A model generated the notes under the pieces. That model made no database searches. It was not told the origin of the DNA and saw nothing but the letters and a program-made list of their open reading frames with translations. The translations under genes and the position numbers were made by a program. A stretch of DNA of 64,000 nt from Pseudochrobactrum asaccharolyticum (GTDB taxonomy: Bacteria > Pseudomonadota > Alphaproteobacteria > Rhizobiales > Rhizobiaceae), in assembly GCF_003314995.1 (NCBI RefSeq), contig NZ_QNRH01000006.1, positions 124,001 through 188,000 on the forward strand. The letters run 5' to 3'. Positions within the stretch are counted from its first letter, which is position 1. Each line of letters starts with the position of its first letter. Positions 1-64,000 of the stretch are shown here, one piece after another.

Positions 1-1068
1 TGTGTCGCCGCCACCGGCAACAGAAACCAGCTTGCCCTGTTTGGTGCGCTCAGCTGCATGTTTGGCAGCGGATACTGTTGCCGCATCAAAAGGATGCAGT
101 TCAAAAGCACCGAGCGGGCCGTTCCATACCAGAGTGGAAGCGTCGCTGATCGCTGCATTGATACGGTCAACTGAGAGCGGACCCACATCCAGCATCATGC
201 CGTCATGCGGGATTGCATCCACACCATAGGTCTGATGCGGTGCATCTGCCGCGAAATGCCAGGCTACAACCGCATCAACCGGCAGGATAATCGCGCAATT
301 GGCGCTCTCAGCCTTTGCCATGATCGCGCGGGCTGTATCGGCCAGATCATGTTCGCAAAGCGATTTACCGACATCATGTCCCTGTGCTGCAAGGAAAGTA
401 TTAGCCATGCCGCCGCCGATCACCAGAGCATCAACCTTTTCAACGAGGTTGGAGAGCAGGTCGATCTTGGTGGAAACTTTGGCACCACCGACAATGGCGA
501 TCACCGGACGTACCGGCTGGCCGAGGCCTTTTTCCAGTGCGGTCAGTTCGGCTTCCATGGTGAGACCGGCATAGGCCGGCAGAATATGTGCCAGACCTTC
601 GGTGGAAGCATGAGCACGGTGTGCAGCCGAGAAAGCATCATTGACATAGATATCGCCGTTGGCTGCGAGCGCCTTGACGAAATCGGCGTCATTCTTTTCT
701 TCGCCCTTATGAAAACGGGTGTTTTCGAGGAGCAGAACATCACCGTCGTTCATCGCGTTGACAGCGGCAGCGGCTGCATCGCCGATGCAGTCTTTGGCGA
801 AAGCGACATGGTGCTTAACAGCATGTGCCAGAGCCGGAACGATCTGTTCTAACGAGAATTCAGCTTGTATCTCGCCTTTCGGACGACCGAAATGCGCGAG
901 CAGAATAACCTTCGCGCCACGTTCGCGTAACTTATTGATAGTCGGGATGATGCGGTCGATACGGGTCGTGTCCGAGACTTTGCCATCCTGCATCGGTACG
1001 TTCAGATCAACGCGAACGAGGACGCGCTTGGATGCAACATCGGCATCTTTGAGAGTGCGAAAATTCAT
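1..1068 (-). CDS. pgk: Phosphoglycerate kinase, C-terminus cut by window edge
   Basis: Transfers phosphate between 1,3-bisphosphoglycerate and ADP in lower glycolysis and gluconeogenesis, in the cytosol. The minus strand reads 356 codons from an ATG at 1068 with no stop before the window edge. The family is about 396 residues, so about 40 C-terminal residues lie outside. Visible family motifs are VRVDLNVP (residues 18-25), AHFGRPKG (58-65), [32 protein letters not shown] and WNGPLGAFE, all in the expected order. It is the third gene of a tkt-gap-pgk cluster, 92 nt downstream of gap, and a hairpin plus T-run lies between them. The start is the only good ATG and follows the GGAGAATTTTC stretch as RBS. 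Confidence 0.97.
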
Positions 1069-1101
1069 GAAAATTCTCCGGTCGGATTGTGACGGATAAA
1101 T

Positions 1102-1133
1102 AAAAAGCCGCGCGTCCGATGTGGTCACGCGGC
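1102..1133 (-). terminator. Terminator-like hairpin between gap and pgk
   Basis: Read on the minus strand, GCCGCGTG pairs with CGCGCGGC and is followed by TTTTT. It sits just after the gap stop codon and before pgk. It could attenuate read-through from gap into pgk, so pgk may have its own promoter or receive partial read-through. Confidence 0.6.
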
Positions 1134-1160
1134 CTAAAATTCTGTTTTACGAAGAACAGA

Positions 1161-2168
1161 TTAGATCAGCTTGCCAAGCGCAACAGCAGTATCGCTCATG
1201 CGGTTTGAGAAGCCCCATTCATTGTCGTACCAGGTCAGGATACGCACCATGGTGCCTTCCATAACTTTGGTCTGATCCATGTGGAAGACGGATGAATGCG
1301 GGTTGTGGTTGAAGTCGATCGAAACCAGCGGCTCATCGGTAAATCCAAGAATGCCTTTGAGGCGGCCATTGGCAGCTTCGCGGATTGCATTGTTGATTTC
1401 TTCAACGGATGTTGCGCGCTTTGCTTCGAATGTCAGGTCAACAACGGAAACATTCGGAGTTGGTACGCGGATAGCAACGCCGTCGAGCTTGCCTTTAAGT
1501 TCCGGCAGAACCAGACCAACAGCTTTAGCAGCACCGGTTGAAGTCGGGATCATCGACAGGGCAGCAGCGCGGGCGCGATACAGATCCTTGTGCATGGTAT
1601 CCAGCGTCGGCTGGTCACCGGTATAGGAGTGGATCGTGGTCATGAAGCCTTTTTCAATGCCGATTGCGTCATTGAGAACCTGAGCCACCGGTGCAAGGCA
1701 GTTGGTGGTGCAGGAGGCGTTGGAAATAACCAGATGATCTTTGCTCAGCTTGTCGTGGTTGACGCCGTAAACAACAGTCAGGTCAGCATTGTCAGCAGGA
1801 GCGGAAACGATAACGCGCTTTGCACCGGCTTCCAGATGCAGGGCGGCTTTATCACGTGCAGTGAAGATGCCTGTGCATTCCAGAGCAATATCCACACCTT
1901 CAGCTGCCCAAGGCAGTTCGGCAGGATTACGCACAGCGTGAACTTTCATAGCACCGCGGCCAACATCAATGCTGTCGCCTTTAACGGTTACTTCAGCCGG
2001 AAAACGGCCGTGAACGCTGTCATAGCGCAGCAGATGCGCATTGGTTTCAACCGGACCCAGATCGTTGATTGCTACAACTTCGATATCGGTACGACCCGAT
2101 TCGATGATGGCGCGCAGGACGTTACGGCCGATACGACCAAAACCGTTGATAGCGACGCGAACTGCCAT
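1161..2168 (-). CDS. gap: Glyceraldehyde-3-phosphate dehydrogenase (type I)
   Basis: Oxidises and phosphorylates glyceraldehyde 3-phosphate to 1,3-bisphosphoglycerate with NAD(P); a cytosolic tetramer. At 335 residues it is full length. The Rossmann motif [11 protein letters not shown] is at residues 7-17 and the nucleotide-selecting Asp at 36 (INDLGP). The catalytic Cys is C153 in [11 protein letters not shown], and the C-terminal [12 protein letters not shown] is present. The INDL motif and a general resemblance to GapB-type enzymes mean an erythrose-4-phosphate dehydrogenase side activity cannot be excluded, but the position between tkt and pgk favours the glycolytic or gluconeogenic role. 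It follows tkt by 95 nt. Confidence 0.96.
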
Positions 2169-2223
2169 ATTAGAACTCCCGAAACTGTTCGATGTTTTGC
2201 AGCCTGTTTTTACAGGCTGAGAG

Positions 2224-2255
2224 AAAAAAGGACTGAACAGTTAACCCGTCCAGTC
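2224..2255 (-). terminator. Terminator-like hairpin between tkt and gap
   Basis: On the minus strand GGACTG pairs with CAGTCC across a 14-nt loop and is followed by TTTTTT. It starts 9 nt after the tkt stop. A second hairpin (2200-2219, CAGCCTGT/ACAGGCTG) follows in the gap leader. Together they suggest that tkt and gap are not simply co-transcribed. Confidence 0.5.
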
Positions 2256-2263
2256 CTGATAAA

Positions 2264-4249
2264 TTAGGCCAGCTTGGCTTCTGCAGCAGCAACAACAGCT
2301 TCTGCGGTGATGCCGAAATGCTTGTACAGATCATTGATCGGACCGGAAGCGCCGAAGCCCTTCATGCCGATGAATGTGCCGTTTTCGCCGATGAAGCGTT
2401 CCCAGCCCATGGAGATTGCAGCTTCAACCGCAATGCGAACCGGTGCAGTACCGATCAGAGCTTTCTGATAGGCTGCTGTCTGGTTTTCAAACAGCTCAAA
2501 GCAAGGAACGGAAACAACGCGTGTCGGAATGCCTTTGGCTTCCAGCAGGCCGCGAGCGTTCAGCGCGATTTCAACTTCCGAACCTGTCGCGAAAATGGTG
2601 ACCTTTGCATCATCCGATGCAGTGGCCAGCTCATAAGCACCATAGGCGCAGAGATTGTCATCATCATGCTGGGTACGCACGGTCGGCAGGTTCTGACGGG
2701 TCAGGGCCAGTGTCGACGGTGTTTTGGTGGAATTCAGTGCGAGCTGCCAGCATTCAGCGGTTTCAACCGCATCTGCCGGACGGAACACGAAATGGTTCGG
2801 AATAGCGCGCAGGGATGCCAGATGTTCAACCGGCTGGTGGGTCGGACCATCTTCGCCGAGACCGATGGAGTCATGGGTCATGACATAAGCAACGCGGATA
2901 CCCATCAGCGAGGACAGGCGCATAGCCGGACGTGCATAGTCAGCAAAGCACAGGAATGTACCAGAGTAAGGGATAACACCGCCATGCAGCGCCATACCGT
3001 TCATGGCAGCGGACATGCCGAGCTCACGAATACCGTAATGGATGAAACGGCCGTGATAGTTATCCGGTGTAACAGGCTTGGTCTGTGAGGTCAGCGTGTT
3101 GTTGGAACCGGTGAGGTCAGCGGAGCCGCCGATGGTTTCTGGTACAACGCCATTGATAACTTCCAGAGCCATTTCCGAAGATTTACGGGTGGCAACCTTA
3201 GGTTTGTCTTCCGAAAGCTTCTTCTTGTAGTCGATGATTGCCTGATCAAAGCCGCCTGGCAGATCGCCGCGCATACGGCGTTCAAATTCTGCACGAACGG
3301 ATGCATCAGCAGCAGCGAGACGCTTTTCCCATTCAACGCGCTTCTTGGCACCGTTCAGACCGGCCAGACGCCATGCGTCGAGAACATCCTGCGGGACAAC
3401 AAATGGTTCAGCTTCCCAGCCGAGAGCTTTGCGGGTTGCCGCAATTTCTTCTGCGCCAAGCGGCGAGCCGTGTGCTTTGCTGCTGCCGGCTTTGTTCGGC
3501 GAGCCAAAACCAATGGTGGTTTTGCAGGCGATCATGGTTGGCTTGTCAGAGGCTTTGGCAAATTCGATTGCTTTTGCAATCGCATCCTGATCGTGACCGT
3601 CAACTTTGACTGTGTTCCAGCCGGATGCTTCAAAACGTGCGCACTGGTTGGTCGAGTCGGTCAGCGAGATCGGGCCGTCGATGGAAATGTTGTTGTCATC
3701 CCAGAGAACGATCAGGCGGTTCAGTTTGAGGTGACCGGCCATGGAAATTGCTTCCTGGCTGATACCTTCCATCAGGCAGCCGTCACCAACCAGAACATAG
3801 GTGTGGTGGTTGACGAGATCATCACCGAATTCTGCATTCAGAATGCGTTCTGCCAGTGCCATACCAACGCCGTTGGCAATACCCTGACCGAGCGGGCCGG
3901 TTGTGGTTTCGATACCGGCAGCATGACCATATTCCGGATGACCGGCGGTACGGGCGCCGAGCTGGCGGAAGTTTTTGATTTCATCAAGGGAGATGTCTTC
4001 ATAACCGGTCAGATACATCAGGGAATAAAGCAGCATCGAGCCATGGCCTGCGGACAGGACAAAACGGTCACGGTCAGGCCATGTGGTGTTCTGCGGATCA
4101 TGGGACATGAAACGGGTATAAAGAGTGGTCGCAATATCAGCTGCGCCCATTGGCAGGCCCGGATGGCCCGAATTTGCTTTTTCTACTGCGTCCACAGACA
4201 GGAAGCGGATCGCGTTGGCCATCTGGTTCTGTTTATCGGAATTACTCAT
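2264..4249 (-). CDS. tkt: Transketolase
   Basis: Thiamine-diphosphate enzyme moving two-carbon ketol units between sugar phosphates, linking the pentose phosphate pathway with glycolysis. It has 661 residues, the usual length. The N-terminal diphosphate-binding domain shows SGHPG (27-31), the GDG motif at 155-157 and the closing NN at 186-187. The pyrimidine domain has [13 protein letters not shown] with the catalytic Glu, then [15 protein letters not shown]. It is the first gene of the tkt-gap-pgk cluster. The 420-nt gap upstream, shared with a divergently transcribed small gene, should hold its promoter. Confidence 0.97.
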
Positions 4250-4669
4250 GGTTTCGGCTGTCTTTCCTGTGGTGCCTGCTCATGCGTTGAAGTTGGTATT
4301 AGCTTCAGACATCAGCAGATTTGTGAGCATTAGACCATAACTTGCAGTAAAAGGGTAAAAACGCCTCGTCTGCAAGGGTTGGCGACACATAACATTTGCA
4401 TGAAGAGAGTCAACAAAGCGCTGGCATTCTGCACGCATATCAAAGCCTTTCGGGCCTGCATGCGACACAGTGTGCGCTCTTAAAACGGTTAAGTTGCGGC
4501 AAATACCTCTCTGAGCCTGTGTGGATTATCGTGTATGAGTTAACGGCTTTGTGTGACATTTGTTGCTTCACAGCATTGTGCTTATTAAAGTGATGCAAAA
4601 TCTGCCGCTTCCGGCATGACGATTCGGCCTTATTTTCAAAAGAAGCCGTTATCGGCAAAGGGAAACAAT
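4250..4669. other. Intergenic divergent promoter region, no gene seen
   Basis: This 420-nt gap separates tkt (minus) from the small coiled-coil gene (plus). Open frames here are short, lack ribosome binding sites and resemble no family. It presumably carries promoters for both directions. I see no convincing RNA gene or repeat. Confidence 0.5.
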
Positions 4670-4942
4670 ATGGCTTCGGAAATTACGCTGAGACAGGCAA
4701 TCGAACAACTGGAAAAAGCAATGACAACTCTTGAACAGGCTGTGGAATTACGGCTTGAGAAAGAGGGCGACTTTTCGGAGGCGGAAGAGGAAGTGCAGCG
4801 CATGAATGCTGACCGTTCCAAACTGGCGCAGGAACTTGATTTGTCTGAGGCGCGGGCGGAGCGGCTGGAGACAGCCAATCGTGAAGTATCACGGCGGCTG
4901 GTGACAGCAATGGAAACAATCCGCACGGTTTTAGATCGTTGA
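4670..4942 (+). CDS. Small coiled-coil protein, DUF4164-like
   Basis: A 90-residue protein of unknown function, almost entirely predicted as charged alpha helix: Glu/Lys/Arg-rich with leucine heptads over residues 5-85, no signal peptide and no membrane segment. Size, composition and position directly before zapA match the DUF4164 proteins found at this place in Brucella and relatives. An ATG at 4670 is preferred over an upstream in-frame ATG at 4616 because AAAGGGA sits just before it. It lies 97 nt upstream of zapA on the same strand, so a link with cell division is possible but is inferred from context alone. Confidence 0.75.
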   Translation: MASEITLRQAIEQLEKAMTTLEQAVELRLEKEGDFSEAEEEVQRMNADRSKLAQELDLSEARAERLETANREVSRRLVTAMETIRTVLDR

Positions 4943-5039
4943 GATTGTTGAGACGCTTGTCTGACAAAATTTAGCGGCTATTTATTGTTCTACAGCCTGC
5001 GTGAGGCACAATAACAAGAAACGGCGATACGGAGGTTCC

Positions 5040-5405
5040 ATGGCTACAGTAACAGTGACGATCGATGGCAAAGCCTATCGTATGGCCTGTGACGAAGGAC
5101 AGGAAGAGCATCTCTCCGGTCTTGCAGACCGTCTTGATCAATATGTCATGCATCTCAAAGGCTCCTTCGGTGAAATCGGTGATCAGCGTCTGACGGTGAT
5201 GGCCGGTATTATGGTGATGGATGAGCTGGTTGAGCTGCAAAAGCGTATGCAGGGACTGGAAAATGAAGCGGAAACGCTGCGCCGCTCCCGTGATGATGCA
5301 TTATCACGCGCCGATAAAAGCGACAGCGCACTGACCGAAGCCGTGGCGCGCGCTGCCCAGCAGATCGAAGGACTGGCCCGCAAGATCGCCCCGCGCGGCA
5401 ATTGA
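5040..5405 (+). CDS. zapA: Cell division protein ZapA
   Basis: ZapA binds FtsZ and bundles protofilaments at the division ring. The 121-residue protein begins with the typical beta-strand head, VTVTIDGKAYRMACDEGQEE (residues 4-23). It continues with LADRLDQYV and a long C-terminal coiled coil (about 55-110). The ATG at 5040 is preceded by GGAGG and fixes the start; an in-frame ATG at 5001 would add 13 non-family residues. The order zapA, 6S RNA, 5-formyl-THF cyclo-ligase is conserved from gamma- to alphaproteobacteria and supports the call. Confidence 0.93.
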   Translation: MATVTVTIDGKAYRMACDEGQEEHLSGLADRLDQYVMHLKGSFGEIGDQRLTVMAGIMVMDELVELQKRMQGLENEAETLRRSRDDALSRADKSDSALTEAVARAAQQIEGLARKIAPRGN

Positions 5406-5539
5406 GCCGTTTGTACTGATTTCATTAAACTTATTTGAAAGCTGAGCCGCTTACGGACGAAATCTGCGCTCAGAAAAAAATCTCTGTGCGCACGAATGCC
5501 CTCTGGCGCAACGCCTTGTAAATCTCTATATTGAGAACA

Positions 5540-5705
5540 GGCGAACTGCACATCCCGACAGAAGACACTTATACCTCGGGGCCTTACTGATCTTTAGGGA
5601 GCTGTCCCTGGAGAGGCTCCTGGGCTTCTTCACACGGCGCCCACCTACGTTGTAGGCACCCAGAGGATCAACCTCTTCATCGTTTGTCGTGGTCGCCACT
5701 TTTTC
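5540..5705 (+). ncRNA. ssrS: 6S RNA
   Basis: 6S RNA mimics an open promoter and sequesters housekeeping RNA polymerase in stationary phase. The region between zapA and the cyclo-ligase has no credible gene but can form the long irregular 6S rod. GGCGA (5540-5544) pairs with TCGCC (5692-5696), and GACAGA (5557-5562) pairs with TTTGTC (5683-5688). The interior carries the strongly conserved alphaproteobacterial blocks TCGGGGCCTTACTGATC and GGCGCCCACCTACGTTGTAG. A TATATT at 5527-5532 lies at the right distance to be the -10 element. The ends are approximate, to within about 5 nt. Confidence 0.88.
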
Positions 5706-5776
5706 TCTTTGCTCTAAAGTTTGCAATTTGCCCGCTTATTCTGTTTTATCAGGCAGAATAATGACAGGGGGCAGAT

Positions 5777-6370
5777 GTGCATATTGATGATCTGAAATTA
5801 CACAAAGCAGAGATCCGCAAATCTGTATTGCAGGCACGCAATGCGCTCCCTGAAGCTTTGCGCCATGCTGCTGCTCAGTCTGTTATCCGGCATTTCTCAA
5901 ACGGAATGACTCTGCCCGCAAAATCCTGTGTCTCCGGCTTCTGGCCGATCCGCTCGGAAATTGATCCGCGCCCGCTGATGCGAGAGCTTGAAGCGCAGGG
6001 GATGACGCTGTGTGTGCCTGCCATTCTGGATGCGCAGACCATTGAATTTCGAGCCATGTCTTTTGGTGATGCGCTGGTTGAAACCGGCTTTGGTACGATG
6101 GGGCCGCCTGCTGATGCACCTGTTGTTGACCCCGATATTATGCTGATACCGCTGGCGGCTTTTGACCGTGCAGGCAACCGGATCGGCTATGGTGCTGGCT
6201 ATTATGACCGCGCAATTGCCGCTTTACACCAGAAAAATAAGCATCCTGTGCTGATAGGTGTTGCGTTTGATGCGCAACGGGTAGATCACATAGCCCATGA
6301 GCCACATGATGTGGCATTGGATTATATTCTGACAGAAACCGGACTTATTGCGGCATCGCCACAGGGATAG
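5777..6370 (+). CDS. 5-formyltetrahydrofolate cyclo-ligase
   Basis: Converts 5-formyl-THF to 5,10-methenyl-THF with ATP, returning an inhibitory folate to one-carbon metabolism. The 197 residues include the basic helix near the N-terminus (KAEIRKSVLQARNAL), GFWPIRSEIDPRPLM, and the C-terminal signature IPLAAFDRAGNRIGYGAGYYDR that binds ATP and Mg. The start is a GTG at 5777 preceded by AGGGGG. The conserved neighbourhood zapA-6S RNA-cyclo-ligase is the same as in E. coli (ygfA), where 6S and this gene share a transcript. Confidence 0.93.
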   Translation: MHIDDLKLHKAEIRKSVLQARNALPEALRHAAAQSVIRHFSNGMTLPAKSCVSGFWPIRSEIDPRPLMRELEAQGMTLCVPAILDAQTIEFRAMSFGDALVETGFGTMGPPADAPVVDPDIMLIPLAAFDRAGNRIGYGAGYYDRAIAALHQKNKHPVLIGVAFDAQRVDHIAHEPHDVALDYILTETGLIAASPQG

Positions 6371-6392
6371 TTGCGTGATACTTGCGGGGATC

Positions 6393-6442
6393 AGAGCATT
6401 TTCGAGCCAGAAGTTGAAACCGGCTTTGCGTTAGGAAATGCA
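6393..6442. repeat. Short palindromic repeat remnant
   Basis: An AGAGCATTTT start and a GGAAATGC end with internal AGCC/GGCT pairing resemble the imperfect AGAGC-bounded palindromes elsewhere in the window. It fills much of the gap between the cyclo-ligase and the YmdB-like gene. Confidence 0.35.
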
Positions 6443-6471
6443 TACAAACAAGAAGCAGGTTTGAAGGATCT

Positions 6472-7296
6472 ATGCGTTTTCTTTTCTTGGGTGATATGGT
6501 TGGCCGTACCGGCCGCACAGCAGTTTTCGAAAAATTACCGGGTTTGATTTCTGATCTGAAATTGGATTTCGTGGTCGTCAATGGCGAGAATGCTGCCGGT
6601 GGCTTTGGTGTTACCGAAGATATTTTCCATGAAACCATTCGTGCCGGTGCCGATGTTATGACAACCGGCAATCATGTCTGGGATCAGCGCGAGGCGCTGG
6701 AATTTTCCCGCCGCGAAGATCGCTTTCTGCGTCCGGCCAATTTCCCGAAAGGCACTGCGGGCAAAGGCTCCGGTCTCTATATTGCTAAAAACGGTGCGCG
6801 GGTTCTCGTTGCCAATATTATGGGACGTGTTTTCATGCATCCCGATCTGGATGATCCGTTTAAAGCCGGTGAGGATATTCTCGGTGCTTGCCCGCTTGGT
6901 GAGCAGGCCGATGCGGTGATTTTTGACTTCCATGCGGAAGCCACCAGTGAAAAGCAGTGCTTTGGTCATTTTGTCGACGGCCGCGCCAGTCTGGTTGTGG
7001 GGACGCATACCCATGTACCGACAGCAGATTGCCAGATTTTGAGCAATGGCACAGCCTATATGTCCGATGCCGGTATGTGCGGTGATTATGATTCATCGCT
7101 TGGCATGGATAAAGAAGAGCCGCTGAACCGCTTCCTCTCGAAAGTGCCTAAAGGTCGTTTTGAAGTTGCCAGCGGGCCAGCCACCATTTGCGGTGTTGGT
7201 GTGGAAATTTCTGACCGCACAGGTCTGGCAGAAAAAGCCGCACCATTGCGCATCGGGCCACGGCTGGAAGAAACGATCCCTTCCTTCTGGCGCTGA
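6472..7296 (+). CDS. YmdB-type metallophosphoesterase (TIGR00282 family)
   Basis: Dinuclear-metal phosphoesterase; the Bacillus relative YmdB hydrolyses 2',3'-cyclic nucleotides and influences global gene expression. The 274 residues carry the family metal ligands in order: FLGDMVGRTGR (D8), NGENAAGGFG (N40, E41), TGNHVWDQRE (N68, H69), DFHAEATSEK with the second His, and GTHTHVPTAD (paired His). The protein looks complete and lacks a signal peptide, so it is cytosolic. It is followed by a strong terminator at 7327. The cellular role in alphaproteobacteria is not established. Confidence 0.9.
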   Translation: MRFLFLGDMVGRTGRTAVFEKLPGLISDLKLDFVVVNGENAAGGFGVTEDIFHETIRAGADVMTTGNHVWDQREALEFSRREDRFLRPANFPKGTAGKGSGLYIAKNGARVLVANIMGRVFMHPDLDDPFKAGEDILGACPLGEQADAVIFDFHAEATSEKQCFGHFVDGRASLVVGTHTHVPTADCQILSNGTAYMSDAGMCGDYDSSLGMDKEEPLNRFLSKVPKGRFEVASGPATICGVGVEISDRTGLAEKAAPLRIGPRLEETIPSFWR

Positions 7297-7326
7297 TTTT
7301 CAGACAACAGATTATGTATAATCAGA

Positions 7327-7358
7327 CCCGCATATCTTTAATGATATGCGGGTTTTTT
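7327..7358 (+). terminator. Intrinsic terminator after the YmdB-like gene
   Basis: Ten-base perfect arms CCCGCATATC/GATATGCGGG with a 6-nt loop are followed by TTTTTT. Confidence 0.9.
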
Positions 7359-7528
7359 ATGCCGAGGCAGCGAAATATTTCAGTAAGAAATAAAATGTTG
7401 GGGTTCTGTTTTATTGAAAACCCGACATTCTTTTCCCATGTGCTGATCTCATGATTTCGTGAGTTTACGAAATGTTGTTTTTAAATTTGCAGATCTATCA
7501 ATAATTCTTCGACGCAAAGGGCGCCTGA

Positions 7529-8275
7529 ATGGAATTTTTCGCTGAGTATTTTGGTTTTTTAAACAGTCCCGCGGGATGGGCTGCCCTGATCACATTGCTG
7601 ATTATGGAAATTGTTCTCGGTATTGATAATCTGATCTTCATTTCCATTCTCACCAATAAATTGCCTGAGCATCAGCAGGCGAAAGCGCGTCGTATTGGTA
7701 TCGGTGCTGCTTTGATCCTGCGCCTCGGACTGCTTTTCACGGTTTCCATTATCGTACAGATGAAAGATCCGGTAATTGAAGCCTTCGGCCAGAGTTTCTC
7801 ATGGCGTGATATTATTCTGATTGTCGGTGGTCTGTTCCTTGTGTGGAAGGCGACCAAAGAAATTCACCACACGGTTGACCCGAATGACAGTATTGAAGCA
7901 GGTGCGGGTAAAGTCGCTATGCTGAGCATGGGTGCTGCAATTACGCAGATTCTGTTGCTTGATCTGGTGTTCTCGGTCGACAGTATTATTACTGCGGTTG
8001 GTATGACCGATGAGATCGTCATTATGGTGATCGCGGTTGTTGGTGCTGTTACAGTGATGTTGCTTGCTGCTGATCCGCTGTCACGCTTTATCGGTAAGAA
8101 CCCGACAATCGTTATGCTGGCGCTGGGCTTCCTGCTGATGATCGGCATGACATTGATCGCTGACGGTTTCGGCTTCCACGTACCAAAGGGTTATATCTAT
8201 GCGGCTATGGGCTTCTCGGCGCTGGTCGAAATCCTGAATATGATGGCACGCCGTCGCAGAAAATCTGCTGAATAA
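7529..8275 (+). CDS. TerC/YgdQ-family integral membrane protein
   Basis: An integral membrane protein of 248 residues with about seven hydrophobic segments. The family signature is visible: acidic residues inside membrane helices in [13 protein letters not shown] (near residue 28) and a second copy [14 protein letters not shown] (near 147). Members are implicated in metal ion (manganese) export or in metal loading of secreted proteins; which applies here is unknown. It is flanked by terminators on both sides, so it is probably monocistronic, and the 230-nt upstream gap is AT-rich and holds its promoter. I see no manganese riboswitch there. Confidence 0.88.
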
Positions 8276-8300
8276 TCTGACGTAAAATATCTATGAAAAA

Positions 8301-8335
8301 GCCCCGTTGCAGCGATCTGCAACGGGGCTTTTATT
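8301..8335. terminator. Strong terminator, probably bidirectional
   Basis: Twelve-base perfect arms GCCCCGTTGCAG/CTGCAACGGGGC with a 4-nt loop have an A-run before and a T-run after. It lies between the convergent terC-like gene and bioY and could serve both. Confidence 0.9.
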
Positions 8336-8460
8336 TTGCCTTATAACCAAAACTCTATGAGTATGACTCATTGAGTTTTGGTTAAGCCAGAGTGGCGATT
8401 GAACTTTTTCAAGGCGTGATGCGTCAGCATCTAGAGCGCCTTGGTATTATGGGGCAATTT

Positions 8461-9030
8461 TTATTTACGGAAAGAAGCTTTCAGGATCGAAGCGCCGAGA
8501 GCGGATTTGATCAGCGCGCCGATGATGAATGGCGCAACGCCAACAATCAGAGCTTTTTCAGCGCCGATTGTCAGGCTCAGCCATGCAGCGCCGAGGCCCA
8601 GAGCCAGGATATTGGCTGTCAGGAAGGTTACGAAAGCTTTTGGCAGGCTGCTGCCGTTCCAGCCGCGTTCAGCCATATAGCCTGTGAGGGCTGCGATAAC
8701 TGGGAATGCAAACAGGTATCCGGCTGTCGGGCCAGCGAAAGCTGCCAGAGTGCCGTTGCCGCCTGCCAGAACCGGCATGCCCATTGCTGCTTCACCGAGC
8801 CATGCAAGCACGGTCAGTGCGCCAAGGCGCCAGCCGTAGAGTGCGCCGATCAGCGGCACAACCAGTGTCTGCAGAGTGATTGGCACCGGCAGCATTGGTA
8901 CAGTGATCTGGGAGGTAAGCGCGAGAATCATGGTGCCGGAAATTACGGCAAACAATTTCATGGCCACGCTGCGGTTGTCGAGGTTGAGCGGGCTGAAAGC
9001 CGGTTTGCGAACTGCATGTGCGAGAGACAT
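8461..9030 (-). CDS. bioY: Biotin transporter BioY (S component)
   Basis: Substrate-binding membrane subunit for biotin uptake, working alone or with an ECF energy module. The 189 residues contain about six hydrophobic segments and the BioY motifs: QITVPMLPVPITLQTL, ALYGWRLGALTVLAWLGEAAMGMPV, and GPTAGYLFAFPVIAALTGYMAERGW. The start at 9030 is chosen because AAGGAGCT precedes it; a longer frame begins at 9060. No bioM/bioN neighbours are seen here. Two BioR operator matches lie upstream (9153-9162 and 9339-9348), and the adjacent upstream gene is the probable repressor BioR. Confidence 0.95.
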   Translation of the reverse strand: MSLAHAVRKPAFSPLNLDNRSVAMKLFAVISGTMILALTSQITVPMLPVPITLQTLVVPLIGALYGWRLGALTVLAWLGEAAMGMPVLAGGNGTLAAFAGPTAGYLFAFPVIAALTGYMAERGWNGSSLPKAFVTFLTANILALGLGAAWLSLTIGAEKALIVGVAPFIIGALIKSALGASILKASFRK

Positions 9031-9152
9031 GAGAAGCTCCTTAAAGCATTTCGGTGTCAAACGATGTTATTTGACGGCCACGATAATGCGGCAAAATAAA
9101 ATGAGAGTACGTGACGCAGGGAAATTAAAAGATACGCCGCACTCTGGTGAAA

Positions 9153-9162
9153 TTATAGATAG
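9153..9162. promoter_or_regulatory. BioR box upstream of bioY
   Basis: The minus strand reads CTATCTATAA, one mismatch from the published BioR operator consensus TTATCTATAA. It lies 123 nt upstream of the bioY start codon, inside the likely promoter region. Confidence 0.65.
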
Positions 9163-9338
9163 TTTGCATAAGGCATCTATCACAGAAATCATTAAGTGAA
9201 TTTATGCGGCTTGGCCAGCCAGAATGACAGGAAAATTGTTTATAGTTTGATGCTGCCGGAGTGGATTATATCATCTCAGCTGGCGAATAAATAATCCGTC
9301 TGACATTGCTGGTCTGCAGTATCGGGGTTTATTGGTTT

Positions 9339-9348
9339 TTATAGATAA
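9339..9348. promoter_or_regulatory. Perfect BioR box in the bioR-bioY gap
   Basis: TTATAGATAA is the exact complement of the BioR consensus TTATCTATAA. It sits 17 nt past the bioR stop codon and 309 nt before the bioY start. Repression of bioY from a distal site, or of a small transcript from this gap, are both possible. Confidence 0.7.
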
Positions 9349-9364
9349 TTTGAAAGTGCGGAAA

Positions 9365-10051
9365 TTAACCGACAATGGCAAAAGCATCGCGTACTTTGCC
9401 GGAAGGGCTGGTCACCGGTTTGCGTCCGATCCATTGCACATGGCGGGTCAGGATATTCGCAGCCTGTTCGATATCGCCGTCACGTAGTGCGGCAAGAATA
9501 GCCAGATGATCGTGATCGGTACGCGCTTCCCATTCTGCACGCCATGAGACGAACAGAAAACGTGCGCTGGCATCATGCAGATCATCAATGGTGGCCAGCA
9601 GACGCGGCATGGCGCATGGGGTGATCAGCAGGCGGTGGAATTTGCGGTTAGCTGCTTCCCATGAGCGAACATCGCGGGAATTATCACCGGCATGGGTGGC
9701 TTCTTCTGCCTCATCCAGAATGGCGCGGGTCAGATGTGGTGCTGCATGGCGCAGAGCCAGCACTTCCAAAGCCGCACGCATTTCCGCAACTTCACGGATT
9801 TCTGCGAGAGAGAAGGAAGCGACACGTACACCACGGCGCGGCTCGGAAACGGCAAGACCTTGCGCTTCCAGGCGGCGGAAAGCTTCACGCACCGGCACAT
9901 GGCTGGTGCCGAATTCATCGGCAATATGGTCCTGACGCAGTTTTGCACCCGGTTCCAACTCACCCGCAATGATGCGTTGCGACAGAATTTTGCTGATCTG
10001 TGCGGCAATCGTATCGTTCTTTTTTTTCTGGGTGGCTGGTTGTTCGGTCAC
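9365..10051 (-). CDS. bioR: GntR-family regulator, probable biotin repressor BioR
   Basis: A 228-residue GntR/FadR-subfamily transcription factor. The N-terminal winged helix-turn-helix covers about residues 13-78 (ISQRIIAGELEPGAKLRQ, then HVPVREAFRRLEAQGL). The C-terminal all-helical ligand domain (FCD) spans about 90-215 with conserved metal/ligand residues (for example NRKFHRLLI and HLAILAALRDGD). The assignment as BioR rests on the next gene on the same strand being bioY and on two BioR-type boxes in the gap between them. In other alphaproteobacteria BioR replaces BirA as the biotin regulator. No BioR box is seen in front of the gene itself. Confidence 0.82.
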   Translation of the reverse strand: MTEQPATQKKKNDTIAAQISKILSQRIIAGELEPGAKLRQDHIADEFGTSHVPVREAFRRLEAQGLAVSEPRRGVRVASFSLAEIREVAEMRAALEVLALRHAAPHLTRAILDEAEEATHAGDNSRDVRSWEAANRKFHRLLITPCAMPRLLATIDDLHDASARFLFVSWRAEWEARTDHDHLAILAALRDGDIEQAANILTRHVQWIGRKPVTSPSGKVRDAFAIVG

Positions 10052-10518
10052 GTCAATTATTATCCGGTTTAACGGGCGGGTTCAGAACTTGCCCGTGGAT
10101 AGAGCATTTTGGTATTCAAATTGATCATTAGAAGCAGGTTTAAGCATTACCGATAAACGCAATGCACCTGTTTGCATTGATACGGTGCATATCAGACTGT
10201 GTCCAGTTGCAGCCGCAGGATGCATTGCAAAAATCTGACATTGTTTGTCAAAATACGGTATTATAGCCGCATTCTGACAAGTGCGCTGTGGTGTGGCTGG
10301 ACGTGGCGCGCCATTTTCCTTATAAAGCGCTCATTCCGCAGGGATGATTGCGGATGCCTCGCTCTTGCTGCGCCGCATACACAATCCCTTGCCAAATTTA
10401 AAGCAGTTCGGGACAAATGTGAGAACCGTTTTTCGTTCGGAACTGCGTCAATATAAAGTGTTAGAGCGGTCTTTATTCACGCTTGATAAAACCGCTCCGA
10501 AACCTGAACAGGGGTGCT
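10052..10518. other. Intergenic region between bioR and yebC
   Basis: This 467-nt divergent gap contains no credible gene. It holds an AGAGCATTTT repeat fragment near 10101. A perfect inverted repeat TGACA-N5-TGTCA lies at 10236-10250, immediately upstream of an AT-rich TATTAT (about 10259-10264) that could be a -10 element. An operator-promoter for yebC is possible but unproven. Confidence 0.35.
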
Positions 10519-11265
10519 ATGGCAGGCCATTCACAGTTTAAAAATATTATGCACCGCAAAGGCAGACAGGATGCCGTGCGGTCGAAAATGTTCTCCAAGC
10601 TCGGACGCGAAATTACTGTTGCGGCCAAGCAGGGATTGCCTGATCCGACAATGAATGCGCGTCTGCGTCTGGCTATTCAGAATGCTAAAGCGCAGTCCAT
10701 GCCGAAGGACAACATCGAGCGCGCGATCAAAAAAGCTGCCGGTGCTGATTCCGAGAACTATGATGAAGTACGCTATGAAGGCTACGGCCCGGGTGGTGTG
10801 GCTGTTATCGTTGAGGCGCTGACAGACAACCGCAACCGTACTGCATCCAATGTGCGTGCAGCTTTCACCAAATCCGGCGGTGCGCTGGGTGAAACCGGTT
10901 CTGTGGGCTTCATGTTCTCCCGCGTTGGTGAAATCGTCTACAAGCTGACTGTCGGCGATGCTGATGCCGTTATGGAAGCAGCAATTGAAGCCGGTGCAGA
11001 AGACGTACTGTCAGATGAAGAAGGCCATGTGATCCTCTGTGCTTTCGAAGATCTCGGTGAAGTGTCCAAGGCGCTTGAAGCTGCACTTGGTGAAGCTGAA
11101 TCCATCAAGGCCGTCTGGAAACCGCAGACTTCTGCTCCGGTTGATGAAGAAAAGGCACAGTCCGTTCTGCGCCTGATTTCGACACTGGAAGATGATGATG
11201 ATGTACAGAACGTCTATGCCAACTTCGAAGTCAGTGAAGAAGTGATGGCGAAGTTGAGCGTATAA
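10519..11265 (+). CDS. YebC/PmpR-family protein (TACO1-like)
   Basis: A widely conserved cytosolic protein of 248 residues. Members have been described as DNA-binding regulators and, more recently, as ribosome-associated factors that relieve stalling. The N-terminus is diagnostic: [19 protein letters not shown], followed by [27 protein letters not shown] and [23 protein letters not shown]. The C-terminus has a run of acidic residues (EDDDDVQ). The ATG at 10519 matches the family start; an upstream frame from 10483 would add 12 atypical residues. In many bacteria yebC precedes ruvC, but here ruvCAB is 13 kb away. A terminator follows at 11291. Confidence 0.94.
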
Positions 11266-11290
11266 TTCAGCCTCTTTGCTATTTTTAAAA

Positions 11291-11321
11291 CCTCCGGCAG
11301 CTCCGTTGCCGGAGGTTTTTC
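11291..11321 (+). terminator. Intrinsic terminator after yebC
   Basis: CCTCCGGCA pairs with TGCCGGAGG across a 7-nt loop and is followed by TTTTT. Confidence 0.88.
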
Positions 11322-11403
11322 TTTTTGTGCCATAGAAACGTCCTGTTGACCTTGGCAGCTAAAATCCGGACACTAAATTGATAGAGCATATCCGGAGCGG
11401 GCT

Positions 11404-11540
11404 GGAGCATTTCGCCGTCAGATTGGATCAACTTGATACTTCTAATTTCATCAAGTCGGCCAGCAGGACAGTGATTTTGATGCGACAACTCAAAGAAATG
11501 AGAGCGAGTGCTGTGATCCGATACAGACGTAAATCGCTCT
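11404..11540. repeat. Palindromic repeat, type B
   Basis: About 137 nt from GGAGCATTTC to CGCTCT. It shares the signature block (GTCA-GA-TTGGATCAACTTG, then a GCGACAA segment, then GAGAGCGAG, ending CGCTCT) with elements at 26408, 56729 and 62169. It is a longer and more diverged member, lying between yebC and the racemase-like gene. Confidence 0.6.
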
Positions 11541-11585
11541 GGTAGCGGACACCGTTCCGCAAACACGGAGACGGGAGAGTGATTT

Positions 11586-12371
11586 ATGCACAGACCGATT
11601 GCTGTATTTGATGCCGGTATCGGTAGCTATGCTGTGGTTGCTGAAATTCGCAGCCGCTTACCCCAGCAGGATATTATTTATTTCGCTGATCGCGCCAGTT
11701 TTCCTTATGGCGGTAAAAATCGCGCTGAGCTGATCGGGGTTATGCGCCGTACCATCGAGTATCTGGCAGGCTTTGATCCGTCAGCCATTGTGATTGCGTC
11801 CAACGCGCCGTCAATCATGGTGCTGGAGGAACTTAGTCAGGATATTCATTTGCCCTTGTTCGGGGTTTATCCGCCTTTGCGCGAGGCATGGGGGCTCTCC
11901 AGAAGCGGCCGTGTCGGGATTATGGGCGTCCAGTCGCTGGTTGAAAGTCCGATGATCAGTGAGTTCGTGGCAGAGAACAGCGCCTATAGCGAGCGTGTCG
12001 CCCTGATCAATGCGTCACCGATGGTGGAGCTGGTGGAATCAGGTGAATTCCTGTTTGCGCCGGAGCGGACACAGGAGGCCGTTGATGCTTTTCTCACAGA
12101 GGTATTCGCTAAATATCCGGATATAGATGTGCTGACATTATCCAGCACTCATCTGCCATGGCTGCGCCGGTTCTTTGAACATGCGCGACCGCAGTGCCAT
12201 TTTCTTGATCCTGCCAAAGATATGGTCTCAAGGATCGGGCAGGGCACAAAAGGGCAGGGGAGGATACGTGCTTTGGTCACAGAGGATGAACGCTACGATC
12301 TGGCGACGTTCCGTAAGATGCTAAGTGCGATCGGAGTCGATATTCCGCTGGAGCCGGTGCGGCCTTATTGA
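11586..12371 (+). CDS. Glutamate/aspartate racemase-like protein lacking both catalytic cysteines
   Basis: A 261-residue homologue of MurI, the enzyme that makes D-glutamate for peptidoglycan. The fold signatures align along the whole length: FDAGIGSYAVV (7-17, for FDSGVGGLTVL), DRASFPYGGK (35-44), ASNAPSIMVLEEL (71-83, for ACNTASAVALEEL) and LSSTHLPWL (185-193, for LGCTHYPLL). Both catalytic cysteines are therefore serine (S72 and S187), while the adjacent His189 and Asp9 remain. It should lack normal cofactor-independent racemase activity and could bind ligand, regulate, or catalyse something else. No sequencing-error signs; the frame is intact. A terminator shared with rpmE follows. Confidence 0.8.
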   Translation: MHRPIAVFDAGIGSYAVVAEIRSRLPQQDIIYFADRASFPYGGKNRAELIGVMRRTIEYLAGFDPSAIVIASNAPSIMVLEELSQDIHLPLFGVYPPLREAWGLSRSGRVGIMGVQSLVESPMISEFVAENSAYSERVALINASPMVELVESGEFLFAPERTQEAVDAFLTEVFAKYPDIDVLTLSSTHLPWLRRFFEHARPQCHFLDPAKDMVSRIGQGTKGQGRIRALVTEDERYDLATFRKMLSAIGVDIPLEPVRPY

Positions 12372-12390
12372 GGTCTGGCATAAGCTCATA

Positions 12391-12418
12391 AAAAAAGCTC
12401 CGCAGTGCGGAGCTTTTT
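12391..12418. terminator. Bidirectional terminator between racemase-like gene and rpmE
   Basis: The sequence AAAAAAGCTCCGC pairs with GCGGAGCTTTTT around a 3-nt loop. The A-run and T-run on opposite sides fit termination of both convergent genes. Confidence 0.9.
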
Positions 12419-12440
12419 AATTTCATCAAGAAGTCTGGAA

Positions 12441-12662
12441 TTAGATACCCAGATTGCCGAAGCGATTCTTGAACTTGGTAACGCGGCCACCGCGATCCAT
12501 CAGCTGCTGGTTGCCGCCGGTCCATGCTGGATGGCTCAAAGGATCGATATCGAGGTTCATCGTATCGCCTTCTTTGCCCCATGTGGAGCGTGTTGAATAC
12601 TCGGTACCATCAGTCATAACAACTTTGATGGTGTGGTAATCCGGATGAATGTCTGCTTTCAT
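12441..12662 (-). CDS. rpmE: 50S ribosomal protein L31
   Basis: Large-subunit ribosomal protein of 73 residues, starting [19 protein letters not shown] and containing the family block [11 protein letters not shown]. It has no cysteines, so it is the zinc-independent form. The start at 12662 is family-typical, with GAAGCTG upstream; the open frame continues further upstream but that part is not L31. It is divergent from the ABC exporter gene, with 183 nt between them for two promoters. L31 next to this exporter type is a common arrangement in Hyphomicrobiales. Confidence 0.96.
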
Positions 12663-12845
12663 AGTCAGCTTCCTGAAAGGTTTATGGCATTTAGCCACGC
12701 TCCGGTCACCACCGGAACTGCGGCAGATACGCCCACTTGTCTCATTGAAGCTGCAGACAATACGGCTACGGCTTCCAAAAGGGTTGGGGAGCCTATACAT
12801 CAGGCAGCAGCTAATAACAAGGGCGCATTGTAGCAAGCAAGCAGA

Positions 12846-14648
12846 ATGACAGCGACGATTTCACAAAACAAAGCAGATTTTGGCGCGGAAAATGGTAAAA
12901 AACCACGCCGGTCTCTGAAACCACTGGCGCGAATCTTTCCTTACATCCGGCGCTACCCTCGTTCTGTTGCCTGCGCTTTGCTTGCACTGGTCACTGCTGC
13001 GGTGACGACTCTGATCCTGCCGGTGGCTGTGCGTAGCCTGCTGGACAACGGTTTGAGCATTGCGGACAGCGGTTTTATTGATACATCTTTTGCTGCAATG
13101 ATGCTGCTGGCAGCGGTGCTGGCTGTGGCTTCGGCGTCACGCTATTATTTTGTGATTACGCTTGGAGAACGCATTGTTGCCGATCTGCGGCGCGATGTTT
13201 TCGCCCATGTAACCCGCTTGTCACCGGCTTTTTTTGATCAGGTGCAGTCCGGTGAGATTGTTTCTCGTCTCACAGCGGATACAACACAGGTAAAATCGGC
13301 TGTCGGTGCGACGGCTTCTATTGCTTTGCGCAATCTGATTCTGGTGATTGGCGCAGTGGTGATGATGGTGGTCACCAGCCCTAAATTATCCGCACTGGTA
13401 TTGGCTGCAATTCCGCTGGTGGTTTTGCCATTGGTGGCCTTTGGCCGCTCCGTGCGCCGTCGCTCACGCCGGGCGCAGGATGAGCTCGCACTGGCAACGG
13501 CCTATGCCGGTGAAAAAATTGCCGCAGTGCGCACCGTACAGGCTTTCACCCATGAGGCACCGGCCATTGCCCATTATTCAAGTGCGGTTGATCATGCCTA
13601 TGATGCCGCGCAGCAATCGATTCTCTCTCGTTCTATTCTCACGGCTTTTGCGATTTTCATTGTCTTTGCCAGTGTGGTGGCGGTGTTGTGGTTCGGTTCC
13701 CATGATGTGATGAGCGGGCGGATGTCTGCCGGTACATTAGGGCAGTTTCTGATTTATGCGGTGGTGGCAGCCGGTTCTCTGGGAGCACTGTCGGAAGTCT
13801 GGGCAGAACTGGCACAGGCTGCCGGTGCGGCAGAGCGACTGGTGGAATTGCTGAATGAAAAATCAGCGGTAGTATCGCCGCTTAATCCTGTGGCCTTGTC
13901 CAAGGCTGAGGGACGTGTTGAATTTTCCCATGTGGAATTCGCCTATCCGACCCGTCCGGATGCACAAGCGCTGCATGATGTGAGCTTTGTGATTGAGCGC
14001 GGTAAAACAGTTGCAATTGTCGGCGCATCAGGTGCCGGTAAATCAACGCTGATTGCTCTGCTGTTGCGTTATTACGATCCGCTTGAGGGTAAAATCCTGC
14101 TGGATGGCACAGATTTGCGTCAATTATCGCTGGATGATCTGCGCGGTAATATTGCACTGGTGTCACAGGATGTGACGATTTTTGCTGCCAGTATCCGTGA
14201 GAATATTGCCTTCGGGCGACCGGATGCGAGTGACGCAGATATTGAAGCCGCTGCAAAAGCCGCGCAGGCGCATGAGTTTATCATCGCGCTGGAGGGCGGT
14301 TATAATGCGCCGGTTGGTGAGCGTGGTGTCATGCTTTCCGGCGGCCAGCGTCAGCGTATTGCCATTGCCCGTGCAATCCTGCGCGATGCGCCGGTATTGT
14401 TGCTGGATGAAGCGACCTCGGCACTGGATGCCCAGAGTGAAATGCTGGTGCAGAAGGCGCTTGAGCATTTGATGCAGGGGCGCACAACGCTGGTGATTGC
14501 GCATCGATTGGCGACCGTTCTGAAGGCTGATCATATTCTGGTTATGGATCAGGGGCGTATTGTTGAGCAGGGCACCCATGCAAGTTTAAGCCAGTCCGGC
14601 GGGATTTATGCCCGCCTTGCTAAATTGCAATTTCATCAAACGCATTGA
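12846..14648 (+). CDS. MsbA-type ABC exporter (fused permease-ATPase)
   Basis: A half-transporter of 600 residues that would act as a homodimer. The membrane domain spans about residues 35-330 with six hydrophobic segments, and the ATPase domain about 355-595. Walker [10 protein letters not shown] is at 393-401, the Q-loop near 441, the signature LSGGQ at 498-502, Walker [10 protein letters not shown] at 517-525 and the switch His in AHRLAT near 554. It resembles the alphaproteobacterial MsbA-related group (TIGR02204). The substrate cannot be read from sequence; lipid or drug export are candidates. It ends at a terminator that carries an inserted repeat. Confidence 0.92.
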
Positions 14649-14653
14649 AATGA

Positions 14654-14782
14654 AAAAGCCCCGCTTTAGAGCGCGTTTCGATCTGATTGAATCAGATCGG
14701 CGCTCTAACATTCTGATTTGACGCGCATCTTGTCCGAAAACCGTTTCACACTTTTCGGGATGCGCTCTAAACGGGGCTTTTT
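14654..14782. terminator. Bidirectional terminator with a repeat element in its loop
   Basis: The outer arms are AAAAAGCCCCG (14653-14663) and CGGGGCTTTTT (14772-14782), with further TTT/AAA pairing after a bulged C. The 101-nt element 14668-14768 lies between them. Without that element this would be a compact convergent terminator for the ABC exporter and the OmpA/MotB-like gene. Confidence 0.8.
14668..14768. repeat. AGAGCG-bounded composite palindromic repeat (type A)
   Basis: It starts AGAGCG and ends CGCTCT. The first half (14668-14706) folds on a perfect GATCTGATT/AATCAGATC hairpin. The second half (14707-14768) folds through GCGCATC/GATGCGC and CCGAAAA/TTTTCGG. The second half is the exact reverse complement of 26346-26407. 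Confidence 0.85.
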
Positions 14783-14783
14783 A

Positions 14784-15812
14784 TTATCTCTCGGTCAGTT
14801 TCAACTCGATGCGCCGGTTGCGGCTGCGGGCGTCGGAACTGTCATCAGCTTCCAGTGGCTGATACTCGCCAAAACCTGCGGCAACCAGACGGTTTGCCGG
14901 TACACCATTGGCAATCAGGAATTTAACCACTGCTGTTGCGCGCGCAGAGGAGAGTTCCCAGTTGTCGCGATAGCGACCTGTACCGGACAGCGGCACATTA
15001 TCTGTGTGGCCGTCAACGCGCAGCACCCAGTTGATATCGTCCGGTATTTCCTTATTCAGCTCAACCACTGCATCGGCGAGCTTTTTCATTTCGACCAGAC
15101 CCTGCGGGTTGATATCTGCCGAGCCGGTCGGGAACAGAACTTCCGACTGGAATACGAAGCGGTCACCGACAATCCGGATATTCTCACGATCCGAGAGAAT
15201 TTCACGCAGACGCCCGAAGAAGTCGGAACGATAGCGGTTCAGTTCCTGTACGCGCTGGGCAAGTGCCACATTCAGCCTTTTGCCGAGATCGGCAATCTTG
15301 GTATTGGATTCGCGGTCACGCGCTTCGGAAGCATTGAGCGCGTCTTCCAGCGCACCGATCTGACGGCGCAGAGCTGCGATCTGCTGATTGAGCAACTCCA
15401 CCTGAGACAGAGCGCGGGCGCTGACCTGCTTTTCCGCATCCAGCGAGGCGGAGAGTTCACCGGCGCGTTGCTCTGCAGCTGCTCCAGAACCACTGGAGGA
15501 CAGCAGGCTTTGCAGACGGGATTTTTCATTCTCCGCAGCATTGAGCGAGGCCTGAAGATTGGCAAGTGTATCTTCGAGATCCTGTCCTTTGCCGCGTTCC
15601 AGCGACAGTAATTCGGTCAGCTCGCTGATCTGGTTGTTGAGCCGGTTCAGTACTGAATCCTTGTTGTTGACCTCTTGGCTAAGCAGAAACTGCATCAGCA
15701 CAAAAACGGAAAGCAGGAACATAATCGCCAGCAGCAATGTGGAGAGCGCATCCACAAAGCCCGGCCAGTAATCGACATGGCGTTCACTGCGACGGTTACG
15801 GGATAAGGCCAT
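14784..15812 (-). CDS. MotB/OmpA-like peptidoglycan-binding partner of a proton channel
   Basis: A 342-residue inner-membrane protein with a MotB-like layout. It has a short cytoplasmic head, one membrane helix at about residues 20-45 with an acidic residue at its start (D21 in GFVDALSTLLLAIMF), and a long coiled coil (50-190). The C-terminal OmpA domain (about 215-340) contains the peptidoglycan-binding block RVDGHTDNVPLSGTGRYRDN and LSSARATAVVKFL. D21 corresponds to the proton-carrying Asp of MotB. It is 10 nt downstream of the MotA/TolQ-like gene and surely co-transcribed. No flagellar genes are near, so a non-flagellar envelope role is likely. Confidence 0.85.
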   Translation of the reverse strand: MALSRNRRSERHVDYWPGFVDALSTLLLAIMFLLSVFVLMQFLLSQEVNNKDSVLNRLNNQISELTELLSLERGKGQDLEDTLANLQASLNAAENEKSRLQSLLSSSGSGAAAEQRAGELSASLDAEKQVSARALSQVELLNQQIAALRRQIGALEDALNASEARDRESNTKIADLGKRLNVALAQRVQELNRYRSDFFGRLREILSDRENIRIVGDRFVFQSEVLFPTGSADINPQGLVEMKKLADAVVELNKEIPDDINWVLRVDGHTDNVPLSGTGRYRDNWELSSARATAVVKFLIANGVPANRLVAAGFGEYQPLEADDSSDARSRNRRIELKLTER

Positions 15813-15822
15813 GTTTTCCGCC

Positions 15823-16833
15823 TTACTGTTCGCGCTTGGAAGCGGAGAGGATAGTGTTCAGCTTTTCGACGGCCTGACGCAGGGCTTTTTGTTCTTCTGC
15901 CTGACGTTCCACCCAGTCATTCATGCTCTGCTGGTCATGACGCATGGTTTTGACCAGTGCCTGCACACCTTCTGCCAGATTGGCGAGGGCTGCTGTGGTG
16001 CGCTGGCTGGTGCCGCTGCCATCCTGCATATTCTGAAGACGGTCGGAGAACTGGCGGATTTCTTCCAGCGTTGCATTGCCGTTTTCAACTGACACAGGGA
16101 GATCGGAGTTGAGATCGGTAACCGATGACAGCCAGTTTTCCAGTTCCGTGTAAAAACGGTTCTGCGCACGGCCGGATTGCAGGTCGAGAAAGCCGAGAAT
16201 CAGCGAGCCGGACAGGCCGAACAGCGAGGACGAGAAGGCGGTGCCCATACCGCTGAGCGGGGCTTGCAGCCCGCTTTTGAGCGAATCCAGCACTGTGCCG
16301 GTATCATTGGATTTTGGATCAAGCGACTGAATAGTCTGGCCGATGGAGCCGATGGTTTCCAGCAAACCCCAGAATGTCCCTAACAGGCCGAGAAACACCA
16401 GCAGCCCGATCAGATAGCGGGAGATGTCGCGGCTTTCATCAAGGCGGGTGGCAATAGAATCAAGAATAGAGCGCATGGATGTGGCTGAGAGTGCCATCGA
16501 TTGACGACGGCCGATCATTGCCCGCATTGGTGCCAGCAGAACCGGATCAGAAACGCTGTCGTCGCCGTCACGGAAGGAGTTGACCCAGCGGATTTCCGGT
16601 ACAAGCCGCAAAACCTGCGTGAAAGTCAGCAGGATACCCACCAGCAGGACGCCGAGAATCAAACCATTGAGACCCGGATTGGTAACAAAAAATGTCTGAA
16701 TCTGACGCATTAGAACCAGAGCCAGAAATGCCACCAAGGCCAGAAATATGATCATGATCATCATGACCATCCGCGGGCTGGAAAGCCGGTTCGGATCGTA
16801 TTCAGTTCCCATGCTAATATCCCGCTTTGCCAT
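15823..16833 (-). CDS. MotA/TolQ/ExbB-family proton channel protein
   Basis: A membrane protein of about 336 residues. Hydrophobic segments lie near residues 20-45 and 55-80. A channel region follows, with LIGLLVFLGLLGTFWGLLETIG and, after a loop, PLSGMGTAFSSSLFGLSGSLILG, which are the conserved helices of the MotA/TolQ family. The C-terminal third is a coiled coil. The start at 16833 is preferred (GAGAG upstream); an alternative ATG at 16881 adds 16 residues. With the downstream MotB-like protein it should form a proton-powered motor or energizer; the target is unknown. Confidence 0.85.
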   Translation of the reverse strand: MAKRDISMGTEYDPNRLSSPRMVMMIMIIFLALVAFLALVLMRQIQTFFVTNPGLNGLILGVLLVGILLTFTQVLRLVPEIRWVNSFRDGDDSVSDPVLLAPMRAMIGRRQSMALSATSMRSILDSIATRLDESRDISRYLIGLLVFLGLLGTFWGLLETIGSIGQTIQSLDPKSNDTGTVLDSLKSGLQAPLSGMGTAFSSSLFGLSGSLILGFLDLQSGRAQNRFYTELENWLSSVTDLNSDLPVSVENGNATLEEIRQFSDRLQNMQDGSGTSQRTTAALANLAEGVQALVKTMRHDQQSMNDWVERQAEEQKALRQAVEKLNTILSASKREQ

Positions 16834-17001
16834 ACTGTTCTCTCGCTGAAGCCTGATGTGTTCGCTGTTCTGACCGGACATTGCATCCGTTCGTAGCTGC
16901 TATGGGACAGGACGCTACTGCAAAAATTTCAAAACGGAAACTTTTATTCCTGCCTCTTCCCATTGTTCATAGCTATTGCGGTGAAAACGAGAACAACCAA
17001 T

Positions 17002-17040
17002 AAAAAAAATCCCCCGCTTGTCTGAGACAGGCGGGGGATT
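17002..17040 (-). terminator. Intrinsic terminator after suhB
   Basis: On the minus strand a 14-base nearly perfect stem beginning ATCCCCCGC is followed by a run of eight T. It separates suhB from the MotA-like operon, which therefore needs its own promoter. Confidence 0.9.
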
Positions 17041-17065
17041 GATTACTTTAGTTTGCTAATACTAC

Positions 17066-17857
17066 TCAAACCGGTTTTTTGAGGGTACGCAGCAGCTGCC
17101 CCTGAATAACTTCATTACCGGCAACAATGTTCTTCAGCTCATACATATCCTGCTGGCCGTTTTTGTCGGAAACAAAACCGCCGGCTTCGCGCACCATCAG
17201 AATACCGGCTGCCATATCCCACGGAGCCAGCGGTTCGTCCCAATAGCCGTCCACGCGGCCTGCGGCGACAGAGGCGAGTTCCAGAGATGCGGCACCAAAT
17301 GCACGCATACCGGCAGCTTCACCCATCACATTGCGCAGTTCGATAAGGTAATGACCATGTTTGCCGCGACCCAGATGCGGCATGCCATGTGTGATTACGG
17401 CATCGGAAAGTTTGGAACGGGCTGCAACGCGCAGACGACGGTCATTAAGGAATGCGCCGCCGCCACGTTCGGCAGTGAAAAGCTCATCCGTTGCCGGATT
17501 ATAAATCACACCGGCAACAACCTGTCCCTGACGTTCCAGAGCGATGGATACCGCAAAAACCGGAATACCATGCAGAAAGTTGGTGGTGCCGTCGAGCGGG
17601 TCAACGACCCAGCGGTGCTGGCTGTCAGCGCCTTCAACGGCGCCGCGTTCTTCCATCAGAAAGCTATAGTCAGGACGCGCACGGCGCAATTCACTGAAAA
17701 TAATATCTTCTGCTTTTTTGTCGGCCTGACTGACATAGTCGCCCGGGCCTTTGAGCGAAACCTGCAGGTTCTGTACTTCGCCGAAATCACGCGCCAGTGA
17801 ACGTCCGGCCTTCATCGCGGCCTGAACCATAACATTGAGAATTGCTGAGCGCGCCAT
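17066..17857 (-). CDS. suhB: Inositol-1-monophosphatase family protein SuhB
   Basis: Mg-dependent phosphatase of 263 residues. SuhB proteins hydrolyse inositol phosphates and in E. coli also join the rRNA antitermination complex. The metal-site motifs are complete: MEERGAVEG (Glu near 68), WVVDPLDGTTNFLHG (about 83-97) and the C-terminal WDEPLAPWDMAAG (Asp near 213). Cytosolic, no signal peptide. It lies alone between a terminator (17002-17040) and a repeat-rich gap upstream. Whether it acts on inositol phosphate or another sugar phosphate here cannot be told. Confidence 0.93.
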   Translation of the reverse strand: MARSAILNVMVQAAMKAGRSLARDFGEVQNLQVSLKGPGDYVSQADKKAEDIIFSELRRARPDYSFLMEERGAVEGADSQHRWVVDPLDGTTNFLHGIPVFAVSIALERQGQVVAGVIYNPATDELFTAERGGGAFLNDRRLRVAARSKLSDAVITHGMPHLGRGKHGHYLIELRNVMGEAAGMRAFGAASLELASVAAGRVDGYWDEPLAPWDMAAGILMVREAGGFVSDKNGQQDMYELKNIVAGNEVIQGQLLRTLKKPV

Positions 17858-17939
17858 ATTTTACGTCCTGTTTGTGCATGCGAGCGGGCGGAGTGCATCT
17901 TCACCGCGATAAAGCTCTATGCGTTGGAATTTAAACAAC

Positions 17940-17990
17940 AGAGCATCGAACCGAAAAAAGTACATACGGTTTTCGGATTATTTGATGCTC
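17940..17990. repeat. Palindromic repeat, type A core variant
   Basis: Bounded by GAGCATC and GATGCTC, with an inner CCGAAAA/TTTTCGG pairing around a short loop. It is the same architecture as the second half of the 14668 element. It sits in the suhB upstream region. Confidence 0.6.
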
Positions 17991-18004
17991 ACTTATATAA
18001 TATC

Positions 18005-18044
18005 AGAGCGTTCTTTGTGCGTGCAAATGGACGCACGGTGCTCT
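18005..18044. repeat. Short AGAGCG...GCTCT hairpin repeat
   Basis: AGAGCG and GTGCTCT flank a GTGCGT/ACGCAC stem. A similar layout (AGAGCG, TTTGTG, stem, CGGCGCT) recurs at 61458-61497, which suggests a further small repeat type. Confidence 0.5.
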
Positions 18045-18094
18045 GCTATCATCCGCAGCGCCAAGTCCACGAATGAATAAAATTAGATATTATT

Positions 18095-18130
18095 AAAAGC
18101 GCCGGTCAGCCGGTAGCGGAGACCGGCGCT
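18095..18130 (-). terminator. Terminator after efp
   Basis: Nine-base perfect arms AGCGCCGGT/ACCGGCGCT with a 15-nt loop are followed on the minus strand by TTTTAATA. Confidence 0.7.
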
Positions 18131-18150
18131 CTGTTTGTATACGCGGTTGA

Positions 18151-18711
18151 TTAAGCGCGGGATACGTAAGTCAGTTCGTTGGTGTCAACGATGACGCGTT
18201 CACCGGATTCGATGAAAGGCGGTACGAGAATACGGATGCCGTTTTCCAGAATCGCAGGCTTGTAGGAAGAAGCCGCTGTCTGGCCTTTAACAACCGGATC
18301 AGCTTCTGTGATTGCCAGTGTAACCTGATCCGGTAGGCGGATACCGATCGGACGTTCTTCGTGCATTTCCACGGTGACCATCATGCCGTCCTGCAGGAAT
18401 GCAGCGCGCTCGCCAACGAAATCTTTGTTCAGCTCAAGCTGTTCATAGGTTTCGGTATCCATGAAAATCAGCGCTTCGCCCTGTTCATAAAGGAAAGAGA
18501 AATCCTTCTGCTCAAGACGGATACGCTCAACGGTTTCAGCCGAACGGAAACGTTCATTCAGCTTGGTACCGTCGATGAGGTTTTTCAGTTCAACCTGATT
18601 ATAGGCGCCGCCTTTACCAGGCTTTACCGCATTACATTTAACTGCTGCCCACAGACCGCCATTGTGCTCAATGACGTTGCCTGGACGGATTTCGTTACCG
18701 TTGATCTTCAT
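18151..18711 (-). CDS. efp: Translation elongation factor P
   Basis: Relieves ribosome stalling at polyproline stretches. The 186 residues form the usual three beta-barrel domains, beginning [20 protein letters not shown]. The tip of domain I reads [11 protein letters not shown] with K33 at the position that is lysylated by EpmA in E. coli. The C-terminal block with [19 protein letters not shown] and [17 protein letters not shown] is typical. The start at 18711 matches the family; the frame extends further upstream without homology. Several proline-rich clients (TolA, TonB, ExbB) lie in this same window. Confidence 0.96.
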
Positions 18712-18939
18712 ATTCGCTAAATCCGGAATTAGTGTGAAATTTTCTCTGAACTGCCCTGTGAAATTGTGCTGCGCTTCATATCTCAACCGGTACGGGTTTG
18801 ATCAATGCTGCTGCAGTGTGCGTCAGAGGGCTTGTCAGCCATATCAATCGGGTTTTCCAAGACCATAAATCTGCTATTTTGGCAAGTCTGATACAGGTTT
18901 CAGGCTGCACTATGTTAGCGAAACACTGATTTTCACAGG

Positions 18940-20082
18940 TCAGCGCAGATTATTGGCACGGGAAATGGCCTGTTGAATTTCTTCATCGGTCAGACCATCC
19001 ATGAAAGAATCGAGATCTTTGGCATAGAGTTTCGAGCGTCGCGCCTGAATATACCATGCGGCGGCTTCAATGGAATTACCGTCTGTACCGATGCCGTCGC
19101 GATAGAGGCGAGCCACACGCGCCATCGCTGCAACATTGCCGCCGCGGGCTGCAGTCAGCATCCAGCGGAAACCGGCATCATAATTGCGTTCCCCGCCGCG
19201 CCCTTCCACCAGCCATGTTCCGAGATCGAGCTGTGCTGTATCATAATTTTTACGTGCGGCGAGCAGAAGATATTCCCGGGCCTCGGCCTCGTCGCGTTTT
19301 ACATTAGTTGTGCCGTTGGCCAGAATCTGGCTGACCGCATATTGCCCGTCGGCCAGCCCGGCATCCGCAGCTTTCTGGAACCATGGGGCGGCTTCATCAA
19401 CGCCTTTCATGCCCGGAGAGCGCATCATCAGCATCTGACCATAGTTGAACTGCGCCATGGCATTGCCTGCCTCAGCGGCTTTTTTCATCAGGACTTCGGC
19501 CTTTTTAGCATCTTTGGCCACGTAGATGCCCTGAAGCAGCATGGCCGCATAGCGGAACTGCGCTTCATTCTCGCCCTTTTCTGCAGCCAGTCCATACCAA
19601 TGGGCAGCTTGTTTTTGATCGGCTTTGACCCCAAGGCCGCGGGCATAAATCTCAGCCACCAGTGTTTGCGCCGCCGGATCACCTGCTTTTGCCCGTTCCA
19701 TACCTAGATTGAATGCCGTCAGATACAGGCCGCGCTGAAACGCACCAAATGCTGGATCGGCAACTTTACCGCCGAACCGGTTTTCGTTGAAAGCTGGCAT
19801 TGCATCGGTTGATGCTGGTTGTTGCAGCATATCCGGCTGGTTTTTGGCCCATGAACCGGCCAGTTCAGGAATGGTAAAGCCGGTGGAGACTGACGGCACA
19901 TCCAGCGGCTTTTCATCATGCTGAGACTGTTTTTCCGTCTCTGGTTTTGAAGCCCCTGTCTCTGTTTTTGCAGATGCAGGTTTTGTCTTGTCCTGAGCCA
20001 TGGCTGGCAGGGAACCGGATAAAGCTGCCAGCATAAACCAGGCTGCACAGGTGCTGTTCAACAGAACGGATTTTTTCAGCAT
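18940..20082 (-). CDS. Secreted Sel1-repeat protein
   Basis: A 380-residue protein with a signal peptide (about residues 1-29, cleavage after SLPAMA). A low-complexity Lys/Ser/Thr-rich linker (30-65) precedes at least five Sel1/TPR-like repeats from about 130 to 350. Recognisable repeats are AAHWYGLAAEKGENEAQFRYAAM, KAAEAGNAMAQFNYGQML, WFQKAADAGLADGQYAVSQIL and FRWMLTAARGGNVAAMARVA. Such periplasmic solenoids act as protein-interaction scaffolds; the partner is unknown. It is 48 nt downstream of the ThiE-like gene on the same strand and may be co-transcribed. Confidence 0.85.
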   Translation of the reverse strand: MLKKSVLLNSTCAAWFMLAALSGSLPAMAQDKTKPASAKTETGASKPETEKQSQHDEKPLDVPSVSTGFTIPELAGSWAKNQPDMLQQPASTDAMPAFNENRFGGKVADPAFGAFQRGLYLTAFNLGMERAKAGDPAAQTLVAEIYARGLGVKADQKQAAHWYGLAAEKGENEAQFRYAAMLLQGIYVAKDAKKAEVLMKKAAEAGNAMAQFNYGQMLMMRSPGMKGVDEAAPWFQKAADAGLADGQYAVSQILANGTTNVKRDEAEAREYLLLAARKNYDTAQLDLGTWLVEGRGGERNYDAGFRWMLTAARGGNVAAMARVARLYRDGIGTDGNSIEAAAWYIQARRSKLYAKDLDSFMDGLTDEEIQQAISRANNLR

Positions 20083-20130
20083 TATTTTACTCTTAATAAC
20101 GACGGAGATGCGGGAGGCTCTCCGCCAATG

Positions 20131-20796
20131 TTATTCTTCAGTGTCGGCGGCGCTCATTTCATCGAGCTGGCGATTGGCATCTGCAACGATCTGTGCCGGA
20201 TTGTCTGCAGAGAAAACAGCAGCACCCAATGCAATAAATTCTGCTCTTGTGGCGAAGCAAGCTGCCAGATCGTCAATCTTTGAACCGGCTTGTACAATCG
20301 CCGGAATCTCGACCATGGCTGCCCACCATTCGGCAAGAGACAGGTTGCGCGGGTGAGCTTCCGCTTTGCTGTCTGCGCCGATTTTGCCGAAGAACATATA
20401 GTCCGGCTGTAATTCACCGACTTCGAGGGCGGCATGACGTTCTTTAACATTGCCGGTGCCGACAATCAGCTTCGGAGTATAGCGTTCAATAGCATCTGCA
20501 ATATCTGCCAGCGGACCTTCAATATGAACACCATCAGCGCCGACACGACCGGCAGTGCGGGTATCGTTCAGAATGATGGCCGCAGCACCGGCAGCCTGCA
20601 CTTTACTCACAGCTGCTGCTGCGAAGGTCTGAAAAGATGCTTCATCCGTCTTGCCGTTATCAAGAATAACACTGGCAATATCACCAGCTGCCAGCGCTTT
20701 ATCCAGCGTGGCGAGCAGCGTGTCAGATGCGTGTCCTTCCGAGGAAGGTGACGGAACCACCAGAACTAAGCGCGGACGGTTTTCAGGGAATTTCAT
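20131..20796 (-). CDS. ThiE-like (thiamine phosphate synthase/TENI fold) protein, atypical
   Basis: A 221-residue protein with the TIM-barrel layout of thiamine phosphate synthase. GADGVHIEGP (about 91-100, for the usual ADGVHLGQ), LIVGTGNVKERHAALEVGEL and DYMFFGKIGADSKAEAHP are seen. The last block replaces the phosphate/pyrophosphate-binding P-T-x-T-K motif of true ThiE, and the N-terminal substrate residues are also poorly matched. It may be a divergent or repurposed member. The start at 20796 has GAGG upstream. No thi genes or TPP riboswitch accompany it, which also argues against a standard thiamine operon. Confidence 0.7.
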   Translation of the reverse strand: MKFPENRPRLVLVVPSPSSEGHASDTLLATLDKALAAGDIASVILDNGKTDEASFQTFAAAAVSKVQAAGAAAIILNDTRTAGRVGADGVHIEGPLADIADAIERYTPKLIVGTGNVKERHAALEVGELQPDYMFFGKIGADSKAEAHPRNLSLAEWWAAMVEIPAIVQAGSKIDDLAACFATRAEFIALGAAVFSADNPAQIVADANRQLDEMSAADTEE

Positions 20797-21116
20797 TGGA
20801 TAAAGCCTCGTTGAGGGGGGCGCAATAGCCCATAAAAGTGGCAAACTTCGGGAAACTGCAATTATTTACAGTGCAATATACCGGTCATTGCCTTCTGTTT
20901 AGAGCATAATTGCTAAAAGATAACAGGGTTTTTGCATGTAATAAGGCAAAACCATGAAGCCTTCGTTGTTTTTATGTTTTTCAGCCTGAGCGGCAAGTCT
21001 CAGATAGGCCGGTAACATCGGTAACATATTGTAACTGCCGGTTTTGTTTTCTTCTGGAAAATAATGTGATGGGGGTAAACGGTCGTCCAGCCGCTTTCGT
21101 GTCCCATTTGAGTCTT
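20797..21116. other. Intergenic region upstream of opgC, no gene seen
   Basis: About 320 nt between the ThiE-like gene (minus) and the tandem hairpins before opgC. It is AT-rich with scattered short inverted repeats. I see no credible ORF or RNA here. Confidence 0.4.
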
Positions 21117-21176
21117 ATTGTTGATAGCAGACAAAAACGTCTGCGGTTGTTGATAGCAGACGGAAAATGTCTGCGG
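21117..21176. repeat. Two tandem 30-nt units, each a hairpin
   Basis: Two adjacent 30-nt copies share TTGTTGATAGCAGAC and TGTCTGCGG or CGTCTGCGG ends and differ only in the loop. Each folds by GCAGAC/GTCTGC (21127-21144 and 21157-21175). They lie just upstream of opgC and overlap one of its possible start codons (21167). Confidence 0.8.
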
Positions 21177-21238
21177 ATGTGATTTCAGCGAAGAAGCTGG
21201 GAATACGCAAGCAAGTCAGACAAAAGGCAGGCTGGCAG

Positions 21239-22465
21239 ATGACAGGACAGATGATGGGATCAATGGTGAAAATGCGCGATACACGTCTTGATGTTTTCAG
21301 GGCGCTGGCATTGCTGAGCATTTTTATCAATCACGTTCCGGGCACGATCTATGAGAAATTCACGCATCGCGAATTCGGTTTTTCCGATTCTGCGGAAGCA
21401 TTTGTGCTGATTTCCGGTCTTGCTGTTGCACTTGCCTATAGTTCCAAATTTGTTGAAGGCAATCGCCTGCTGCTGTCTCTGAAAATGGCACGCCGCTCGA
21501 TGACGCTTTATATGGCGCAGATGATGACAACACTCATCACGCTGGCGATTTTCGGTTTTACCGCGATTTATATGAAGCGGCCGGAAATGCTGGAAATGAT
21601 CAACATTAAAACCGTGATGGAGCAACCGGCGCAGGCTTTTGTCGGTCTGGTCACACTTGGCCACCAGCTTGGCTATAATAATATTCTGTCGCTCTATCTG
21701 GTGCTGATGCTGTTTGCGCCGCTGATGCTGTATCTGTCGCGGATCAGTATTTCACTGATGCTGACGATCTCCGGTTCGATCTGGTTTTTGTCCGGTTATT
21801 ATCACATTGCACCGGTGAACTACCCGACGCAGGGCGTATGGTTCCTGAACCCGCTGTCATGGCAGTTCCTGTTTGCCATTGGTATCGGTGCGATGACCTA
21901 CGTGAAGCAGGGCGGTCGTTTTGACCAGAACCGTCCGCTGATGATTGCGGCGATTTCTTATCTGGTTTTCTCCTTGTTGTGGCTGCGCGTTCCACATCCG
22001 AACTGGGATATTTCTTTCGGCCTGCCAGCGGTACTGACCGGCTTTGACAAGACCTATCTCTCGGCCACCCGCTTGCTGCATGTGCTGGCGATTGCTTATG
22101 TGATTGCAGGTATTCCTGCATTGTCGGCAAAAGCCCGTCTGGATATGAAGCATCCGCTGGCAATTCTGGGTAAACATTCGTTGCCGGTCTTTATTGCCGG
22201 TACCATTCTGGCGATGATCGGTCAGGCACTGCGCTATGTTTATCCGGTGAGCCTGTCCTTCGATACACTGCTGATCGCGAGTGGTATTATGGCTCAGTTT
22301 GCGCTGGTCTATTATCTGGAATGGCTGCCGCGTATCGGCTGGAAAGGCAAAGCGGTTGCGAAAGCCTCTGTGCCTGATGTTACGCCGCCGGATATGCGGC
22401 CTGCGGAAGGGCGCAATAAATCCCGTCCGATACCGGTTAAACCTTATTCAGTGACTGCGCATTAA
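21239..22465 (+). CDS. opgC: OpgC-family membrane protein (glucan modification)
   Basis: An integral membrane acyltransferase-like protein that in relatives adds succinyl groups to osmoregulated periplasmic or cyclic glucans. From RDTRLDVFRALALLSIFINHVPG onward the N-terminus is diagnostic. The conserved FGFSDSAEAFVLISGLAVALAYS follows, then about nine further membrane segments; the cytosolic tail (from about residue 375) is basic. The start is uncertain: in-frame ATGs exist at 21167, 21239, 21248, 21251 and 21263. 21239 is chosen because AAAGGCAGG lies upstream. It is followed by a small RNA-like terminator structure. Confidence 0.88.
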   Translation: MTGQMMGSMVKMRDTRLDVFRALALLSIFINHVPGTIYEKFTHREFGFSDSAEAFVLISGLAVALAYSSKFVEGNRLLLSLKMARRSMTLYMAQMMTTLITLAIFGFTAIYMKRPEMLEMINIKTVMEQPAQAFVGLVTLGHQLGYNNILSLYLVLMLFAPLMLYLSRISISLMLTISGSIWFLSGYYHIAPVNYPTQGVWFLNPLSWQFLFAIGIGAMTYVKQGGRFDQNRPLMIAAISYLVFSLLWLRVPHPNWDISFGLPAVLTGFDKTYLSATRLLHVLAIAYVIAGIPALSAKARLDMKHPLAILGKHSLPVFIAGTILAMIGQALRYVYPVSLSFDTLLIASGIMAQFALVYYLEWLPRIGWKGKAVAKASVPDVTPPDMRPAEGRNKSRPIPVKPYSVTAH

Positions 22466-22518
22466 CCAAATATTAAAGTTAACGAATGAATATAAGGCTA
22501 TCCGGTTTTGCCGGACTC

Positions 22519-22597
22519 TTACCGAGTGGACTTGGTCCCTCTGTATGACGCCTCCCTGTTAAACTTCTGAGAGCCGCTTTCGCGGCTCTTTTTTTAT
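22519..22597 (+). ncRNA. Candidate MmgR/suhB-family (alpha-r8) small RNA
   Basis: About 79 nt with an ACCGAG/CTTGGT hairpin (loop TGGA) and a single-stranded CCTCTGTATGACGCCTCCCT stretch. An intrinsic terminator follows (GAGAGCCGC-TTTC-GCGGCTCTTTTTTT, 22569-22597). Size, two-hairpin layout and the unpaired anti-Shine-Dalgarno-like GCCTCCCTG match the alphaproteobacterial MmgR RNA, which limits polyhydroxybutyrate storage in Sinorhizobium. The family match is from memory of the motif, so the RNA call is firmer than the family name. It could alternatively be just the opgC 3' end. Confidence 0.6.
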
Positions 22598-23019
22598 GTT
22601 CAGAGTTACGGGATGTCTTCTCTTTGTGGATAAATCTGTACCGGCAGCGCGTCGCAACTTTTCATGCTTGTACTGAAAATATTGATCGATTCTTTGTAAC
22701 CAATTGAAGAATCTGCATTTATTTCGATTTAAGACATTATTCTCTCTGGCAAGCACAAAATCACAATTTATCTTTCTTTAACCATATTGTTGCGCGAGCG
22801 TGTATGAGCGTGCATTTTGCTTGGATAGGCTGTGGCCTGACGGTGTTTTCCAGTCACGCTTTGTGATGCAAACAAGTCAAGTGCAGCCTGAATGTTAAGG
22901 GATTCGCCGGTTTTTCGTGAAAAAAGCGTAAAAAACAGCGGAATCACTGAAATAGGGAATGCTTGTCAGAAATTTCAGATGCCGGTTTCTAAACCGCATT
23001 TGCCAGTGAGCAGAACAAG
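22598..23019. other. Intergenic region before the DUF1465 gene
   Basis: About 420 nt of AT-rich sequence between the sRNA terminator and the rcdA-like gene. A short GTTTTTCGTGAAAAAAGC inverted repeat lies near 22911. It should hold the rcdA promoter; no gene is seen. Confidence 0.4.
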
Positions 23020-23559
23020 ATGATGGAACAGACACATCGTAGCGAAAATACGGGCAGAGATAATATGATCCGCCTGTCGGAACGTATGGTCTTTTCAGAC
23101 AGTTTCAAACCACTCTACAGTGAAGGTATGGCTTTGGTTGAAGAAGCCGCGGCCTATCTGGATGAAGAGGGCAAAGACGCTGCGCGCTCGCTGTCGCATC
23201 AGGCTGCAACTCTTTATGCAGCAGAATCTATGCGTCTGACGTCACGACTGATGCATATTGCATCCTGGTTACTGTTGCTGCGTGCCAGCCGTTCCGGTGA
23301 TATGTCACGGGATATGGTCGCGCGTGAAAAAGCTAAAGTCAGTCTGGAAACCCTTTCTGCCGGTGAGAGCGCCAAAGGCTGGCAGGAACTGCCGGAAACT
23401 TTCCGCGATATGATTGCCCGCTCATTGCATTTGCAGGATCGCGTGCGCTGCATGGATGGCGACAGCTATCACAAGCAGATCCGTGAACTGGTTGAATGTA
23501 AAGGCAATGCGGTCTCAGATCAGATCGTTTTGCTTCGTACAGCTTTCGGCGGTAATTAA
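23020..23559 (+). CDS. rcdA: DUF1465 protein, RcdA-like (regulator of CtrA degradation)
   Basis: A 179-residue, all-helical cytosolic protein. The conserved block MVFSDSFKPLYSEGMALVEEAAAYLD (about 23-48) is followed by a helix bundle with SMRLTSRLMHIASWLLLLRA (68-88), typical of DUF1465. The Caulobacter member RcdA is an adaptor that helps ClpXP degrade the cell-cycle regulator CtrA together with CpdR and PopA. By orthology the same role is inferred here. Start choice between 23020, 23023 and 23065 is open; the first is kept because of family length. A terminator follows at 23569. Confidence 0.85.
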   Translation: MMEQTHRSENTGRDNMIRLSERMVFSDSFKPLYSEGMALVEEAAAYLDEEGKDAARSLSHQAATLYAAESMRLTSRLMHIASWLLLLRASRSGDMSRDMVAREKAKVSLETLSAGESAKGWQELPETFRDMIARSLHLQDRVRCMDGDSYHKQIRELVECKGNAVSDQIVLLRTAFGGN

Positions 23560-23567
23560 TCTAATAT

Positions 23568-23592
23568 CAAGGCGGATAAAACCGCCTTTTTT
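23568..23592 (+). terminator. Terminator after rcdA-like gene
   Basis: AAGGCGG pairs with CCGCCTT across a 6-nt loop, with TTTT following. It separates this gene from the ruvC operon. Confidence 0.8.
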
Positions 23593-23658
23593 CTCAATGT
23601 TTCCATTTTGTTCACATTTTGATTGTTGAGTGCACCTTACACAAGGTAAGGTCAGCAC

Positions 23659-24192
23659 ATGAAACAGACGATTCGCATTATTGGTATTGATCCGGGATTA
23701 CGCCGCACCGGTTGGGGCGTGATTGAGTCTGTCGGTAATTCCCTGCATTTTGTTGGTGCGGGTACTGTGACATCCAATGATAAGCTGGATCTGGCCTCCC
23801 GTTTGTGTCAGTTGCATGAGGGCTTAACTGCTGTTCTGCATCAAATGATGCCGGATGAGGCCGCTGTCGAGCATACCTTCGTCAATAAAGATGCGACAGC
23901 GACCCTGAAATTGGGGCAGGCGCGTGGTATTGCGCTGCTGGTGCCGGCGCAGGCGGGATTGCGTGTGGCTGAATATGCGCCGAATGCCGTGAAGAAATCG
24001 GTCATCGGTGTTGGCCATGGTGAAAAACAGCAGATTCATATGATGGTTAAAGTGCTGATGCCGCGTGCGAGCTTTGATACCAGCGATGCCGCCGATGCGC
24101 TGGCCATCGCGATTTGTCATGCCCATAACCGGCACAGCCTGTATAATCTGGCAGAATTGAAGAAGAGCGGGAGGATTGCAGCCATATCATGA
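23659..24192 (+). CDS. ruvC: Holliday junction resolvase RuvC
   Basis: Endonuclease that cuts Holliday junctions during recombination repair. The 177 residues hold the four catalytic acids in an RNase H fold: D11 in [14 protein letters not shown], the Glu in [23 protein letters not shown] (near 71), and the paired Asp of [18 protein letters not shown] (near 141-146). First gene of ruvC-ruvA-ruvB; its stop overlaps the ruvA start by 4 nt (ATGA type), so translation is coupled. The gap of 66 nt to the preceding terminator holds the promoter. Confidence 0.97.
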
Positions 24193-24806
24193 TCGGGAAG
24201 CTGAAAGGTGTCGTCGATGAAATCGCTGACGATCACGTCATTCTTGACGTGCATGGTGTCGGCTATGTGGCTTTTTGCTCTGCACGCACTCTGGGCAATT
24301 TGCCGTCACAGGGCGAAGCGGCAATTTTGCTGATTGAAACCTATGTCCGTGAGGATGTGCTGCGGCTCTACGGTTTCGGCACAGCGCTGGAGCGTGAATG
24401 GTTTCGTCTGTTGCAGAATGTACAGGGCGTGGGTGCCAAAGTGGCATTGGCGGTACTGGGCACATTAACACCGTCAGAACTCGCAAATGCTATTGCTTTA
24501 CGCGATATTGCGATGGTGTCACGCGCGCCGGGTGTCGGTAAAAAAGTGGCAGAACGTATTGTTACCGAGCTGAAGAACAAAGCCCCTGCCTTTGCCGGTG
24601 ATGCGGGCGCCAATATCGGATTGAAACAGGAAATCGGTGAGGGTGTTGCCTCGACCGCTGTCAGTGATGCGGTTTCCGCTTTGAGCAATCTCGGCTATTC
24701 ACGTGATCAGGCCGCCAATGCGGTGGCAAGTGCATTGCGCGAGGCTGGTGAGGATGCGGATTCCGCCAAGCTGATCCGGCTTGGTCTGAAAGAACTGGCG
24801 CGATAA
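24189..24806 (+). CDS. ruvA: Holliday junction DNA helicase subunit RuvA
   Basis: Tetrameric junction-binding subunit of the RuvAB branch migration motor. The 205 residues show the N-terminal OB fold ([26 protein letters not shown]), helix-hairpin-helix motifs in [17 protein letters not shown] and [17 protein letters not shown] (about 75-130), and the C-terminal RuvB-contacting domain (about 155-205, [21 protein letters not shown]). It overlaps ruvC by 4 nt and precedes ruvB by 39 nt in the same operon. Confidence 0.97.
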
Positions 24807-24845
24807 GATCGCGCCCCGAAATAATTGAAAATGCGGGTGTGAGCA

Positions 24846-25886
24846 ATGAGTGATGAAGATCGTCTGATTTCTGCGCAAAAGCGCGGGGAAGATACGGACG
24901 TGGCTTTGCGTCCGCAAAGTCTGGATGACTTTGTCGGTCAGGCAGCGGCGCGTGCCAATCTGAAGGTCTTTATTGAAGCTGCGAAAACCCGTGGTGAAGC
25001 GCTCGATCATGTGTTGTTTGTCGGCCCTCCGGGATTGGGTAAAACCACGCTTGCGCAGATTATGTCGAAAGAGCTCGGAGTTAATTTCCGCTCGACCTCA
25101 GGGCCGGTAATCGCTAAAGCCGGTGATCTGGCGGCATTGCTTACTAATCTTGAAGACCGTGATGTGCTGTTTATCGATGAAATTCACCGTCTGAGCCCTG
25201 CGGTGGAAGAAATTCTCTATCCGGCAATGGAAGATTTTCAGCTTGATCTGATTATTGGTGAGGGGCCGGCAGCACGCTCCGTTAAAATCGATCTGGCGCG
25301 GTTTACGCTGGTTGCGGCCACTACGCGCCTTGGTCTTTTGACGACGCCTTTGCGTGATCGTTTTGGGATTCCGGTGCGGCTGAATTTCTATACGGTCGAT
25401 GAGCTGGAATATATTGTGCGGCGCGGTGCGCGTTTGATGCAGCTGAATATTTCGGAAGATGGTGCCCGCGAGGTCGCTCGACGTGCCCGCGGTACGCCGC
25501 GTATTGCCGGGCGTTTGTTGCGGCGTGTGCGTGACTTTGCCTTGGTAGCAAAGGCAGATGTTGTTGATGCGAAGATTGCCGATGAAGCGCTGATCCGGCT
25601 GGAAGTGGATAATATCGGCCTTGATCAGCTGGATCGTCGTTATCTTAATATGATTGCACGTAATTTCGGTGGTGGGCCGGTCGGCATTGAGACCATTGCG
25701 GCCGGATTGTCGGAGCCTCGCGATGCGATTGAAGATATTATTGAACCCTATCTGATCCAGCAGGGGTTTTTGCAGCGTACACCACGTGGTCGTGTGCTGA
25801 CCGCAGTCGCATGGCAGCATTTGGGGCTGACGGCGCCGACTGATCTGGCTGCGCGCCAGATCACGCTGTTTGAGGATGAAGCCTGA
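24846..25886 (+). CDS. ruvB: Holliday junction DNA helicase ATPase RuvB
   Basis: AAA+ motor that drives branch migration. The 346 residues have [12 protein letters not shown] near 21-32, Walker [10 protein letters not shown] at 60-68, Walker [10 protein letters not shown] near 110-118, sensor-1 [17 protein letters not shown] with the arginine finger, and the C-terminal winged helix ([11 protein letters not shown]). Its stop codon TGA shares the A with the ybgC ATG (TGATG), so the two are translationally coupled. This places the recombination genes and the tol-pal cluster on one strand in tandem. Confidence 0.97.
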
Positions 25887-26347
25887 TGTCCGATAATTTG
25901 AGTGCGAATGAGTCTGAAGTGATCAATGGCACTTTGACTGCTGAAGGTCATCGTTTGCTGGCACGGGTCTATTACGCCGATACCGATTTTTCCGGTGTGG
26001 TTTATCATGCCCGTTATCTGGAGTTTCTCGAGCGTGGCCGCACAGATTTTCTGCGTTTAAAAGGTGTGCACCACACCGCGCTGGAAGAGGGGCAACTGGG
26101 CGAGCCGATTGTCTGGATTGTGCGGCGCATGGAGATTGATTTCCGTCTGCCTGCCCGTATCGATGATATGCTGGTGATTGAAACTTCAGTCACAGAAGCT
26201 TCCGGCGCACGGGTAACTATGCAGCAGCGCATTCAGCGACAAAACGGTGATGTGCTGATTGAAGCGCGGGTCGAAGCTGCCCTGATCAATAAGCAGGGAC
26301 GCCCGCGTCGTATGCCTGCGGCCTGGAAAGAGTTGTTTACCGCTTAG
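25886..26347 (+). CDS. ybgC: Tol-Pal-associated acyl-CoA thioesterase YbgC
   Basis: A hot-dog-fold thioesterase of 153 residues, commonly the first gene of tol-pal operons and thought to act on acyl-CoA or acyl carrier protein in phospholipid metabolism. The signature VYYADTDFSGVVYHARYLEFLERGR (28-52) carries the catalytic Asp (D34) and the adjacent His. It overlaps ruvB by one nucleotide. Here it is separated from tolQ by 581 nt filled partly by two repeats. The TAG stop overlaps the first repeat (TAGAGCG). Confidence 0.94.
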   Translation: MSDNLSANESEVINGTLTAEGHRLLARVYYADTDFSGVVYHARYLEFLERGRTDFLRLKGVHHTALEEGQLGEPIVWIVRRMEIDFRLPARIDDMLVIETSVTEASGARVTMQQRIQRQNGDVLIEARVEAALINKQGRPRRMPAAWKELFTA

Positions 26348-26407
26348 AGCGCATCCCGAAAAGTGTGAAACGGTTTTCGGACAAGATGCGCGTCAAATCA
26401 GAATGTT
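26346..26407. repeat. Type A palindromic repeat, exact inverted copy of 14707-14768
   Basis: Sixty-two nucleotides from AGAGCGCATCCCGAAAAG onward, identical to the reverse complement of 14707-14768. It folds by GCGCATC/GATGCGC and CCGAAAA/TTTTCGG. It begins inside the ybgC stop codon. Confidence 0.9.
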
Positions 26408-26514
26408 AGAGCGGTTTACGTTCAGACTGGATCATGGCGCTCGCTCTGGTTTCTTTAGCTTGTCGCCTTACTCGGACTGTCCAAGTTGATCCAGCTTGAC
26501 TGTAAAATGCTCCA
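26408..26514. repeat. Type B palindromic repeat (inverted orientation)
   Basis: It begins AGAGCG and ends in GCTCCA, directly abutting the type A unit. Its reverse complement carries ACAGTCAAGCTGGATCAACT and a later GCGAC segment, the signature shared with 11404, 56729 and 62169. Confidence 0.7.
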
Positions 26515-26928
26515 GAAACGATACGAGCGGTTATTGCGCTGTAAACCGCCTGAAACCCAGCCTTTTGCGATCATAAAAATGATTGACCTCGCGAGAAAAT
26601 ACGGGCAATTGCGGCGAATCCTAACTTATCTTTAACCATAATAGTTCATCTTTAGGGCAAGACGGAGTGGTGACGGCATGAATCTGCCTGTCGCCTTCCT
26701 TTCACCAAAATTAACCGTAAAAAGCATTGTGACCGGTCATGCACAATCATTGTGTCCGGCAACAGCAGATACGGCACAAAGCAATTCGGCGGGCCGTGCA
26801 CGCAACAATGCATCCGGACCGCTCAAGGTAACAACAGATCAAAACGGCTGCGCGGGAAGCGCAAAGAACCGTTTTGCTTTTGCCGCCCGGTGATGAGCCG
26901 GGCGTTTGGATTCGAGGACAGGTGACAA
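26515..26928. other. Region upstream of tolQ
   Basis: About 410 nt remaining between the repeats and tolQ. It contains a TTAACCATAATAG AT-rich stretch near 26630 likely to be promoter, and a 71-codon open frame (26678-26893) without recognisable features. tolQ presumably has its own promoter here. Confidence 0.4.
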
Positions 26929-27639
26929 ATGGAAGCTCTACCCATTGCAGCACACACAAGTGATGTCAGTCTCTGGGGACTGTTCATGCAGGCTAACTGG
27001 GTTGTCAAACTGGTCATGCTGGGTTTGCTGGCAGCCTCAATCTGGACATGGGCAATCATCGTAGACAAAACACTGGCCTATCGCCGTGCGACAAGTGCCA
27101 TTGACCGTTTTGAGCAGGTGTTCTGGTCCGGCCAGTCTCTGGAAGAACTCTACCGCAATCTCGGTGAACGCCGTACCACCGGTATGAGCGCCATTTTCAT
27201 GGCAGCTATGCGCGAGTGGAAAAAGTCTTTTGAAAAGGGCGCACGTTCTCCGATTGCATTGCAGATGCGTATTGAAAAAGCGATGGATGTGGCGCTGGCG
27301 CGTGAAAACGACAAGCTGGAATCCCGTCTCGGCTTTTTGGCGACGATTGGTACTTCGGCACCGTTTATCGGTTTGTTTGGTACGGTTGTCGGTATTATGA
27401 CCTCCTTTATGGCGATTGCGGCTTCCAAAAATACCAGTCTTGCCGTTGTGGCACCGGGTATTGCGGAAGCGCTTCTGGCAACGGCGATCGGTCTTCTGGC
27501 CGCTATACCTGCCGTTATTGCCTATAACAAGCTGACAGCGGATGCGGGGAAAATCACCTCGAGGATGGAAGGTTTTGCCGATGAGTTTTCGGCCATACTG
27601 TCGCGACAAATTGATGAGAAGCTGACGCCGCGCGGATAA
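26929..27639 (+). CDS. tolQ: Tol-Pal system proton channel TolQ
   Basis: Inner-membrane channel subunit that with TolR uses the proton motive force to drive TolA, for outer membrane constriction at division and lipid homeostasis. The 236 residues have three membrane helices, near 22-45, 130-158 and 170-195. The last two are the conserved LATIGTSAPFIGLFGTVVGIM and [43 protein letters not shown] lies upstream. First of tolQ-tolR-tolA-tolB. Confidence 0.96.
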   Translation: MEALPIAAHTSDVSLWGLFMQANWVVKLVMLGLLAASIWTWAIIVDKTLAYRRATSAIDRFEQVFWSGQSLEELYRNLGERRTTGMSAIFMAAMREWKKSFEKGARSPIALQMRIEKAMDVALARENDKLESRLGFLATIGTSAPFIGLFGTVVGIMTSFMAIAASKNTSLAVVAPGIAEALLATAIGLLAAIPAVIAYNKLTADAGKITSRMEGFADEFSAILSRQIDEKLTPRG

Positions 27640-27721
27640 TTTATCCGGTTTCGTTCACAGCAGGCGTTTACAATTCAGGCCGGTTATCAGGTCATAAGAT
27701 GAAGGCCGGAAGGTTCTAAAG

Positions 27722-28168
27722 ATGGGTATGTCATTAGGAAGTCAGGGCGGAGGCGGTCGTCGCAGACGCGGCGGCAAAAAGGCTCCGATGAGCGAAATCA
27801 ACATCACGCCTTTCGTGGACGTGATGCTGGTGCTGCTGATTATCTTCATGGTCTCCGCACCATTGCTCACCTCCGGTGTGCCGATTGATCTGCCGGATAC
27901 GCAGGCCAAGGCGCTCAATGCCGATACCCAGCCGATCACCGTTTCTGTGAATGATAAGGGGCAGGTCTATCTGCAGGAAACCGAGATCGACATTACAGAA
28001 GTGGTGCCGAAACTCGAAGCCATTGCCAAGACCGGTTATGAAGAGCGCGTTTTTGTACGCGGCGATAAAAATGCAGATTACGGCACTGTGATGAAAGTCA
28101 TGTCCCGCATCTCTGCCGCCGGTTTTAAGAATATCGGTCTTGTGACCCTCCAGGAGCAGGATAGCTGA
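27722..28168 (+). CDS. tolR: Tol-Pal system proton channel partner TolR
   Basis: A 148-residue inner-membrane protein. A basic Gly/Arg-rich cytoplasmic head (residues 8-21) is followed by EINITPFVDVMLVLLIIFMV with the proton-binding Asp at 33, and a periplasmic domain to the C-terminus. It follows tolQ by 82 nt and precedes tolA by 7 nt. Structurally equivalent to ExbD at 60041 and to the MotB-like protein at 14784 in this window. Confidence 0.96.
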   Translation: MGMSLGSQGGGGRRRRGGKKAPMSEINITPFVDVMLVLLIIFMVSAPLLTSGVPIDLPDTQAKALNADTQPITVSVNDKGQVYLQETEIDITEVVPKLEAIAKTGYEERVFVRGDKNADYGTVMKVMSRISAAGFKNIGLVTLQEQDS

Positions 28169-28175
28169 CGCCATC

Positions 28176-29255
28176 ATGAAGGCAGGTCTGACTACCTCAA
28201 CACTCATCCATGTGGTTATTATCGGCTGGGGACTGGTGTCCTTCTCTTCGCCGAAGCCTTTTGACATGACCGATACCGAATCTTTCCCTGTCGATATTGT
28301 GCCGATTGAAGATATTGCACAGGCACAGCAGGGCGATAAGAAGGCACCTAAGGCTGAGAAAGCCGCACCGAAACCAACGACGAAGCCAAAAACGGTTGAA
28401 CAGGCTGAAAATGCCGGTGACAGCGATCTTGATCTGAAGACCCCGCCGATGCCGAATGAAAAGCCGAAGCCGGTTGAAACGGCGGAAGCGGCGAAGCCTG
28501 CGGAAAAACCGGCTGAAAAGCCGGAGCCGGTACAGGAAAACAAGCCGGAACCAAAACCTGAGCCTGTGAAGCCGCCGGAACCGGTGAAACCGCCGGAGCC
28601 AAAAGCTGAGCCGAAACCGGAGCCTGAGCCAAAGGCTGAAGTAAAGCCTGATCCGGTTGCAGAAGCGATTGAACAGCAGCCTGAGCAGGAAGTGAAACTG
28701 CCTGATCGTGTACCGGCACCGGATGTCAAACCGAAGCCGCAGCCAACGGAAACAGCGAAGGCTGAGGACAAGAAAAAAGACGAGAAGAAGCCGGAGAAAC
28801 CAAGCACAACCGCGCAGAACACTTCGAAAGATAAAGATGCAAAGGCCGATGAGGTTGCAGCACTTTTGAACCGTGAGAAAGCAGCAGGCGGCGGTGCCAA
28901 ACGCTCAACCGATAAGGAAGCATTCGGCGCGAAGAAAACCACCGGCGGAACCAAGCTCAGCCAGACGGAAATGGACGCTTTGAAAGGTCAGATCAGTGAC
29001 AAATGGAGTATTCCTTCCGGTGTTGCCGATGCCTCGGATCTGCGGATTACCGTCAAGATGCAGCTCAATGAAGATGGTTCGATTAAAGGAACGCCGGAAG
29101 TCTCTTATACGGGCGGTGATTCTGTGATTGGCCGTGCGGCAGCAGACAGTGCGCGACGCGCGGTGATGCGTGCAGCACCTTACAATCTGCCGCGTGATAA
29201 ATACGATACATGGTCGACGGTTATTGTGAATTTTGACCCGAGCGAAATGTTCTAA
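28176..29255 (+). CDS. tolA: Tol-Pal system protein TolA
   Basis: Spans the periplasm from the inner membrane to Pal and TolB. The 359 residues start with one membrane helix (about 5-25, STLIHVVIIGWGLVSF). A long Lys/Glu/Pro/Ala low-complexity arm (about 45-230, rich in KPEPV and PPEP units) leads to a globular C-terminal domain (about 265-359). That domain contains QISDKWSIPSGVADASDLRITVKMQLNEDG, a TonB-like fold. The arm is proline-rich rather than the alanine/lysine helix of E. coli. An antisense frame of over 400 codons across it is an artefact of this composition. Confidence 0.93.
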   Translation: MKAGLTTSTLIHVVIIGWGLVSFSSPKPFDMTDTESFPVDIVPIEDIAQAQQGDKKAPKAEKAAPKPTTKPKTVEQAENAGDSDLDLKTPPMPNEKPKPVETAEAAKPAEKPAEKPEPVQENKPEPKPEPVKPPEPVKPPEPKAEPKPEPEPKAEVKPDPVAEAIEQQPEQEVKLPDRVPAPDVKPKPQPTETAKAEDKKKDEKKPEKPSTTAQNTSKDKDAKADEVAALLNREKAAGGGAKRSTDKEAFGAKKTTGGTKLSQTEMDALKGQISDKWSIPSGVADASDLRITVKMQLNEDGSIKGTPEVSYTGGDSVIGRAAADSARRAVMRAAPYNLPRDKYDTWSTVIVNFDPSEMF

Positions 29256-29304
29256 ACGGAATACGGACCGGCGCAGCAAAGCGCCGGTTTGCCGAGATTA
29301 AAAT

Positions 29305-29346
29305 GTGAGAATTCTCACGACATAAAAACATGTGAGACACCTCACA
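29305..29346. promoter_or_regulatory. Two CRP-type palindromes upstream of tolB
   Basis: TGTGA-N6-TCACG (29304-29319) and a perfect TGTGA-N6-TCACA (29331-29346) lie 27 bp apart centre to centre. Both are within 85 nt of the tolB start. The half-sites equal the CRP consensus. They may be operators or mRNA hairpins; no proof of either from sequence. Confidence 0.45.
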
Positions 29347-29386
29347 GAACCAAAAAATGATCAGGACAAACGAGGTCCACGCCATC

Positions 29387-30697
29387 ATGAAGACACTGTT
29401 TAAAACCTTATTTTCAGTACTTGCGACGGTCGCAGTCGTAAGCACGGCTGCGGTGCTGCCAGCCCGCGCCGTCGTGGAAGTAAATATTAACAAGGGTAAT
29501 GTTGACCCGCTGCCGATTGCTCTGACCGACTTCCTGTCCGGCGATCAGCTCGGTGCGGAAATTACCTCGATCATCGCTGCGGATCTTGAGCGTTCCAGCC
29601 TTTTTGCGCCGATCGACAAAAAAGCATTCATCGAGAAAATCAGCAATCCGGATGTCGCACCGCGTTTTGAAGACTGGAAAGTCATCAATGCACAGGCACT
29701 GGTTACCGGTCGTATCACCAAACAGCCGGATGGCCGTCTGAAAGCGGAATTCCGTCTGTGGGATACATTTGCCGGTCAGCAGCTTGCCGGCCAGCAATTC
29801 TTTACAACGCCGGAAAACAAACGTCGTGTTGCCCATATTATTGCCGATGCGATTTATGAGCGCCTGACCGGTGAAAAAGGTTATTTCGATACCCGCATCG
29901 TGTTTGTTGATGAATCCGGCAGTGCGCAGAAACGCGTAAAACGTCTGGCCATTATGGATCAGGACGGTGCGAATGTGCGTTATCTGTCGAATGGTAAAGA
30001 TCTGGTGCTGACGCCGCGCTTTTCACCAAGCCGTCAGGAAATCACCTATATGTCCTTTGCCGGTGATCGCCCGCGCGTTTACTTGCTGCAGCTGGAAACA
30101 GGTCAGCAGGAACTGGTCGGTAACTTCCCGGGTATGACTATTGCACCGCGCTTCTCACCGGATGGTCAGAAAGTGGTCATGAGCCTGCTGCAGGATGATG
30201 GCAGCGCCAATATTTACACTATGGATTTACGCTCCCGTACCACAACCCGTCTGACCAACAGTCAGGCCATTGATACCTCGGCTTCTTATTCGCCGGATGG
30301 TTCCAAGATTGTGTTTGAATCGGATCGTGGCGGCCGCCAGCAGATTTACGTCATGGGTGCCGATGGCTCCAACCCGCAGCGTATTTCATTCGGTAACGGC
30401 AGCTATTCCACACCGGTCTGGTCACCGCGCGGCGATCTGATTGCTTTCACCAAACAGTCCGGCGGTCAGTTCTCGATCGGCGTGATGAAAACCGATGGTT
30501 CGGGCGAGCGTCTGCTGACAAGCGGCTTCCACAATGAAGGTCCGACATGGGCGCCAAACGGCCGTGTTCTGATGTTCTTCCGTGAAAGTGCTGCTGGTGC
30601 CCGTCTGTTTACGATTGATCTGACAGGCCGTAATGAACGCCAGATCCAGACACCGAATTCGGCTTCCGATCCGGCATGGTCGCCATTGCTGAATTAA
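29387..30697 (+). CDS. tolB: Tol-Pal system periplasmic protein TolB
   Basis: Periplasmic beta-propeller that contacts Pal and TolA. The 436 residues begin with a signal peptide ([20 protein letters not shown]..., cleavage near PARA-VVEV at about 26). An N-terminal alpha/beta domain (30-170) comes next, then repeated blades such as [49 protein letters not shown] and [16 protein letters not shown]. The ATG at 29387 is preferred to 29357 because it gives the signal peptide directly; GAGG lies upstream. A terminator follows. Confidence 0.96.
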
Positions 30698-30705
30698 GTT
30701 TCAAC

Positions 30706-30744
30706 TAAGCTCTGTGTGCTGAATAAGACACAGAGCTTATTTTC
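30706..30744 (+). terminator. Terminator between tolB and pal
   Basis: Twelve-base perfect arms TAAGCTCTGTGT/ACACAGAGCTTA with a 10-nt loop are followed by TTTTCT. It splits pal from tolQRAB, so pal likely has a separate promoter in 30745-31018 (AT-rich, no gene seen). Confidence 0.75.
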
Positions 30745-31018
30745 TAAGGGCATGTGGTAGTGTCAAATAAGCTTTTTGTGATTAAAGCCGTGTTTCTGCC
30801 GCAATGCTTTCTCATTTGCCGGTAAATGCTCTTGTCAGAGATAATTTCGGTCTTCGATCCGTTGATGCCGATACGAATTTTTGACAGAGAAACTTGAGTT
30901 TTTTCGCCGTTTAAGTAACAATTAACCATGTTGTTTGAGTGGTTTTTAACCTCAATATGATTAATCATCCGGTTAGTCATACATCATGTAAACGCATTAT
31001 TCTTAAGGAGTACGGGCC

Positions 31019-31537
31019 ATGCGCCGTTCCCAGTCGATTGCCCGCAGCCCGTTTGCTGTTGCCCTGTTCCTGTCGCTCGCTGTTGCCGGTTGCGCCAACA
31101 AGAAAAACCTGCCGAACAATGCAGGTGATCTTGGTCTCAATGGTGGCATGGGCGCTAACGGTGCTGTTGCCGGTTCTGCTCAGGATTTCACCGTGAATGT
31201 CGGTGACCGTGTATTCTTCGATCTCGATTCTTCCGTAATCCGTGCTGATGCGCAGCAGACCCTGAACCGTCAGGCTCAGTGGCTCGCTCGCTATTCGAAC
31301 TACGGTATTACCGTTGAAGGTCACTCGGATGAACGCGGTACACGCGAGTACAACCTGGCACTTGGCCAGCGTCGTGCTGCTGCTGCCCGTGATTATCTGG
31401 CTTCGCGCGGCGTGCCGGTTAACCGTATGCGTACAGTTTCCTACGGTAAAGAACGTCCGGTTGCAGTTTGCGACAATATTTCCTGCTGGTCCCAGAACCG
31501 TCGCGCTGTGACTGTTCTGAACGGTGCCGGTAGCTAA
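31019..31537 (+). CDS. pal: Peptidoglycan-associated lipoprotein Pal (Omp16-like)
   Basis: Outer-membrane lipoprotein that binds peptidoglycan and TolB/TolA. The 172 residues start with a lipoprotein signal, lipobox LAVAGC with the lipidated Cys at 25. The OmpA-like domain spans about 58-165: VFFDLDSSVIRADAQQTL, then VEGHSDERGTREYNLALGQRR, which includes the diaminopimelate-binding Asp and Arg. The Brucella counterpart is the antigen Omp16. RBS AAGGAG at 31003-31008. Confidence 0.96.
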   Translation: MRRSQSIARSPFAVALFLSLAVAGCANKKNLPNNAGDLGLNGGMGANGAVAGSAQDFTVNVGDRVFFDLDSSVIRADAQQTLNRQAQWLARYSNYGITVEGHSDERGTREYNLALGQRRAAAARDYLASRGVPVNRMRTVSYGKERPVAVCDNISCWSQNRRAVTVLNGAGS

Positions 31538-31606
31538 TCGAGCGAAAAATAAGTGACTTTTCGCGATGTGCAGTAATTTCGCGATAAAAAAGACACAGAG
31601 TTATGA

Positions 31607-31634
31607 GAAAAGCGGCCTTAGGGTCGCTTTTTTC
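31607..31634 (+). terminator. Terminator after pal
   Basis: AAAGCGGCC pairs with GGTCGCTTT (one G-T pair) around a short loop, followed by T-run. Confidence 0.65.
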
Positions 31635-31782
31635 GGTTTGTACATAAAAGCCAAAATTTGGCCGTACTCAATTGCACCATTTCAACTGAGATTATAAAGA
31701 TTGAGCAGGTGCAATAATCAGGTGCATCTGTAAGAGTTATGATGATCCTTGAGATTACAAATCGGGCGCATGAGGTTTGCGA

Positions 31783-32751
31783 ATGAAGAAAGCGATAAAG
31801 AAACTGGCTCTGACTGTCAGTTTGCTGCCGCTGTTTGGTATGGCATTTGGCGGAACAACAGCCTTTGCTCAGGCCAATGATCAGCGGGTAATCCAGTTAC
31901 AGGAACAGGTGCGTAACCTGACCGGTAAGCTGGAAGAAATGAACTTCCAGATTTTGCAGATGCAGGAGCAGATGCGTAAAATTCAGGAAGATAATGAATT
32001 CCGCTTTGAAGAGCTGGAAAAAAAGAAAAAAGCTGATGCCGGTTCTGATGCATCAATCAATACAGCAGCGGCAGATTCTGCCGCTGTAGGCTCTGCTGAC
32101 GAAACAGGTGATAAAGAACCGCGCCGCACGGCTGCCGCTGATGCAGGCAATGATAATGTTGCGCAGGATAATACAGATTTGCAGCCTGCACAGGATGCGA
32201 CTGCTGATAATTCCGCCGATTCCGTTGCTACTGGCCAGCAAACTCAGATTACTGTCGCCTCGCAGGCTCCGCGTGCGCTCGGCTCGATCCGGTTTGATGC
32301 CAGTGGCAATGTAATCGGCGGCAGCCTGACTGAAGAACCGGCACAGCCTGTTGCGCTGCCGCAGACCGATAATCCGAATGAGCTGTATAATGCGGCTTAT
32401 CAGTATATTCTCGCCGGTGATTACCGTTCCGCAGAGGCCGGATTTCGTGCCCATATTGACCGCTATCCGGCTGATCCGATGACATCTGATGCCCGTTACT
32501 GGCTGGGTGAGGCTTTGTACGGGCAGGAGCGCTATGCGGAATCGGCAACGGTCTTTATCGATATGCAGCGCGATTATCCGGATTCCAAGCGCGGTGCCGA
32601 GAATATGCTGAAACTCGGCATGGCAATGGCCAAGCTCAATGACCGCGAAGTTGCCTGTGCAACATTTGCAAAAGTCGGCAGCCGTTTTCCGTCAGCTGCT
32701 CCGGCCGTTCTGAAGCGCGTTGATGAAGAGCGTAAACTCAACCATTGCTGA
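31783..32751 (+). CDS. cpoB: Cell division coordinator CpoB (YbgF)
   Basis: Periplasmic protein that coordinates the Tol machinery with peptidoglycan synthesis at division. The 322 residues have a signal peptide (cleavage near TTAFA-QAND at about 30). A trimerising coiled coil (33-75, QLQEQVRNLTGKLEEMNFQILQMQEQM) follows, then an acidic low-complexity linker (about 80-165). The C-terminal TPR domain (200-320) has PNELYNAAYQYILAGDYRSAEAGF, DARYWLGEALYGQERYAESA and GAENMLKLGMAMAKLND. The ATG at 31783 is favoured over a TTG two codons upstream. Confidence 0.93.
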   Translation: MKKAIKKLALTVSLLPLFGMAFGGTTAFAQANDQRVIQLQEQVRNLTGKLEEMNFQILQMQEQMRKIQEDNEFRFEELEKKKKADAGSDASINTAAADSAAVGSADETGDKEPRRTAAADAGNDNVAQDNTDLQPAQDATADNSADSVATGQQTQITVASQAPRALGSIRFDASGNVIGGSLTEEPAQPVALPQTDNPNELYNAAYQYILAGDYRSAEAGFRAHIDRYPADPMTSDARYWLGEALYGQERYAESATVFIDMQRDYPDSKRGAENMLKLGMAMAKLNDREVACATFAKVGSRFPSAAPAVLKRVDEERKLNHC

Positions 32752-32790
32752 CCGGTTTTGCCTGTTGCTTGTTGCGCTGATCTGGAATTT

Positions 32791-32892
32791 ACAGCGGTTC
32801 CAGTTAAGACTGAATCGTTGGAACCGCTGTAACTGTTTGTTTTTACGCATTATCCGACGCAAAACCGCTTCGCACTTTTGCTGGAAATGCTA
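32791..32892. repeat. Double palindromic repeat between cpoB and tilS
   Basis: The first hairpin, 32791-32830, has perfect arms ACAGCGGTTCC/GGAACCGCTGT. The second, to about 32892, is an imperfect GCATTATCC...GGAAATGC unit with a CGCAAAACCGCTTCGCACTT core. It resembles known Rhizobiales palindromic elements. Confidence 0.6.
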
Positions 32893-32939
32893 TAATCGGA
32901 TGTTTCAATTAAGGAATACTGGACAGGCCGGATAGGAAT

Positions 32940-34376
32940 GTGCAAACAATAATCTCTGACATGAAACATCCCACGCGTGATCTGCCTCTCACCATTCTGC
33001 AACGAATGTCGGCAGGTTTTGATGCGGTGTTTAACGGGTATGAGCATTCCGCAGTCGTTGTAGCTGTGTCCGGCGGCAGCGATTCTCTGGCGCTGTTATT
33101 GCTGACTAAAGACTATCTGGAAAAACACTTCCCTACATGTCAGCTGATTGCAGTGACCGTTGATCATCAGTTGCGCGCTGAATCTGCAGATGAAGCGCAG
33201 GCTGTTGCAGCTCTTTGCAAGCAACTGGGTATCAGCCATCAAATTTTATGTTGGTCAGGAGATAAACCCTCGAGCGGACTTGCCTCTGCTGCCCGTAATG
33301 CGCGCTACGATCTGTTGATGCAAGCAGCACAACAGGCGCAGGCCTTCATAATCCTGACAGGTCATACAGCAGATGATCAGGTTGAAACTTATCTGATGCG
33401 ACGTGAGCGTGAAGGGGCGCTGACAGGATTGGTAGGTGAGGGAAGGGGGCTCGCCGCCATGGCTGGCCAAACCTTGTTGCACAATCAGGTGATGCTATGC
33501 CGTCCGCTTTTATCGGTGTGGCGGGAAGAATTACGTGATCTTTTACGCGTGAAAAACATTGGCTGGGTTGATGATCCGAGCAATGATAATCAGGCCTATG
33601 AGCGCCCGCGCATCCGCCAACAGGCAAAGATGATGGATAGGCTTGCATTGCTCGCGGCTGCACAACTGGCCGGTGTGCAGCGCCGTGCGGATAATCAGCG
33701 TGTTGCGGCTCTGCTGAGCAATGAGACCGGAGCAATGCGGTTGCAGGCCGGTGATAGCTTGTTTTTGCCATCCGGTTGGAGTGCTCAGGATGATGCAATC
33801 GCTCCTTTAGCCCTGAGTTATTTGCTGACGGCGATTGGCGGACAGGTTTTTTTAGCCGCGATTCAAGACTGTGCTTCATTGAATGATTGGCTGGCGGAGC
33901 CTTTGCCTGCGGGTAAGCAGCGGAAAACACTTCATCATTGCATTATTGAAAAATCTCGACAGGGAATCACAATCTGGCGTGAAAGACGCAATTTGCCCGC
34001 AATCCCCCTGCAAAAGGGTGAGCATGTATTATGGGACGGGCGTTATGAAATCCGCAATGATGGGACAGAGCCTGTCACCATCGCAGCGCTGAGTGAAAAG
34101 CAGCTATTGGCTTATTTACGCGCGCAAGGGTTTGAAAGAGGAGGGGGAGATCATAAAGTGTTTGACAGGACTGCTTTGCTGTCCGCACCGGCGATGTTTC
34201 GTGACGGGGATGTGATCGGGCTTCCTGCCTTGTCGGATCTTGTGCCGCAAGCGCCTTTTGTGATCGTTAAACGCACGCTTGCATGTTTTGACAGGGTGCT
34301 TTCCGGTTATGATTTCGCGGTAGCTGCCTCTGTAAAAGCGCTTTTAACCATGCCTTTCAACCATAATTACAGGTAA
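32940..34376 (+). CDS. tilS: tRNA(Ile)-lysidine synthase
   Basis: Modifies the wobble C34 of the AUA-reading tRNA-Ile to lysidine with ATP, which is essential for decoding. The 478 residues have the PP-loop VAVSGGSDSLALLLL (42-56), the conserved DHQLRAESADEA and GHTADDQVETYLMR, then NNNY-like WVDDPSNDN. A TilS-specific C-terminal region follows. The start is a GTG at 32940 overlapping ATG; ATG at 32961 is an alternative, and neither has a strong RBS. It precedes ftsH, a very common arrangement. Confidence 0.92.
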   Translation: MQTIISDMKHPTRDLPLTILQRMSAGFDAVFNGYEHSAVVVAVSGGSDSLALLLLTKDYLEKHFPTCQLIAVTVDHQLRAESADEAQAVAALCKQLGISHQILCWSGDKPSSGLASAARNARYDLLMQAAQQAQAFIILTGHTADDQVETYLMRREREGALTGLVGEGRGLAAMAGQTLLHNQVMLCRPLLSVWREELRDLLRVKNIGWVDDPSNDNQAYERPRIRQQAKMMDRLALLAAAQLAGVQRRADNQRVAALLSNETGAMRLQAGDSLFLPSGWSAQDDAIAPLALSYLLTAIGGQVFLAAIQDCASLNDWLAEPLPAGKQRKTLHHCIIEKSRQGITIWRERRNLPAIPLQKGEHVLWDGRYEIRNDGTEPVTIAALSEKQLLAYLRAQGFERGGGDHKVFDRTALLSAPAMFRDGDVIGLPALSDLVPQAPFVIVKRTLACFDRVLSGYDFAVAASVKALLTMPFNHNYR

Positions 34377-34528
34377 ATTCTGCAAAGAATGCAGAAGAAT
34401 CACTTATGAGGCTTTACATTGCCTTGGCAAGGCCGTGCATCGAACCTATGTTAGGTTTAAATATTTTTCCGGAACGCACCAAACGGCGCATGAACCGGAA
34501 GGACGATTGGTAATCGATTGGACCCGAG

Positions 34529-36466
34529 ATGAATCCAAATTATCGCAACTTCGCCCTCTGGGCGATCATTGCTCTCCTGCTGGTTGCACTATTTAACCTG
34601 TTTCAGAGTCCGGCGCAGCGTGCGTCGTCTCGTGAAATTCCGTATTCCCAGTTTATTGAAGATGTATCGGGCGGTCGGGTGAAATCCGTCACCATTACCG
34701 GTCCGCGCATTGTCGGTAACTACGCGGATAATAATGCAACATTCCAGACCTACTCCCCTTCAGATGCCAATCTGATTAGCCGTCTTGAAGAGAAGAATGT
34801 TGCAATTACTGCGAAGCCTGAAAGCGATGGTTCGGGATCGCTGTTCGGTATTCTTCTGTCATGGCTGCCTATGATTCTGATTCTCGGCGTTTGGATTTTC
34901 TTCATGCGTCAGATGCAGGGCGGTTCACGCGGTGCAATGGGCTTCGGTAAATCTAAGGCGAAACTTCTGACTGAGGCGCATGGTCGTGTGACTTTTCAGG
35001 ATGTTGCCGGTGTAGACGAAGCCAAAGAAGATCTGGAAGAAATCGTTGAATTCCTGCGCGATCCGCAGAAATTCCAGCGTCTTGGTGGTAAAATTCCACG
35101 CGGTGTTCTGCTCGTGGGCCCTCCGGGAACCGGTAAAACTTTGCTGGCACGCTCTGTTGCCGGTGAAGCTAATGTACCGTTCTTTACAATTTCCGGTTCG
35201 GATTTCGTTGAAATGTTTGTCGGTGTTGGTGCAAGCCGCGTCCGCGATATGTTTGAACAGGCGAAGAAAAACTCTCCTTGCATTATCTTCATCGACGAAA
35301 TCGATGCGGTCGGTCGTCACCGTGGTGCCGGTCTTGGCGGTGGTAATGATGAGCGCGAACAGACATTGAACCAGTTGCTGGTTGAGATGGATGGTTTTGA
35401 AGCCAATGAGAATATCATTCTGATTGCTGCAACGAACCGTCCGGATGTGCTCGATCCTGCTCTGCTGCGTCCGGGTCGTTTCGACCGTCAGGTTGTTGTG
35501 CCTAATCCGGATGTAAGCGGTCGTGAACAGATTCTGAAAGTGCATGTACGTAATGTACCGCTGGCACCGAATGTGGATTTGAAAGTTCTGGCTCGTGGTA
35601 CCCCTGGTTTCTCCGGTGCGGATCTGATGAACCTCGTCAACGAAGCGGCTCTGATGACTGCCCGTCGTAACAAACGCCTTGTTACTATGCAGGAATTTGA
35701 AGACGCTAAAGACAAGATCATGATGGGTGCGGAACGTCGTTCTTCGGCGATGACGCAGGCAGAAAAAGAGCTGACCGCTTATCATGAATCCGGCCATGCG
35801 ATTGTGGCAATGAATGTTGCCGCTGCTGATCCGGTGCATAAAGCGACAATCATTCCGCGTGGTCGTGCGCTCGGTATGGTGATGCAGCTGCCGGAAGGCG
35901 ACAAATATTCCATGAGCTATAAATGGATGGTGTCGCGCCTTGCAATCATGATGGGTGGCCGTATTGCCGAAGAGCTGAAATTCGGTAAGGAAAACATCAC
36001 TTCCGGTGCGTCTTCCGATATTGAACAGGCAACCAAACTTGCCCGTGCAATGGTGACCCGCTGGGGCTTCTCTGAAAAGCTCGGCTATGTGGCCTATGGC
36101 GAAAATCAGGAAGAAGTGTTCCTTGGTCATTCTGTTTCGCGCACGCAGAACGTGTCTGAATCAACGGCACAGCTGATTGATGCGGAAGTCCGTGAGCTTA
36201 TTGATAATGCCTATGCGGAAGCCCGTCAGATTCTGACAGATAAGCATGATGCCTGGGTGGCGATTGCTGAAGGCCTGCTGGAATATGAAACTCTGAGCGG
36301 TGAGGAGATCAAACAGCTGATCGCCGGTCAGAAACCAAACCGCGATACCGGTGATGATTCACCTTCGTCGCGCGGATCGGGTGTTCCTAAAGCCGGTGCA
36401 TCACGCAAAAAGCCTGATGCAGAGCCGGAAGCCGGTCAGGATATGAAGCCTGAGCCACAGGCATAA
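34529..36466 (+). CDS. ftsH: ATP-dependent zinc metalloprotease FtsH
   Basis: Membrane-anchored AAA+ protease that extracts and degrades membrane and short-lived cytosolic proteins such as RpoH. The 645 residues have two membrane helices (about 7-27 and 105-128) flanking a small periplasmic domain. Walker A GPPGTGKT is at 197-204, Walker [10 protein letters not shown] near 252-260, and the second region of homology [20 protein letters not shown]. The zinc site HESGH is at 419-423. The C-terminal tail after about 600 is charged. The rpoH gene, a likely substrate, is also in this window. Confidence 0.98.
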
Positions 36467-36492
36467 TTATTCTGTATATTATGAGTTGAAAG

Positions 36493-36517
36493 AACCGGAC
36501 TTTATGTCCGGTTTTTT
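36493..36517 (+). terminator. Terminator after ftsH
   Basis: AACCGGAC pairs with GTCCGGTT around a 5-nt loop and is followed by TTTT. Confidence 0.88.
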
Positions 36518-36749
36518 CTTTTTGACCAGTTTGTTAGCCGAGGCTGTCCGGAAATCATGTTCGTGGTAACTGTGTTGTAAAGCCGCTATTTGAAAACTGG
36601 ATTTGTTTACCAGATGATTAGTTTCATCACCGGAATATTTGACAAAAGATAGCAAAAAGCTGCATTGCTATTTTCAAATTTACGCCGGTTTTGCGTTTGT
36701 GCTGATGAGAGCAGAAAATGGCGGCGTTCTGTAAAGAAAAGGCTTGAAC

Positions 36750-38096
36750 ATGTCCCGTAAATATTTTGGTACTGACGGTATCCGCGGTAAGGCTAATTCT
36801 TTTCCGATGACGCCGGATATCGCCATGCGGGTTGGTATGGCTGTTGGCTTGTCGTTTCGTGACGGCGGGCAGGGGCAGCGCGTGGTGATCGGTAAGGATA
36901 CCCGCCGTTCAGGCTATATGCTGGAAAATGCACTGGTTGCCGGTTTTACTTCAATGGGGATGGAAGTGTTCCTGCTGGGGCCGATTCCGACACCGGCCGT
37001 TGCTATGTTATGCCGCTCTCTGCGTGCAGATATTGGTGTGATGATTTCGGCTTCGCATAATCCTTATTACGATAATGGGATTAAGCTTTTTGGCCCTGAT
37101 GGTTATAAATTGTCAGATGCGCTGGAATTGCAGATTGAAAAGCTGATTGATGATGACATGAGCGCTCATATGAGCAGCCATGGTGAAATCGGTCGTGCCA
37201 AGCGCGTTGACGGTGATATTTATCGCTATATTGAATTTGCCAAGCGTACAATGCCACGTCATTTGTCGCTCAATGGTCTGCGTATTGTCGTCGATTGCGC
37301 TAATGGTGCAGCCTATAAAGTAGCGCCTGCTGCTTTGTGGGAACTGGGCGCAGAAGTCATCACCATTAATAATACGCCGAATGGTACGAATATTAATGAG
37401 GATTGCGGCTCAACCCATCCGGAAGGCCTGATCCGTAAAGTGCATGAAACCCGTGCTGATGTCGGTATTGCGCTTGATGGGGATGCTGACCGTGTGCTGA
37501 TGGTCGACGAAAACGGCACGATCATTGACGGTGATCAGCTGATGGCTGTGATTGCGGAAAGCTGGTCAAAGAGCGGACGTCTCATTGGCGGCGGTATTGT
37601 TGCGACCATCATGTCGAACCTTGGACTGGAGCGCTTCCTTGGTGATCAGGGGCTGACACTTGCCCGCACCAAAGTTGGTGATCGCTATGTTGTTGAGCAT
37701 ATGCGTGAGAACGGTTTCAATGTCGGTGGTGAACAGTCCGGCCATATTGTGTTGTCAGAATTTGGCACAACCGGCGACGGCCTGATTTCAGCGCTGCAAA
37801 TTCTGGCAGTGATGCAGGAGCAGCAGCGCCCGCTGAGCGAAGTTTGCCGTAAATTTAAACCGGTACCGCAGATTCTTAAAAATGTGCGTGTTTCCGGCGG
37901 CAAACTGCTTGAGAATAAATCCGTTATGCAGGCCATTGAAGAGGGGAAAAATGCTCTCAATGGCAGCGGTCGTGTGGTCATCCGTCCATCCGGTACTGAG
38001 CCGTTGATCCGCGTTATGGCGGAAGGTGATGATGGTCGACTGGTTGAAACCGTTGTCGATGACATTATTACAGCGATTAAAACGGCTGCGAAATAA
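36750..38096 (+). CDS. glmM: Phosphoglucosamine mutase
   Basis: Interconverts glucosamine 6-phosphate and 1-phosphate for UDP-GlcNAc, and so for peptidoglycan and lipopolysaccharide. The 448 residues have the active phosphoserine at S102 ([15 protein letters not shown]), the Mg-binding DGDADR at 243-248, the sugar-binding GGEQSGH and the C-terminal phosphate loop [12 protein letters not shown]. The ATG at 36750 is preferred to a TTG two codons upstream. The ftsH-glmM order is conserved; a terminator between them suggests a separate promoter. Confidence 0.97.
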
Positions 38097-38122
38097 AGGC
38101 TAGAACAATAAAAATATTTGAT

Positions 38123-38151
38123 AAAAAGGGCGCATTACTGCGCCCTTTTTC
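38123..38151 (+). terminator. Terminator after glmM
   Basis: AAAAAGGGCGC pairs with GCGCCCTTTTT around a 6-nt loop. Confidence 0.9.
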
Positions 38152-38288
38152 TATATCATTATGTATGAAAATGTTAATAAATATGATGAATAAACAAGGT
38201 TAAGTAGCATTTAACCTTTCGGATTTATGGTGTGATCCAGAATAGTCGTCCCGGTGATAATGGCCGTGGAATTGCGATAGGACATGCT

Positions 38289-39095
38289 ATGACTACATTC
38301 AAAAATTTGCTTATCGCCGGTGTTGCGGGTCTTGCAGTTGCGGGTTCTGTTTCTTCGGTTTTCGCGGCGGATATCGTGGATATTCCGGAACCAATCATTC
38401 CCGAAGTGGTGGTGGCTCCGGCACCGGTAGGCGGCTGGTATCTGCGCGGTGATATCGGTTACTCAGCACCGAAGTTCAAAGGTACAGATTACACGACCGT
38501 TGGTGTTGGCTGCGATAAATGCGGCGGCGGTAAAGTAGGTGTACTTGATGATCATTTTCTGGACGGCAAGCTGAAAGGCTCGCTCTTACTCGGTGGTGGT
38601 GTCGGTTATCAGGTTACTGATTATTTCCGTACTGATCTGACGCTCGACTATATGACCCGTTCGAAGTTTACCAGCGATCGTGATGAAAGCCGTATGACTG
38701 CACTTTCTTTGCTGGCAAACGCATATGTTGATCTTGGGAATTTCAATGGTTTCACGCCTTATGTTGGTGCCGGTATCGGTGGTACACGCGTAAAATGGTC
38801 TGATGTCGTTGATACACAAAATGGCGGCGTTTTGCAGGGCAATGCTGACTGGCGCTTTACCTGGGCATTAATGGCCGGTGCTTCATATGACTTGACCGAC
38901 AGTTTGAAACTGGACGCTGGTTACCGTTTCCGTCGTGTAGATGGCGGCAAGATGTTTGATGGTGCTGGTCAGGTTGGTGCCGGTTATGACAAGAAATTCG
39001 ACATTCATGATGTGCGTGTTGGTTTGCGTTACCAGTTTGGCGGATATGCACGGCCGGTTGCTTACAATGATATGAGTACACCTGTTTACAAATAA
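38289..39095 (+). CDS. Outer membrane beta-barrel protein (Omp25/Omp31-like), first of pair
   Basis: A 268-residue outer membrane protein with a signal peptide (cleavage near SSVFA-ADIV at about 26). An eight-stranded barrel is predicted from alternating hydrophobic strands. Blocks typical of Brucella Omp25/Omp31 relatives are GGWYLRGDIGYS, GGGVGYQVTDYFRTDLTLDY, LGNFNGFTPYVGAGIGGTR and LDAGYRFRRVDGGKMF. Two close cysteines (C-DKC in loop 1) are unusual. The ATG at 38289 is chosen because the signal peptide begins there. The next gene is a paralogue 100 nt downstream. Confidence 0.85.
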   Translation: MTTFKNLLIAGVAGLAVAGSVSSVFAADIVDIPEPIIPEVVVAPAPVGGWYLRGDIGYSAPKFKGTDYTTVGVGCDKCGGGKVGVLDDHFLDGKLKGSLLLGGGVGYQVTDYFRTDLTLDYMTRSKFTSDRDESRMTALSLLANAYVDLGNFNGFTPYVGAGIGGTRVKWSDVVDTQNGGVLQGNADWRFTWALMAGASYDLTDSLKLDAGYRFRRVDGGKMFDGAGQVGAGYDKKFDIHDVRVGLRYQFGGYARPVAYNDMSTPVYK

Positions 39096-39195
39096 AATAT
39101 CTGTGCTGCGCCTCTACAGGCGCAGCGCAATTCATACTGATTTTTACTTGATAAATTTCGGCCTGATGGGCGTGAAATAACATTACAGGACGCAG

Positions 39196-39915
39196 ATGAT
39201 GAGAAAATCTTCATTCATGTCATTGCAGAGCGCAGCACTTACCGTTGCAGCTTTCACATTTGCCGGTGGTATGGCTCAGGCTGCGGATCTTGATCAGGTT
39301 CTTTATGCGACACCTGCCGATCAGGATGTTTTCAAGCCGGTAGAAATCGGCTCCGGCTGGTATTTGCGCGGTGATATTGCTTATGTGCCGTCAAGCCATG
39401 CCAAACTGCGCCTCAAAGGCTATGATTGGCTCGGCACCGAACGCGGTGAGGTAAAGGCAACGGCTGCTTATAGCGGTGGTGTCGGCTATCAGTTCACCAA
39501 TAATATCCGAGGCGATATTACAGCCGGTTACCGCAAGTTGAAGGCAAGCGGTGAGCCGGTTGAAGCAGACGTCTGGGAAGTTATGGCGAATGCTTATTAT
39601 GATATTGGCAATTTCTCCGGTGTGACGCCTTATGTCGGTGCCGGTCTGGGTATGGCCAATGTTGACTATAAAGTGGGCTATAAAATTCCGGGTACGAATG
39701 ACGATGCATTTGGCGGACGAAATACAACACGTCTGCAGTGGGCATTGATGGCTGGTGCTGCGATTGATGTGACCGAGAATATCAAATTTGATCTTGGCTA
39801 CCGCTATGCACGTATCTCATCGGGCGACGCAGCAGATGCCGCATCCTTCACATTCTCGGATAAAGGTTTGGAATCGCACCAGATTCGCGCCGGTATCCGC
39901 ATGACCACCTGGTAG
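39196..39915 (+). CDS. Outer membrane beta-barrel protein, second of pair
   Basis: A 239-residue paralogue of the preceding gene. The signal peptide cleaves near GMAQA-ADLD (about 29). Shared blocks are GSGWYLRGDIAYV, GGVGYQFTNNIRGDITAGYRK, ANAYYDIGNFSGVTPYVGAGLG and LDLGYRYARISSGDA, closing with an aromatic C-terminal residue (IRMTTW) as expected for BAM-assembled barrels. Tandem duplication followed by divergence is the likely origin. The function, beyond being a surface protein or porin, cannot be inferred. Confidence 0.85.
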   Translation: MMRKSSFMSLQSAALTVAAFTFAGGMAQAADLDQVLYATPADQDVFKPVEIGSGWYLRGDIAYVPSSHAKLRLKGYDWLGTERGEVKATAAYSGGVGYQFTNNIRGDITAGYRKLKASGEPVEADVWEVMANAYYDIGNFSGVTPYVGAGLGMANVDYKVGYKIPGTNDDAFGGRNTTRLQWALMAGAAIDVTENIKFDLGYRYARISSGDAADAASFTFSDKGLESHQIRAGIRMTTW

Positions 39916-39937
39916 TCAGACCAGAATTTACAGTTCT

Positions 39938-39976
39938 AAAAAATGCCGCACTCAGATGAGTGCGGCATTTTTATTT
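39938..39976. terminator. Bidirectional terminator
   Basis: Thirteen-base perfect arms AAATGCCGCACTC/GAGTGCGGCATTT around AGAT, between the convergent porin and DUF6616-like genes. Confidence 0.9.
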
Positions 39977-40314
39977 TAGCAAGCGGCCAGCTGAGCCAGA
40001 TGTGTGCCCATATCGGTGGCTTCGCCTGCAGCATTAGTGGTGTCGAAATAATCATGCCAGCCGGTAGCTGCAATTGCTTCCAGCAAGATTGTAACGGCCG
40101 CGTTGTCATTGAATTTCCAGATAGCGAAAAACTGCTGCTGCGCCGGATGCAGCTGTGACGGATCGGTTTGGCCGAAAGCCAGCGGTTCAATGCCAAATTC
40201 AGACAGGCTGCTCATGCCAGCGCCAATGGTGGCGAAGAAAGCCTGTTTTTCTTCTTTTGACAAAGCAATCCATGTGGCTTTAGGGCTGTATAGTTCTGCA
40301 AGATAATGGGTCAT
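39976..40314 (-). CDS. Small soluble protein, possibly DUF6616
   Basis: A 112-residue cytosolic protein that I do not recognise with certainty. It is Ala/Gln-rich and helical, with no signal peptide, beginning MTHYLAELYSPKATWIALSK and containing FFAIWKFNDNAAVTILLEAI and GWHDYFDTTNAAG. Its style resembles small ligand-binding ferredoxin-like fold proteins of the DUF6616 kind. Last gene of a MarR-AlkD-like-this gene operon (24 nt after the preceding stop), so its expression should follow MarR control. Confidence 0.65.
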   Translation of the reverse strand: MTHYLAELYSPKATWIALSKEEKQAFFATIGAGMSSLSEFGIEPLAFGQTDPSQLHPAQQQFFAIWKFNDNAAVTILLEAIAATGWHDYFDTTNAAGEATDMGTHLAQLAAC

Positions 40315-40337
40315 ATCAGTCTCACGTCGTGGGAGGA

Positions 40338-41108
40338 TTATTTATTGATTGTCCGCAAAGCGCGTTTGCAGATGCGGGCGGTAGAAGGTGAAGTGCTTTC
40401 CTGAAGCCAGCGGTCGCAAAGCGTGCGTACCCAATCGGGTGTGGTCTTGGACGCATCGTTGAGCCAGTTGGCGACAGAATCCTGCACATAGATTTCCGGA
40501 TCGCTGCGCAATGTCTCAAGAATAGGGGCTGCCAGTTCAGGCTGAGTTTTCAGCAGGTTGAAATGGGCGCACCATACGCCGCGCGGGCGGACTGCCTCAC
40601 AGGCATAGCGCCGGATTTTGTAGGACGTATCATTTGTCCATGGCTGCAACAGGCTGAAACTCAATTCCGGTTGCGCAATTAAATCGCCGCGCATGGCCAG
40701 CCACGCCCATTCGCGCACACCAAAATGATGATCATCAGCAAGCGGGCGGATCAGTTCCAGCTTTTCTGCTAAGGCAAGATGCTGTTGCTGGGCGATAAAA
40801 TAACAGGCCCAGCCACGGATTGTATCGGAGGGATGGCTATTCAAGTCACTCAGCCTGATCGTGCCGTGCGTGTGCAATAGCTCTGCAGCTTGCGCCATGC
40901 GCGCAGTTATGCCTGCTGAGGAACCATCGAGTTGTTGATGCAGCTCTGCGGGTATATCGGGAAAGGCAGTGCGCATCAGCTGCGCAAAATCAATGGCCAG
41001 ACATTCGGTCAGCACAGTGGTTTCAGCCGCACCGCTATTCAGCTCGACCAGTCGCTCCGGTGTGATGTCGCTCATACGTCGTACAGATTTAACGGGCGTT
41101 TTTGCCAT
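40338..41108 (-). CDS. AlkD-like HEAT-repeat DNA alkylation repair protein
   Basis: A 256-residue HEAT-repeat protein. Helical repeats include SDTIRGWACYFIAQQ, HHFGVREWAWLAMRGDL, TSYKIRRYACEAVRPRGVW and EIYVQDSVANWLNDASK, which match the AlkD/DNA alkylation repair glycosylase family that removes bulky or cationic alkyl purines without base flipping. The R-P-R-G-V-W block and the following D-(S)-V-A-N-W-L-N-D are conserved in this family. It overlaps the upstream marR by 20 nt, so the two are translationally coupled. Confidence 0.82.
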   Translation of the reverse strand: MAKTPVKSVRRMSDITPERLVELNSGAAETTVLTECLAIDFAQLMRTAFPDIPAELHQQLDGSSAGITARMAQAAELLHTHGTIRLSDLNSHPSDTIRGWACYFIAQQQHLALAEKLELIRPLADDHHFGVREWAWLAMRGDLIAQPELSFSLLQPWTNDTSYKIRRYACEAVRPRGVWCAHFNLLKTQPELAAPILETLRSDPEIYVQDSVANWLNDASKTTPDWVRTLCDRWLQESTSPSTARICKRALRTINK

Positions 41109-41601
41109 TGTTGATATCTTTCTGTGCCGTGGTCCAGATTTTGGTGAGCAGGGTGCTGAGAAGTTGTTTTTCTTGGTTGTCCAGCGGTGCCATCAGTGAG
41201 GCAATCCATTGTGTGTGATCGCTCACCAGCGATGCAGCCGTTTCAGAGCCTTTGTCTGTCAGGGTGATCAGAATTGAGCGGCGATCCGTCTGGCTGTGAT
41301 TCCTCAGGATGAATCCATCACGCTCCAAACCGTCGAGCAGGCCTGTCAGAGTGGCGCGGGTGATGCCTGCACGTTCCGCTAAAAGATGCGGTGCCAGACC
41401 TGTGGGCTCACTTTGCAGCAAAAACAGAAGTACAAAACGGCTCTCGGAGAGCTGATAAGGTGCCAGCCGTTGAGCACAACTCAGATCGATCATTTTCGCC
41501 GCGCTCAGCAGTTCAAAGCACAGGCGCATATTCTGATAATGGCTGTTTTCCGGTGTTTCCGCACCCAAAAGGGCGTGATGTTTCATTTCTAAAATATCCA
41601 T
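41089..41601 (-). CDS. MarR-family transcriptional regulator
   Basis: A 170-residue winged-helix regulator. The DNA-binding domain spans about 60-125: APHLLAERAGITRATLTGLLDGLERDGFI with the recognition helix, then the wing DRRSILITLTDKG. Dimerisation helices lie at both ends. The upstream sequence has a promoter (TTGACA 41638-41633, 17-nt spacer, CTATAT 41615-41610). An inverted repeat CCATAC/GTATGG (41598-41620) spans the start codon, which suggests autorepression. An ATG at 41586 is an alternative start. It probably controls the AlkD-like and DUF6616-like genes behind it. Confidence 0.87.
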   Translation of the reverse strand: MDILEMKHHALLGAETPENSHYQNMRLCFELLSAAKMIDLSCAQRLAPYQLSESRFVLLFLLQSEPTGLAPHLLAERAGITRATLTGLLDGLERDGFILRNHSQTDRRSILITLTDKGSETAASLVSDHTQWIASLMAPLDNQEKQLLSTLLTKIWTTAQKDINNGKNAR

Positions 41602-41638
41602 ACGGCAACATATAGTATGGCACCTAATTAAATGTCAA
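41598..41638 (-). promoter_or_regulatory. marR promoter with overlapping operator
   Basis: On the minus strand TTGACA, 17 nt, then CTATAT predicts transcription starting near 41603, only 1-3 nt before the ATG at 41601. CCATAC (41598-41603) and GTATGG (41615-41620) form an inverted repeat over the start site, as expected for a MarR operator. Confidence 0.55.
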
Positions 41639-41700
41639 GATTGATACTCATGATGTAATTTTGTCGCAGATGATAAATTCTGTGGCGGTTTTGTTTCTGA

Positions 41701-41788
41701 CCCACTTGCGTGCAGCCAGGCTTTTATATAGCTTCGTCAGTGGGCCACTTCTCCCCAACGGGAAGCGTGCTATCTGAAAGGGTAGATA
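41701..41788 (+). ncRNA. Predicted serC leader RNA
   Basis: Structured leader directly before serC. CCCACT (41701-41706) can pair with AGTGGG (41739-41744). A CTTCTCCC-CAAC-GGGAAG hairpin and a TATCT-GAAAGGG-AGATA hairpin follow, ending a few nucleotides before the ATG. This fits the alphaproteobacterial serC leader motif described from comparative genomics, but the identification is from memory of the motif. AGTGG could alternatively pair with CCACT at 41745, giving two exclusive folds. Confidence 0.6.
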
Positions 41789-41792
41789 CAAA

Positions 41793-42959
41793 ATGACGAT
41801 TTTTCCAAAGCCAGACATCCGTCCGGCTAATGCACAATTTTCTTCAGGTCCTTGCACCAAGCGTCCAGGCTGGACATTGGAAGCGCTGTCAGATGCACCG
41901 CTCGGACGGTCGCACCGCGCTAAACTCGGCAAGACAAAGCTTAAACAAGCAATTGACCTGACCCGTGAAATTCTTCAGGTTCCAGCAGATTACCGCATCG
42001 GCATTGTGCCGGCATCGGATACCGGTGCCGTTGAAATGGCTTTGTGGTCCATGCTTGGTGAGCGCGGCGTTGATATGGTCGCGTGGGAGAGCTTCGGTGC
42101 CGGTTGGGTCACCGATGTTGTAAAACAGCTTCAGCTCAAAGATGTCCGCACATTTGATGCGCCTTATGGTGAAATCGTTGATTTCGCTCAGGTGGATTTT
42201 GACCGTGATGTGATTTTCACATGGAACGGCACCACATCCGGCGTTCGTGTGCCGAATGCAGATTTTATACCAGTAGATCGCAAGGGGCTGACCATTTGCG
42301 ATGCAACGTCTTCTGCTTTTGCGCAGGATATGGATTACAGCAAACTCGATGTCGTTACTTTCTCATGGCAGAAGGTGCTCGGCGGCGAGGGTGCGCATGG
42401 TATGCTGATCCTTTCGCCGCGCGCAGTTGAACGCCTTGAAAGCTATAAGCCTGCATGGCCGCTGCCGAAAATCTTCCGCATGACCAAAGGCGGCAAGCTG
42501 ATTGAAGGTATCTTCACCGGCGAAACTATCAATACACCTTCAATGCTCTGTGTTGAGGATTATCTGGATGCGTTGAACTGGGCGCAGTCAATCGGTGGTC
42601 TTCAGGGCTTGATGGCACGTGCGAATAACAACTTTGCTGTGCTTAACGATTTCGTTGAAAAGAGTGACTGGCTTGCCAATCTGGCCGTGGTGCCGGAAAC
42701 CCGCTCTAATACCTCTGTTTGCTTGTCGATCAAAGATGCACAGGTTGCAGCTTTGCCGGCGGATGCACAGGCTGCTTTTGCGAAAGCGATTGTGGCTCTG
42801 CTGGAAAAAGAAGGCGTTGCCTTTGATATCGGTGCCTATCGTGATGCTCCGTCGGGGCTGCGTATCTGGACCGGTGCAACCGTAGAGGCATCAGACTTGC
42901 AGGCATTGCTGCCATGGCTCGACTGGGCTTTCCAGACGCAAAAAGCGCAGCTTTCCTAA
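41793..42959 (+). CDS. serC: Phosphoserine aminotransferase
   Basis: PLP enzyme converting 3-phosphohydroxypyruvate and glutamate to O-phosphoserine, the second step of serine synthesis. The 388 residues are the alphaproteobacterial class (longer than E. coli SerC): [12 protein letters not shown] (16-27), [14 protein letters not shown], and the PLP lysine K194 in [14 protein letters not shown] structured leader precedes it, and serA, the previous step in the pathway, follows 115 nt downstream on the same strand. Confidence 0.96.
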
Positions 42960-43074
42960 GATCACCTATACGGCCGAAAGGCTATGAAAATCTTTAATAT
43001 CAGCTGCAACTGTGTTGGGACGGTTGCGGCACACCACCCTTATATTCTGCTATCACACAATTACGGAGGCCGTT

Positions 43075-44676
43075 ATGGCACCTCGCGTTCTCGTTTCGGA
43101 TAAATTGTCACCAACCGCAGTGCAGATCTTCAAAGATCGCGGCGTTGAGGTGGATTATCTGCCGGATCTCGGTAAAGACAAAGAAAAACTGCTCGAGCTG
43201 ATCGGTCAGTATGATGGTCTGGCGATCCGCTCGGCAACCAAAGCGACTGAAAAACTGATTGCTGCTGCAACCAATCTGAAAGTGATTGGTCGCGCCGGTA
43301 TCGGTGTGGACAATGTGGATATTCCGGCTGCTTCGCGCCGCGGTATCATTGTTATGAATACGCCTTTCGGTAATTCGATCACCACTGCGGAACACGCCAT
43401 TGCTCTGATGTTTGCAGTTGCCCGCCAGCTGCCGGAGGCTGACCAGTCAACCCGCGCCGGTAAGTGGGAAAAGAACCGCTTCATGGGTGTGGAAATTACC
43501 GGCAAGACACTCGGTGTGATCGGTTGCGGTAATATCGGTTCGATTGTTGCGACCCGCGCTATCGGCCTCAAGATGAATGTTGTGGCCTTTGACCCGTTCC
43601 TCTCGGAAGGCCGTGCCGAAGAACTGGGTGTTGAGAAAGTCGAACTCGACGATCTGCTGGCTCGTGCAGATTTCATCAGCCTGCATACGCCGATGACTGA
43701 TAAGACCCGCAACATCATCAACGCGGAAAATCTTGCCAAGATGAAAGACGGTGTGCGCATCATCAATTGCGCTCGTGGTAGTTTGATCGTTGAGAAAGAT
43801 CTGGTTGCGGCACTGAAATCCGGCAAAGTTGCCGGTGCCGGTATCGACGTGTTTGAAGTTGAGCCAGCAACTGAATCTGAATTGTTCGACTTGCCGAATG
43901 TGGTTTGCACTCCGCATCTGGGTGCATCGACTTCGGAAGCACAGGAAAATGTTGCCATTCAGGTTGCCGAGCAGATGGCTGACTATCTGATCAAAGGCGC
44001 TGTTACCAATGCGATCAACATGCCGTCGATCACTGCGGAAGAAGCGCCGCGCCTCAAGCCGTTTGTGAAACTGGCTGAAGTGCTTGGTGCCTTTATCGGT
44101 CAGGTGACGGATGAACCTATTCAGGAAGTTGAAATCCTGTTTGACGGCTCCACCGCTGCCATGAATACCCGCGCATTGATGAGCGCTGCGCTTGCCGGTC
44201 TGATCCGTCCGCAGGTCTCCGATGTGAATATGGTATCGGCACCGGTTATGGTGAAAGAACGCGGTATTATCGTCTCGGAAGTGAAGCGTGATAAATCCGG
44301 CGTTTTCGACGGCTATATCAAGATCACTGTGCGCACCACGACCCGTACCCGCTCGATTGCCGGTACCTGCTTCTCCGATGGCAAGCCGCGCTTCATCCAG
44401 ATCAAGGGTATTAATCTGGATGCGGAAGTTGGTCAGCACATGCTTTACACCACCAATAATGACACGCCGGGCATGATCGGCTGGTTGGGTACGGTTTGCG
44501 GCCAGCATGGCGTGAATATTGCGAACTTCTCGCTCGGTCGTGAGCGGATGGGCGGCGATGCGATTGCGCTGCTCTATCTTGATGAGCGTATTCCGGATGC
44601 TGTTCTGGATGTGCTGCGCGCCAATGAAGCCATTGTGCAGGCCCGCCCGCTGGTTTTTGATGTCGCTGCGGATTGA
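43075..44676 (+). CDS. serA: D-3-phosphoglycerate dehydrogenase
   Basis: First enzyme of serine synthesis, oxidising 3-phosphoglycerate with NAD. The 533 residues comprise a substrate domain and Rossmann domain (GVIGCGNIGSIVATRAIG near 145-162) with catalytic Arg (NCARGSLI), Glu (DVFEVEP) and His (CTPHLGAST). An ASB domain (about 330-450) and a C-terminal ACT domain (455-528, HMLYTTNNDTPGMIGWLGTV) complete it. The ACT domain is the usual serine-feedback site. The ATG at 43075 with GGAGG upstream is chosen; the frame is open from 43012. Confidence 0.97.
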   Translation: MAPRVLVSDKLSPTAVQIFKDRGVEVDYLPDLGKDKEKLLELIGQYDGLAIRSATKATEKLIAAATNLKVIGRAGIGVDNVDIPAASRRGIIVMNTPFGNSITTAEHAIALMFAVARQLPEADQSTRAGKWEKNRFMGVEITGKTLGVIGCGNIGSIVATRAIGLKMNVVAFDPFLSEGRAEELGVEKVELDDLLARADFISLHTPMTDKTRNIINAENLAKMKDGVRIINCARGSLIVEKDLVAALKSGKVAGAGIDVFEVEPATESELFDLPNVVCTPHLGASTSEAQENVAIQVAEQMADYLIKGAVTNAINMPSITAEEAPRLKPFVKLAEVLGAFIGQVTDEPIQEVEILFDGSTAAMNTRALMSAALAGLIRPQVSDVNMVSAPVMVKERGIIVSEVKRDKSGVFDGYIKITVRTTTRTRSIAGTCFSDGKPRFIQIKGINLDAEVGQHMLYTTNNDTPGMIGWLGTVCGQHGVNIANFSLGRERMGGDAIALLYLDERIPDAVLDVLRANEAIVQARPLVFDVAAD

Positions 44677-44712
44677 TTACGTCGCAGCGTCTGCTTATCT
44701 AAATTAAATATG

Positions 44713-44743
44713 CATCCCGGAAAGTGTTGTGCTTTTCGGGATG
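44713..44743. repeat. Hairpin repeat after serA
   Basis: CATCCCGGAAAG and CTTTTCGGGATG form a stem with a 7-nt loop. The same CATCCCGAAAAG core is found in the type A repeats at 14707 and 26346. No T-run follows. Confidence 0.6.
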
Positions 44744-44803
44744 TACTTTATCAACGGACGGAATATCAATGTGGTATGCCGCCAGTGTATAAAGGCAATG
44801 AAT

Positions 44804-45325
44804 ATGTCTGAGAATACAATACCGTTGAGCGCCGACTGGCGTTTGATGCAGCCGTCAGATCTGGCGGAAGTCTATGATATGAGTTGTGTGGTGCATCCGG
44901 ATTTTCCGGAAGATGCAGCCATTTATAAAGATCGTCTGGAAGTGTTTGCAGCAGGCGCATTTGTGTTGCAGGGCAACAAACAATTGCTCGGCTATAGTTT
45001 CAGCCATCCGTGGATGCGGTTTTCCGCACCGGCACTGAACACGCTGTTACAAAAGGCACCGGAAGCCGCTGATAGTTTCTATATGCATGACGTAGCACTG
45101 CTGCCGCAAGCGCGTGCTTTTGGTGCTGCTCGCAAACTTGTTTCCATTTTGGTGGCGACTGCGCAGGCGCATGGTTTCGACTCACTGTCGCTCGTCGCGG
45201 TGAACGGATCGCAGCCTTATTGGGAAAAACAGGGATTCTCCGTGCAGGATGTGCCGCAATTGCGCGAAAAACTGCTCAGCTATTCGGAAGATGCGCGGTT
45301 TATGATGCGTAATCTGGTAAAATAA
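44804..45325 (+). CDS. GNAT-family N-acetyltransferase
   Basis: A 173-residue acetyltransferase of the GNAT fold. The N-terminal strand-helix DWRLMQPSDLAEVYDMS leads to a central MHDVALLPQARAFGAARKLVSIL, which is the acetyl-CoA pyrophosphate-binding motif A (R/Q-x-x-G-x-G/A variant). ALVAVNGSQPYWEKQGF is motif B near the C-terminus. The substrate is unknown. ATG at 44804 is preferred (AAAGG 9-13 nt upstream) over ATGs at 44798 and 44729. It lies alone between serA and purA. Confidence 0.82.
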   Translation: MSENTIPLSADWRLMQPSDLAEVYDMSCVVHPDFPEDAAIYKDRLEVFAAGAFVLQGNKQLLGYSFSHPWMRFSAPALNTLLQKAPEAADSFYMHDVALLPQARAFGAARKLVSILVATAQAHGFDSLSLVAVNGSQPYWEKQGFSVQDVPQLREKLLSYSEDARFMMRNLVK

Positions 45326-45530
45326 GCCAGTTTTTACAGGATGAGGTGCGATTTCCGGCAATCGGGAGTCGCACTTTTTGTTGTGACGCTGTATAGAAGC
45401 TCACGTTCTGTAAAAAATACGGGCTTGCATAAGCACGCGTTTTAGAAAGAGCGGGCCTAAAGCGGCATGTGTCACAGGCTCGATTCAAATTCCAAACACA
45501 CTGTACATTCTGTACTGAGGAGTTTTCTTC

Positions 45531-46820
45531 ATGGCTAATGTGATCGTCGTCGGCTCGCAATGGGGCGACGAAGGTAAAGGTAAGATCGTTGACTGGTTGT
45601 CGGAGCGCGCGGATGTTATCGTGCGTTATCAGGGCGGCCACAATGCCGGTCATACTCTGGTGATTGATGGTGTGAGCTATAAGCTTGCGCTGCTCCCTTC
45701 AGGCCTCGTACGCGGCAAACTTTCCGTAATCGGTAATGGCGTTGTCGTCGATCCGCATCATTTCGTGACAGAAGTTGAAAAGCTGCGCGCTCAGGGTGTT
45801 GAAGTTACCCCTGAAGTTCTGCGCATTGCTGAAAATGCTCCTCTGATCCTGTCTCTGCACCGTGAGCTGGATGCGATCCGTGAAGATGGTTCTGCCGGTC
45901 TGAAAATCGGCACCACGAAGCGCGGTATCGGCCCTGCTTATGAAGATAAGGTTGGTCGTCGTGCCATCCGTGTGATCGATCTGGCTGAGCCGGAAAGCCT
46001 GCGTCCGAAAATCGAACGCCTGCTGACCCATCACAATGCGCTGCGTCGCGGTATGGGCCTTGCTGAGATTTCCGTCGACAGCATCCATAATGAATTGACA
46101 GAAGTTGCCGACAAGATCCTGCCTTATGTGGATCAGGTCTGGAAAATTCTTGATGACAAGCGCAAAGCCGGTGCCCGTATTCTGTTCGAAGGTGCGCAGG
46201 GCGCGCTGCTCGATAACGACCACGGTACATATCCGTTTGTTACTTCGTCCAACACTGTTGCCGGTCAGGCCGCAGCCGGTTCGGGTCTTGGCCCGACAGC
46301 AATCGGTTATGTGCTCGGTATTACCAAAGCTTACACCACCCGTGTTGGTGAAGGCCCGTTCCCTTGCGAACTGGATGATGCAATCGGTGAACATCTCTCG
46401 ACTGTTGGTCGTGAAGTTGGTGTTAACACCGGTCGTTCACGCCGTTGCGGCTGGTTCGATGCGGTTCTGGTAAAGCAGACTGTGCGTACTTCCGGTATTA
46501 CCGGTATTGCTCTGACCAAGCTGGACGTTCTTGATGGTCTGGACGAAATCAAAGTTTGCGTGGCCTATGAGCTGGACGGCAAGCGTATTGATTATCTGCC
46601 GGCCTCGATGGATGCACAGGCACGCGTCAAGCCGATCTATGAAACACTGGAAGGCTGGAAAGATACCACTGCCGGTGCCCGTTCATGGAACGAACTGCCT
46701 GCACAAGCTGTGAAATATGTTCGTTATATTGAAGAGCTGATCGGCACACCGGTTTCCATGCTCTCCACCAGCCCTGAGCGTGACGATACTATTCTGGTAA
46801 CCGATCCGTTTCAGGACTAA
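45531..46820 (+). CDS. purA: Adenylosuccinate synthetase
   Basis: GTP-dependent condensation of IMP with aspartate, the first committed step to AMP. The 429 residues show the N-terminal [16 protein letters not shown] (8-23) with the catalytic Asp13 and P-loop, QGGHNAGHT (39-47) with the catalytic His, [21 protein letters not shown], and the C-terminal [19 protein letters not shown] upstream. Terminator at 46847. Upstream 45326-45530 contains no gene. Confidence 0.97.
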
Positions 46821-46846
46821 AACCAGCTGAATAAGCATGATTTTAG

Positions 46847-46874
46847 AAGGCGGGATTTCGATCCCGCCTTTTTT
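46847..46874 (+). terminator. Terminator after purA
   Basis: AAGGCGGGAT-TTCG-ATCCCGCCTT followed by TTTT; perfect 10-base stem with a stable tetraloop. Confidence 0.92.
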
Positions 46875-47142
46875 GCGTTCACAGCCTCTTGATTGCTAAG
46901 GCAGACTGCTCCATCTTGGAGCGGGGACGTTTTCAGGGTGATGCGGGACTTTTTAACGGTATTTTATCGTTTGTGACCGTCTGTAAGGTGTTGAATTCCA
47001 CAGTAAACTTTGCATTCGTAAAGAGTTATGTTTAATAAAACATTCAGATTTCATCTGATTTTCTCATGAATAGGCTGATATGGCGCTGTACCTTAGCGCT
47101 CGGAGAGGCAGATTCAGTCGCCAGTAACGGATTTGGAAGAGT
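46875..47142. other. Region upstream of the 493-residue membrane protein
   Basis: About 270 nt of AT-rich sequence with no gene or repeat recognised. It should contain the promoter of the following gene. Confidence 0.4.
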
Positions 47143-48624
47143 ATGGCAGATTTTGCAGCGGTACTGAAAAAGACAATTGATGCTCAGGAAAATCCTGATC
47201 AGGCGCTTCGTCAGCGTGTCTATGCGAAGGCCCGTTCCACGATCGAGCAAAAGCTTGCGGCTGCCAGTGCGCCGGAGCAGGTGGCACAACGCCAGCGCCA
47301 GATTCTTGAAGCAGCCATCGAAGAAACCGAAGCTGAGTATCGTGCAGCCGAACGCGCTGCCGAAGAGGCTGCCAAGCCGGAGCAGGTTGCTGATCCGCTT
47401 GAAGATTTTCTCAAGGCCGTGCAGGAAGCAGGCGTTGTTGAAGAACAGAACGAACAGTCTTCTGTTTTGCCAGAGACATCCTATGATGAGACGCTGCATG
47501 GCGGCTCTCAGGATGAGTGGCAGAATGAACGCACAGAAGGTGCAGAATTTGACGAGCGCGCTTCTTACAAAAATCATGATTATGATGAAGAGCCGCGCCG
47601 TGGCCGCTCAAAAGGTCTGATTGCCGGTCTCATTGCAGTGCTGCTGCTTGGCGGTGCCGGTTATGCGGGCTGGACTTATCAGGATCAGATCAAGGATTAT
47701 GTATCCTCACTGACCAGTGGCTCTACGGATAGCGGTGAAGGTACTGATGAGGGTGAAGATACCGGCGAAGGTGAAACTGCGCCGGATGCAACAAACCCGT
47801 CAACGAACACACCGGCGACTACAACACCACCGGCAACGACAAATGACGGCGGTAATGCAACTGCACCTGCGGCCGATCCTAAACCTGAAGGTGAGCAGAA
47901 GCTGACCCAACGCTTGCTGCCGGATGGCAGTGAAGTGGACGAAGGTTCTTCCGGAGATAAACCGACAATCGGTGAGGGGACTTCCAATGCACCGGTCACA
48001 GGCACAGCGCCTGCTGCCAATGGTGCAAATACCGGCGCGGTAACGACACAGGGGCAGGCAGTTCCTGTTGGCCAGCAGGCTTTCTTCTATGAAGAACAGC
48101 GCGGTGGTGAAACTTCGGCTGCGATCAAGGGCAATGTTGTCTGGTCTGTCGTGCAGGATTCACCGGGCGACGGTGTGCCTGATGAACCAGCCATTCGTGC
48201 CGATGTGAACTTCCCGGATAAGAAGATCAATCTGCGTATGACCATGCGTCGTAATGCTGATCAGTCGATCCCTGCAAGCCATCTGATCGAGATGATTTAT
48301 ACCGTGCCGGAAGATTTCGACGGCGGTGTGATTGAGAATGTTCAGCGTGTCACTTTCAAGGATTCTGAGCAGTCTGCGGGTAATCCGCTGGCAGCGATCC
48401 CGATGAAAATCGCGGATAACTTCTTCCTCGTAGCGCTGAATGATGCGCGTACAGCAGTTGATATGAACCTGACACTGATGCGCCGTCAGCAATGGATTGA
48501 TATTCCGATCACCTATCGTAATGGTCGCCGCGCTTTGCTGAGCATCGAAAAAGGTGTGCCGGGCGATAAGGTCTTTGATGAAGTGCTCAAGTCCTGGGGT
48601 AGTTCCGCACCGGCAGCGAATTAA
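47143..48624 (+). CDS. Membrane-anchored protein of unknown function with acidic linker
   Basis: I do not recognise a characterised family. The 493 residues divide into four parts. A helical, Gln/Glu/Ala-rich cytoplasmic head covers 1-90 (many KARSTIEQK- and ERAAEEAAK-like heptads). An acidic stretch (95-150) precedes a single membrane helix at about 158-177 (LIAGLIAVLLLGGAGYAGWT). A very acidic Gly/Ser/Thr/Pro linker covers about 189-310. A compact C-terminal periplasmic domain (311-493) contains QQAFFYEEQRGGE, GVIENVQRVTFK and MNLTLMRRQQWIDIPI. The layout is of a sensor or envelope-spanning anchor. It is flanked by promoters and terminators, so probably monocistronic. Confidence 0.8.
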   Translation: MADFAAVLKKTIDAQENPDQALRQRVYAKARSTIEQKLAAASAPEQVAQRQRQILEAAIEETEAEYRAAERAAEEAAKPEQVADPLEDFLKAVQEAGVVEEQNEQSSVLPETSYDETLHGGSQDEWQNERTEGAEFDERASYKNHDYDEEPRRGRSKGLIAGLIAVLLLGGAGYAGWTYQDQIKDYVSSLTSGSTDSGEGTDEGEDTGEGETAPDATNPSTNTPATTTPPATTNDGGNATAPAADPKPEGEQKLTQRLLPDGSEVDEGSSGDKPTIGEGTSNAPVTGTAPAANGANTGAVTTQGQAVPVGQQAFFYEEQRGGETSAAIKGNVVWSVVQDSPGDGVPDEPAIRADVNFPDKKINLRMTMRRNADQSIPASHLIEMIYTVPEDFDGGVIENVQRVTFKDSEQSAGNPLAAIPMKIADNFFLVALNDARTAVDMNLTLMRRQQWIDIPITYRNGRRALLSIEKGVPGDKVFDEVLKSWGSSAPAAN

Positions 48625-48642
48625 TCCTACCTGGATTTCAAT

Positions 48643-48681
48643 AAAAAACCGCCCTGTGCATGATGTGCGGGGCGGTTTTTT
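48643..48681. terminator. Bidirectional terminator
   Basis: AAAAAACCGCCC pairs with GGGCGGTTTTTT across a short stem-loop. It lies between the convergent 493-residue protein gene and rpoH. Confidence 0.85.
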
Positions 48682-48701
48682 CTATCGGATTACCGGATTG
48701 T

Positions 48702-49577
48702 TTATGCAGCCTGTGCAGAGGCCATAACAGCCTCCTGAACCTTTTCAAAAGCACGGACTTCGATCTGGCGTACACGCTCACGGCTGATGCCGAATTCCGT
48801 GGACAGGTCTTCGAGTGTAATCGGCTCTTCGCTTAAGCGGCGGGCTTCGAAAATGCGGCGCTCACGGTCATTGAGCTGTGACATTGCATTTTCAAGCATA
48901 CTGCGACGGCTGTTGAGTTCATCCTCGTCGATCAGCACCTGTTCCTGTGATGCACTGTCATCAACCAGCCAGTCCTGCCATTCGCCGCTTTCACCTTCCG
49001 ATGCACGGATCGGTGCGTTGAGCGAAGCATCGCCGCTCATACGGCGGTTCATGGACACGACTTCTTCTTCCGAGACGCGCAGGCGGGTCGCGATTTCTTT
49101 GACCTGTTCAGGGCGCAGATCACCGTCATCCAGTGCCTGAATCTTGTTTTTGGCCTTACGCAGGTTAAAGAACAGACGTTTCTGGTTGGCGGTGGTGCCC
49201 ATTTTAACAAGGCTCCACGACCGCAGGACATATTCCTGAATCGAGGCTTTGATCCACCACATTGCATAGGTCGCAAGACGGAAACCGCGCTCTGGCTCAA
49301 AGCGCTTGACTGCCTGCATCAGGCCGACATTGCCCTCAGAGATAACTTCCCCGATCGGCAGGCCGTAGCCGCGATAGCCCATAGCAATTTTAGCCACAAG
49401 ACGCAGGTGGCTGGTAACAAGTTTATGTGCTGCTTCCGGATCAGCATGCTCGCTATAGCGTTTGGCAAGCATATATTCTTCCTGAGGCTGAAGCATCGGG
49501 AAACGGCGGATTTCATCGAGATATCGTGTCAGACCACCATCACCTGCGGTGATAGCTGGTAAAGTTGCACGGGCCAT
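48702..49577 (-). CDS. rpoH: RNA polymerase sigma factor RpoH (sigma-32)
   Basis: Heat-shock sigma factor. At 291 residues it has region 2 (ISEGNVGLMQAVKRFEPERGFRLATYAMWWIKASIQEYVL), then the RpoH box QKRLFFNLRKAKNKI that distinguishes RpoH from RpoD and is the site of chaperone/FtsH control. Region 4 is ERRIFEARRL and ISRERVRQIEVRAFEKV. The start at 49577 is fixed by AGGAGG just upstream. Many Hyphomicrobiales have two rpoH genes; linkage to an rluD-type gene fits rpoH1, but this is inference. Confidence 0.95.
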   Translation of the reverse strand: MARATLPAITAGDGGLTRYLDEIRRFPMLQPQEEYMLAKRYSEHADPEAAHKLVTSHLRLVAKIAMGYRGYGLPIGEVISEGNVGLMQAVKRFEPERGFRLATYAMWWIKASIQEYVLRSWSLVKMGTTANQKRLFFNLRKAKNKIQALDDGDLRPEQVKEIATRLRVSEEEVVSMNRRMSGDASLNAPIRASEGESGEWQDWLVDDSASQEQVLIDEDELNSRRSMLENAMSQLNDRERRIFEARRLSEEPITLEDLSTEFGISRERVRQIEVRAFEKVQEAVMASAQAA

Positions 49578-49814
49578 AAAGCACCCTCCTTTTTGTGACA
49601 GGTTCCCATTGAGGCGAACCCGCGTCTGTATGATAACCATTTCAGACAGTTCGTCGCATAAAGTGAGTATATAGGAAGAATTTAGGCGAAAACACGGTCA
49701 AAGTGACAAAACACGAGAATTTTATCAGAATGACTACATAATTATAATAATGAACGCCTATTTTGTTAACTTATTGAAAAATAAATATAATATTATATGA
49801 AAAGTAACAGGAAT
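49578..49814. other. AT-rich rpoH upstream region
   Basis: No gene is seen. The stretch 49680-49815 is unusually AT-rich for the window. It should carry the rpoH promoters; I could not identify a confident sigma-32 or EcfG site. Confidence 0.4.
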
Positions 49815-49856
49815 AAAAAATAATCGGGAGAAGGATGTGCTCCGCTCCCGATTATT
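49815..49856 (-). terminator. Terminator after the RluD-type gene
   Basis: Twelve-base arms of AATAATCGGGAG with CTCCCGATTATT; on the minus strand a TTTTTTATT run follows. It separates the pseudouridine synthase gene from rpoH. Confidence 0.85.
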
Positions 49857-49905
49857 ACAGTAATTTAATGAAGTGCTATGCTGTCAGCAGGCTTGCAATT
49901 TGGCT

Positions 49906-50916
49906 CTAGTCCTTCAGCCCGCCGTTGCGGAATGCCTCAACCAGATTCTGCATATCTTCTGGCATCTCTGCGGTAAATTCCATAAATTCACCGGTCATCG
50001 GATGCTCAAAGGCCAGCAAACGGGCATGGAGTGCCTGCCGCTGAAAATTCTGCACGGTTGTTTTCAGCTCATCTGTCAGGCGGTTGGCTTTGGTTTTATA
50101 GGCACCGCCATAATCATTGTCGCCGATCAGCGGGTGGCCGATATGCGCCATATGAACACGGATCTGATGGGTGCGTCCGGTTTCCAGACGGCACTCAACC
50201 AGTGACGCAAGTGCTGTCGCGTCGCTGTTTTCGCCAAAGCGTTCTTCAAGCGTATAATGCGTGATTGCATAACGGGCATCTTCGCGGTCTTCACGTACCA
50301 CTGCTTGTTTGGTGCGATCCCGATGCGAGCGACCCAGATGGGCATCAATCGTACCTGCGGGACGCTCCGGCATGCCCCAAACCAGAGCCAGATAGGCGCG
50401 CTCAAGTGCACCGGTACGGCCGTGGTCGGCGAATTGTGCGCTCAGGTTCTGGTGTGCCTTGTCATGTTTGGCAATAACCAGCACGCCGGAGGTGTCTTTA
50501 TCCAGACGATGGACAATGCCCGGACGCTTAACGCCGCCGATACCGGACAGGCTGTCACCGCAATGGTGTATTAAAGCGTTAACCAAAGTTCCAGTCCAGT
50601 TGCCATTTCCCGGATGAACAACCAGTCCGGCAGGCTTGTTGACCACAATTATGTCATTATCTTCATAAAGGAGATCAAGCGGAATATCTTCCGGCTGTGG
50701 ATCAGCTGGTTCGGCTTCGGGAATGTGTAGCGCAATCGTTGAACCTTCGCGCAATTTGTGCTTAGGCTCGCTCACAGTCCGGTTGTCTACCAGTACATGG
50801 CCGGCACTTATGAGTGATTGGATGCGATTTCGTGAAAGATCAGGCGTGAGTTGAGAAGCAAGCCACTGATCCAGCCGCTTTCCTGCGGCATCTGCGTCGG
50901 CAATTAGCTCTTTCAA
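49906..50916 (-). CDS. rluD: RluA/RluD-family 23S rRNA pseudouridine synthase
   Basis: Isomerises uridines to pseudouridine in 23S rRNA. An N-terminal S4 RNA-binding domain (about 12-75, RLDQWLASQLTPDLSRNRIQSLI) is followed by the catalytic domain. Its motif GIVHRLDKDTSGVLVIAK contains the catalytic Asp; LVECRLETGRTHQIRVHM and HPLIGDNDYGG follow. Start taken as TTG at 50916 (AAGGGAAGAG upstream), giving 336 residues. The frame is open up to 51039 but would then run into the divergent gene at 50970. RluD and RluC types are not safely separable here. Confidence 0.88.
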   Translation of the reverse strand: MKELIADADAAGKRLDQWLASQLTPDLSRNRIQSLISAGHVLVDNRTVSEPKHKLREGSTIALHIPEAEPADPQPEDIPLDLLYEDNDIIVVNKPAGLVVHPGNGNWTGTLVNALIHHCGDSLSGIGGVKRPGIVHRLDKDTSGVLVIAKHDKAHQNLSAQFADHGRTGALERAYLALVWGMPERPAGTIDAHLGRSHRDRTKQAVVREDREDARYAITHYTLEERFGENSDATALASLVECRLETGRTHQIRVHMAHIGHPLIGDNDYGGAYKTKANRLTDELKTTVQNFQRQALHARLLAFEHPMTGEFMEFTAEMPEDMQNLVEAFRNGGLKD

Positions 50917-50969
50917 TCGTCTCTTCCCTTCGTTATCACGCCTCGCGATATCAGTAATCGGAGACCTTA

Positions 50970-51440
50970 ATGCAGGATCATTATTATCAAGAGCACCCGG
51001 AGCAGCAACAATATGCTGCACAAGCTTATCAGGAGCCACCGCTCGATCCGGCTATGGAACGTGTGCGCCGTAAAATGATTCGACTGCTGATTATATCAAT
51101 TGGCATTATGGTGATAGGTCTTATCGCGGTGCTGAGCGCCGTCGTCTATAAAATCAATCAGGCTCCCGATACAGCAGAAAGTGAAACAGCTCAATCTGAT
51201 ATTCCGGGACAGACCGCTAAGAAAGATGCTCAGAATACAGAGGATAAGGCTGCAGAGCTGCCGCCAATGGTTGAATCTCAGCTGGAACTGGCACCGGGTA
51301 CACGTCTTCTGTCGCAGAGCCTGTCCGGCAATCTCGTGTCGCTGGAAACTTTACTGCCGGATGGCGGTACTGAAATCATGATTTATGATTATCGCCAGTC
51401 CCGTTTTGTCGGACGTATGCGCCTCGGCAATCTGGAATAG
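50970..51440 (+). CDS. Single-pass membrane protein of unknown function
   Basis: A 156-residue protein not assigned to a family by me. A Gln/Tyr-rich cytoplasmic head (1-35) precedes one membrane helix (about 36-60, MIRLLIISIGIMVIGLIAVLSAVVY). An acidic Thr/Asp/Gln linker (62-105) leads to a small periplasmic C-terminal domain (106-156, LAPGTRLLSQSLSGNLVSLETLLPDGGTEIMIYDY). It is divergent from rluD with only 53 nt between start codons, an arrangement found in relatives. A terminator follows. Confidence 0.78.
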   Translation: MQDHYYQEHPEQQQYAAQAYQEPPLDPAMERVRRKMIRLLIISIGIMVIGLIAVLSAVVYKINQAPDTAESETAQSDIPGQTAKKDAQNTEDKAAELPPMVESQLELAPGTRLLSQSLSGNLVSLETLLPDGGTEIMIYDYRQSRFVGRMRLGNLE

Positions 51441-51455
51441 CACTAGGCTCAATTT

Positions 51456-51496
51456 AAAAGCTCCGCTCCGGTGACAGCCGGTGCGGAGCTTTTGTT
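51456..51496 (+). terminator. Terminator after the 156-residue protein gene
   Basis: AAAAGCTCCGC pairs with GCGGAGCTTTT, enclosing a second CCGGT/GCCGG stem. Confidence 0.85.
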
Positions 51497-51814
51497 TGTT
51501 TATAGCATATTAGTGCTGGATAAACGCTGACAGAGTTTCAGTCTGGCCGGAACGGGGCTTTGCCTGTCCGCTAATCATTTATAAATTGCAGGCACAAAGA
51601 TTCTTTAAGTCGGACTGCGGTTTGACCTGTGTCAGAAGTTTTGCCAAGGTGCATTCAATTGATATTGAAATGCTCTGAATTCTTAAGTGGTCGCATATTT
51701 GCGGGTGTTAAATGAGACCATTTAAACGCGTAATATGTACCGGCGTGTTTCACCCACGTTTGCGACTGGTCTTTGTGCTTCAGGCACAAAGCCGGTTCTA
51801 TGGGGATTTTAATA
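51497..51814. other. Region upstream of the Fur-family gene
   Basis: About 320 nt with no gene. It contains an AT-rich segment near 51700 and should hold the regulator's own promoter. No clear Fur or Irr box was recognised. Confidence 0.35.
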
Positions 51815-52228
51815 ATGAAAAATGATTATGAAAAACAGCTTCGTGATGCGGGTGTGCGGATTACGCGTCCCAGACGTGTCATTCTCGATATCCTGTCTCA
51901 GACGGAAGGGCATCCGGATGCTCTGGAAATTTTCCGTCGTGCAGTTGAGGTTGATAGCAGTATTTCATTATCGACCGTCTATCGGACAATGAAATTGCTG
52001 GAAGAGCAGGGCGCTATTCATCGCCATGCTTTTGACGGTGGCCCGTCCCGTTTCGAGCAGGCCGGTAATCAGCATCATGATCACCTGATTGATATGGAAA
52101 CCGGTGATGTGATCGAGTTTCACTCTGAAATGATTGAGAAATTGCAAGAAGAAATCGCCCGCTCGCTGGGGTATGAAATCATTCATCACCGCTTTGAGCT
52201 CTATGGCCGTAAAATTAAAAAGCAATAG
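51815..52228 (+). CDS. Fur-family metalloregulator (Fur/Mur-like)
   Basis: A 137-residue winged-helix regulator. [26 protein letters not shown] and [19 protein letters not shown] give the DNA-binding domain (about 12-70), and [34 protein letters not shown] the metal-binding region. No cysteine is present, so the CXXC zinc site of E. coli Fur is missing, as in the manganese-responsive Fur/Mur proteins of Hyphomicrobiales; the metal is not decided here. The start at 51815 has GGGGA 9-13 nt upstream; frames from 51773 or 51800 are less likely. Its neighbour downstream is the candidate sRNA. Confidence 0.88.
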
Positions 52229-52272
52229 AATTAATATATCAGAATTTATTTTTAAATAATTTGGTTTTGTGT

Positions 52273-52297
52273 GAAACCATTTCAAATGACGGGCGTT
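52273..52297 (+). promoter_or_regulatory. Possible EcfG promoter for the candidate sRNA
   Basis: GAAAC (52273-52277), 16 nt, CGTT (52294-52297); one mismatch from the GGAAC-N16/17-CGTT general stress promoter. Predicted start near 52304, three nucleotides before the first hairpin. Confidence 0.4.
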
Positions 52298-52303
52298 GTA
52301 GTG

Positions 52304-52425
52304 ATTGTGAAAGGCTAACAATCTGCCCCCTCACAGTTCAGCCTTTCACGCACCGCGGGTATGCCCCCTAATCCCACGGTCTGCGCGCTTCAGGAATTCA
52401 GTTTTCGGAGCGCGCTATTTTTTTG
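52304..52425 (+). ncRNA. Candidate small RNA with two C-rich loops (GsrN-like?)
   Basis: Three hairpins lie in the Fur to HWE-kinase gap. The first has perfect 10-nt arms GTGAAAGGCT (52307-52316) and AGCCTTTCAC (52340-52349), with a 23-nt loop. The second has ACCGCGGG (52352-52359) and CCCACGGT (52373-52380) with one mismatch and a 13-nt loop. The third is an intrinsic terminator, GCGCGCT/AGCGCGC (52383-52415), followed by TATTTTTTTG. Both loops carry the identical 8-mer TGCCCCCT (52324-52331 and 52362-52369). C-rich loops and linkage to general stress genes recall GsrN of Caulobacter, but homology is not shown. The strand is set by the T-run. Confidence 0.72.
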
Positions 52426-52477
52426 TCTGAATGGCTGAGTTTATTGAGCGCGTCAGAACAAGCGCTTTAAAAATGTT

Positions 52478-53521
52478 TTAAAAATCGAAATTCCGGTGCG
52501 GTATACGCAGATAATATTCCACGCTGTCTGATTTAATTGAATAATGGGCAGTGCCGCTGACCGCCTGCGGAACAATGCGCAGCAAAACAGCGCTGCCGAA
52601 GCGGGATGTATCAGGTTGCGGCTTGTGCAATGCCGGAATATCCGGCGGATGGTCTGTACTGTCCGGCGGGCAGGTTTGCTCTTTCCAGTGGATGATCAGA
52701 TCCATCTCGCCTTCACCATCAGGCTCCAGTTCCGCAGCGATAGTCAGCCTGCCATGTTCGCAGGCGAGTGCTCCATAGGAGGCGGAATTGACGATCAGCT
52801 CATGGAAAGCAAGCCCGACATGCAAGGCTGCACCCGGAAACAGATAGGCATCCTGACCGGTGATAGTGAGACGCGGATCTTTCGGGTGAATATATTTCTC
52901 TAATTGGGAAAACAGCAAGTCGCGAAAGGCGGCACCATGCCAGTTTGAATCGGTGACCAGATCTTGAGAATGTGAGAGCGAATGAAGACGTCCGCGAAAT
53001 TTTTGCAAAAACTGGTCAACAGAGCCGGAAAAACGGGCTGTTTGCATGGCGATGCTTTGAATGATAGCCAGCAGATTTTTGGAGCGGTGGCTGACTTCCC
53101 GCAACAGAATTTTTAAAACCTGCTCACGGTGTTTCAGCTCGCTGATTTCGACAGCGGTCGTGACCACGCCGATGATGTTACCTTCTTCATCCCTGTCGCC
53201 ATCGATAAAGAATTCATACCAACGCGGGTTTTTCTTATCGGGAAAAGACAGTTCCAGCCGCTGGGCATCACCTGTCGCAAGCAGTTGGTTTTTGGCGGTG
53301 ATCAATTGGCTGGCAATGTCTTTCGGCATCAGCTCATTTTCGCTGATGTCGGGGCGCCATGGCAAATGCCAGAAATCAGGCAGGTTCTCTGCCCAACTGT
53401 AAATCAGATTTGGGGTTTGGTAAAAAACAGAAACATTGCTGTTCCGGATGGCTCGCAACAGGGAGCGTAAGCGGATTTGGCCGGTGCTGCTATATCCTGA
53501 CACGGGAGATGTGTGAGCCAT
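52478..53521 (-). CDS. HWE-family histidine kinase with PAS domain
   Basis: A soluble sensor kinase of 347 residues from the chosen ATG at 53521 (an upstream ATG at 53575 would add 18). The N-terminal half is a PAS-like domain (about 15-130; PWRPDISENELMPKDIAS and WYEFFIDGDRDEEGNIIGVVTTAVEISELK). The phosphoacceptor box is LLREVSHRSKNLLAIIQSIA with H145. The ATP site has N245 in FHELIVNSASYGAL, and the HWE hallmark W-K-E is at 279-281. HWE kinases activate PhyR in the general stress response. Position beside phyR-nepR-ecfG strongly suggests it is the PhyK-type kinase. No membrane segments. Confidence 0.87.
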   Translation of the reverse strand: MAHTSPVSGYSSTGQIRLRSLLRAIRNSNVSVFYQTPNLIYSWAENLPDFWHLPWRPDISENELMPKDIASQLITAKNQLLATGDAQRLELSFPDKKNPRWYEFFIDGDRDEEGNIIGVVTTAVEISELKHREQVLKILLREVSHRSKNLLAIIQSIAMQTARFSGSVDQFLQKFRGRLHSLSHSQDLVTDSNWHGAAFRDLLFSQLEKYIHPKDPRLTITGQDAYLFPGAALHVGLAFHELIVNSASYGALACEHGRLTIAAELEPDGEGEMDLIIHWKEQTCPPDSTDHPPDIPALHKPQPDTSRFGSAVLLRIVPQAVSGTAHYSIKSDSVEYYLRIPHRNFDF

Positions 53522-53642
53522 AAGATAGACTTTCTGTACTTCAGATCTGGCTTGAATTGCTAATTGTTGAGGCATGCCAGAAGACAGACACGGGACGCAG
53601 CGCCGGCGTCCCGATTGGCTTATTAAGTTGAATGTGTCTCAT

Positions 53643-53807
53643 TTATGCTTTCCTGATGAAACCGGCGATCAACGACAAGAGCAGCAAGCCAAGGAAGATA
53701 TAGAACAGGATTTGCGCAATACCAGCCGATGCACCGGCAATTCCGCCGAAACCGAGCGCACCGGCGATAATGGCCACGATCAGAAAGACAACTGCATAAT
53801 ACAACAT
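53643..53807 (-). CDS. DUF1328/YtjA-type small membrane protein
   Basis: A 54-residue protein starting [20 protein letters not shown], with two hydrophobic segments (about 4-24 and 31-50) and a final IRKA; this is the DUF1328 pattern. Start fixed by GAGGAGG immediately upstream of the ATG at 53807. It lies between the kinase and phyR on the same strand, 126 nt beyond phyR. Family members are often induced by stress, and the function is unknown. Confidence 0.86.
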
Positions 53808-53933
53808 GATAACCTCCTCATTTTCAGATTGTGTTTTGTGGAAACAAAACCGGATATATTCAGGTTATTGCATGTTATAGAAACGTATCGTGGCGCGTTT
53901 AGTTCCTGTCATTGCGCATTTATGGCGATCTTT

Positions 53934-54728
53934 TTATGCGTGCGCGGGTGCACTTTCCTCAAAAAACAGCGCCTGACTGATCAGAGCCTTGACCATGTCC
54001 GGATTGAACGGTTTGGTGACGAGGAAAGTCGGTTCTGATCTTTCGCCTGTGAGCAGACGCTCCGGAAATGCCGTGATAAAGATCACCGGAATAGCATCGG
54101 TTTTCAGGATATCATTGACCGCATCAATACCGGAGCTACCGTCTGCGAGCTGAATATCCGCCAAAACCATGGCCGGTTTTTCTGCATTATAAAGCGTCAG
54201 AGCTTCCTGATGCGTGCGGGCAATGCCGACAACCTCATGCCCCAGTGTTTCCACCATCTGCTCAATATCCATGGCGATCAGTGGTTCATCTTCAATAATC
54301 ATAATGCGGGTGGCGACATGGCGGGAAATCTGCTCGGAGGCTTCCGAGAGCAGGGCAGAGAAGCCTGCTTCATCTTCCTGCAGGATTTCTGCGGCTTCTT
54401 TATCGTTGAAGCCTTCGACAGAAACCAGAAGGAAAGCCTGACGTGAACGTGGTGTCAGCATAGCCAGATTTTGCGATGCGCGCTTTTCCCATGGGTGTTG
54501 CTGGCCATGATCCGGTATTTCAATGGTCGTGCGGTCGAAAATACTGGAATAAAGCCGGTAGAGCGCTATCTTATCAGATGAACTGTCCGGAAAGACTGAA
54601 ATGTCATCAATAAGCGCTTCAAGGATTGCTGCAACATATGCATCTCCTGCTGATTGTGAGCCGGTAACGGCACGTGAGAAACGGCGGAGGTAAGGCAGAT
54701 GCGGTGCAATACGCGTAGACAATGACAT
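53934..54728 (-). CDS. phyR: PhyR response regulator (anti-anti-sigma factor)
   Basis: Controls the general stress response: phosphorylated PhyR binds NepR and frees sigma EcfG. At 264 residues the N-terminal sigma-like domain (about 5-125; HLPYLRRFSRAVTGSQSAGD and TPRSRQAFLLVSVEGFNDKEAAEIL) mimics sigma regions 2 and 4. The C-terminal receiver (about 140-258) has the phosphoacceptor Asp191 in MVLADIQLADG, IIEDEP at its start and VTKPF for the Lys. Start at 54728, with GGAG upstream; ATG at 54740 adds four residues. A consensus EcfG promoter lies upstream (54779-54803). Confidence 0.96.
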   Translation of the reverse strand: MSLSTRIAPHLPYLRRFSRAVTGSQSAGDAYVAAILEALIDDISVFPDSSSDKIALYRLYSSIFDRTTIEIPDHGQQHPWEKRASQNLAMLTPRSRQAFLLVSVEGFNDKEAAEILQEDEAGFSALLSEASEQISRHVATRIMIIEDEPLIAMDIEQMVETLGHEVVGIARTHQEALTLYNAEKPAMVLADIQLADGSSGIDAVNDILKTDAIPVIFITAFPERLLTGERSEPTFLVTKPFNPDMVKALISQALFFEESAPAHA

Positions 54729-54778
54729 TGAATGCTCCATTTATATCGGCAGTCAGCAGACTGCCTGTTTATGGTTCT

Positions 54779-54803
54779 AACGGCTGACTATAAAAATTGT
54801 TCC
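54779..54803 (-). promoter_or_regulatory. EcfG promoter of phyR
   Basis: On the minus strand GGAAC (54803-54799), 16 nt, CGTT (54782-54779), an exact match to the alphaproteobacterial general stress consensus. It lies about 50 nt upstream of the phyR start. Confidence 0.85.
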
Positions 54804-54811
54804 TGCGTTTG

Positions 54812-54836
54812 GGAACTATTTATTCACCCCTGCATT
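54812..54836 (+). promoter_or_regulatory. EcfG-type promoter of nepR-ecfG
   Basis: GGAAC (54812-54816), 16 nt, CATT (54833-54836); one mismatch in the -10. Back-to-back with the phyR promoter, the two GGAAC boxes being 8 nt apart. Confidence 0.6.
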
Positions 54837-54940
54837 ATGACTTGGATATGGCATCTCAATCGGCTGAATTTCGGAAACCGTAAAAATGCTTTGATCTGAG
54901 CCCCTGTGAAAGTCAGGGCAATAACCGGAATACGACTGAG

Positions 54941-55198
54941 ATGACCAATAAGAACAAAACGCTTCAGGACCAAGATAACGCTATGACCTCATTTTCGCGC
55001 GAGGATTACGCGCAAAACAGCCAGCATTCGGGCAGTTCAAATAAGGGGGATGAACTGGGCGCAAATTCGGAGATCGGTACAAAACTCCGTGCGCTTTATT
55101 CCAGTATTCAGGACGAGACGATTCCTGACCGTTTTCTTGATCTTTTGGAGAAACTTGATCAGGCCGAACGTAAATCTGCTTCTCATTCAAGGAATTAA
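54941..55198 (+). CDS. nepR: Anti-sigma factor NepR
   Basis: Holds EcfG inactive until PhyR-P captures it. The 85 residues have a disordered N-terminal half and the conserved two-helix core GTKLRALYSSIQDETIPDRFLDLLEKLDQA (about 46-76). An ATG at 54983 is a possible alternative start. It precedes ecfG by 5 nt, so the anti-sigma and sigma are co-translated. Divergent from phyR, the classical arrangement in alphaproteobacteria. Confidence 0.93.
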   Translation: MTNKNKTLQDQDNAMTSFSREDYAQNSQHSGSSNKGDELGANSEIGTKLRALYSSIQDETIPDRFLDLLEKLDQAERKSASHSRN

Positions 55199-55203
55199 GA
55201 GGA

Positions 55204-55752
55204 ATGGCGGAGGAGAGAGACGAATTCAAGCGGCTGATGCTTGCAGCCTTACCGGGCCTGCGAGCCTTTGCCGTGTCGCTGTCAGGTCAGCAGGATAAAG
55301 CTGATGATCTGGTGCAGGATACGATTATGAAAGCCTGGGGCAAACGTGACAGCTTTGAGATGGGCACCAATATCAAAGCCTGGCTGTTTACGATTTTGCG
55401 TAATGAATTTTACAGTCAGATGCGCAAGCGCGGCCGTGAGATACAGGATTCTGACGGTTTTTATACAGAGCGTCTGGCAGTGCATCCGTCTCAATATGGT
55501 TCGCTGGACTTGCAAGATTTCCGCAAAGCTTTGAATGAGCTGCCGGATGATCAGCGTGAAGCCATTATTCTGATCGGCGCTTCCGGCTTTTCCTATGAGG
55601 AAGCGGCAGAAATTTGTGAGTGCGCTGTCGGCACAATCAAAAGCCGTGTCAGCCGTGCGCGTGTCCGCTTGCAGGAACTACTCGATATTAAAGGCAATTC
55701 TGATTACGGGCCGGACGAAGCGTCATCACAAGTGACAATGCGCTCTTTTTAA
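55204..55752 (+). CDS. ecfG: General stress sigma factor EcfG
   Basis: An ECF sigma factor of 182 residues (ECF15 type). Region 2 (about 15-85) has DDLVQDTIMKAWGKRDSFEMG and IKAWLFTILRNEFYSQMRK. Region 4 (about 110-165) has ALNELPDDQREAIILIGASGFSYEEAAEICECAVGTIKSRVSRARVRL. GAGGA precedes the ATG. Its promoter consensus (GGAAC-N16-CGTT) appears several times in the surrounding 6 kb, so it directs its own regulon here. Confidence 0.95.
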   Translation: MAEERDEFKRLMLAALPGLRAFAVSLSGQQDKADDLVQDTIMKAWGKRDSFEMGTNIKAWLFTILRNEFYSQMRKRGREIQDSDGFYTERLAVHPSQYGSLDLQDFRKALNELPDDQREAIILIGASGFSYEEAAEICECAVGTIKSRVSRARVRLQELLDIKGNSDYGPDEASSQVTMRSF

Positions 55753-55768
55753 GCGGAGTTCAGACTAT

Positions 55769-56692
55769 TTGAAGATAATCGCAGTGCTGAATGGTGAAAG
55801 CGGTACTTTGCGCACGCTGGATATCGCGGCGTTTATCGCAGATGCGAAAGCTGCATTCACCGCAGAGGGTCATGAGTTACACTGCGACGTCACCGACGGG
55901 GAGCATATTCTTAGCGTTCTCGAAGCGGCCGCGCAAAACCCTGATTATGATGTTTTGCTGGCCGGTGGCGGTGATGGTACAATCTCTGCAGCAGCTGCAC
56001 TGGCATGGCACAATGATAAAATATTAGGCGTCTTGCCCGCAGGGACAATGAACCTGTTCGCACGCTCCCTGAATATGCCGCAAAATATCAGTGTCAGTAT
56101 TCACGCTTTGGTACGTGCCACTGTTCAGGCGGTTGATATCGGTACCTGTAACGGACAGGTCTTTGTGCATCAGGTGGCGATTGGCTTGCATCCGCTGCTT
56201 ATCCGTATTCGCGAGAAATATAATTATTCTTCCCGCTTCGGTAAAATCTGGGCGAATTTTCGCGCTATGGTGCAATTGATCAGGCATGTGCCCCGCGTAA
56301 AGACGGAGGCCGTTATTGACGGCCGCACAATCAAAGGCGTGTATTCCGCTCTGGCGATTTCCAATAACCCCTATGGCGACGGCGTTTTGCCGGTTGCACC
56401 GGATGTACAGACAGGGCGGCTGGGGTTTTATCTGGCGAAGCCCTTGCCGGTGAGCGGAATGATCCGGTTGTTCTGGGATATTCTGCGCGGCAAGTGGCGC
56501 AGTAATCTCGCGATCGCGGAAGATCATGCCCGTTCTGTGCAGCTAAAAACTGTGACGCATAAAACACATCAATATATGTCTGTTGACGGGGAATTGCTGC
56601 CTTTGCCCGCTACTCTGGAAATACAAATCCATCCGGCTGCACTGAAGGTGCTGATGCCGGAAGATGTGGGGCAGATGCTTAAAGATCTCTGA
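55769..56692 (+). CDS. Diacylglycerol/lipid kinase family protein
   Basis: A 307-residue lipid kinase of the DAGK/YegS fold. The ATP-binding LLAGGGDGTISAAAALAWHN (about 70-89), with ILGVLPAGTMNLFARSLNMP and a C-terminal VDGELLPLPATLEIQ, is the family pattern. Cytosolic or peripherally membrane bound. The start is TTG at 55769 (GGAG upstream). It lies 16 nt after ecfG and may be co-transcribed with nepR-ecfG, which would tie lipid remodelling to the stress response. The exact substrate is unknown. A terminator follows immediately. Confidence 0.87.
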   Translation: MKIIAVLNGESGTLRTLDIAAFIADAKAAFTAEGHELHCDVTDGEHILSVLEAAAQNPDYDVLLAGGGDGTISAAAALAWHNDKILGVLPAGTMNLFARSLNMPQNISVSIHALVRATVQAVDIGTCNGQVFVHQVAIGLHPLLIRIREKYNYSSRFGKIWANFRAMVQLIRHVPRVKTEAVIDGRTIKGVYSALAISNNPYGDGVLPVAPDVQTGRLGFYLAKPLPVSGMIRLFWDILRGKWRSNLAIAEDHARSVQLKTVTHKTHQYMSVDGELLPLPATLEIQIHPAALKVLMPEDVGQMLKDL

Positions 56693-56693
56693 A

Positions 56694-56728
56694 AAAAACA
56701 CCGCGCAGAAATATCTGCGCGGTGTTTT
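56694..56728 (+). terminator. Terminator after the lipid kinase gene
   Basis: Fifteen-base perfect arms beginning AAAACACCGCGCAGA around AATA. It directly abuts the type B repeat beginning at 56729. Confidence 0.9.
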
Positions 56729-56836
56729 AGAGCGTTTCACAGTCAAGTTGGATCAACTTGGACAACCCGGGATAATGCGACAATTAAAAAATTTGAGACG
56801 CGAGCGCAGTGGGTACGATTAAACGCGATACGCTCT
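56729..56836. repeat. Type B palindromic repeat
   Basis: Bounded by AGAGCG and CGCTCT; 108 nt. It contains CACAGTCAAGTTGGATCAAC and a GCGACAA segment. The 34 nt at 56793-56826 are identical to 62230-62263. It lies at the 3' end of the 78-residue protein gene. Confidence 0.8.
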
Positions 56837-56840
56837 GGTC

Positions 56841-57077
56841 TTATAGCGTAGCCGCGCCGGTATCGTCAGAGCTGGCGCCGAGCTTTTCCAGAGCAAGCTC
56901 GATTTCTCGCAAATCTTTATTCAGCCCGTCATCGGGATCCATGCCGCCTTCAGTCGCCGCACGCTGAATATCACGCGCGTCTTCCTGAAGTTTCATAAGC
57001 GCATCGATTTTGTCTTGCCTGGTCTGAGACGTATTTTTGAGGATGTCGTCAAGCTGAGCTTTTGTTGAGCTGGTCAT
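56841..57077 (-). CDS. Small helical protein of unknown function
   Basis: A 78-residue soluble protein, highly charged and helical. Residues 10-40 resemble a heptad pattern (LDDILKNTSQTRQDKIDALMKLQEDARDI) and 50-70 are acidic; no family recognised. The start is supported by AAGGAGACC just upstream. It follows the YqjE-like gene by 59 nt on the same strand. It is the last gene of the series DUF883-like, YqjE-like, this one, and so probably under the EcfG promoter at 57989-58013. Confidence 0.7.
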   Translation of the reverse strand: MTSSTKAQLDDILKNTSQTRQDKIDALMKLQEDARDIQRAATEGGMDPDDGLNKDLREIELALEKLGASSDDTGAATL

Positions 57078-57136
57078 TGATGGTCTCCTTAGGGTTGTGG
57101 CTGAGCTGAACTCTGCGGAGGGGAGGCGGGCAGTGT

Positions 57137-57598
57137 TTAGCTGCCCTGATCCTTCTTCGGGGGGCTATCGGTTTTTTTATCCTTTGACAGCAGGCTGACT
57201 GCAAGCAATCCGGCAACCGGCAATGCTAAAGTCAGAAGCGGCTTTTTAAGCAGTGTCGGCACAGCTGCAACGGCAGCGGCTGTCAGAGCCGCATTCGTGT
57301 CGATGGCAGCGCGTCGCTCTTCAAGCCGGCGCTTTTCTGCATTATCCATGACGCGGTTGATGATAAAGGCAAGGATGGCCAGTACCACACAACCGGCAGT
57401 AATGATTAGTGCCGCGATAATCAGGCCGAAATGCATCATCAGTGCGAAAAACAATGCCATTAACAGGAAGAATGTGCCTGTGAGCAGGGCAACCGCCATA
57501 ATCGTATAAAGTATGGCGCTGCGCTTGGCGCGCTGTGTTGCCGCTTGCACTTCGCTGCCGATAATAGCTGAGATAACCGGTGTGAAGAGTTTCAGCAT
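57137..57598 (-). CDS. YqjE/DUF1469-like membrane protein (phage holin superfamily annotation)
   Basis: A 153-residue protein with a short helical head, two adjacent membrane segments (about 30-52 and 56-80, LYTIMAVALLTGTFFLLMALFF and LIIAALIITAGCVVLAILAFI), a charged middle and another hydrophobic stretch (about 118-135). It has the layout of YqjE/DUF1469 proteins, which databases often call phage holin family III, but no phage genes are near. It sits 1 nt after the DUF883-like gene, matching the yqjD-yqjE order of enterobacteria. Confidence 0.78.
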   Translation of the reverse strand: MLKLFTPVISAIIGSEVQAATQRAKRSAILYTIMAVALLTGTFFLLMALFFALMMHFGLIIAALIITAGCVVLAILAFIINRVMDNAEKRRLEERRAAIDTNAALTAAAVAAVPTLLKKPLLTLALPVAGLLAVSLLSKDKKTDSPPKKDQGS

Positions 57599-57599
57599 G

Positions 57600-57929
57600 T
57601 TAGCGCCGTGTCAGAGCAGCGACGAGATAGCCGAAGGCTGCAGCCAGTGCGAGCGATGTCACCGGACGCTCCTGCACATAATCTGTAACCTGCTGTTCAA
57701 CCGAGCAGGCGCTGCTTTTGAGTGAGTTCAAAGCATCTTCGCCCTGTTCATAAGCATCATTATAGGCATCGGATGCGTCTTGTCTGACCTGATTGATCTT
57801 ACGTGATCCCATATCTGTCAGTGTGGCGGCAATCGCAGCAATATCTTCTTTAAGCTGGGCAATCTGCGCCTGCAATTCTGCAGTGCTTTCGTCCTGAACG
57901 TCATTTACGATTTTAGTTTCACGAGCCAT
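57600..57929 (-). CDS. YqjD/ElaB/DUF883-like membrane-anchored protein
   Basis: A 109-residue protein. A charged helical N-terminal region (1-85; STAELQAQIAQLKEDIAAIAATL and NQVRQDASDAYNDAYEQGEDAL) ends in a hydrophobic C-terminal anchor, RPVTSLALAAAFGYLVAALTRR. Family members bind ribosomes and anchor them to the membrane in stationary phase in E. coli. A consensus EcfG promoter lies 60-84 nt upstream, so the gene belongs to the general stress regulon. Confidence 0.85.
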   Translation of the reverse strand: MARETKIVNDVQDESTAELQAQIAQLKEDIAAIAATLTDMGSRKINQVRQDASDAYNDAYEQGEDALNSLKSSACSVEQQVTDYVQERPVTSLALAAAFGYLVAALTRR

Positions 57930-57988
57930 TGATGCCTCCGGTAAATGGAATGAGCAAATTATCGGGTTTCGTTTGAATTCAAGAATAT

Positions 57989-58013
57989 AACGTAGCTTTA
58001 AGCTAATGGTTCC
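57989..58013 (-). promoter_or_regulatory. EcfG promoter of the DUF883-YqjE operon
   Basis: On the minus strand GGAAC (58013-58009), 16 nt, CGTT (57992-57989); exact consensus. Confidence 0.85.
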
Positions 58014-58182
58014 ACGGTTTCATTGCCAGAGGGCTTCCGGAAAACAGTTGCCCGCCAAGACTATAATCGGCAATCAGGGTTAATTGCGTTTTTGTGATGC
58101 AAAATTCAGAGCATAATAAAACAGCAGCCCGCACGCTAAGCGCAGACTGCCGCTAAATGGGAGAGTTGTGAGAAATAGAGTG

Positions 58183-58341
58183 TCAGGCAATCATCAAAAT
58201 GAGAGCCGCAATAAACAGGCATGCGGCGGTCACATAAAAACCGGTGCGTAAAACTGCGGTTTCCTGCCGTTCCGGTTCAAAAGAACCTGCCATTGCAGTG
58301 CGGGCGGCAGCTTCAATGGTCTGCATATCTTTGTGCATCAT
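58183..58341 (-). CDS. Small membrane protein of 52 residues
   Basis: The minus strand encodes a 52-residue protein, MMHKDMQTIEAAARTAMAGS onward. It has a short amphipathic head and one membrane helix (about 33-51, TGFYVTAACLFIAALILMIA). GGAGAC lies 6-11 nt upstream of the ATG pair at 58341/58338. A GGAAC-N16-CATT site (58411-58435) lies 70-94 nt upstream. No family is recognised. Both RBS and promoter argue that it is real even though it is below usual calling limits. Confidence 0.7.
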   Translation of the reverse strand: MMHKDMQTIEAAARTAMAGSFEPERQETAVLRTGFYVTAACLFIAALILMIA

Positions 58342-58410
58342 CTACTGTCTCCGTAATCATTATGACATTGTCAGAAGTCTATAATGGTATGCACCACCAT
58401 ATACGGCTTT

Positions 58411-58435
58411 AATGCGACAGCTATATGATTGTTCC
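58411..58435 (-). promoter_or_regulatory. Possible EcfG promoter of the 52-residue protein gene
   Basis: On the minus strand GGAAC (58435-58431), 16 nt, CATT (58414-58411), the same -10 variant as at nepR. Confidence 0.55.
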
Positions 58436-58847
58436 TTGGCGCGATCTTAATATTTGACGATACAGAGCCGGATATGCAAACCTGTATATAATTGTCATGT
58501 TATGGATTGGCGATTGCGGCTATAATCTTATCTGCGACAGCGACTCACCAAAGCTGCGGATCGGAAAAAGCAGCTTACCGGCACAGGAAAATGTTTTTTC
58601 GTATAAAATAATTCCTTTGTTTTAGTGAATAAGTTCCCGATTTGGGGCAAATAACAGCAGAATGACGGGTTTTTATAAAACATGACTTGCGGCGTCATGT
58701 TTGATGGTTGTATTGCAGGTACTGAAAAGGCAGTTGCCGGATTGTTTCAGTAAAACCGTGTAAGCGCGGAGCAGGCTTGTCCTGCATAAGCTGAGAATCT
58801 TAAAGGCCGGACTGTCCCTGATAATGAAATGCAGTGAGGTCTAAGCG
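58436..58847. other. Region upstream of exbB-exbD-tonB
   Basis: About 410 nt without a gene. It holds a perfect inverted repeat AAACATGAC-N7-GTCATGTTT at 58678-58702, which may be an operator, and an AT-rich stretch (58592-58632). I could not recognise a RirA or Irr box. Confidence 0.4.
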
Positions 58848-60035
58848 GTGGTTAAGACGGTGTCCAAGGCAGCAACATCATTCAAGGCAGGATTGTCAGT
58901 ATTTGTTCTCACGGCCTGTCTGGCGGGCGGGAATATGCTGAGTTCTGCAGTACCGGCTATGGCACAGGAAGCGCAACCGCAGCAATCCGCCCCGCAAGCC
59001 CAGCAGGAAACACCGGCCGTTGCTACACCGGCACCGGTTGCACCATCTGCAACAACACCTTCTACTACTGAACCGGCTGCAATGCAGCCGTCATCCGGTG
59101 CGACTGCGCCGGTACAGCCATCACCGAGCCAGAGCGCAGGCGAGCAGGGAACTCCGGCTACACAACCGGTGCAAACTGCACCGGAAGGTCAGACAACAGG
59201 TGCTGCTGCACCGAACACACCGGCCAATAATCCGGCTCAGCCTGAAGCAACCACACCGGTACGCACTGCGGATAATGGCTTGCAGATCCCGCATGATCTT
59301 TCCCCTTGGGGTATGTTCATGGCCGCGGACTGGGTTGTGAAGGCTGTGATGATCGGTCTGGCCATTGCCTCTCTGGCAACATGGACAGTGTGGTTGGCCA
59401 AAACTCTTGAAATTGCCGGTGCACGCAGCCGTGCGCGTCGCGCCCTGAAAGAAGTATCCCACGCAGAAAATCTGGCGTCTGCAGTACAGGCTCTGGAAAA
59501 GACCCGTGGCCCTGGTGCGCATCTCGTTCGTGCTGCACAGGAAGAGGTTTCGCAATCCGCATCGGCCGCTGCTTTTGTCGGCGGTGAAGGTCTGAAAGAG
59601 CGTGTTGCATCACGACTCAGCCGTATTGAAGCCGGTGCTGGTCGCCGTCTTGCTAAAGGCACCGGTATTCTCGCAACCATCGGTTCTGTAGCGCCGTTTG
59701 TCGGTCTGTTCGGTACTGTATGGGGAATTATGAACTCCTTTATTGGTATTTCCGAAGCGCAGACTACCAATCTGGCCGTTGTGGCGCCGGGTATTGCGGA
59801 AGCCCTGCTGGCCACCGCGATCGGTCTGGTTGCAGCTATTCCTGCGGTTATTATTTATAATATTTTCGCCCGTTCGGTCACATCCTACCGTCATCTGCTG
59901 GCCGATGTCGGCGCTGGTGTTGAGCGTCTGGTTAGCCGTGATCTGGATATTCGTGCAGCCCGTGAAATTGTGCAGAAACAAGCAGCCCGTGTTAATCCGG
60001 CGCAGTCTGCACCAGTGGCAAAAGCAGCGGAGTAA
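58848..60035 (+). CDS. exbB: TonB-system proton channel ExbB with long Pro/Ala-rich extension
   Basis: Energises TonB-dependent outer membrane uptake. The 395 residues begin with a signal peptide (about 1-39, ending AMA). A Pro/Ala/Thr/Gln-rich periplasmic region spans about 40-150. The ExbB body from about 155 has three membrane segments and the conserved [25 protein letters not shown] and [30 protein letters not shown]. The start is a GTG at 58848. It shares the last block almost exactly with TolQ at 26929. Next genes exbD (5 nt) and tonB (3 nt) form a single operon. Confidence 0.93.
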
Positions 60036-60040
60036 GCGAT

Positions 60041-60523
60041 ATGGGCAGCCGTTTGCGTGAAGATGCCGGTGACGAACTGCAGGAAAGCCATGAAATCAAC
60101 GTGACGCCGTTTATCGACGTGATGTTGGTGCTTCTGATTATCTTCATGGTGGCAGCACCTCTGGCAACCGTTGATATTAATGTTGACCTGCCTGCTGCCA
60201 GTGCAACACCGCAGCCACGTCCTGATAAGCCGGTTTATCTGACCCTGAAAGATGATCTCAGCATCAGCCTTGGCAATGATGCTGTGCCCCGCGATGCTTT
60301 GGCTGTTTCGCTGGATCGTTTGTCAGAAGGCAATAAAGAGACCCGCATTTTCCTGCGCGCGGACAAGATGGTCGGTTATGGCGAGCTGATGAATGTCATG
60401 AATCTGCTGCGTGAAGCAGGCTATCTGAAAATCGCGCTGGTTGGTCTCGAAACACTTGGCGCAACGGACGGCACTGCCACGCCTGTGACAGCACCGCCTG
60501 CCGGACAGAGCGCAGGGGAGTGA
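60041..60523 (+). CDS. exbD: TonB-system protein ExbD
   Basis: Proton-binding partner of ExbB and TonB. The 160 residues have a short cytoplasmic head, one membrane helix at about 23-42 with proton Asp26 in NVTPFIDVMLVLLIIFMVA, and a periplasmic domain (45-140; NVDLPAASATPQPRPDKPVYLTLKDDLSISLG). The C-terminal residues 140-160 are Pro/Ala/Thr-rich. The membrane helix is nearly identical to TolR Asp33. Confidence 0.95.
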   Translation: MGSRLREDAGDELQESHEINVTPFIDVMLVLLIIFMVAAPLATVDINVDLPAASATPQPRPDKPVYLTLKDDLSISLGNDAVPRDALAVSLDRLSEGNKETRIFLRADKMVGYGELMNVMNLLREAGYLKIALVGLETLGATDGTATPVTAPPAGQSAGE

Positions 60524-60526
60524 GAC

Positions 60527-61453
60527 GTGAAGGAATTGCCGATCGATCACCCGCCGGTGAAGGGAATGAAAAACGGATCGACTGTTGAACAGTCCGGCGG
60601 TGCCTGGAAAGACATGACACGCTGGCTTGGTGCCGGTGCGATTGTTTTGATGGCGCATGCGGCAGGGGCTTATGCTTTGCATGCGTCTGTTCCGGAACTG
60701 GTGCCGGATGGTGAGCCGCCGGCGGCAATTATGATGGAGCTTGATCCGGTAGCTCAGGCACCGGAAGTGGAAGAAGATTCTGTTGCACCATCTGCGGAAG
60801 CCTCACAAAATCCTGATGAAGCCGAAGTTGAACCGGAGCAGCCGGTTGAGCAGGTCGAGGAAGTGACACCTGAGGAGCCTGTTGAGGAACAGCAGGAAGT
60901 TGCTGAAGCCGAGCCGGTGGAAGAAGTGACACCGGAAGTGCCGGAAGCACCAAAACCTGAAGTGGTTCTGCCGAAGAAGGTTGAAAAGCCGAAAAAGGTA
61001 GAGAAAAAAGAACCAAAACCTGAGAAGCCGAAGGAAAAGCCAAAACCTAAGGAAAAGGCTAAGAAAACACAGAAGGCCGAGCAAACACAGGCTGCTTCTG
61101 CACCGCAGATCAATGCGCAGAATTCCTCACGTGTTGCAGCCAATGCCAATCGTCAGAGCTCGGCATCTGCCGGCGTCAGCTCTGCTAAATGGCAGTCGAA
61201 GCTTTATGCGCATCTTAATCGTAAGAAGCGCTCTGCCCAGCGCGCTATCGGACGGAATAACAAGGGTATTGTTAATCTGACCTTTGTGATTGATCCGGCA
61301 GGCAATGTACTGTCAGCCCGTGCAAATTCCGGTAATCCGGTCATGGATCAGGCTGTTGTGGAAATGGTGAAAAAGGCTTCGCCGGTTCCTGCACCGCCAC
61401 CGGCTATTGCAGAGGCACGCAAGTCTATTAGTGTTCCGATTAAATTCGACTGA
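60527..61453 (+). CDS. tonB: TonB energy transducer
   Basis: Links ExbBD to TonB-dependent receptors. The 308 residues have one membrane helix (about 32-52, WLGAGAIVLMAHAAGAYALH), then a Pro/Glu/Val/Lys-rich arm (about 65-185; many PEEPVEE and KPKEKPK units). The C-terminal TonB domain (about 220-308) carries YAHLNRKKRSAQRAIGRNNKGIVNLTFVIDPAGNVL. The start is GTG at 60527. A repeat and a bidirectional terminator follow. Iron or cobalamin uptake cannot be distinguished from this window. Confidence 0.93.
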   Translation: MKELPIDHPPVKGMKNGSTVEQSGGAWKDMTRWLGAGAIVLMAHAAGAYALHASVPELVPDGEPPAAIMMELDPVAQAPEVEEDSVAPSAEASQNPDEAEVEPEQPVEQVEEVTPEEPVEEQQEVAEAEPVEEVTPEVPEAPKPEVVLPKKVEKPKKVEKKEPKPEKPKEKPKPKEKAKKTQKAEQTQAASAPQINAQNSSRVAANANRQSSASAGVSSAKWQSKLYAHLNRKKRSAQRAIGRNNKGIVNLTFVIDPAGNVLSARANSGNPVMDQAVVEMVKKASPVPAPPPAIAEARKSISVPIKFD

Positions 61454-61457
61454 TGCT

Positions 61458-61497
61458 AGAGCGACCTTTGTGTGCCATGTCTGGCACACGGCGCTTT
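61458..61497. repeat. Short AGAGCG hairpin repeat after tonB
   Basis: AGAGCG, a TGTGTGCCA/TGGCACACG stem and GGCGCTTT. It has the same layout as 18005-18044. Confidence 0.5.
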
Positions 61498-61502
61498 AAG
61501 AT

Positions 61503-61541
61503 GTAAAAAAGCCCCGCATGATCATCATGCGGGGCTTTTTT
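61503..61541. terminator. Bidirectional terminator between tonB and dut
   Basis: Perfect 12-base arms GCCCCGCATGAT/ATCATGCGGGGC flanked by A-run and T-run. Confidence 0.92.
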
Positions 61542-61561
61542 AATTCTGTTTTACAGAGGGC

Positions 61562-62044
61562 TTATTTTTGGCCGGTTGAACCAAAGCCACCGGCACCGCG
61601 TACGGTTTCGCTGACCTGATCGCGTTCTTCGACTTCAACCTGTGTCACCGGCGCGATAACAGCCTGCGCAATGCGCATGCCGCGCTCAATGCGGAAATCA
61701 TCATCGCCGAGATTGATCAGCAGCACTTTGACCTCACCGCGGTAATCGCTGTCGATTGTACCCGGTGTATTGAGGCAGGTAATGCCGTTTTTGAAAGCAA
61801 GGCCGGAACGTGGACGGATCTGCGCTTCGTAACCTTCTTCCAGTTCAAAAATCAGGCCGGTTGGCACCAGAGTACGACGACCCGGCAGCAGAACGATCTG
61901 GCGGTCTTCCGGCACGGCTGCACGTAAATCCATGCCAGCGGAACCCGAGGTTTCATAGGCTGGCAGATCCAGACCTTCAGCATGTTCAAGACGCACAATT
62001 CCGAGCTTCGGACGGCGGGAAGATGAAGAGGAATTGGCAGTCAT
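61562..62044 (-). CDS. dut: dUTP diphosphatase (dUTPase)
   Basis: Hydrolyses dUTP to dUMP to keep uracil out of DNA and feed thymidylate synthesis. The 160-residue trimeric-type enzyme shows the five motifs: SAGMDLRA (35-42), [11 protein letters not shown] (about 77-87), [13 protein letters not shown] (about 92-104) with the catalytic Asp, MRIAQAVI, and the C-terminal P-loop-like GAGGFGSTG. Residues 1-14 are Ser-rich and variable. It lies alone on the minus strand. Confidence 0.96.
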
Positions 62045-62168
62045 GATAAACCCTTTTCAGCAATATATGATTTAAAATGAGCACTAAACATATTGGGACG
62101 CTTTTTGAAAGAGAGCAGTCCGCGTCAAAGGAATTTAATTGTTCAGATCATCATTCTGAAAAATCACT

Positions 62169-62273
62169 AGAGCATGTCTGGCTCAAATGTATTCATTTAG
62201 CGTTTGTGAACATGCGACACTTAAAAGAATTGAGACGCGAGCGCAGTGGGTACGATTAAACGCAACACGCTCT
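62169..62273. repeat. Type B palindromic repeat
   Basis: Bounded by AGAGC and CGCTCT, 105 nt. 62230-62263 is identical over 34 nt to 56793-56826. It lies between dut and the Lrp-family gene. Confidence 0.8.
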
Positions 62274-62288
62274 AGAGTGCTGAAAACC

Positions 62289-62756
62289 TCAAAATAGCGG
62301 GATTTCCGTACTGTCTTTAATCTCTTCCATTACAAAAGAAGCCGAGACATCGGATAGCGGTACGCGGGTGATCAGCTTCTGATAAAGCCGGTCATAGGCT
62401 TTCATATCTTCAATTCGGGCGCGTATAATATAATCGAGATCACCGCTCATCCGATAGACCCCGACAACCTCCGTCAGGGAGGTGACAGCTGCACGGAATT
62501 GCTCCAGCCATTTCGGATCGTGGTTGCTGGTGCGCACCAGCATGAAGACAGTGAGGCCAAGGCCGAGCTTATCAGCATCCACAAGCGCGACGCGGGCTTT
62601 GAGGATCCCGTCATCCTCCAGACGCTTTACCCGTCGCCAGCAGGAATTACGCGACAGATGAATGCGCGCTGAAAGAGCATCAACAGAGAGTGTGGCATCT
62701 TTCTGCAGTTCCTGAAGAATGCGGCGGTCAATTTCATCTATATTTTGGCTCATCAT
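62289..62756 (-). CDS. Lrp/AsnC-family transcriptional regulator
   Basis: A leucine-responsive type regulator of about 155 residues. The N-terminal helix-turn-helix is at about 5-60 (DEIDRRILQELQKDATLSV, RIHLSRNSCWRRVKRLEDDGI) and the RAM ligand-binding domain at about 70-145 (LVRTSNHDPKWLEQF, VYRMSGDLDYIIRARI). The extended frame reaches 62813; the ATG at 62756 gives the family length. It is divergent from the DUF6356-type gene with a 124-nt gap. The target genes are unknown. Confidence 0.88.
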   Translation of the reverse strand: MMSQNIDEIDRRILQELQKDATLSVDALSARIHLSRNSCWRRVKRLEDDGILKARVALVDADKLGLGLTVFMLVRTSNHDPKWLEQFRAAVTSLTEVVGVYRMSGDLDYIIRARIEDMKAYDRLYQKLITRVPLSDVSASFVMEEIKDSTEIPLF

Positions 62757-62880
62757 GGGATAATTGTCCCGTAAAATTCCAATATCAAGAATATTTTGAG
62801 ATAAAGTGCACAAAAAGCGGTGTTATTCTTTTTGACAGGTGCAGATGACTGCATTTTAAAAATCATAACGGGGAAATATT

Positions 62881-63099
62881 ATGCAAACCAGAATCTCCCG
62901 CCTGTTTACTGACCATCCCGCATCGGTGGATGAGACTTATTTCCAGCATATGGCTTTTGCGGGCAAGTTTGCGCTCATGCTTTTTGCAGCCGCATTGGCT
63001 GCAATGATCCATGCAATTTTGCCATTTTTGTTTGAAAAGACTGCCAGCACGATTGTCGGTAAGCTCTATGCGAAAACGCATAAGCGCGGCACAGAGTAG
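62881..63099 (+). CDS. DUF6356-like small membrane protein
   Basis: A 72-residue protein starting MQTRISRLFTDHPASVDETY. It has a hydrophobic central segment at about 28-50 (AGKFALMLFAAALAAMIHAILPFLF) and a basic tail (TVGKLYAKTHKRG). The whole sequence matches the DUF6356 pattern, whose function is unknown. GGGGAAATATT precedes the ATG. It is divergent from the Lrp-family gene and upstream of the glutamine amidotransferase by 96 nt. Confidence 0.8.
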   Translation: MQTRISRLFTDHPASVDETYFQHMAFAGKFALMLFAAALAAMIHAILPFLFEKTASTIVGKLYAKTHKRGTE

Positions 63100-63195
63100 T
63101 CAATTATTAACCATATCGGGTGGAAGATCATCTTTGTGAGCGGCAGGAATGCTCTGCCGGTTATGATTTTTCACTGACCTGTCAGAGTGTCGTTC

Positions 63196-64000
63196 ATGTG
63201 TCGCTGGGCTGCGTATTTCGGATCAGATCTGTATCTTGAGGATATTATCACTTCGCCTTGCCATTCGCTGATAGCGCAGAGCCATCACGCGCATGAGGCG
63301 AAAACCGCGACCAATGGCGATGGCTTTGGCGTGGCATGGTATGGTACGCGGGATGAACCGGGGCTGTATCGCGATCTGCTGCCCGCATGGTCTGACCAGA
63401 ATTTGCGCAGTCTTGCACGCCAGATTAATTCACGGTTGTTTCTCGCTCATGTGCGTGCCTCCACAGGCGGAGAGACCAGCCGCACCAATTGCCATCCGTT
63501 TGTGTATCAGCGCTGGAGCTTTATGCATAACGGCCAGATCGGCAGTTTTGACCGGTTGCGCCGCCCGCTGGAAAGCCTGCTGCCGGATGCGTTATACAGC
63601 CATAAATCCGGTTCAACGGATTCAGAATTATTCTTTTTGCTAATGCTGCATTTCGGGCTGGATGATGATCCGCGCCATGCTCTGATGCGCACGGTTGAAA
63701 CAATTTATGAAGCGGCGGATGCGGCGAAAGTACCGCCGTTTATCCGGTTGACCGCAGCGTTTTCTGACGGACAGTCGCTCTATTCTGTGCGCTATGCCAG
63801 CGATATTTATGCGCCGACGCTCTATACAGCTAAAATGGCATCTGCCTCAGGGATTTGTGTTGTATCCGAGCCGCTGGATGGTGTGGCTGAAAACTGGATG
63901 GCAGTACCGCGCAATAGTTTTGTGACGATTGATAAGCCAACCCATATTTGCATCGAGCCGTTTATGGATGATCAGTCTGTGGTTAAACCTGCCCCAACGC
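63196..64000 (+). CDS. Class II glutamine amidotransferase, cut by window edge
   Basis: Ntn-type amidotransferase of the YafJ/EgtC kind. The mature N-terminus is Cys2 (MCRWAAYFGSD), the glutaminase nucleophile. NGDGFGVAWYG (about 41-51), LFLAHVRASTGG, and NCHPFVYQRWSFMHNGQIG with the conserved Asn-Gly follow. The window ends after 268 codons with no stop, and the family is usually about 260-290 residues, so little is missing. The substrate receiving the ammonia is unknown. Confidence 0.9.
   Translation, partial: MCRWAAYFGSDLYLEDIITSPCHSLIAQSHHAHEAKTATNGDGFGVAWYGTRDEPGLYRDLLPAWSDQNLRSLARQINSRLFLAHVRASTGGETSRTNCHPFVYQRWSFMHNGQIGSFDRLRRPLESLLPDALYSHKSGSTDSELFFLLMLHFGLDDDPRHALMRTVETIYEAADAAKVPPFIRLTAAFSDGQSLYSVRYASDIYAPTLYTAKMASASGICVVSEPLDGVAENWMAVPRNSFVTIDKPTHICIEPFMDDQSVVKPAPT

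What the first reader, a model, noticed from the sequence alone, without database searches (positions are those of the whole stretch)
52273..52425. Candidate stress sRNA with two identical C-rich loops next to the EcfG locus
Two successive hairpins each present the same 8-mer TGCCCCCT in the loop (52324-52331 and 52362-52369), and a terminator hairpin with T-run follows. An EcfG-like promoter (GAAAC-N16-CGTT, one mismatch) predicts a start 3 nt before the first stem. The RNA sits in the gap between a Fur-family gene and the HWE kinase of the general stress locus. Caulobacter GsrN, a sigma-T-controlled sRNA with a C-rich targeting loop, is a precedent, but here the loop is duplicated. It could target G-rich ribosome binding sites on many mRNAs.
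Basis: partly seen in the sequence, partly recalled or inferred. Interest (0 to 1): 0.78.

Follow-up and report, generated by a model that had tools for sequence, protein, structure and literature searches.

The report
Stress-locus small RNA, two C-rich loops
Next to the genes that run the general stress response of a Pseudochrobactrum-like bacterium lies what looks like a real small regulatory RNA with two C-rich loops; it belongs to an already recognised kind of stress RNA (GsrN- or ReC64-like), and repeated C-rich loops are also found in a good share of its relatives.

Summary
TGCCCCCT occurs at 52324-52331 and 52362-52369, each at the tip of a strong hairpin; a terminator hairpin with seven Ts follows (fold z -5.37). 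The promoter-like boxes of GAAAC-N16-CGTT (52273-52297) and the core GCCCCCT of both tips are kept in all 7 genomes of the genus held.

By blastn the RNA is confined to the genus; no Rfam family matches. But in 16 of 40 other loci of the family (11 genera), just past the HWE kinase and facing it, an EcfG-type promoter is followed by C-loop hairpins. With the exact promoter, 12 have two or three C loops, against 3 of 2000 random stretches.

This is a known kind: R. etli ReC64 (same position, EcfG-dependent) and the GsrN-like RNAs predicted at these loci in 2018. So it is a new member; the repeated loop is not special to this window.

Likely mechanism: EcfG-induced RNA whose C tips pair with G-tracts of mRNAs. 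Expression, targets and direction are untested. GsrN's target katG is absent; ribosome-site matches are not enriched over control.

The parts
52273..52297 (+). EcfG-type promoter: GAAAC, 16 nt, CGTT
   Evidence: sequence; TGTGAAAC and CGTT invariant in 7 of 7 genus genomes while 13 of the 16 spacer positions vary; 15 of 40 other family loci have the exact GGAAC-N16/17-CGTT at this place
52240..52260 (+). AT-rich conserved block with a small ATTTA-TTTT-TAAAT dyad upstream of the promoter; possible UP element (guess)
   Evidence: 18 of 21 positions invariant in the genus alignment
52304..52424 (+). predicted small RNA, about 121 nt (start inferred from the promoter, end from the T-run)
   Evidence: fold z -5.37 for 52300-52425; present in 7 of 7 genus genomes; one match in own genome
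52306..52350 (+). hairpin 1, with CCCCCTCA in its tip loop
52324..52331 (+). C-rich motif 1, TGCCCCCT
   Evidence: GCCCCCTCAC kept in 7 of 7 genus genomes, one with an extra C
52352..52380 (+). hairpin 2, with GCCCCCTA in its tip loop
52362..52369 (+). C-rich motif 2, TGCCCCCT
   Evidence: GCCCCCTA invariant in 7 of 7 genus genomes
52383..52424 (+). terminator hairpin (52383-52415) and T-run (52418-52424)
   Evidence: stem core and first five Ts invariant in 7 of 7; not reported by the simple scan
51815..52228 (+). FUR-family regulator gene, upstream neighbour
   Evidence: Pfam PF01475; no NCBIfam model over its cut-off
52478..53575 (-). HWE histidine kinase with PAS domain, convergent downstream neighbour
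   Evidence: Pfam PF07536, PF08448
53934..54740 (-). phyR, response regulator / anti-anti-sigma factor
   Evidence: NF006623 over cut-off; Pfam PF22029, PF22233, PF00072
54941..55198 (+). nepR, anti-sigma factor
   Evidence: Pfam PF18557
55204..55752 (+). ECF sigma factor, taken as ecfG
   Evidence: NF009169 and NF009199 over cut-off; called EcfG from its place beside nepR and phyR (inference)

Best explanation
[quoted passage not shown] Stress activates PhyR, PhyR takes up NepR, and freed EcfG starts transcription at about 52304 from GAAAC-N16-CGTT (inferred). The RNA of about 120 nt ends at its own terminator. Two hairpins present GCCCCCU at their tips, which pair with G-tracts in leaders or ribosome-binding regions of mRNAs and so change their translation or stability (inferred from GsrN; direction and targets unknown). 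Two loops would give two equivalent or slightly different seeds (GCCCCCUCAC and GCCCCCUAA). Shown here: sequence, structure potential, conservation, synteny, promoter conservation. Not shown: transcription, EcfG dependence, pairing.
For: Fold z -5.37. Present in 7 of 7 genus genomes, with invariant promoter boxes, C cores and terminator stem core. 15 of 40 other family loci have at the same place an exact EcfG promoter plus C-loop hairpins (12 with two or more loops), and one more with one promoter mismatch. Exact EcfG-promoter matches followed by two or more CCCC loops: 12 of 165 in these loci, all 12 in this gap, against 4 of 3000 and 3 of 2000 random stretches. G050 and G142, of another genus, keep C-run+TCA(C) in the first tip and C-run+TAA in the second, on different stems. 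R. etli ReC64, downstream of phyR-tcrY: EcfG1 motif, start mapped by 5' RACE, reporter expression abolished in ecfG1 mutants, activation in E. coli by either EcfG (passages of PMC3892343); northern detection in stationary phase (passages of PMC2881028). GsrN pairs with the katG leader through its C loop, shown by compensatory mutations (passages of PMC5869019).
Against: No expression data for this organism were available to me. The -35 box is GAAAC in all 7 genus genomes, one off consensus. Covariation within the genus does not exceed shuffles (146 of 500). 24 of 40 family loci gave no such RNA; of 18 kinase-bearing negatives rescanned with a looser promoter only one did, and 7 negatives were not rescanned. 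In 4 of the 15 exact cases (L075, L080, L099, L113) an open frame of over 200 codons covers the stretch, so coding overlap is not excluded there. The loops depend on the length folded: in the longer folds, L083 loses its second hairpin and L084 folds otherwise. Outside the family 1 of 40 loci has a promoter with two C loops (1 of 146 promoters; random 4 of 2000). One paper's matrix scan gave ReC64 overlapping SigA and RpoH promoters, not EcfG (passage of PMC4167512). No enrichment of matching ribosome sites. katG is absent.
Confidence: 0.75

Rival explanations
1. No separate RNA: the hairpins are the 3' end of the FUR-family mRNA and a two-way terminator between convergent genes.
For: The stretch lies between convergent genes and ends in a terminator hairpin. 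The sigma-70-type scan of 52100-52600 gives one weak site on this strand (3 in all on both strands, shuffle mean 1.0).
Against: Promoter boxes invariant in 7 of 7 while the spacer varies. A terminator needs no conserved C-rich tips. In L077 and L078 promoter and loops lie about 760-800 nt past the FUR gene, and 11 of the 16 positive loci have no FUR match in the 12.8 kb at all.
Confidence: 0.1
2. A real small RNA, but its C loops serve something other than mRNA ribosome sites: binding a protein, sponging G-rich regulatory RNAs, or pairing elsewhere in mRNAs.
For: Matches to ribosome sites are not enriched (6 of 60 against 5 of 30 control sites). In Agrobacterium PmaR most predicted C-rich contacts are not close to the ribosome site or start codon (passages of PMC6234868).
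Against: GsrN, the nearest studied case, pairs with an mRNA leader. One gene, coding for a bestrophin-like protein, keeps GAGGGGGC before its ATG in 7 of 7 genus genomes although the sequence further upstream has diverged.
Confidence: 0.13
3. Chance: a stable palindromic stretch with a promoter-like match.
For: Each word alone is unremarkable: the 8-mer is within chance, and a nine-base promoter pattern is expected about once or less in 64 kb (my estimate).
Against: Conservation in 7 of 7 genomes and recurrence at the same place in 16 of 40 other family loci.
Confidence: 0.02

Closest known systems
ReC64 of Rhizobium etli (PMC3892343, PMC2881028, PMC4167512; passages seen, figures not)
   Same: Place (intergenic, downstream of phyR and its histidine kinase tcrY), EcfG consensus motif, small trans-encoded RNA, stationary-phase and salt-shock expression there.
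   Different: Its sequence was not in the text I saw, so loops and homology are not compared. Reported transcript 88 nt, here about 120 predicted. Expression shown there, not here. Here the -35 box is GAAAC.
GsrN of Caulobacter and the predicted GsrN-like RNAs of R. etli, S. meliloti, Brucella abortus and others (PMC5869019; section 14 read whole, passages of others)
   Same: EcfG/sigma-T promoter, C-rich loop near the 5' end, typically beside the GSR locus.
   Different: The paper's BLASTn found sequence homologs only in Caulobacteraceae. It describes one 5' C-rich loop; here there are two alike. GsrN's proven target katG is absent from this genome.
Bsr6 of Brucella abortus (PMC12772402; abstract, introduction and passages seen)
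   Same: Small RNA that needs the GSR sigma factor RpoE1 and has its box in the promoter.
   Different: Its position and sequence were not in the text I saw, so identity with an RNA at this locus is open. Its deletion did not change mouse spleen colonisation.
PmaR of Agrobacterium (PMC6234868; passages seen)
   Same: C-rich loop that acts on several mRNAs.
   Different: One loop; EcfG is not mentioned in the main text (0 occurrences); restricted to Agrobacterium and one Rhizobium strain.

Membership tests
GSR-locus sRNA (ReC64/GsrN-like, by the criteria of PMC5869019) | lies next to ecfG-nepR-phyR | tested here: met
GSR-locus sRNA (ReC64/GsrN-like, by the criteria of PMC5869019) | near-consensus EcfG promoter | tested here: met
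   GAAAC-N16-CGTT, one mismatch, boxes invariant in 7 of 7
[quoted passage not shown]
   predicted: hairpin 1 loop CCCCCTCA; a second in hairpin 2
GSR-locus sRNA (ReC64/GsrN-like, by the criteria of PMC5869019) | intergenic transcription that depends on the sigma factor | not testable with these tools
   no transcriptome on hand for this organism
GsrN proper (Caulobacteraceae) | sequence homology to GsrN | not tested
   GsrN sequence not fetched; blastn with this RNA hit 3 of 199 family genomes, all of the genus, own included; PMC5869019 reports GsrN hits only in Caulobacteraceae
GsrN proper (Caulobacteraceae) | katG leader as main target | tested here: not met
   no PF00141 peroxidase in the own genome, while Caulobacter among the 14 control genomes gives a match
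any Rfam 15 family | covariance-model match | tested here: not met
   none at gathering score over this stretch; none with E up to 5 in 52200-52480
ReC64 (sequence family) | sequence homology to ReC64 | not tested
   sequence not in the text seen

The most novel reading that the evidence does not exclude
The GSR-locus sRNAs of this family (Rhizobiaceae in the GTDB sense, name recalled) are arrays of one to three C-rich hairpin loops in which stems are freely replaced while loops are kept one by one (C-run+UCAC in the first and C-run+UAA in the second, in two genera). The RNA would be a multivalent EcfG effector that grips several G-tracts, or several mRNAs, at once, with loop number tuned between lineages. 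In this genus it would act without katG, for instance on a bestrophin-like membrane protein whose GAGGGGGC ribosome site is invariant in 7 of 7 genomes.
Probability: 0.3. Interest if true: 0.55.

Novelty: new member of a known kind. Interest (0 to 1): 0.4.

Why it matters
If the RNA is made and works, it extends the post-transcriptional arm of the alphaproteobacterial general stress response to Pseudochrobactrum, a genus near Brucella, and gives a simple recognition rule: EcfG promoter plus two or three C loops facing the HWE kinase. The repeated loops make a clean experiment possible (mutate one, the other, both) on whether C-loop sRNAs need more than one seed. It is an extension of known work, not a new principle.

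Tried and rejected
Rfam for a known family: nothing in 52200-52480 at E up to 5. In 11 family loci the gathering search gave 4 matches, all tRNAs. Blastn for homologs outside the genus: none among 199 family genomes (3 hits, all of the genus, own included). Search by synteny worked instead.

Covariation within the genus: 1 pair changed on both sides by RNAalifold, 2 by the other count, not above shuffles; slid structures reach 2 and 3. Given up as proof. No covariance model was built, because stems outside the genus look unrelated.

Targets: katG (absent). AGGGGGCA has 62 sites in the own genome, 2 of them the RNA itself, against 38 for the reversed word. Placement before an ATG with an open frame of 60 or more codons is 6 of 60 against 5 of 30 control sites (30 of the 38 control sites were examined); with GTG and TTG allowed 9 of 60 against 7 of 30; so no enrichment. 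Three candidate ribosome sites were followed through the genus: that of 5-formyltetrahydrofolate cyclo-ligase is whole in 2 of 7 genomes and one change off in a third; the TetR gene was found in 3 of 7 genomes and its site is whole in 2; the bestrophin-like one is kept in 7 of 7. Duplex energies for the last are mildly better than shuffles (4 to 77 of 300 shuffles as good). The model pairs tip 2 in four genomes, tip 1 in two and mainly other bases in G199, and it ignores internal structure. There was no genome-wide control for ribosome-site conservation, so this is a lead only.

Small ORF: each frame of the RNA holds a stop. An ATG at 52361 opens a short frame into the terminator, but that ATG is present in only 3 of 7 genus genomes, which speaks against coding.

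A first alignment mixed strands and was redone. A first script stopped on a missing file.

Full report
WHAT IS THERE. The window most likely lies in a Pseudochrobactrum genome. The six best kinase relatives among named genome records are P. kiredjianiae, P. saccharolyticum, Pseudochrobactrum sp. sp1633, a Rhizobiales isolate, a Brucellaceae MAG and a record titled Bacillus subtilis SK6B4; a seventh, Bartonella, matches only in part. Between a FUR-family gene (51815-52228, +) and an HWE histidine kinase (52478-53575, -) of the general stress locus (phyR 53934-54740 -, nepR 54941-55198 +, ECF sigma 55204-55752 +) is a 249-base gap. It holds, on the + strand, GAAAC-N16-CGTT (52273-52297), a hairpin with CCCCCTCA in its tip loop, a hairpin with GCCCCCTA in its tip loop, and a terminator hairpin followed by T7. 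The two 8-mers TGCCCCCT are exact. The stretch folds far better than its shuffles (z -5.37). It has one match in its own genome and no Rfam match.

CONSERVATION IN THE GENUS. All 7 genomes of the genus held, own included, have it. In the alignment TGTGAAAC and CGTT are invariant at fixed spacing while 13 of the 16 spacer positions vary; GCCCCCT is kept in both tips (one genome has an extra C in the first), and so are the terminator core and the first five Ts. The T before GCCCCCT, which makes the 8-mers identical in the window, is kept in 4 of 7 genomes in tip 1 and 3 of 7 in tip 2. Standard pairs form in 98.3% of 231 cells, and sliding the partner by 1-3 columns drops this to 28-48%. But changes are so few that covariation is not above shuffles (2 pairs changed on both sides; 146 of 500 shuffles reach the score), and two slid structures have 2 and 3 such pairs.

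OUTSIDE THE GENUS. Blastn finds no match in the family outside the genus (3 of 199 genomes hit, all of the genus). I therefore looked by position. From the phyR search of 199 family genomes I picked by hand 40 loci of 40 genomes from the upper part of the ranking (E at most 3e-112, none from the genus). I scanned them for GGAAC-N16/17-CGTT followed by hairpins with CCCC in the loop. Of 165 promoter matches, 21 have at least one such loop and 12 have two or three; random stretches of the same loci have two or more in 4 of 3000 and 3 of 2000. All 12, and three more with a single loop (L082, L086, L113), lie on the strand opposite phyR, 180-600 nt before the end of the HWE-kinase match and facing it, as in the window; the other 6 of the 21 lie elsewhere with one loop each. 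A rescan of 18 negative loci that have the kinase there, allowing one promoter mismatch and CCC loops, added L111 with three loops; 7 negatives were not rescanned. So 16 of 40 loci, in 11 genera (genus labels), have the RNA by this measure, and 24 do not. In 40 loci of the same order but other families (picked), 10 of 146 promoter matches have a C loop and 1 has two (L201); random there is 4 of 2000 with two or more.

Cautions on this count: the random stretches are not matched for intergenic composition; in 4 of the 15 exact cases an open frame of over 200 codons covers the stretch; and the loops depend on the length folded (in the longer folds, L083 loses its second hairpin and L084 folds otherwise).

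The stems look unrelated between genera while hairpins and C tips stay. In genus g51 (G050, G142) the two tips have the same order and endings as in the window, C-run+TCA(C) and C-run+TAA. In my view that is better evidence for selected loops than the genus alignment. In two genomes of genus g17 the promoter begins one base after the FUR-family stop codon.

WHAT IT IS LIKELY TO DO. The most likely reading is an EcfG-induced trans-acting sRNA whose C tips pair with G-tracts of mRNAs. EcfG control is inferred from the conserved promoter and from ReC64 of R. etli, which sits downstream of the phyR-tcrY pair, has the EcfG motif, a start mapped by RACE and reporter expression abolished in ecfG1 mutants (passages of PMC3892343). 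ReC64 is seen on a northern blot in stationary phase (passages of PMC2881028) and rises in saline shock; that last paper's matrix scan, however, gave it SigA and RpoH promoters (passages of PMC4167512). C-loop pairing is inferred from GsrN (passages of PMC5869019). Two things do not carry over. The own genome has no katG-type peroxidase (0 PF00141 matches, with Caulobacter positive among the controls). And complementary words are not enriched at ribosome sites (6 of 60 against 5 of 30 for the reversed word). One lead stands: the leader of a bestrophin-like gene (PF14023) keeps GAGGGGGC before its ATG in 7 of 7 genus genomes while the sequence further upstream has diverged, and it is complementary to GCCCCCUC of tip 1 and GCCCCCU of tip 2. 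Duplex energies are only mildly better than shuffles (4 to 77 of 300 as good), and ribosome sites are conserved for other reasons too.

KNOWN OR NEW. Section 14 of PMC5869019 (read whole) already predicts GsrN-like RNAs beside the GSR locus, with an EcfG site, in R. etli, S. meliloti, Brucella abortus, Agrobacterium radiobacter, Rhodopseudomonas palustris and Bradyrhizobium diazoefficiens, and reports an exposed C-rich 5' loop for the Rhizobiaceae set. In B. abortus the RNA Bsr6 depends on RpoE1 (PMC12772402: abstract, introduction and passages); whether Bsr6 lies at this place I could not see. So this is a new member of a known kind. I found no text that describes two or three C loops as the rule in these RNAs (searches; listings, and passages of the papers named here; figures and supplements not seen), so that generalisation may be new, but it is modest. 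ReC64 itself may have the same loops.

LIMITS. No transcript evidence for this organism. Loops are from minimum-energy folds without an alignment-wide model. The 40 family loci are a hand-picked, high-ranking set, not a random draw. Genera other than Pseudochrobactrum are unnamed in the genome collection, and the family name Rhizobiaceae (GTDB sense) is recalled. The EcfG consensus GGAAC-N16/17-CGTT and the distance from -10 box to start are recalled knowledge. The name UP element for the AT-rich block at 52240-52260 is a guess.

Noticed in passing
window 5540-5698 and 5766-5773: 6S RNA match (RF00013, 44.5 bits, just under the gathering score 46.4) followed by a 5-formyltetrahydrofolate cyclo-ligase gene (PF01812) whose ribosome site holds AGGGGGCA, the complement of the sRNA tips; the site is whole in 2 and nearly whole in a third of 7 genus genomes.
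   Followed up: partly
L255 and homologs L256-L261: Bestrophin-like gene with GAGGGGGC before the ATG in 7 of 7 genus genomes, the best target lead.
   Followed up: partly
window 52240-52260: AT-rich block with a small dyad, 18 of 21 positions invariant in the genus, upstream of the EcfG-type promoter; it might offset the non-consensus GAAAC box.
   Followed up: no
   Followed up: no
window 22454-22595: Rfam match to the alphaproteobacterial sRNA BjrC1505 (RF02356, 56.1 bits).
   Followed up: no
window 41738-41790: serC leader (RF00517, 59.4 bits).
   Followed up: no
window 58013-57989, 54803-54779 and 53906-53882, - strand: Exact GGAAC-N16-CGTT sites, one just upstream of phyR and one upstream of the small gene 57600-57929: possible other EcfG promoters.
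   Followed up: no
L248 between 6S RNA and cyclo-ligase; upstream of the bestrophin-like gene in G000 (L255); downstream of the sRNA in G170 and G200: Similar-looking stretches (around GTTAGAGCGA or GTAGAGCGA, some with palindromic arms) suggest a dispersed intergenic repeat element in the genus.
   Followed up: no
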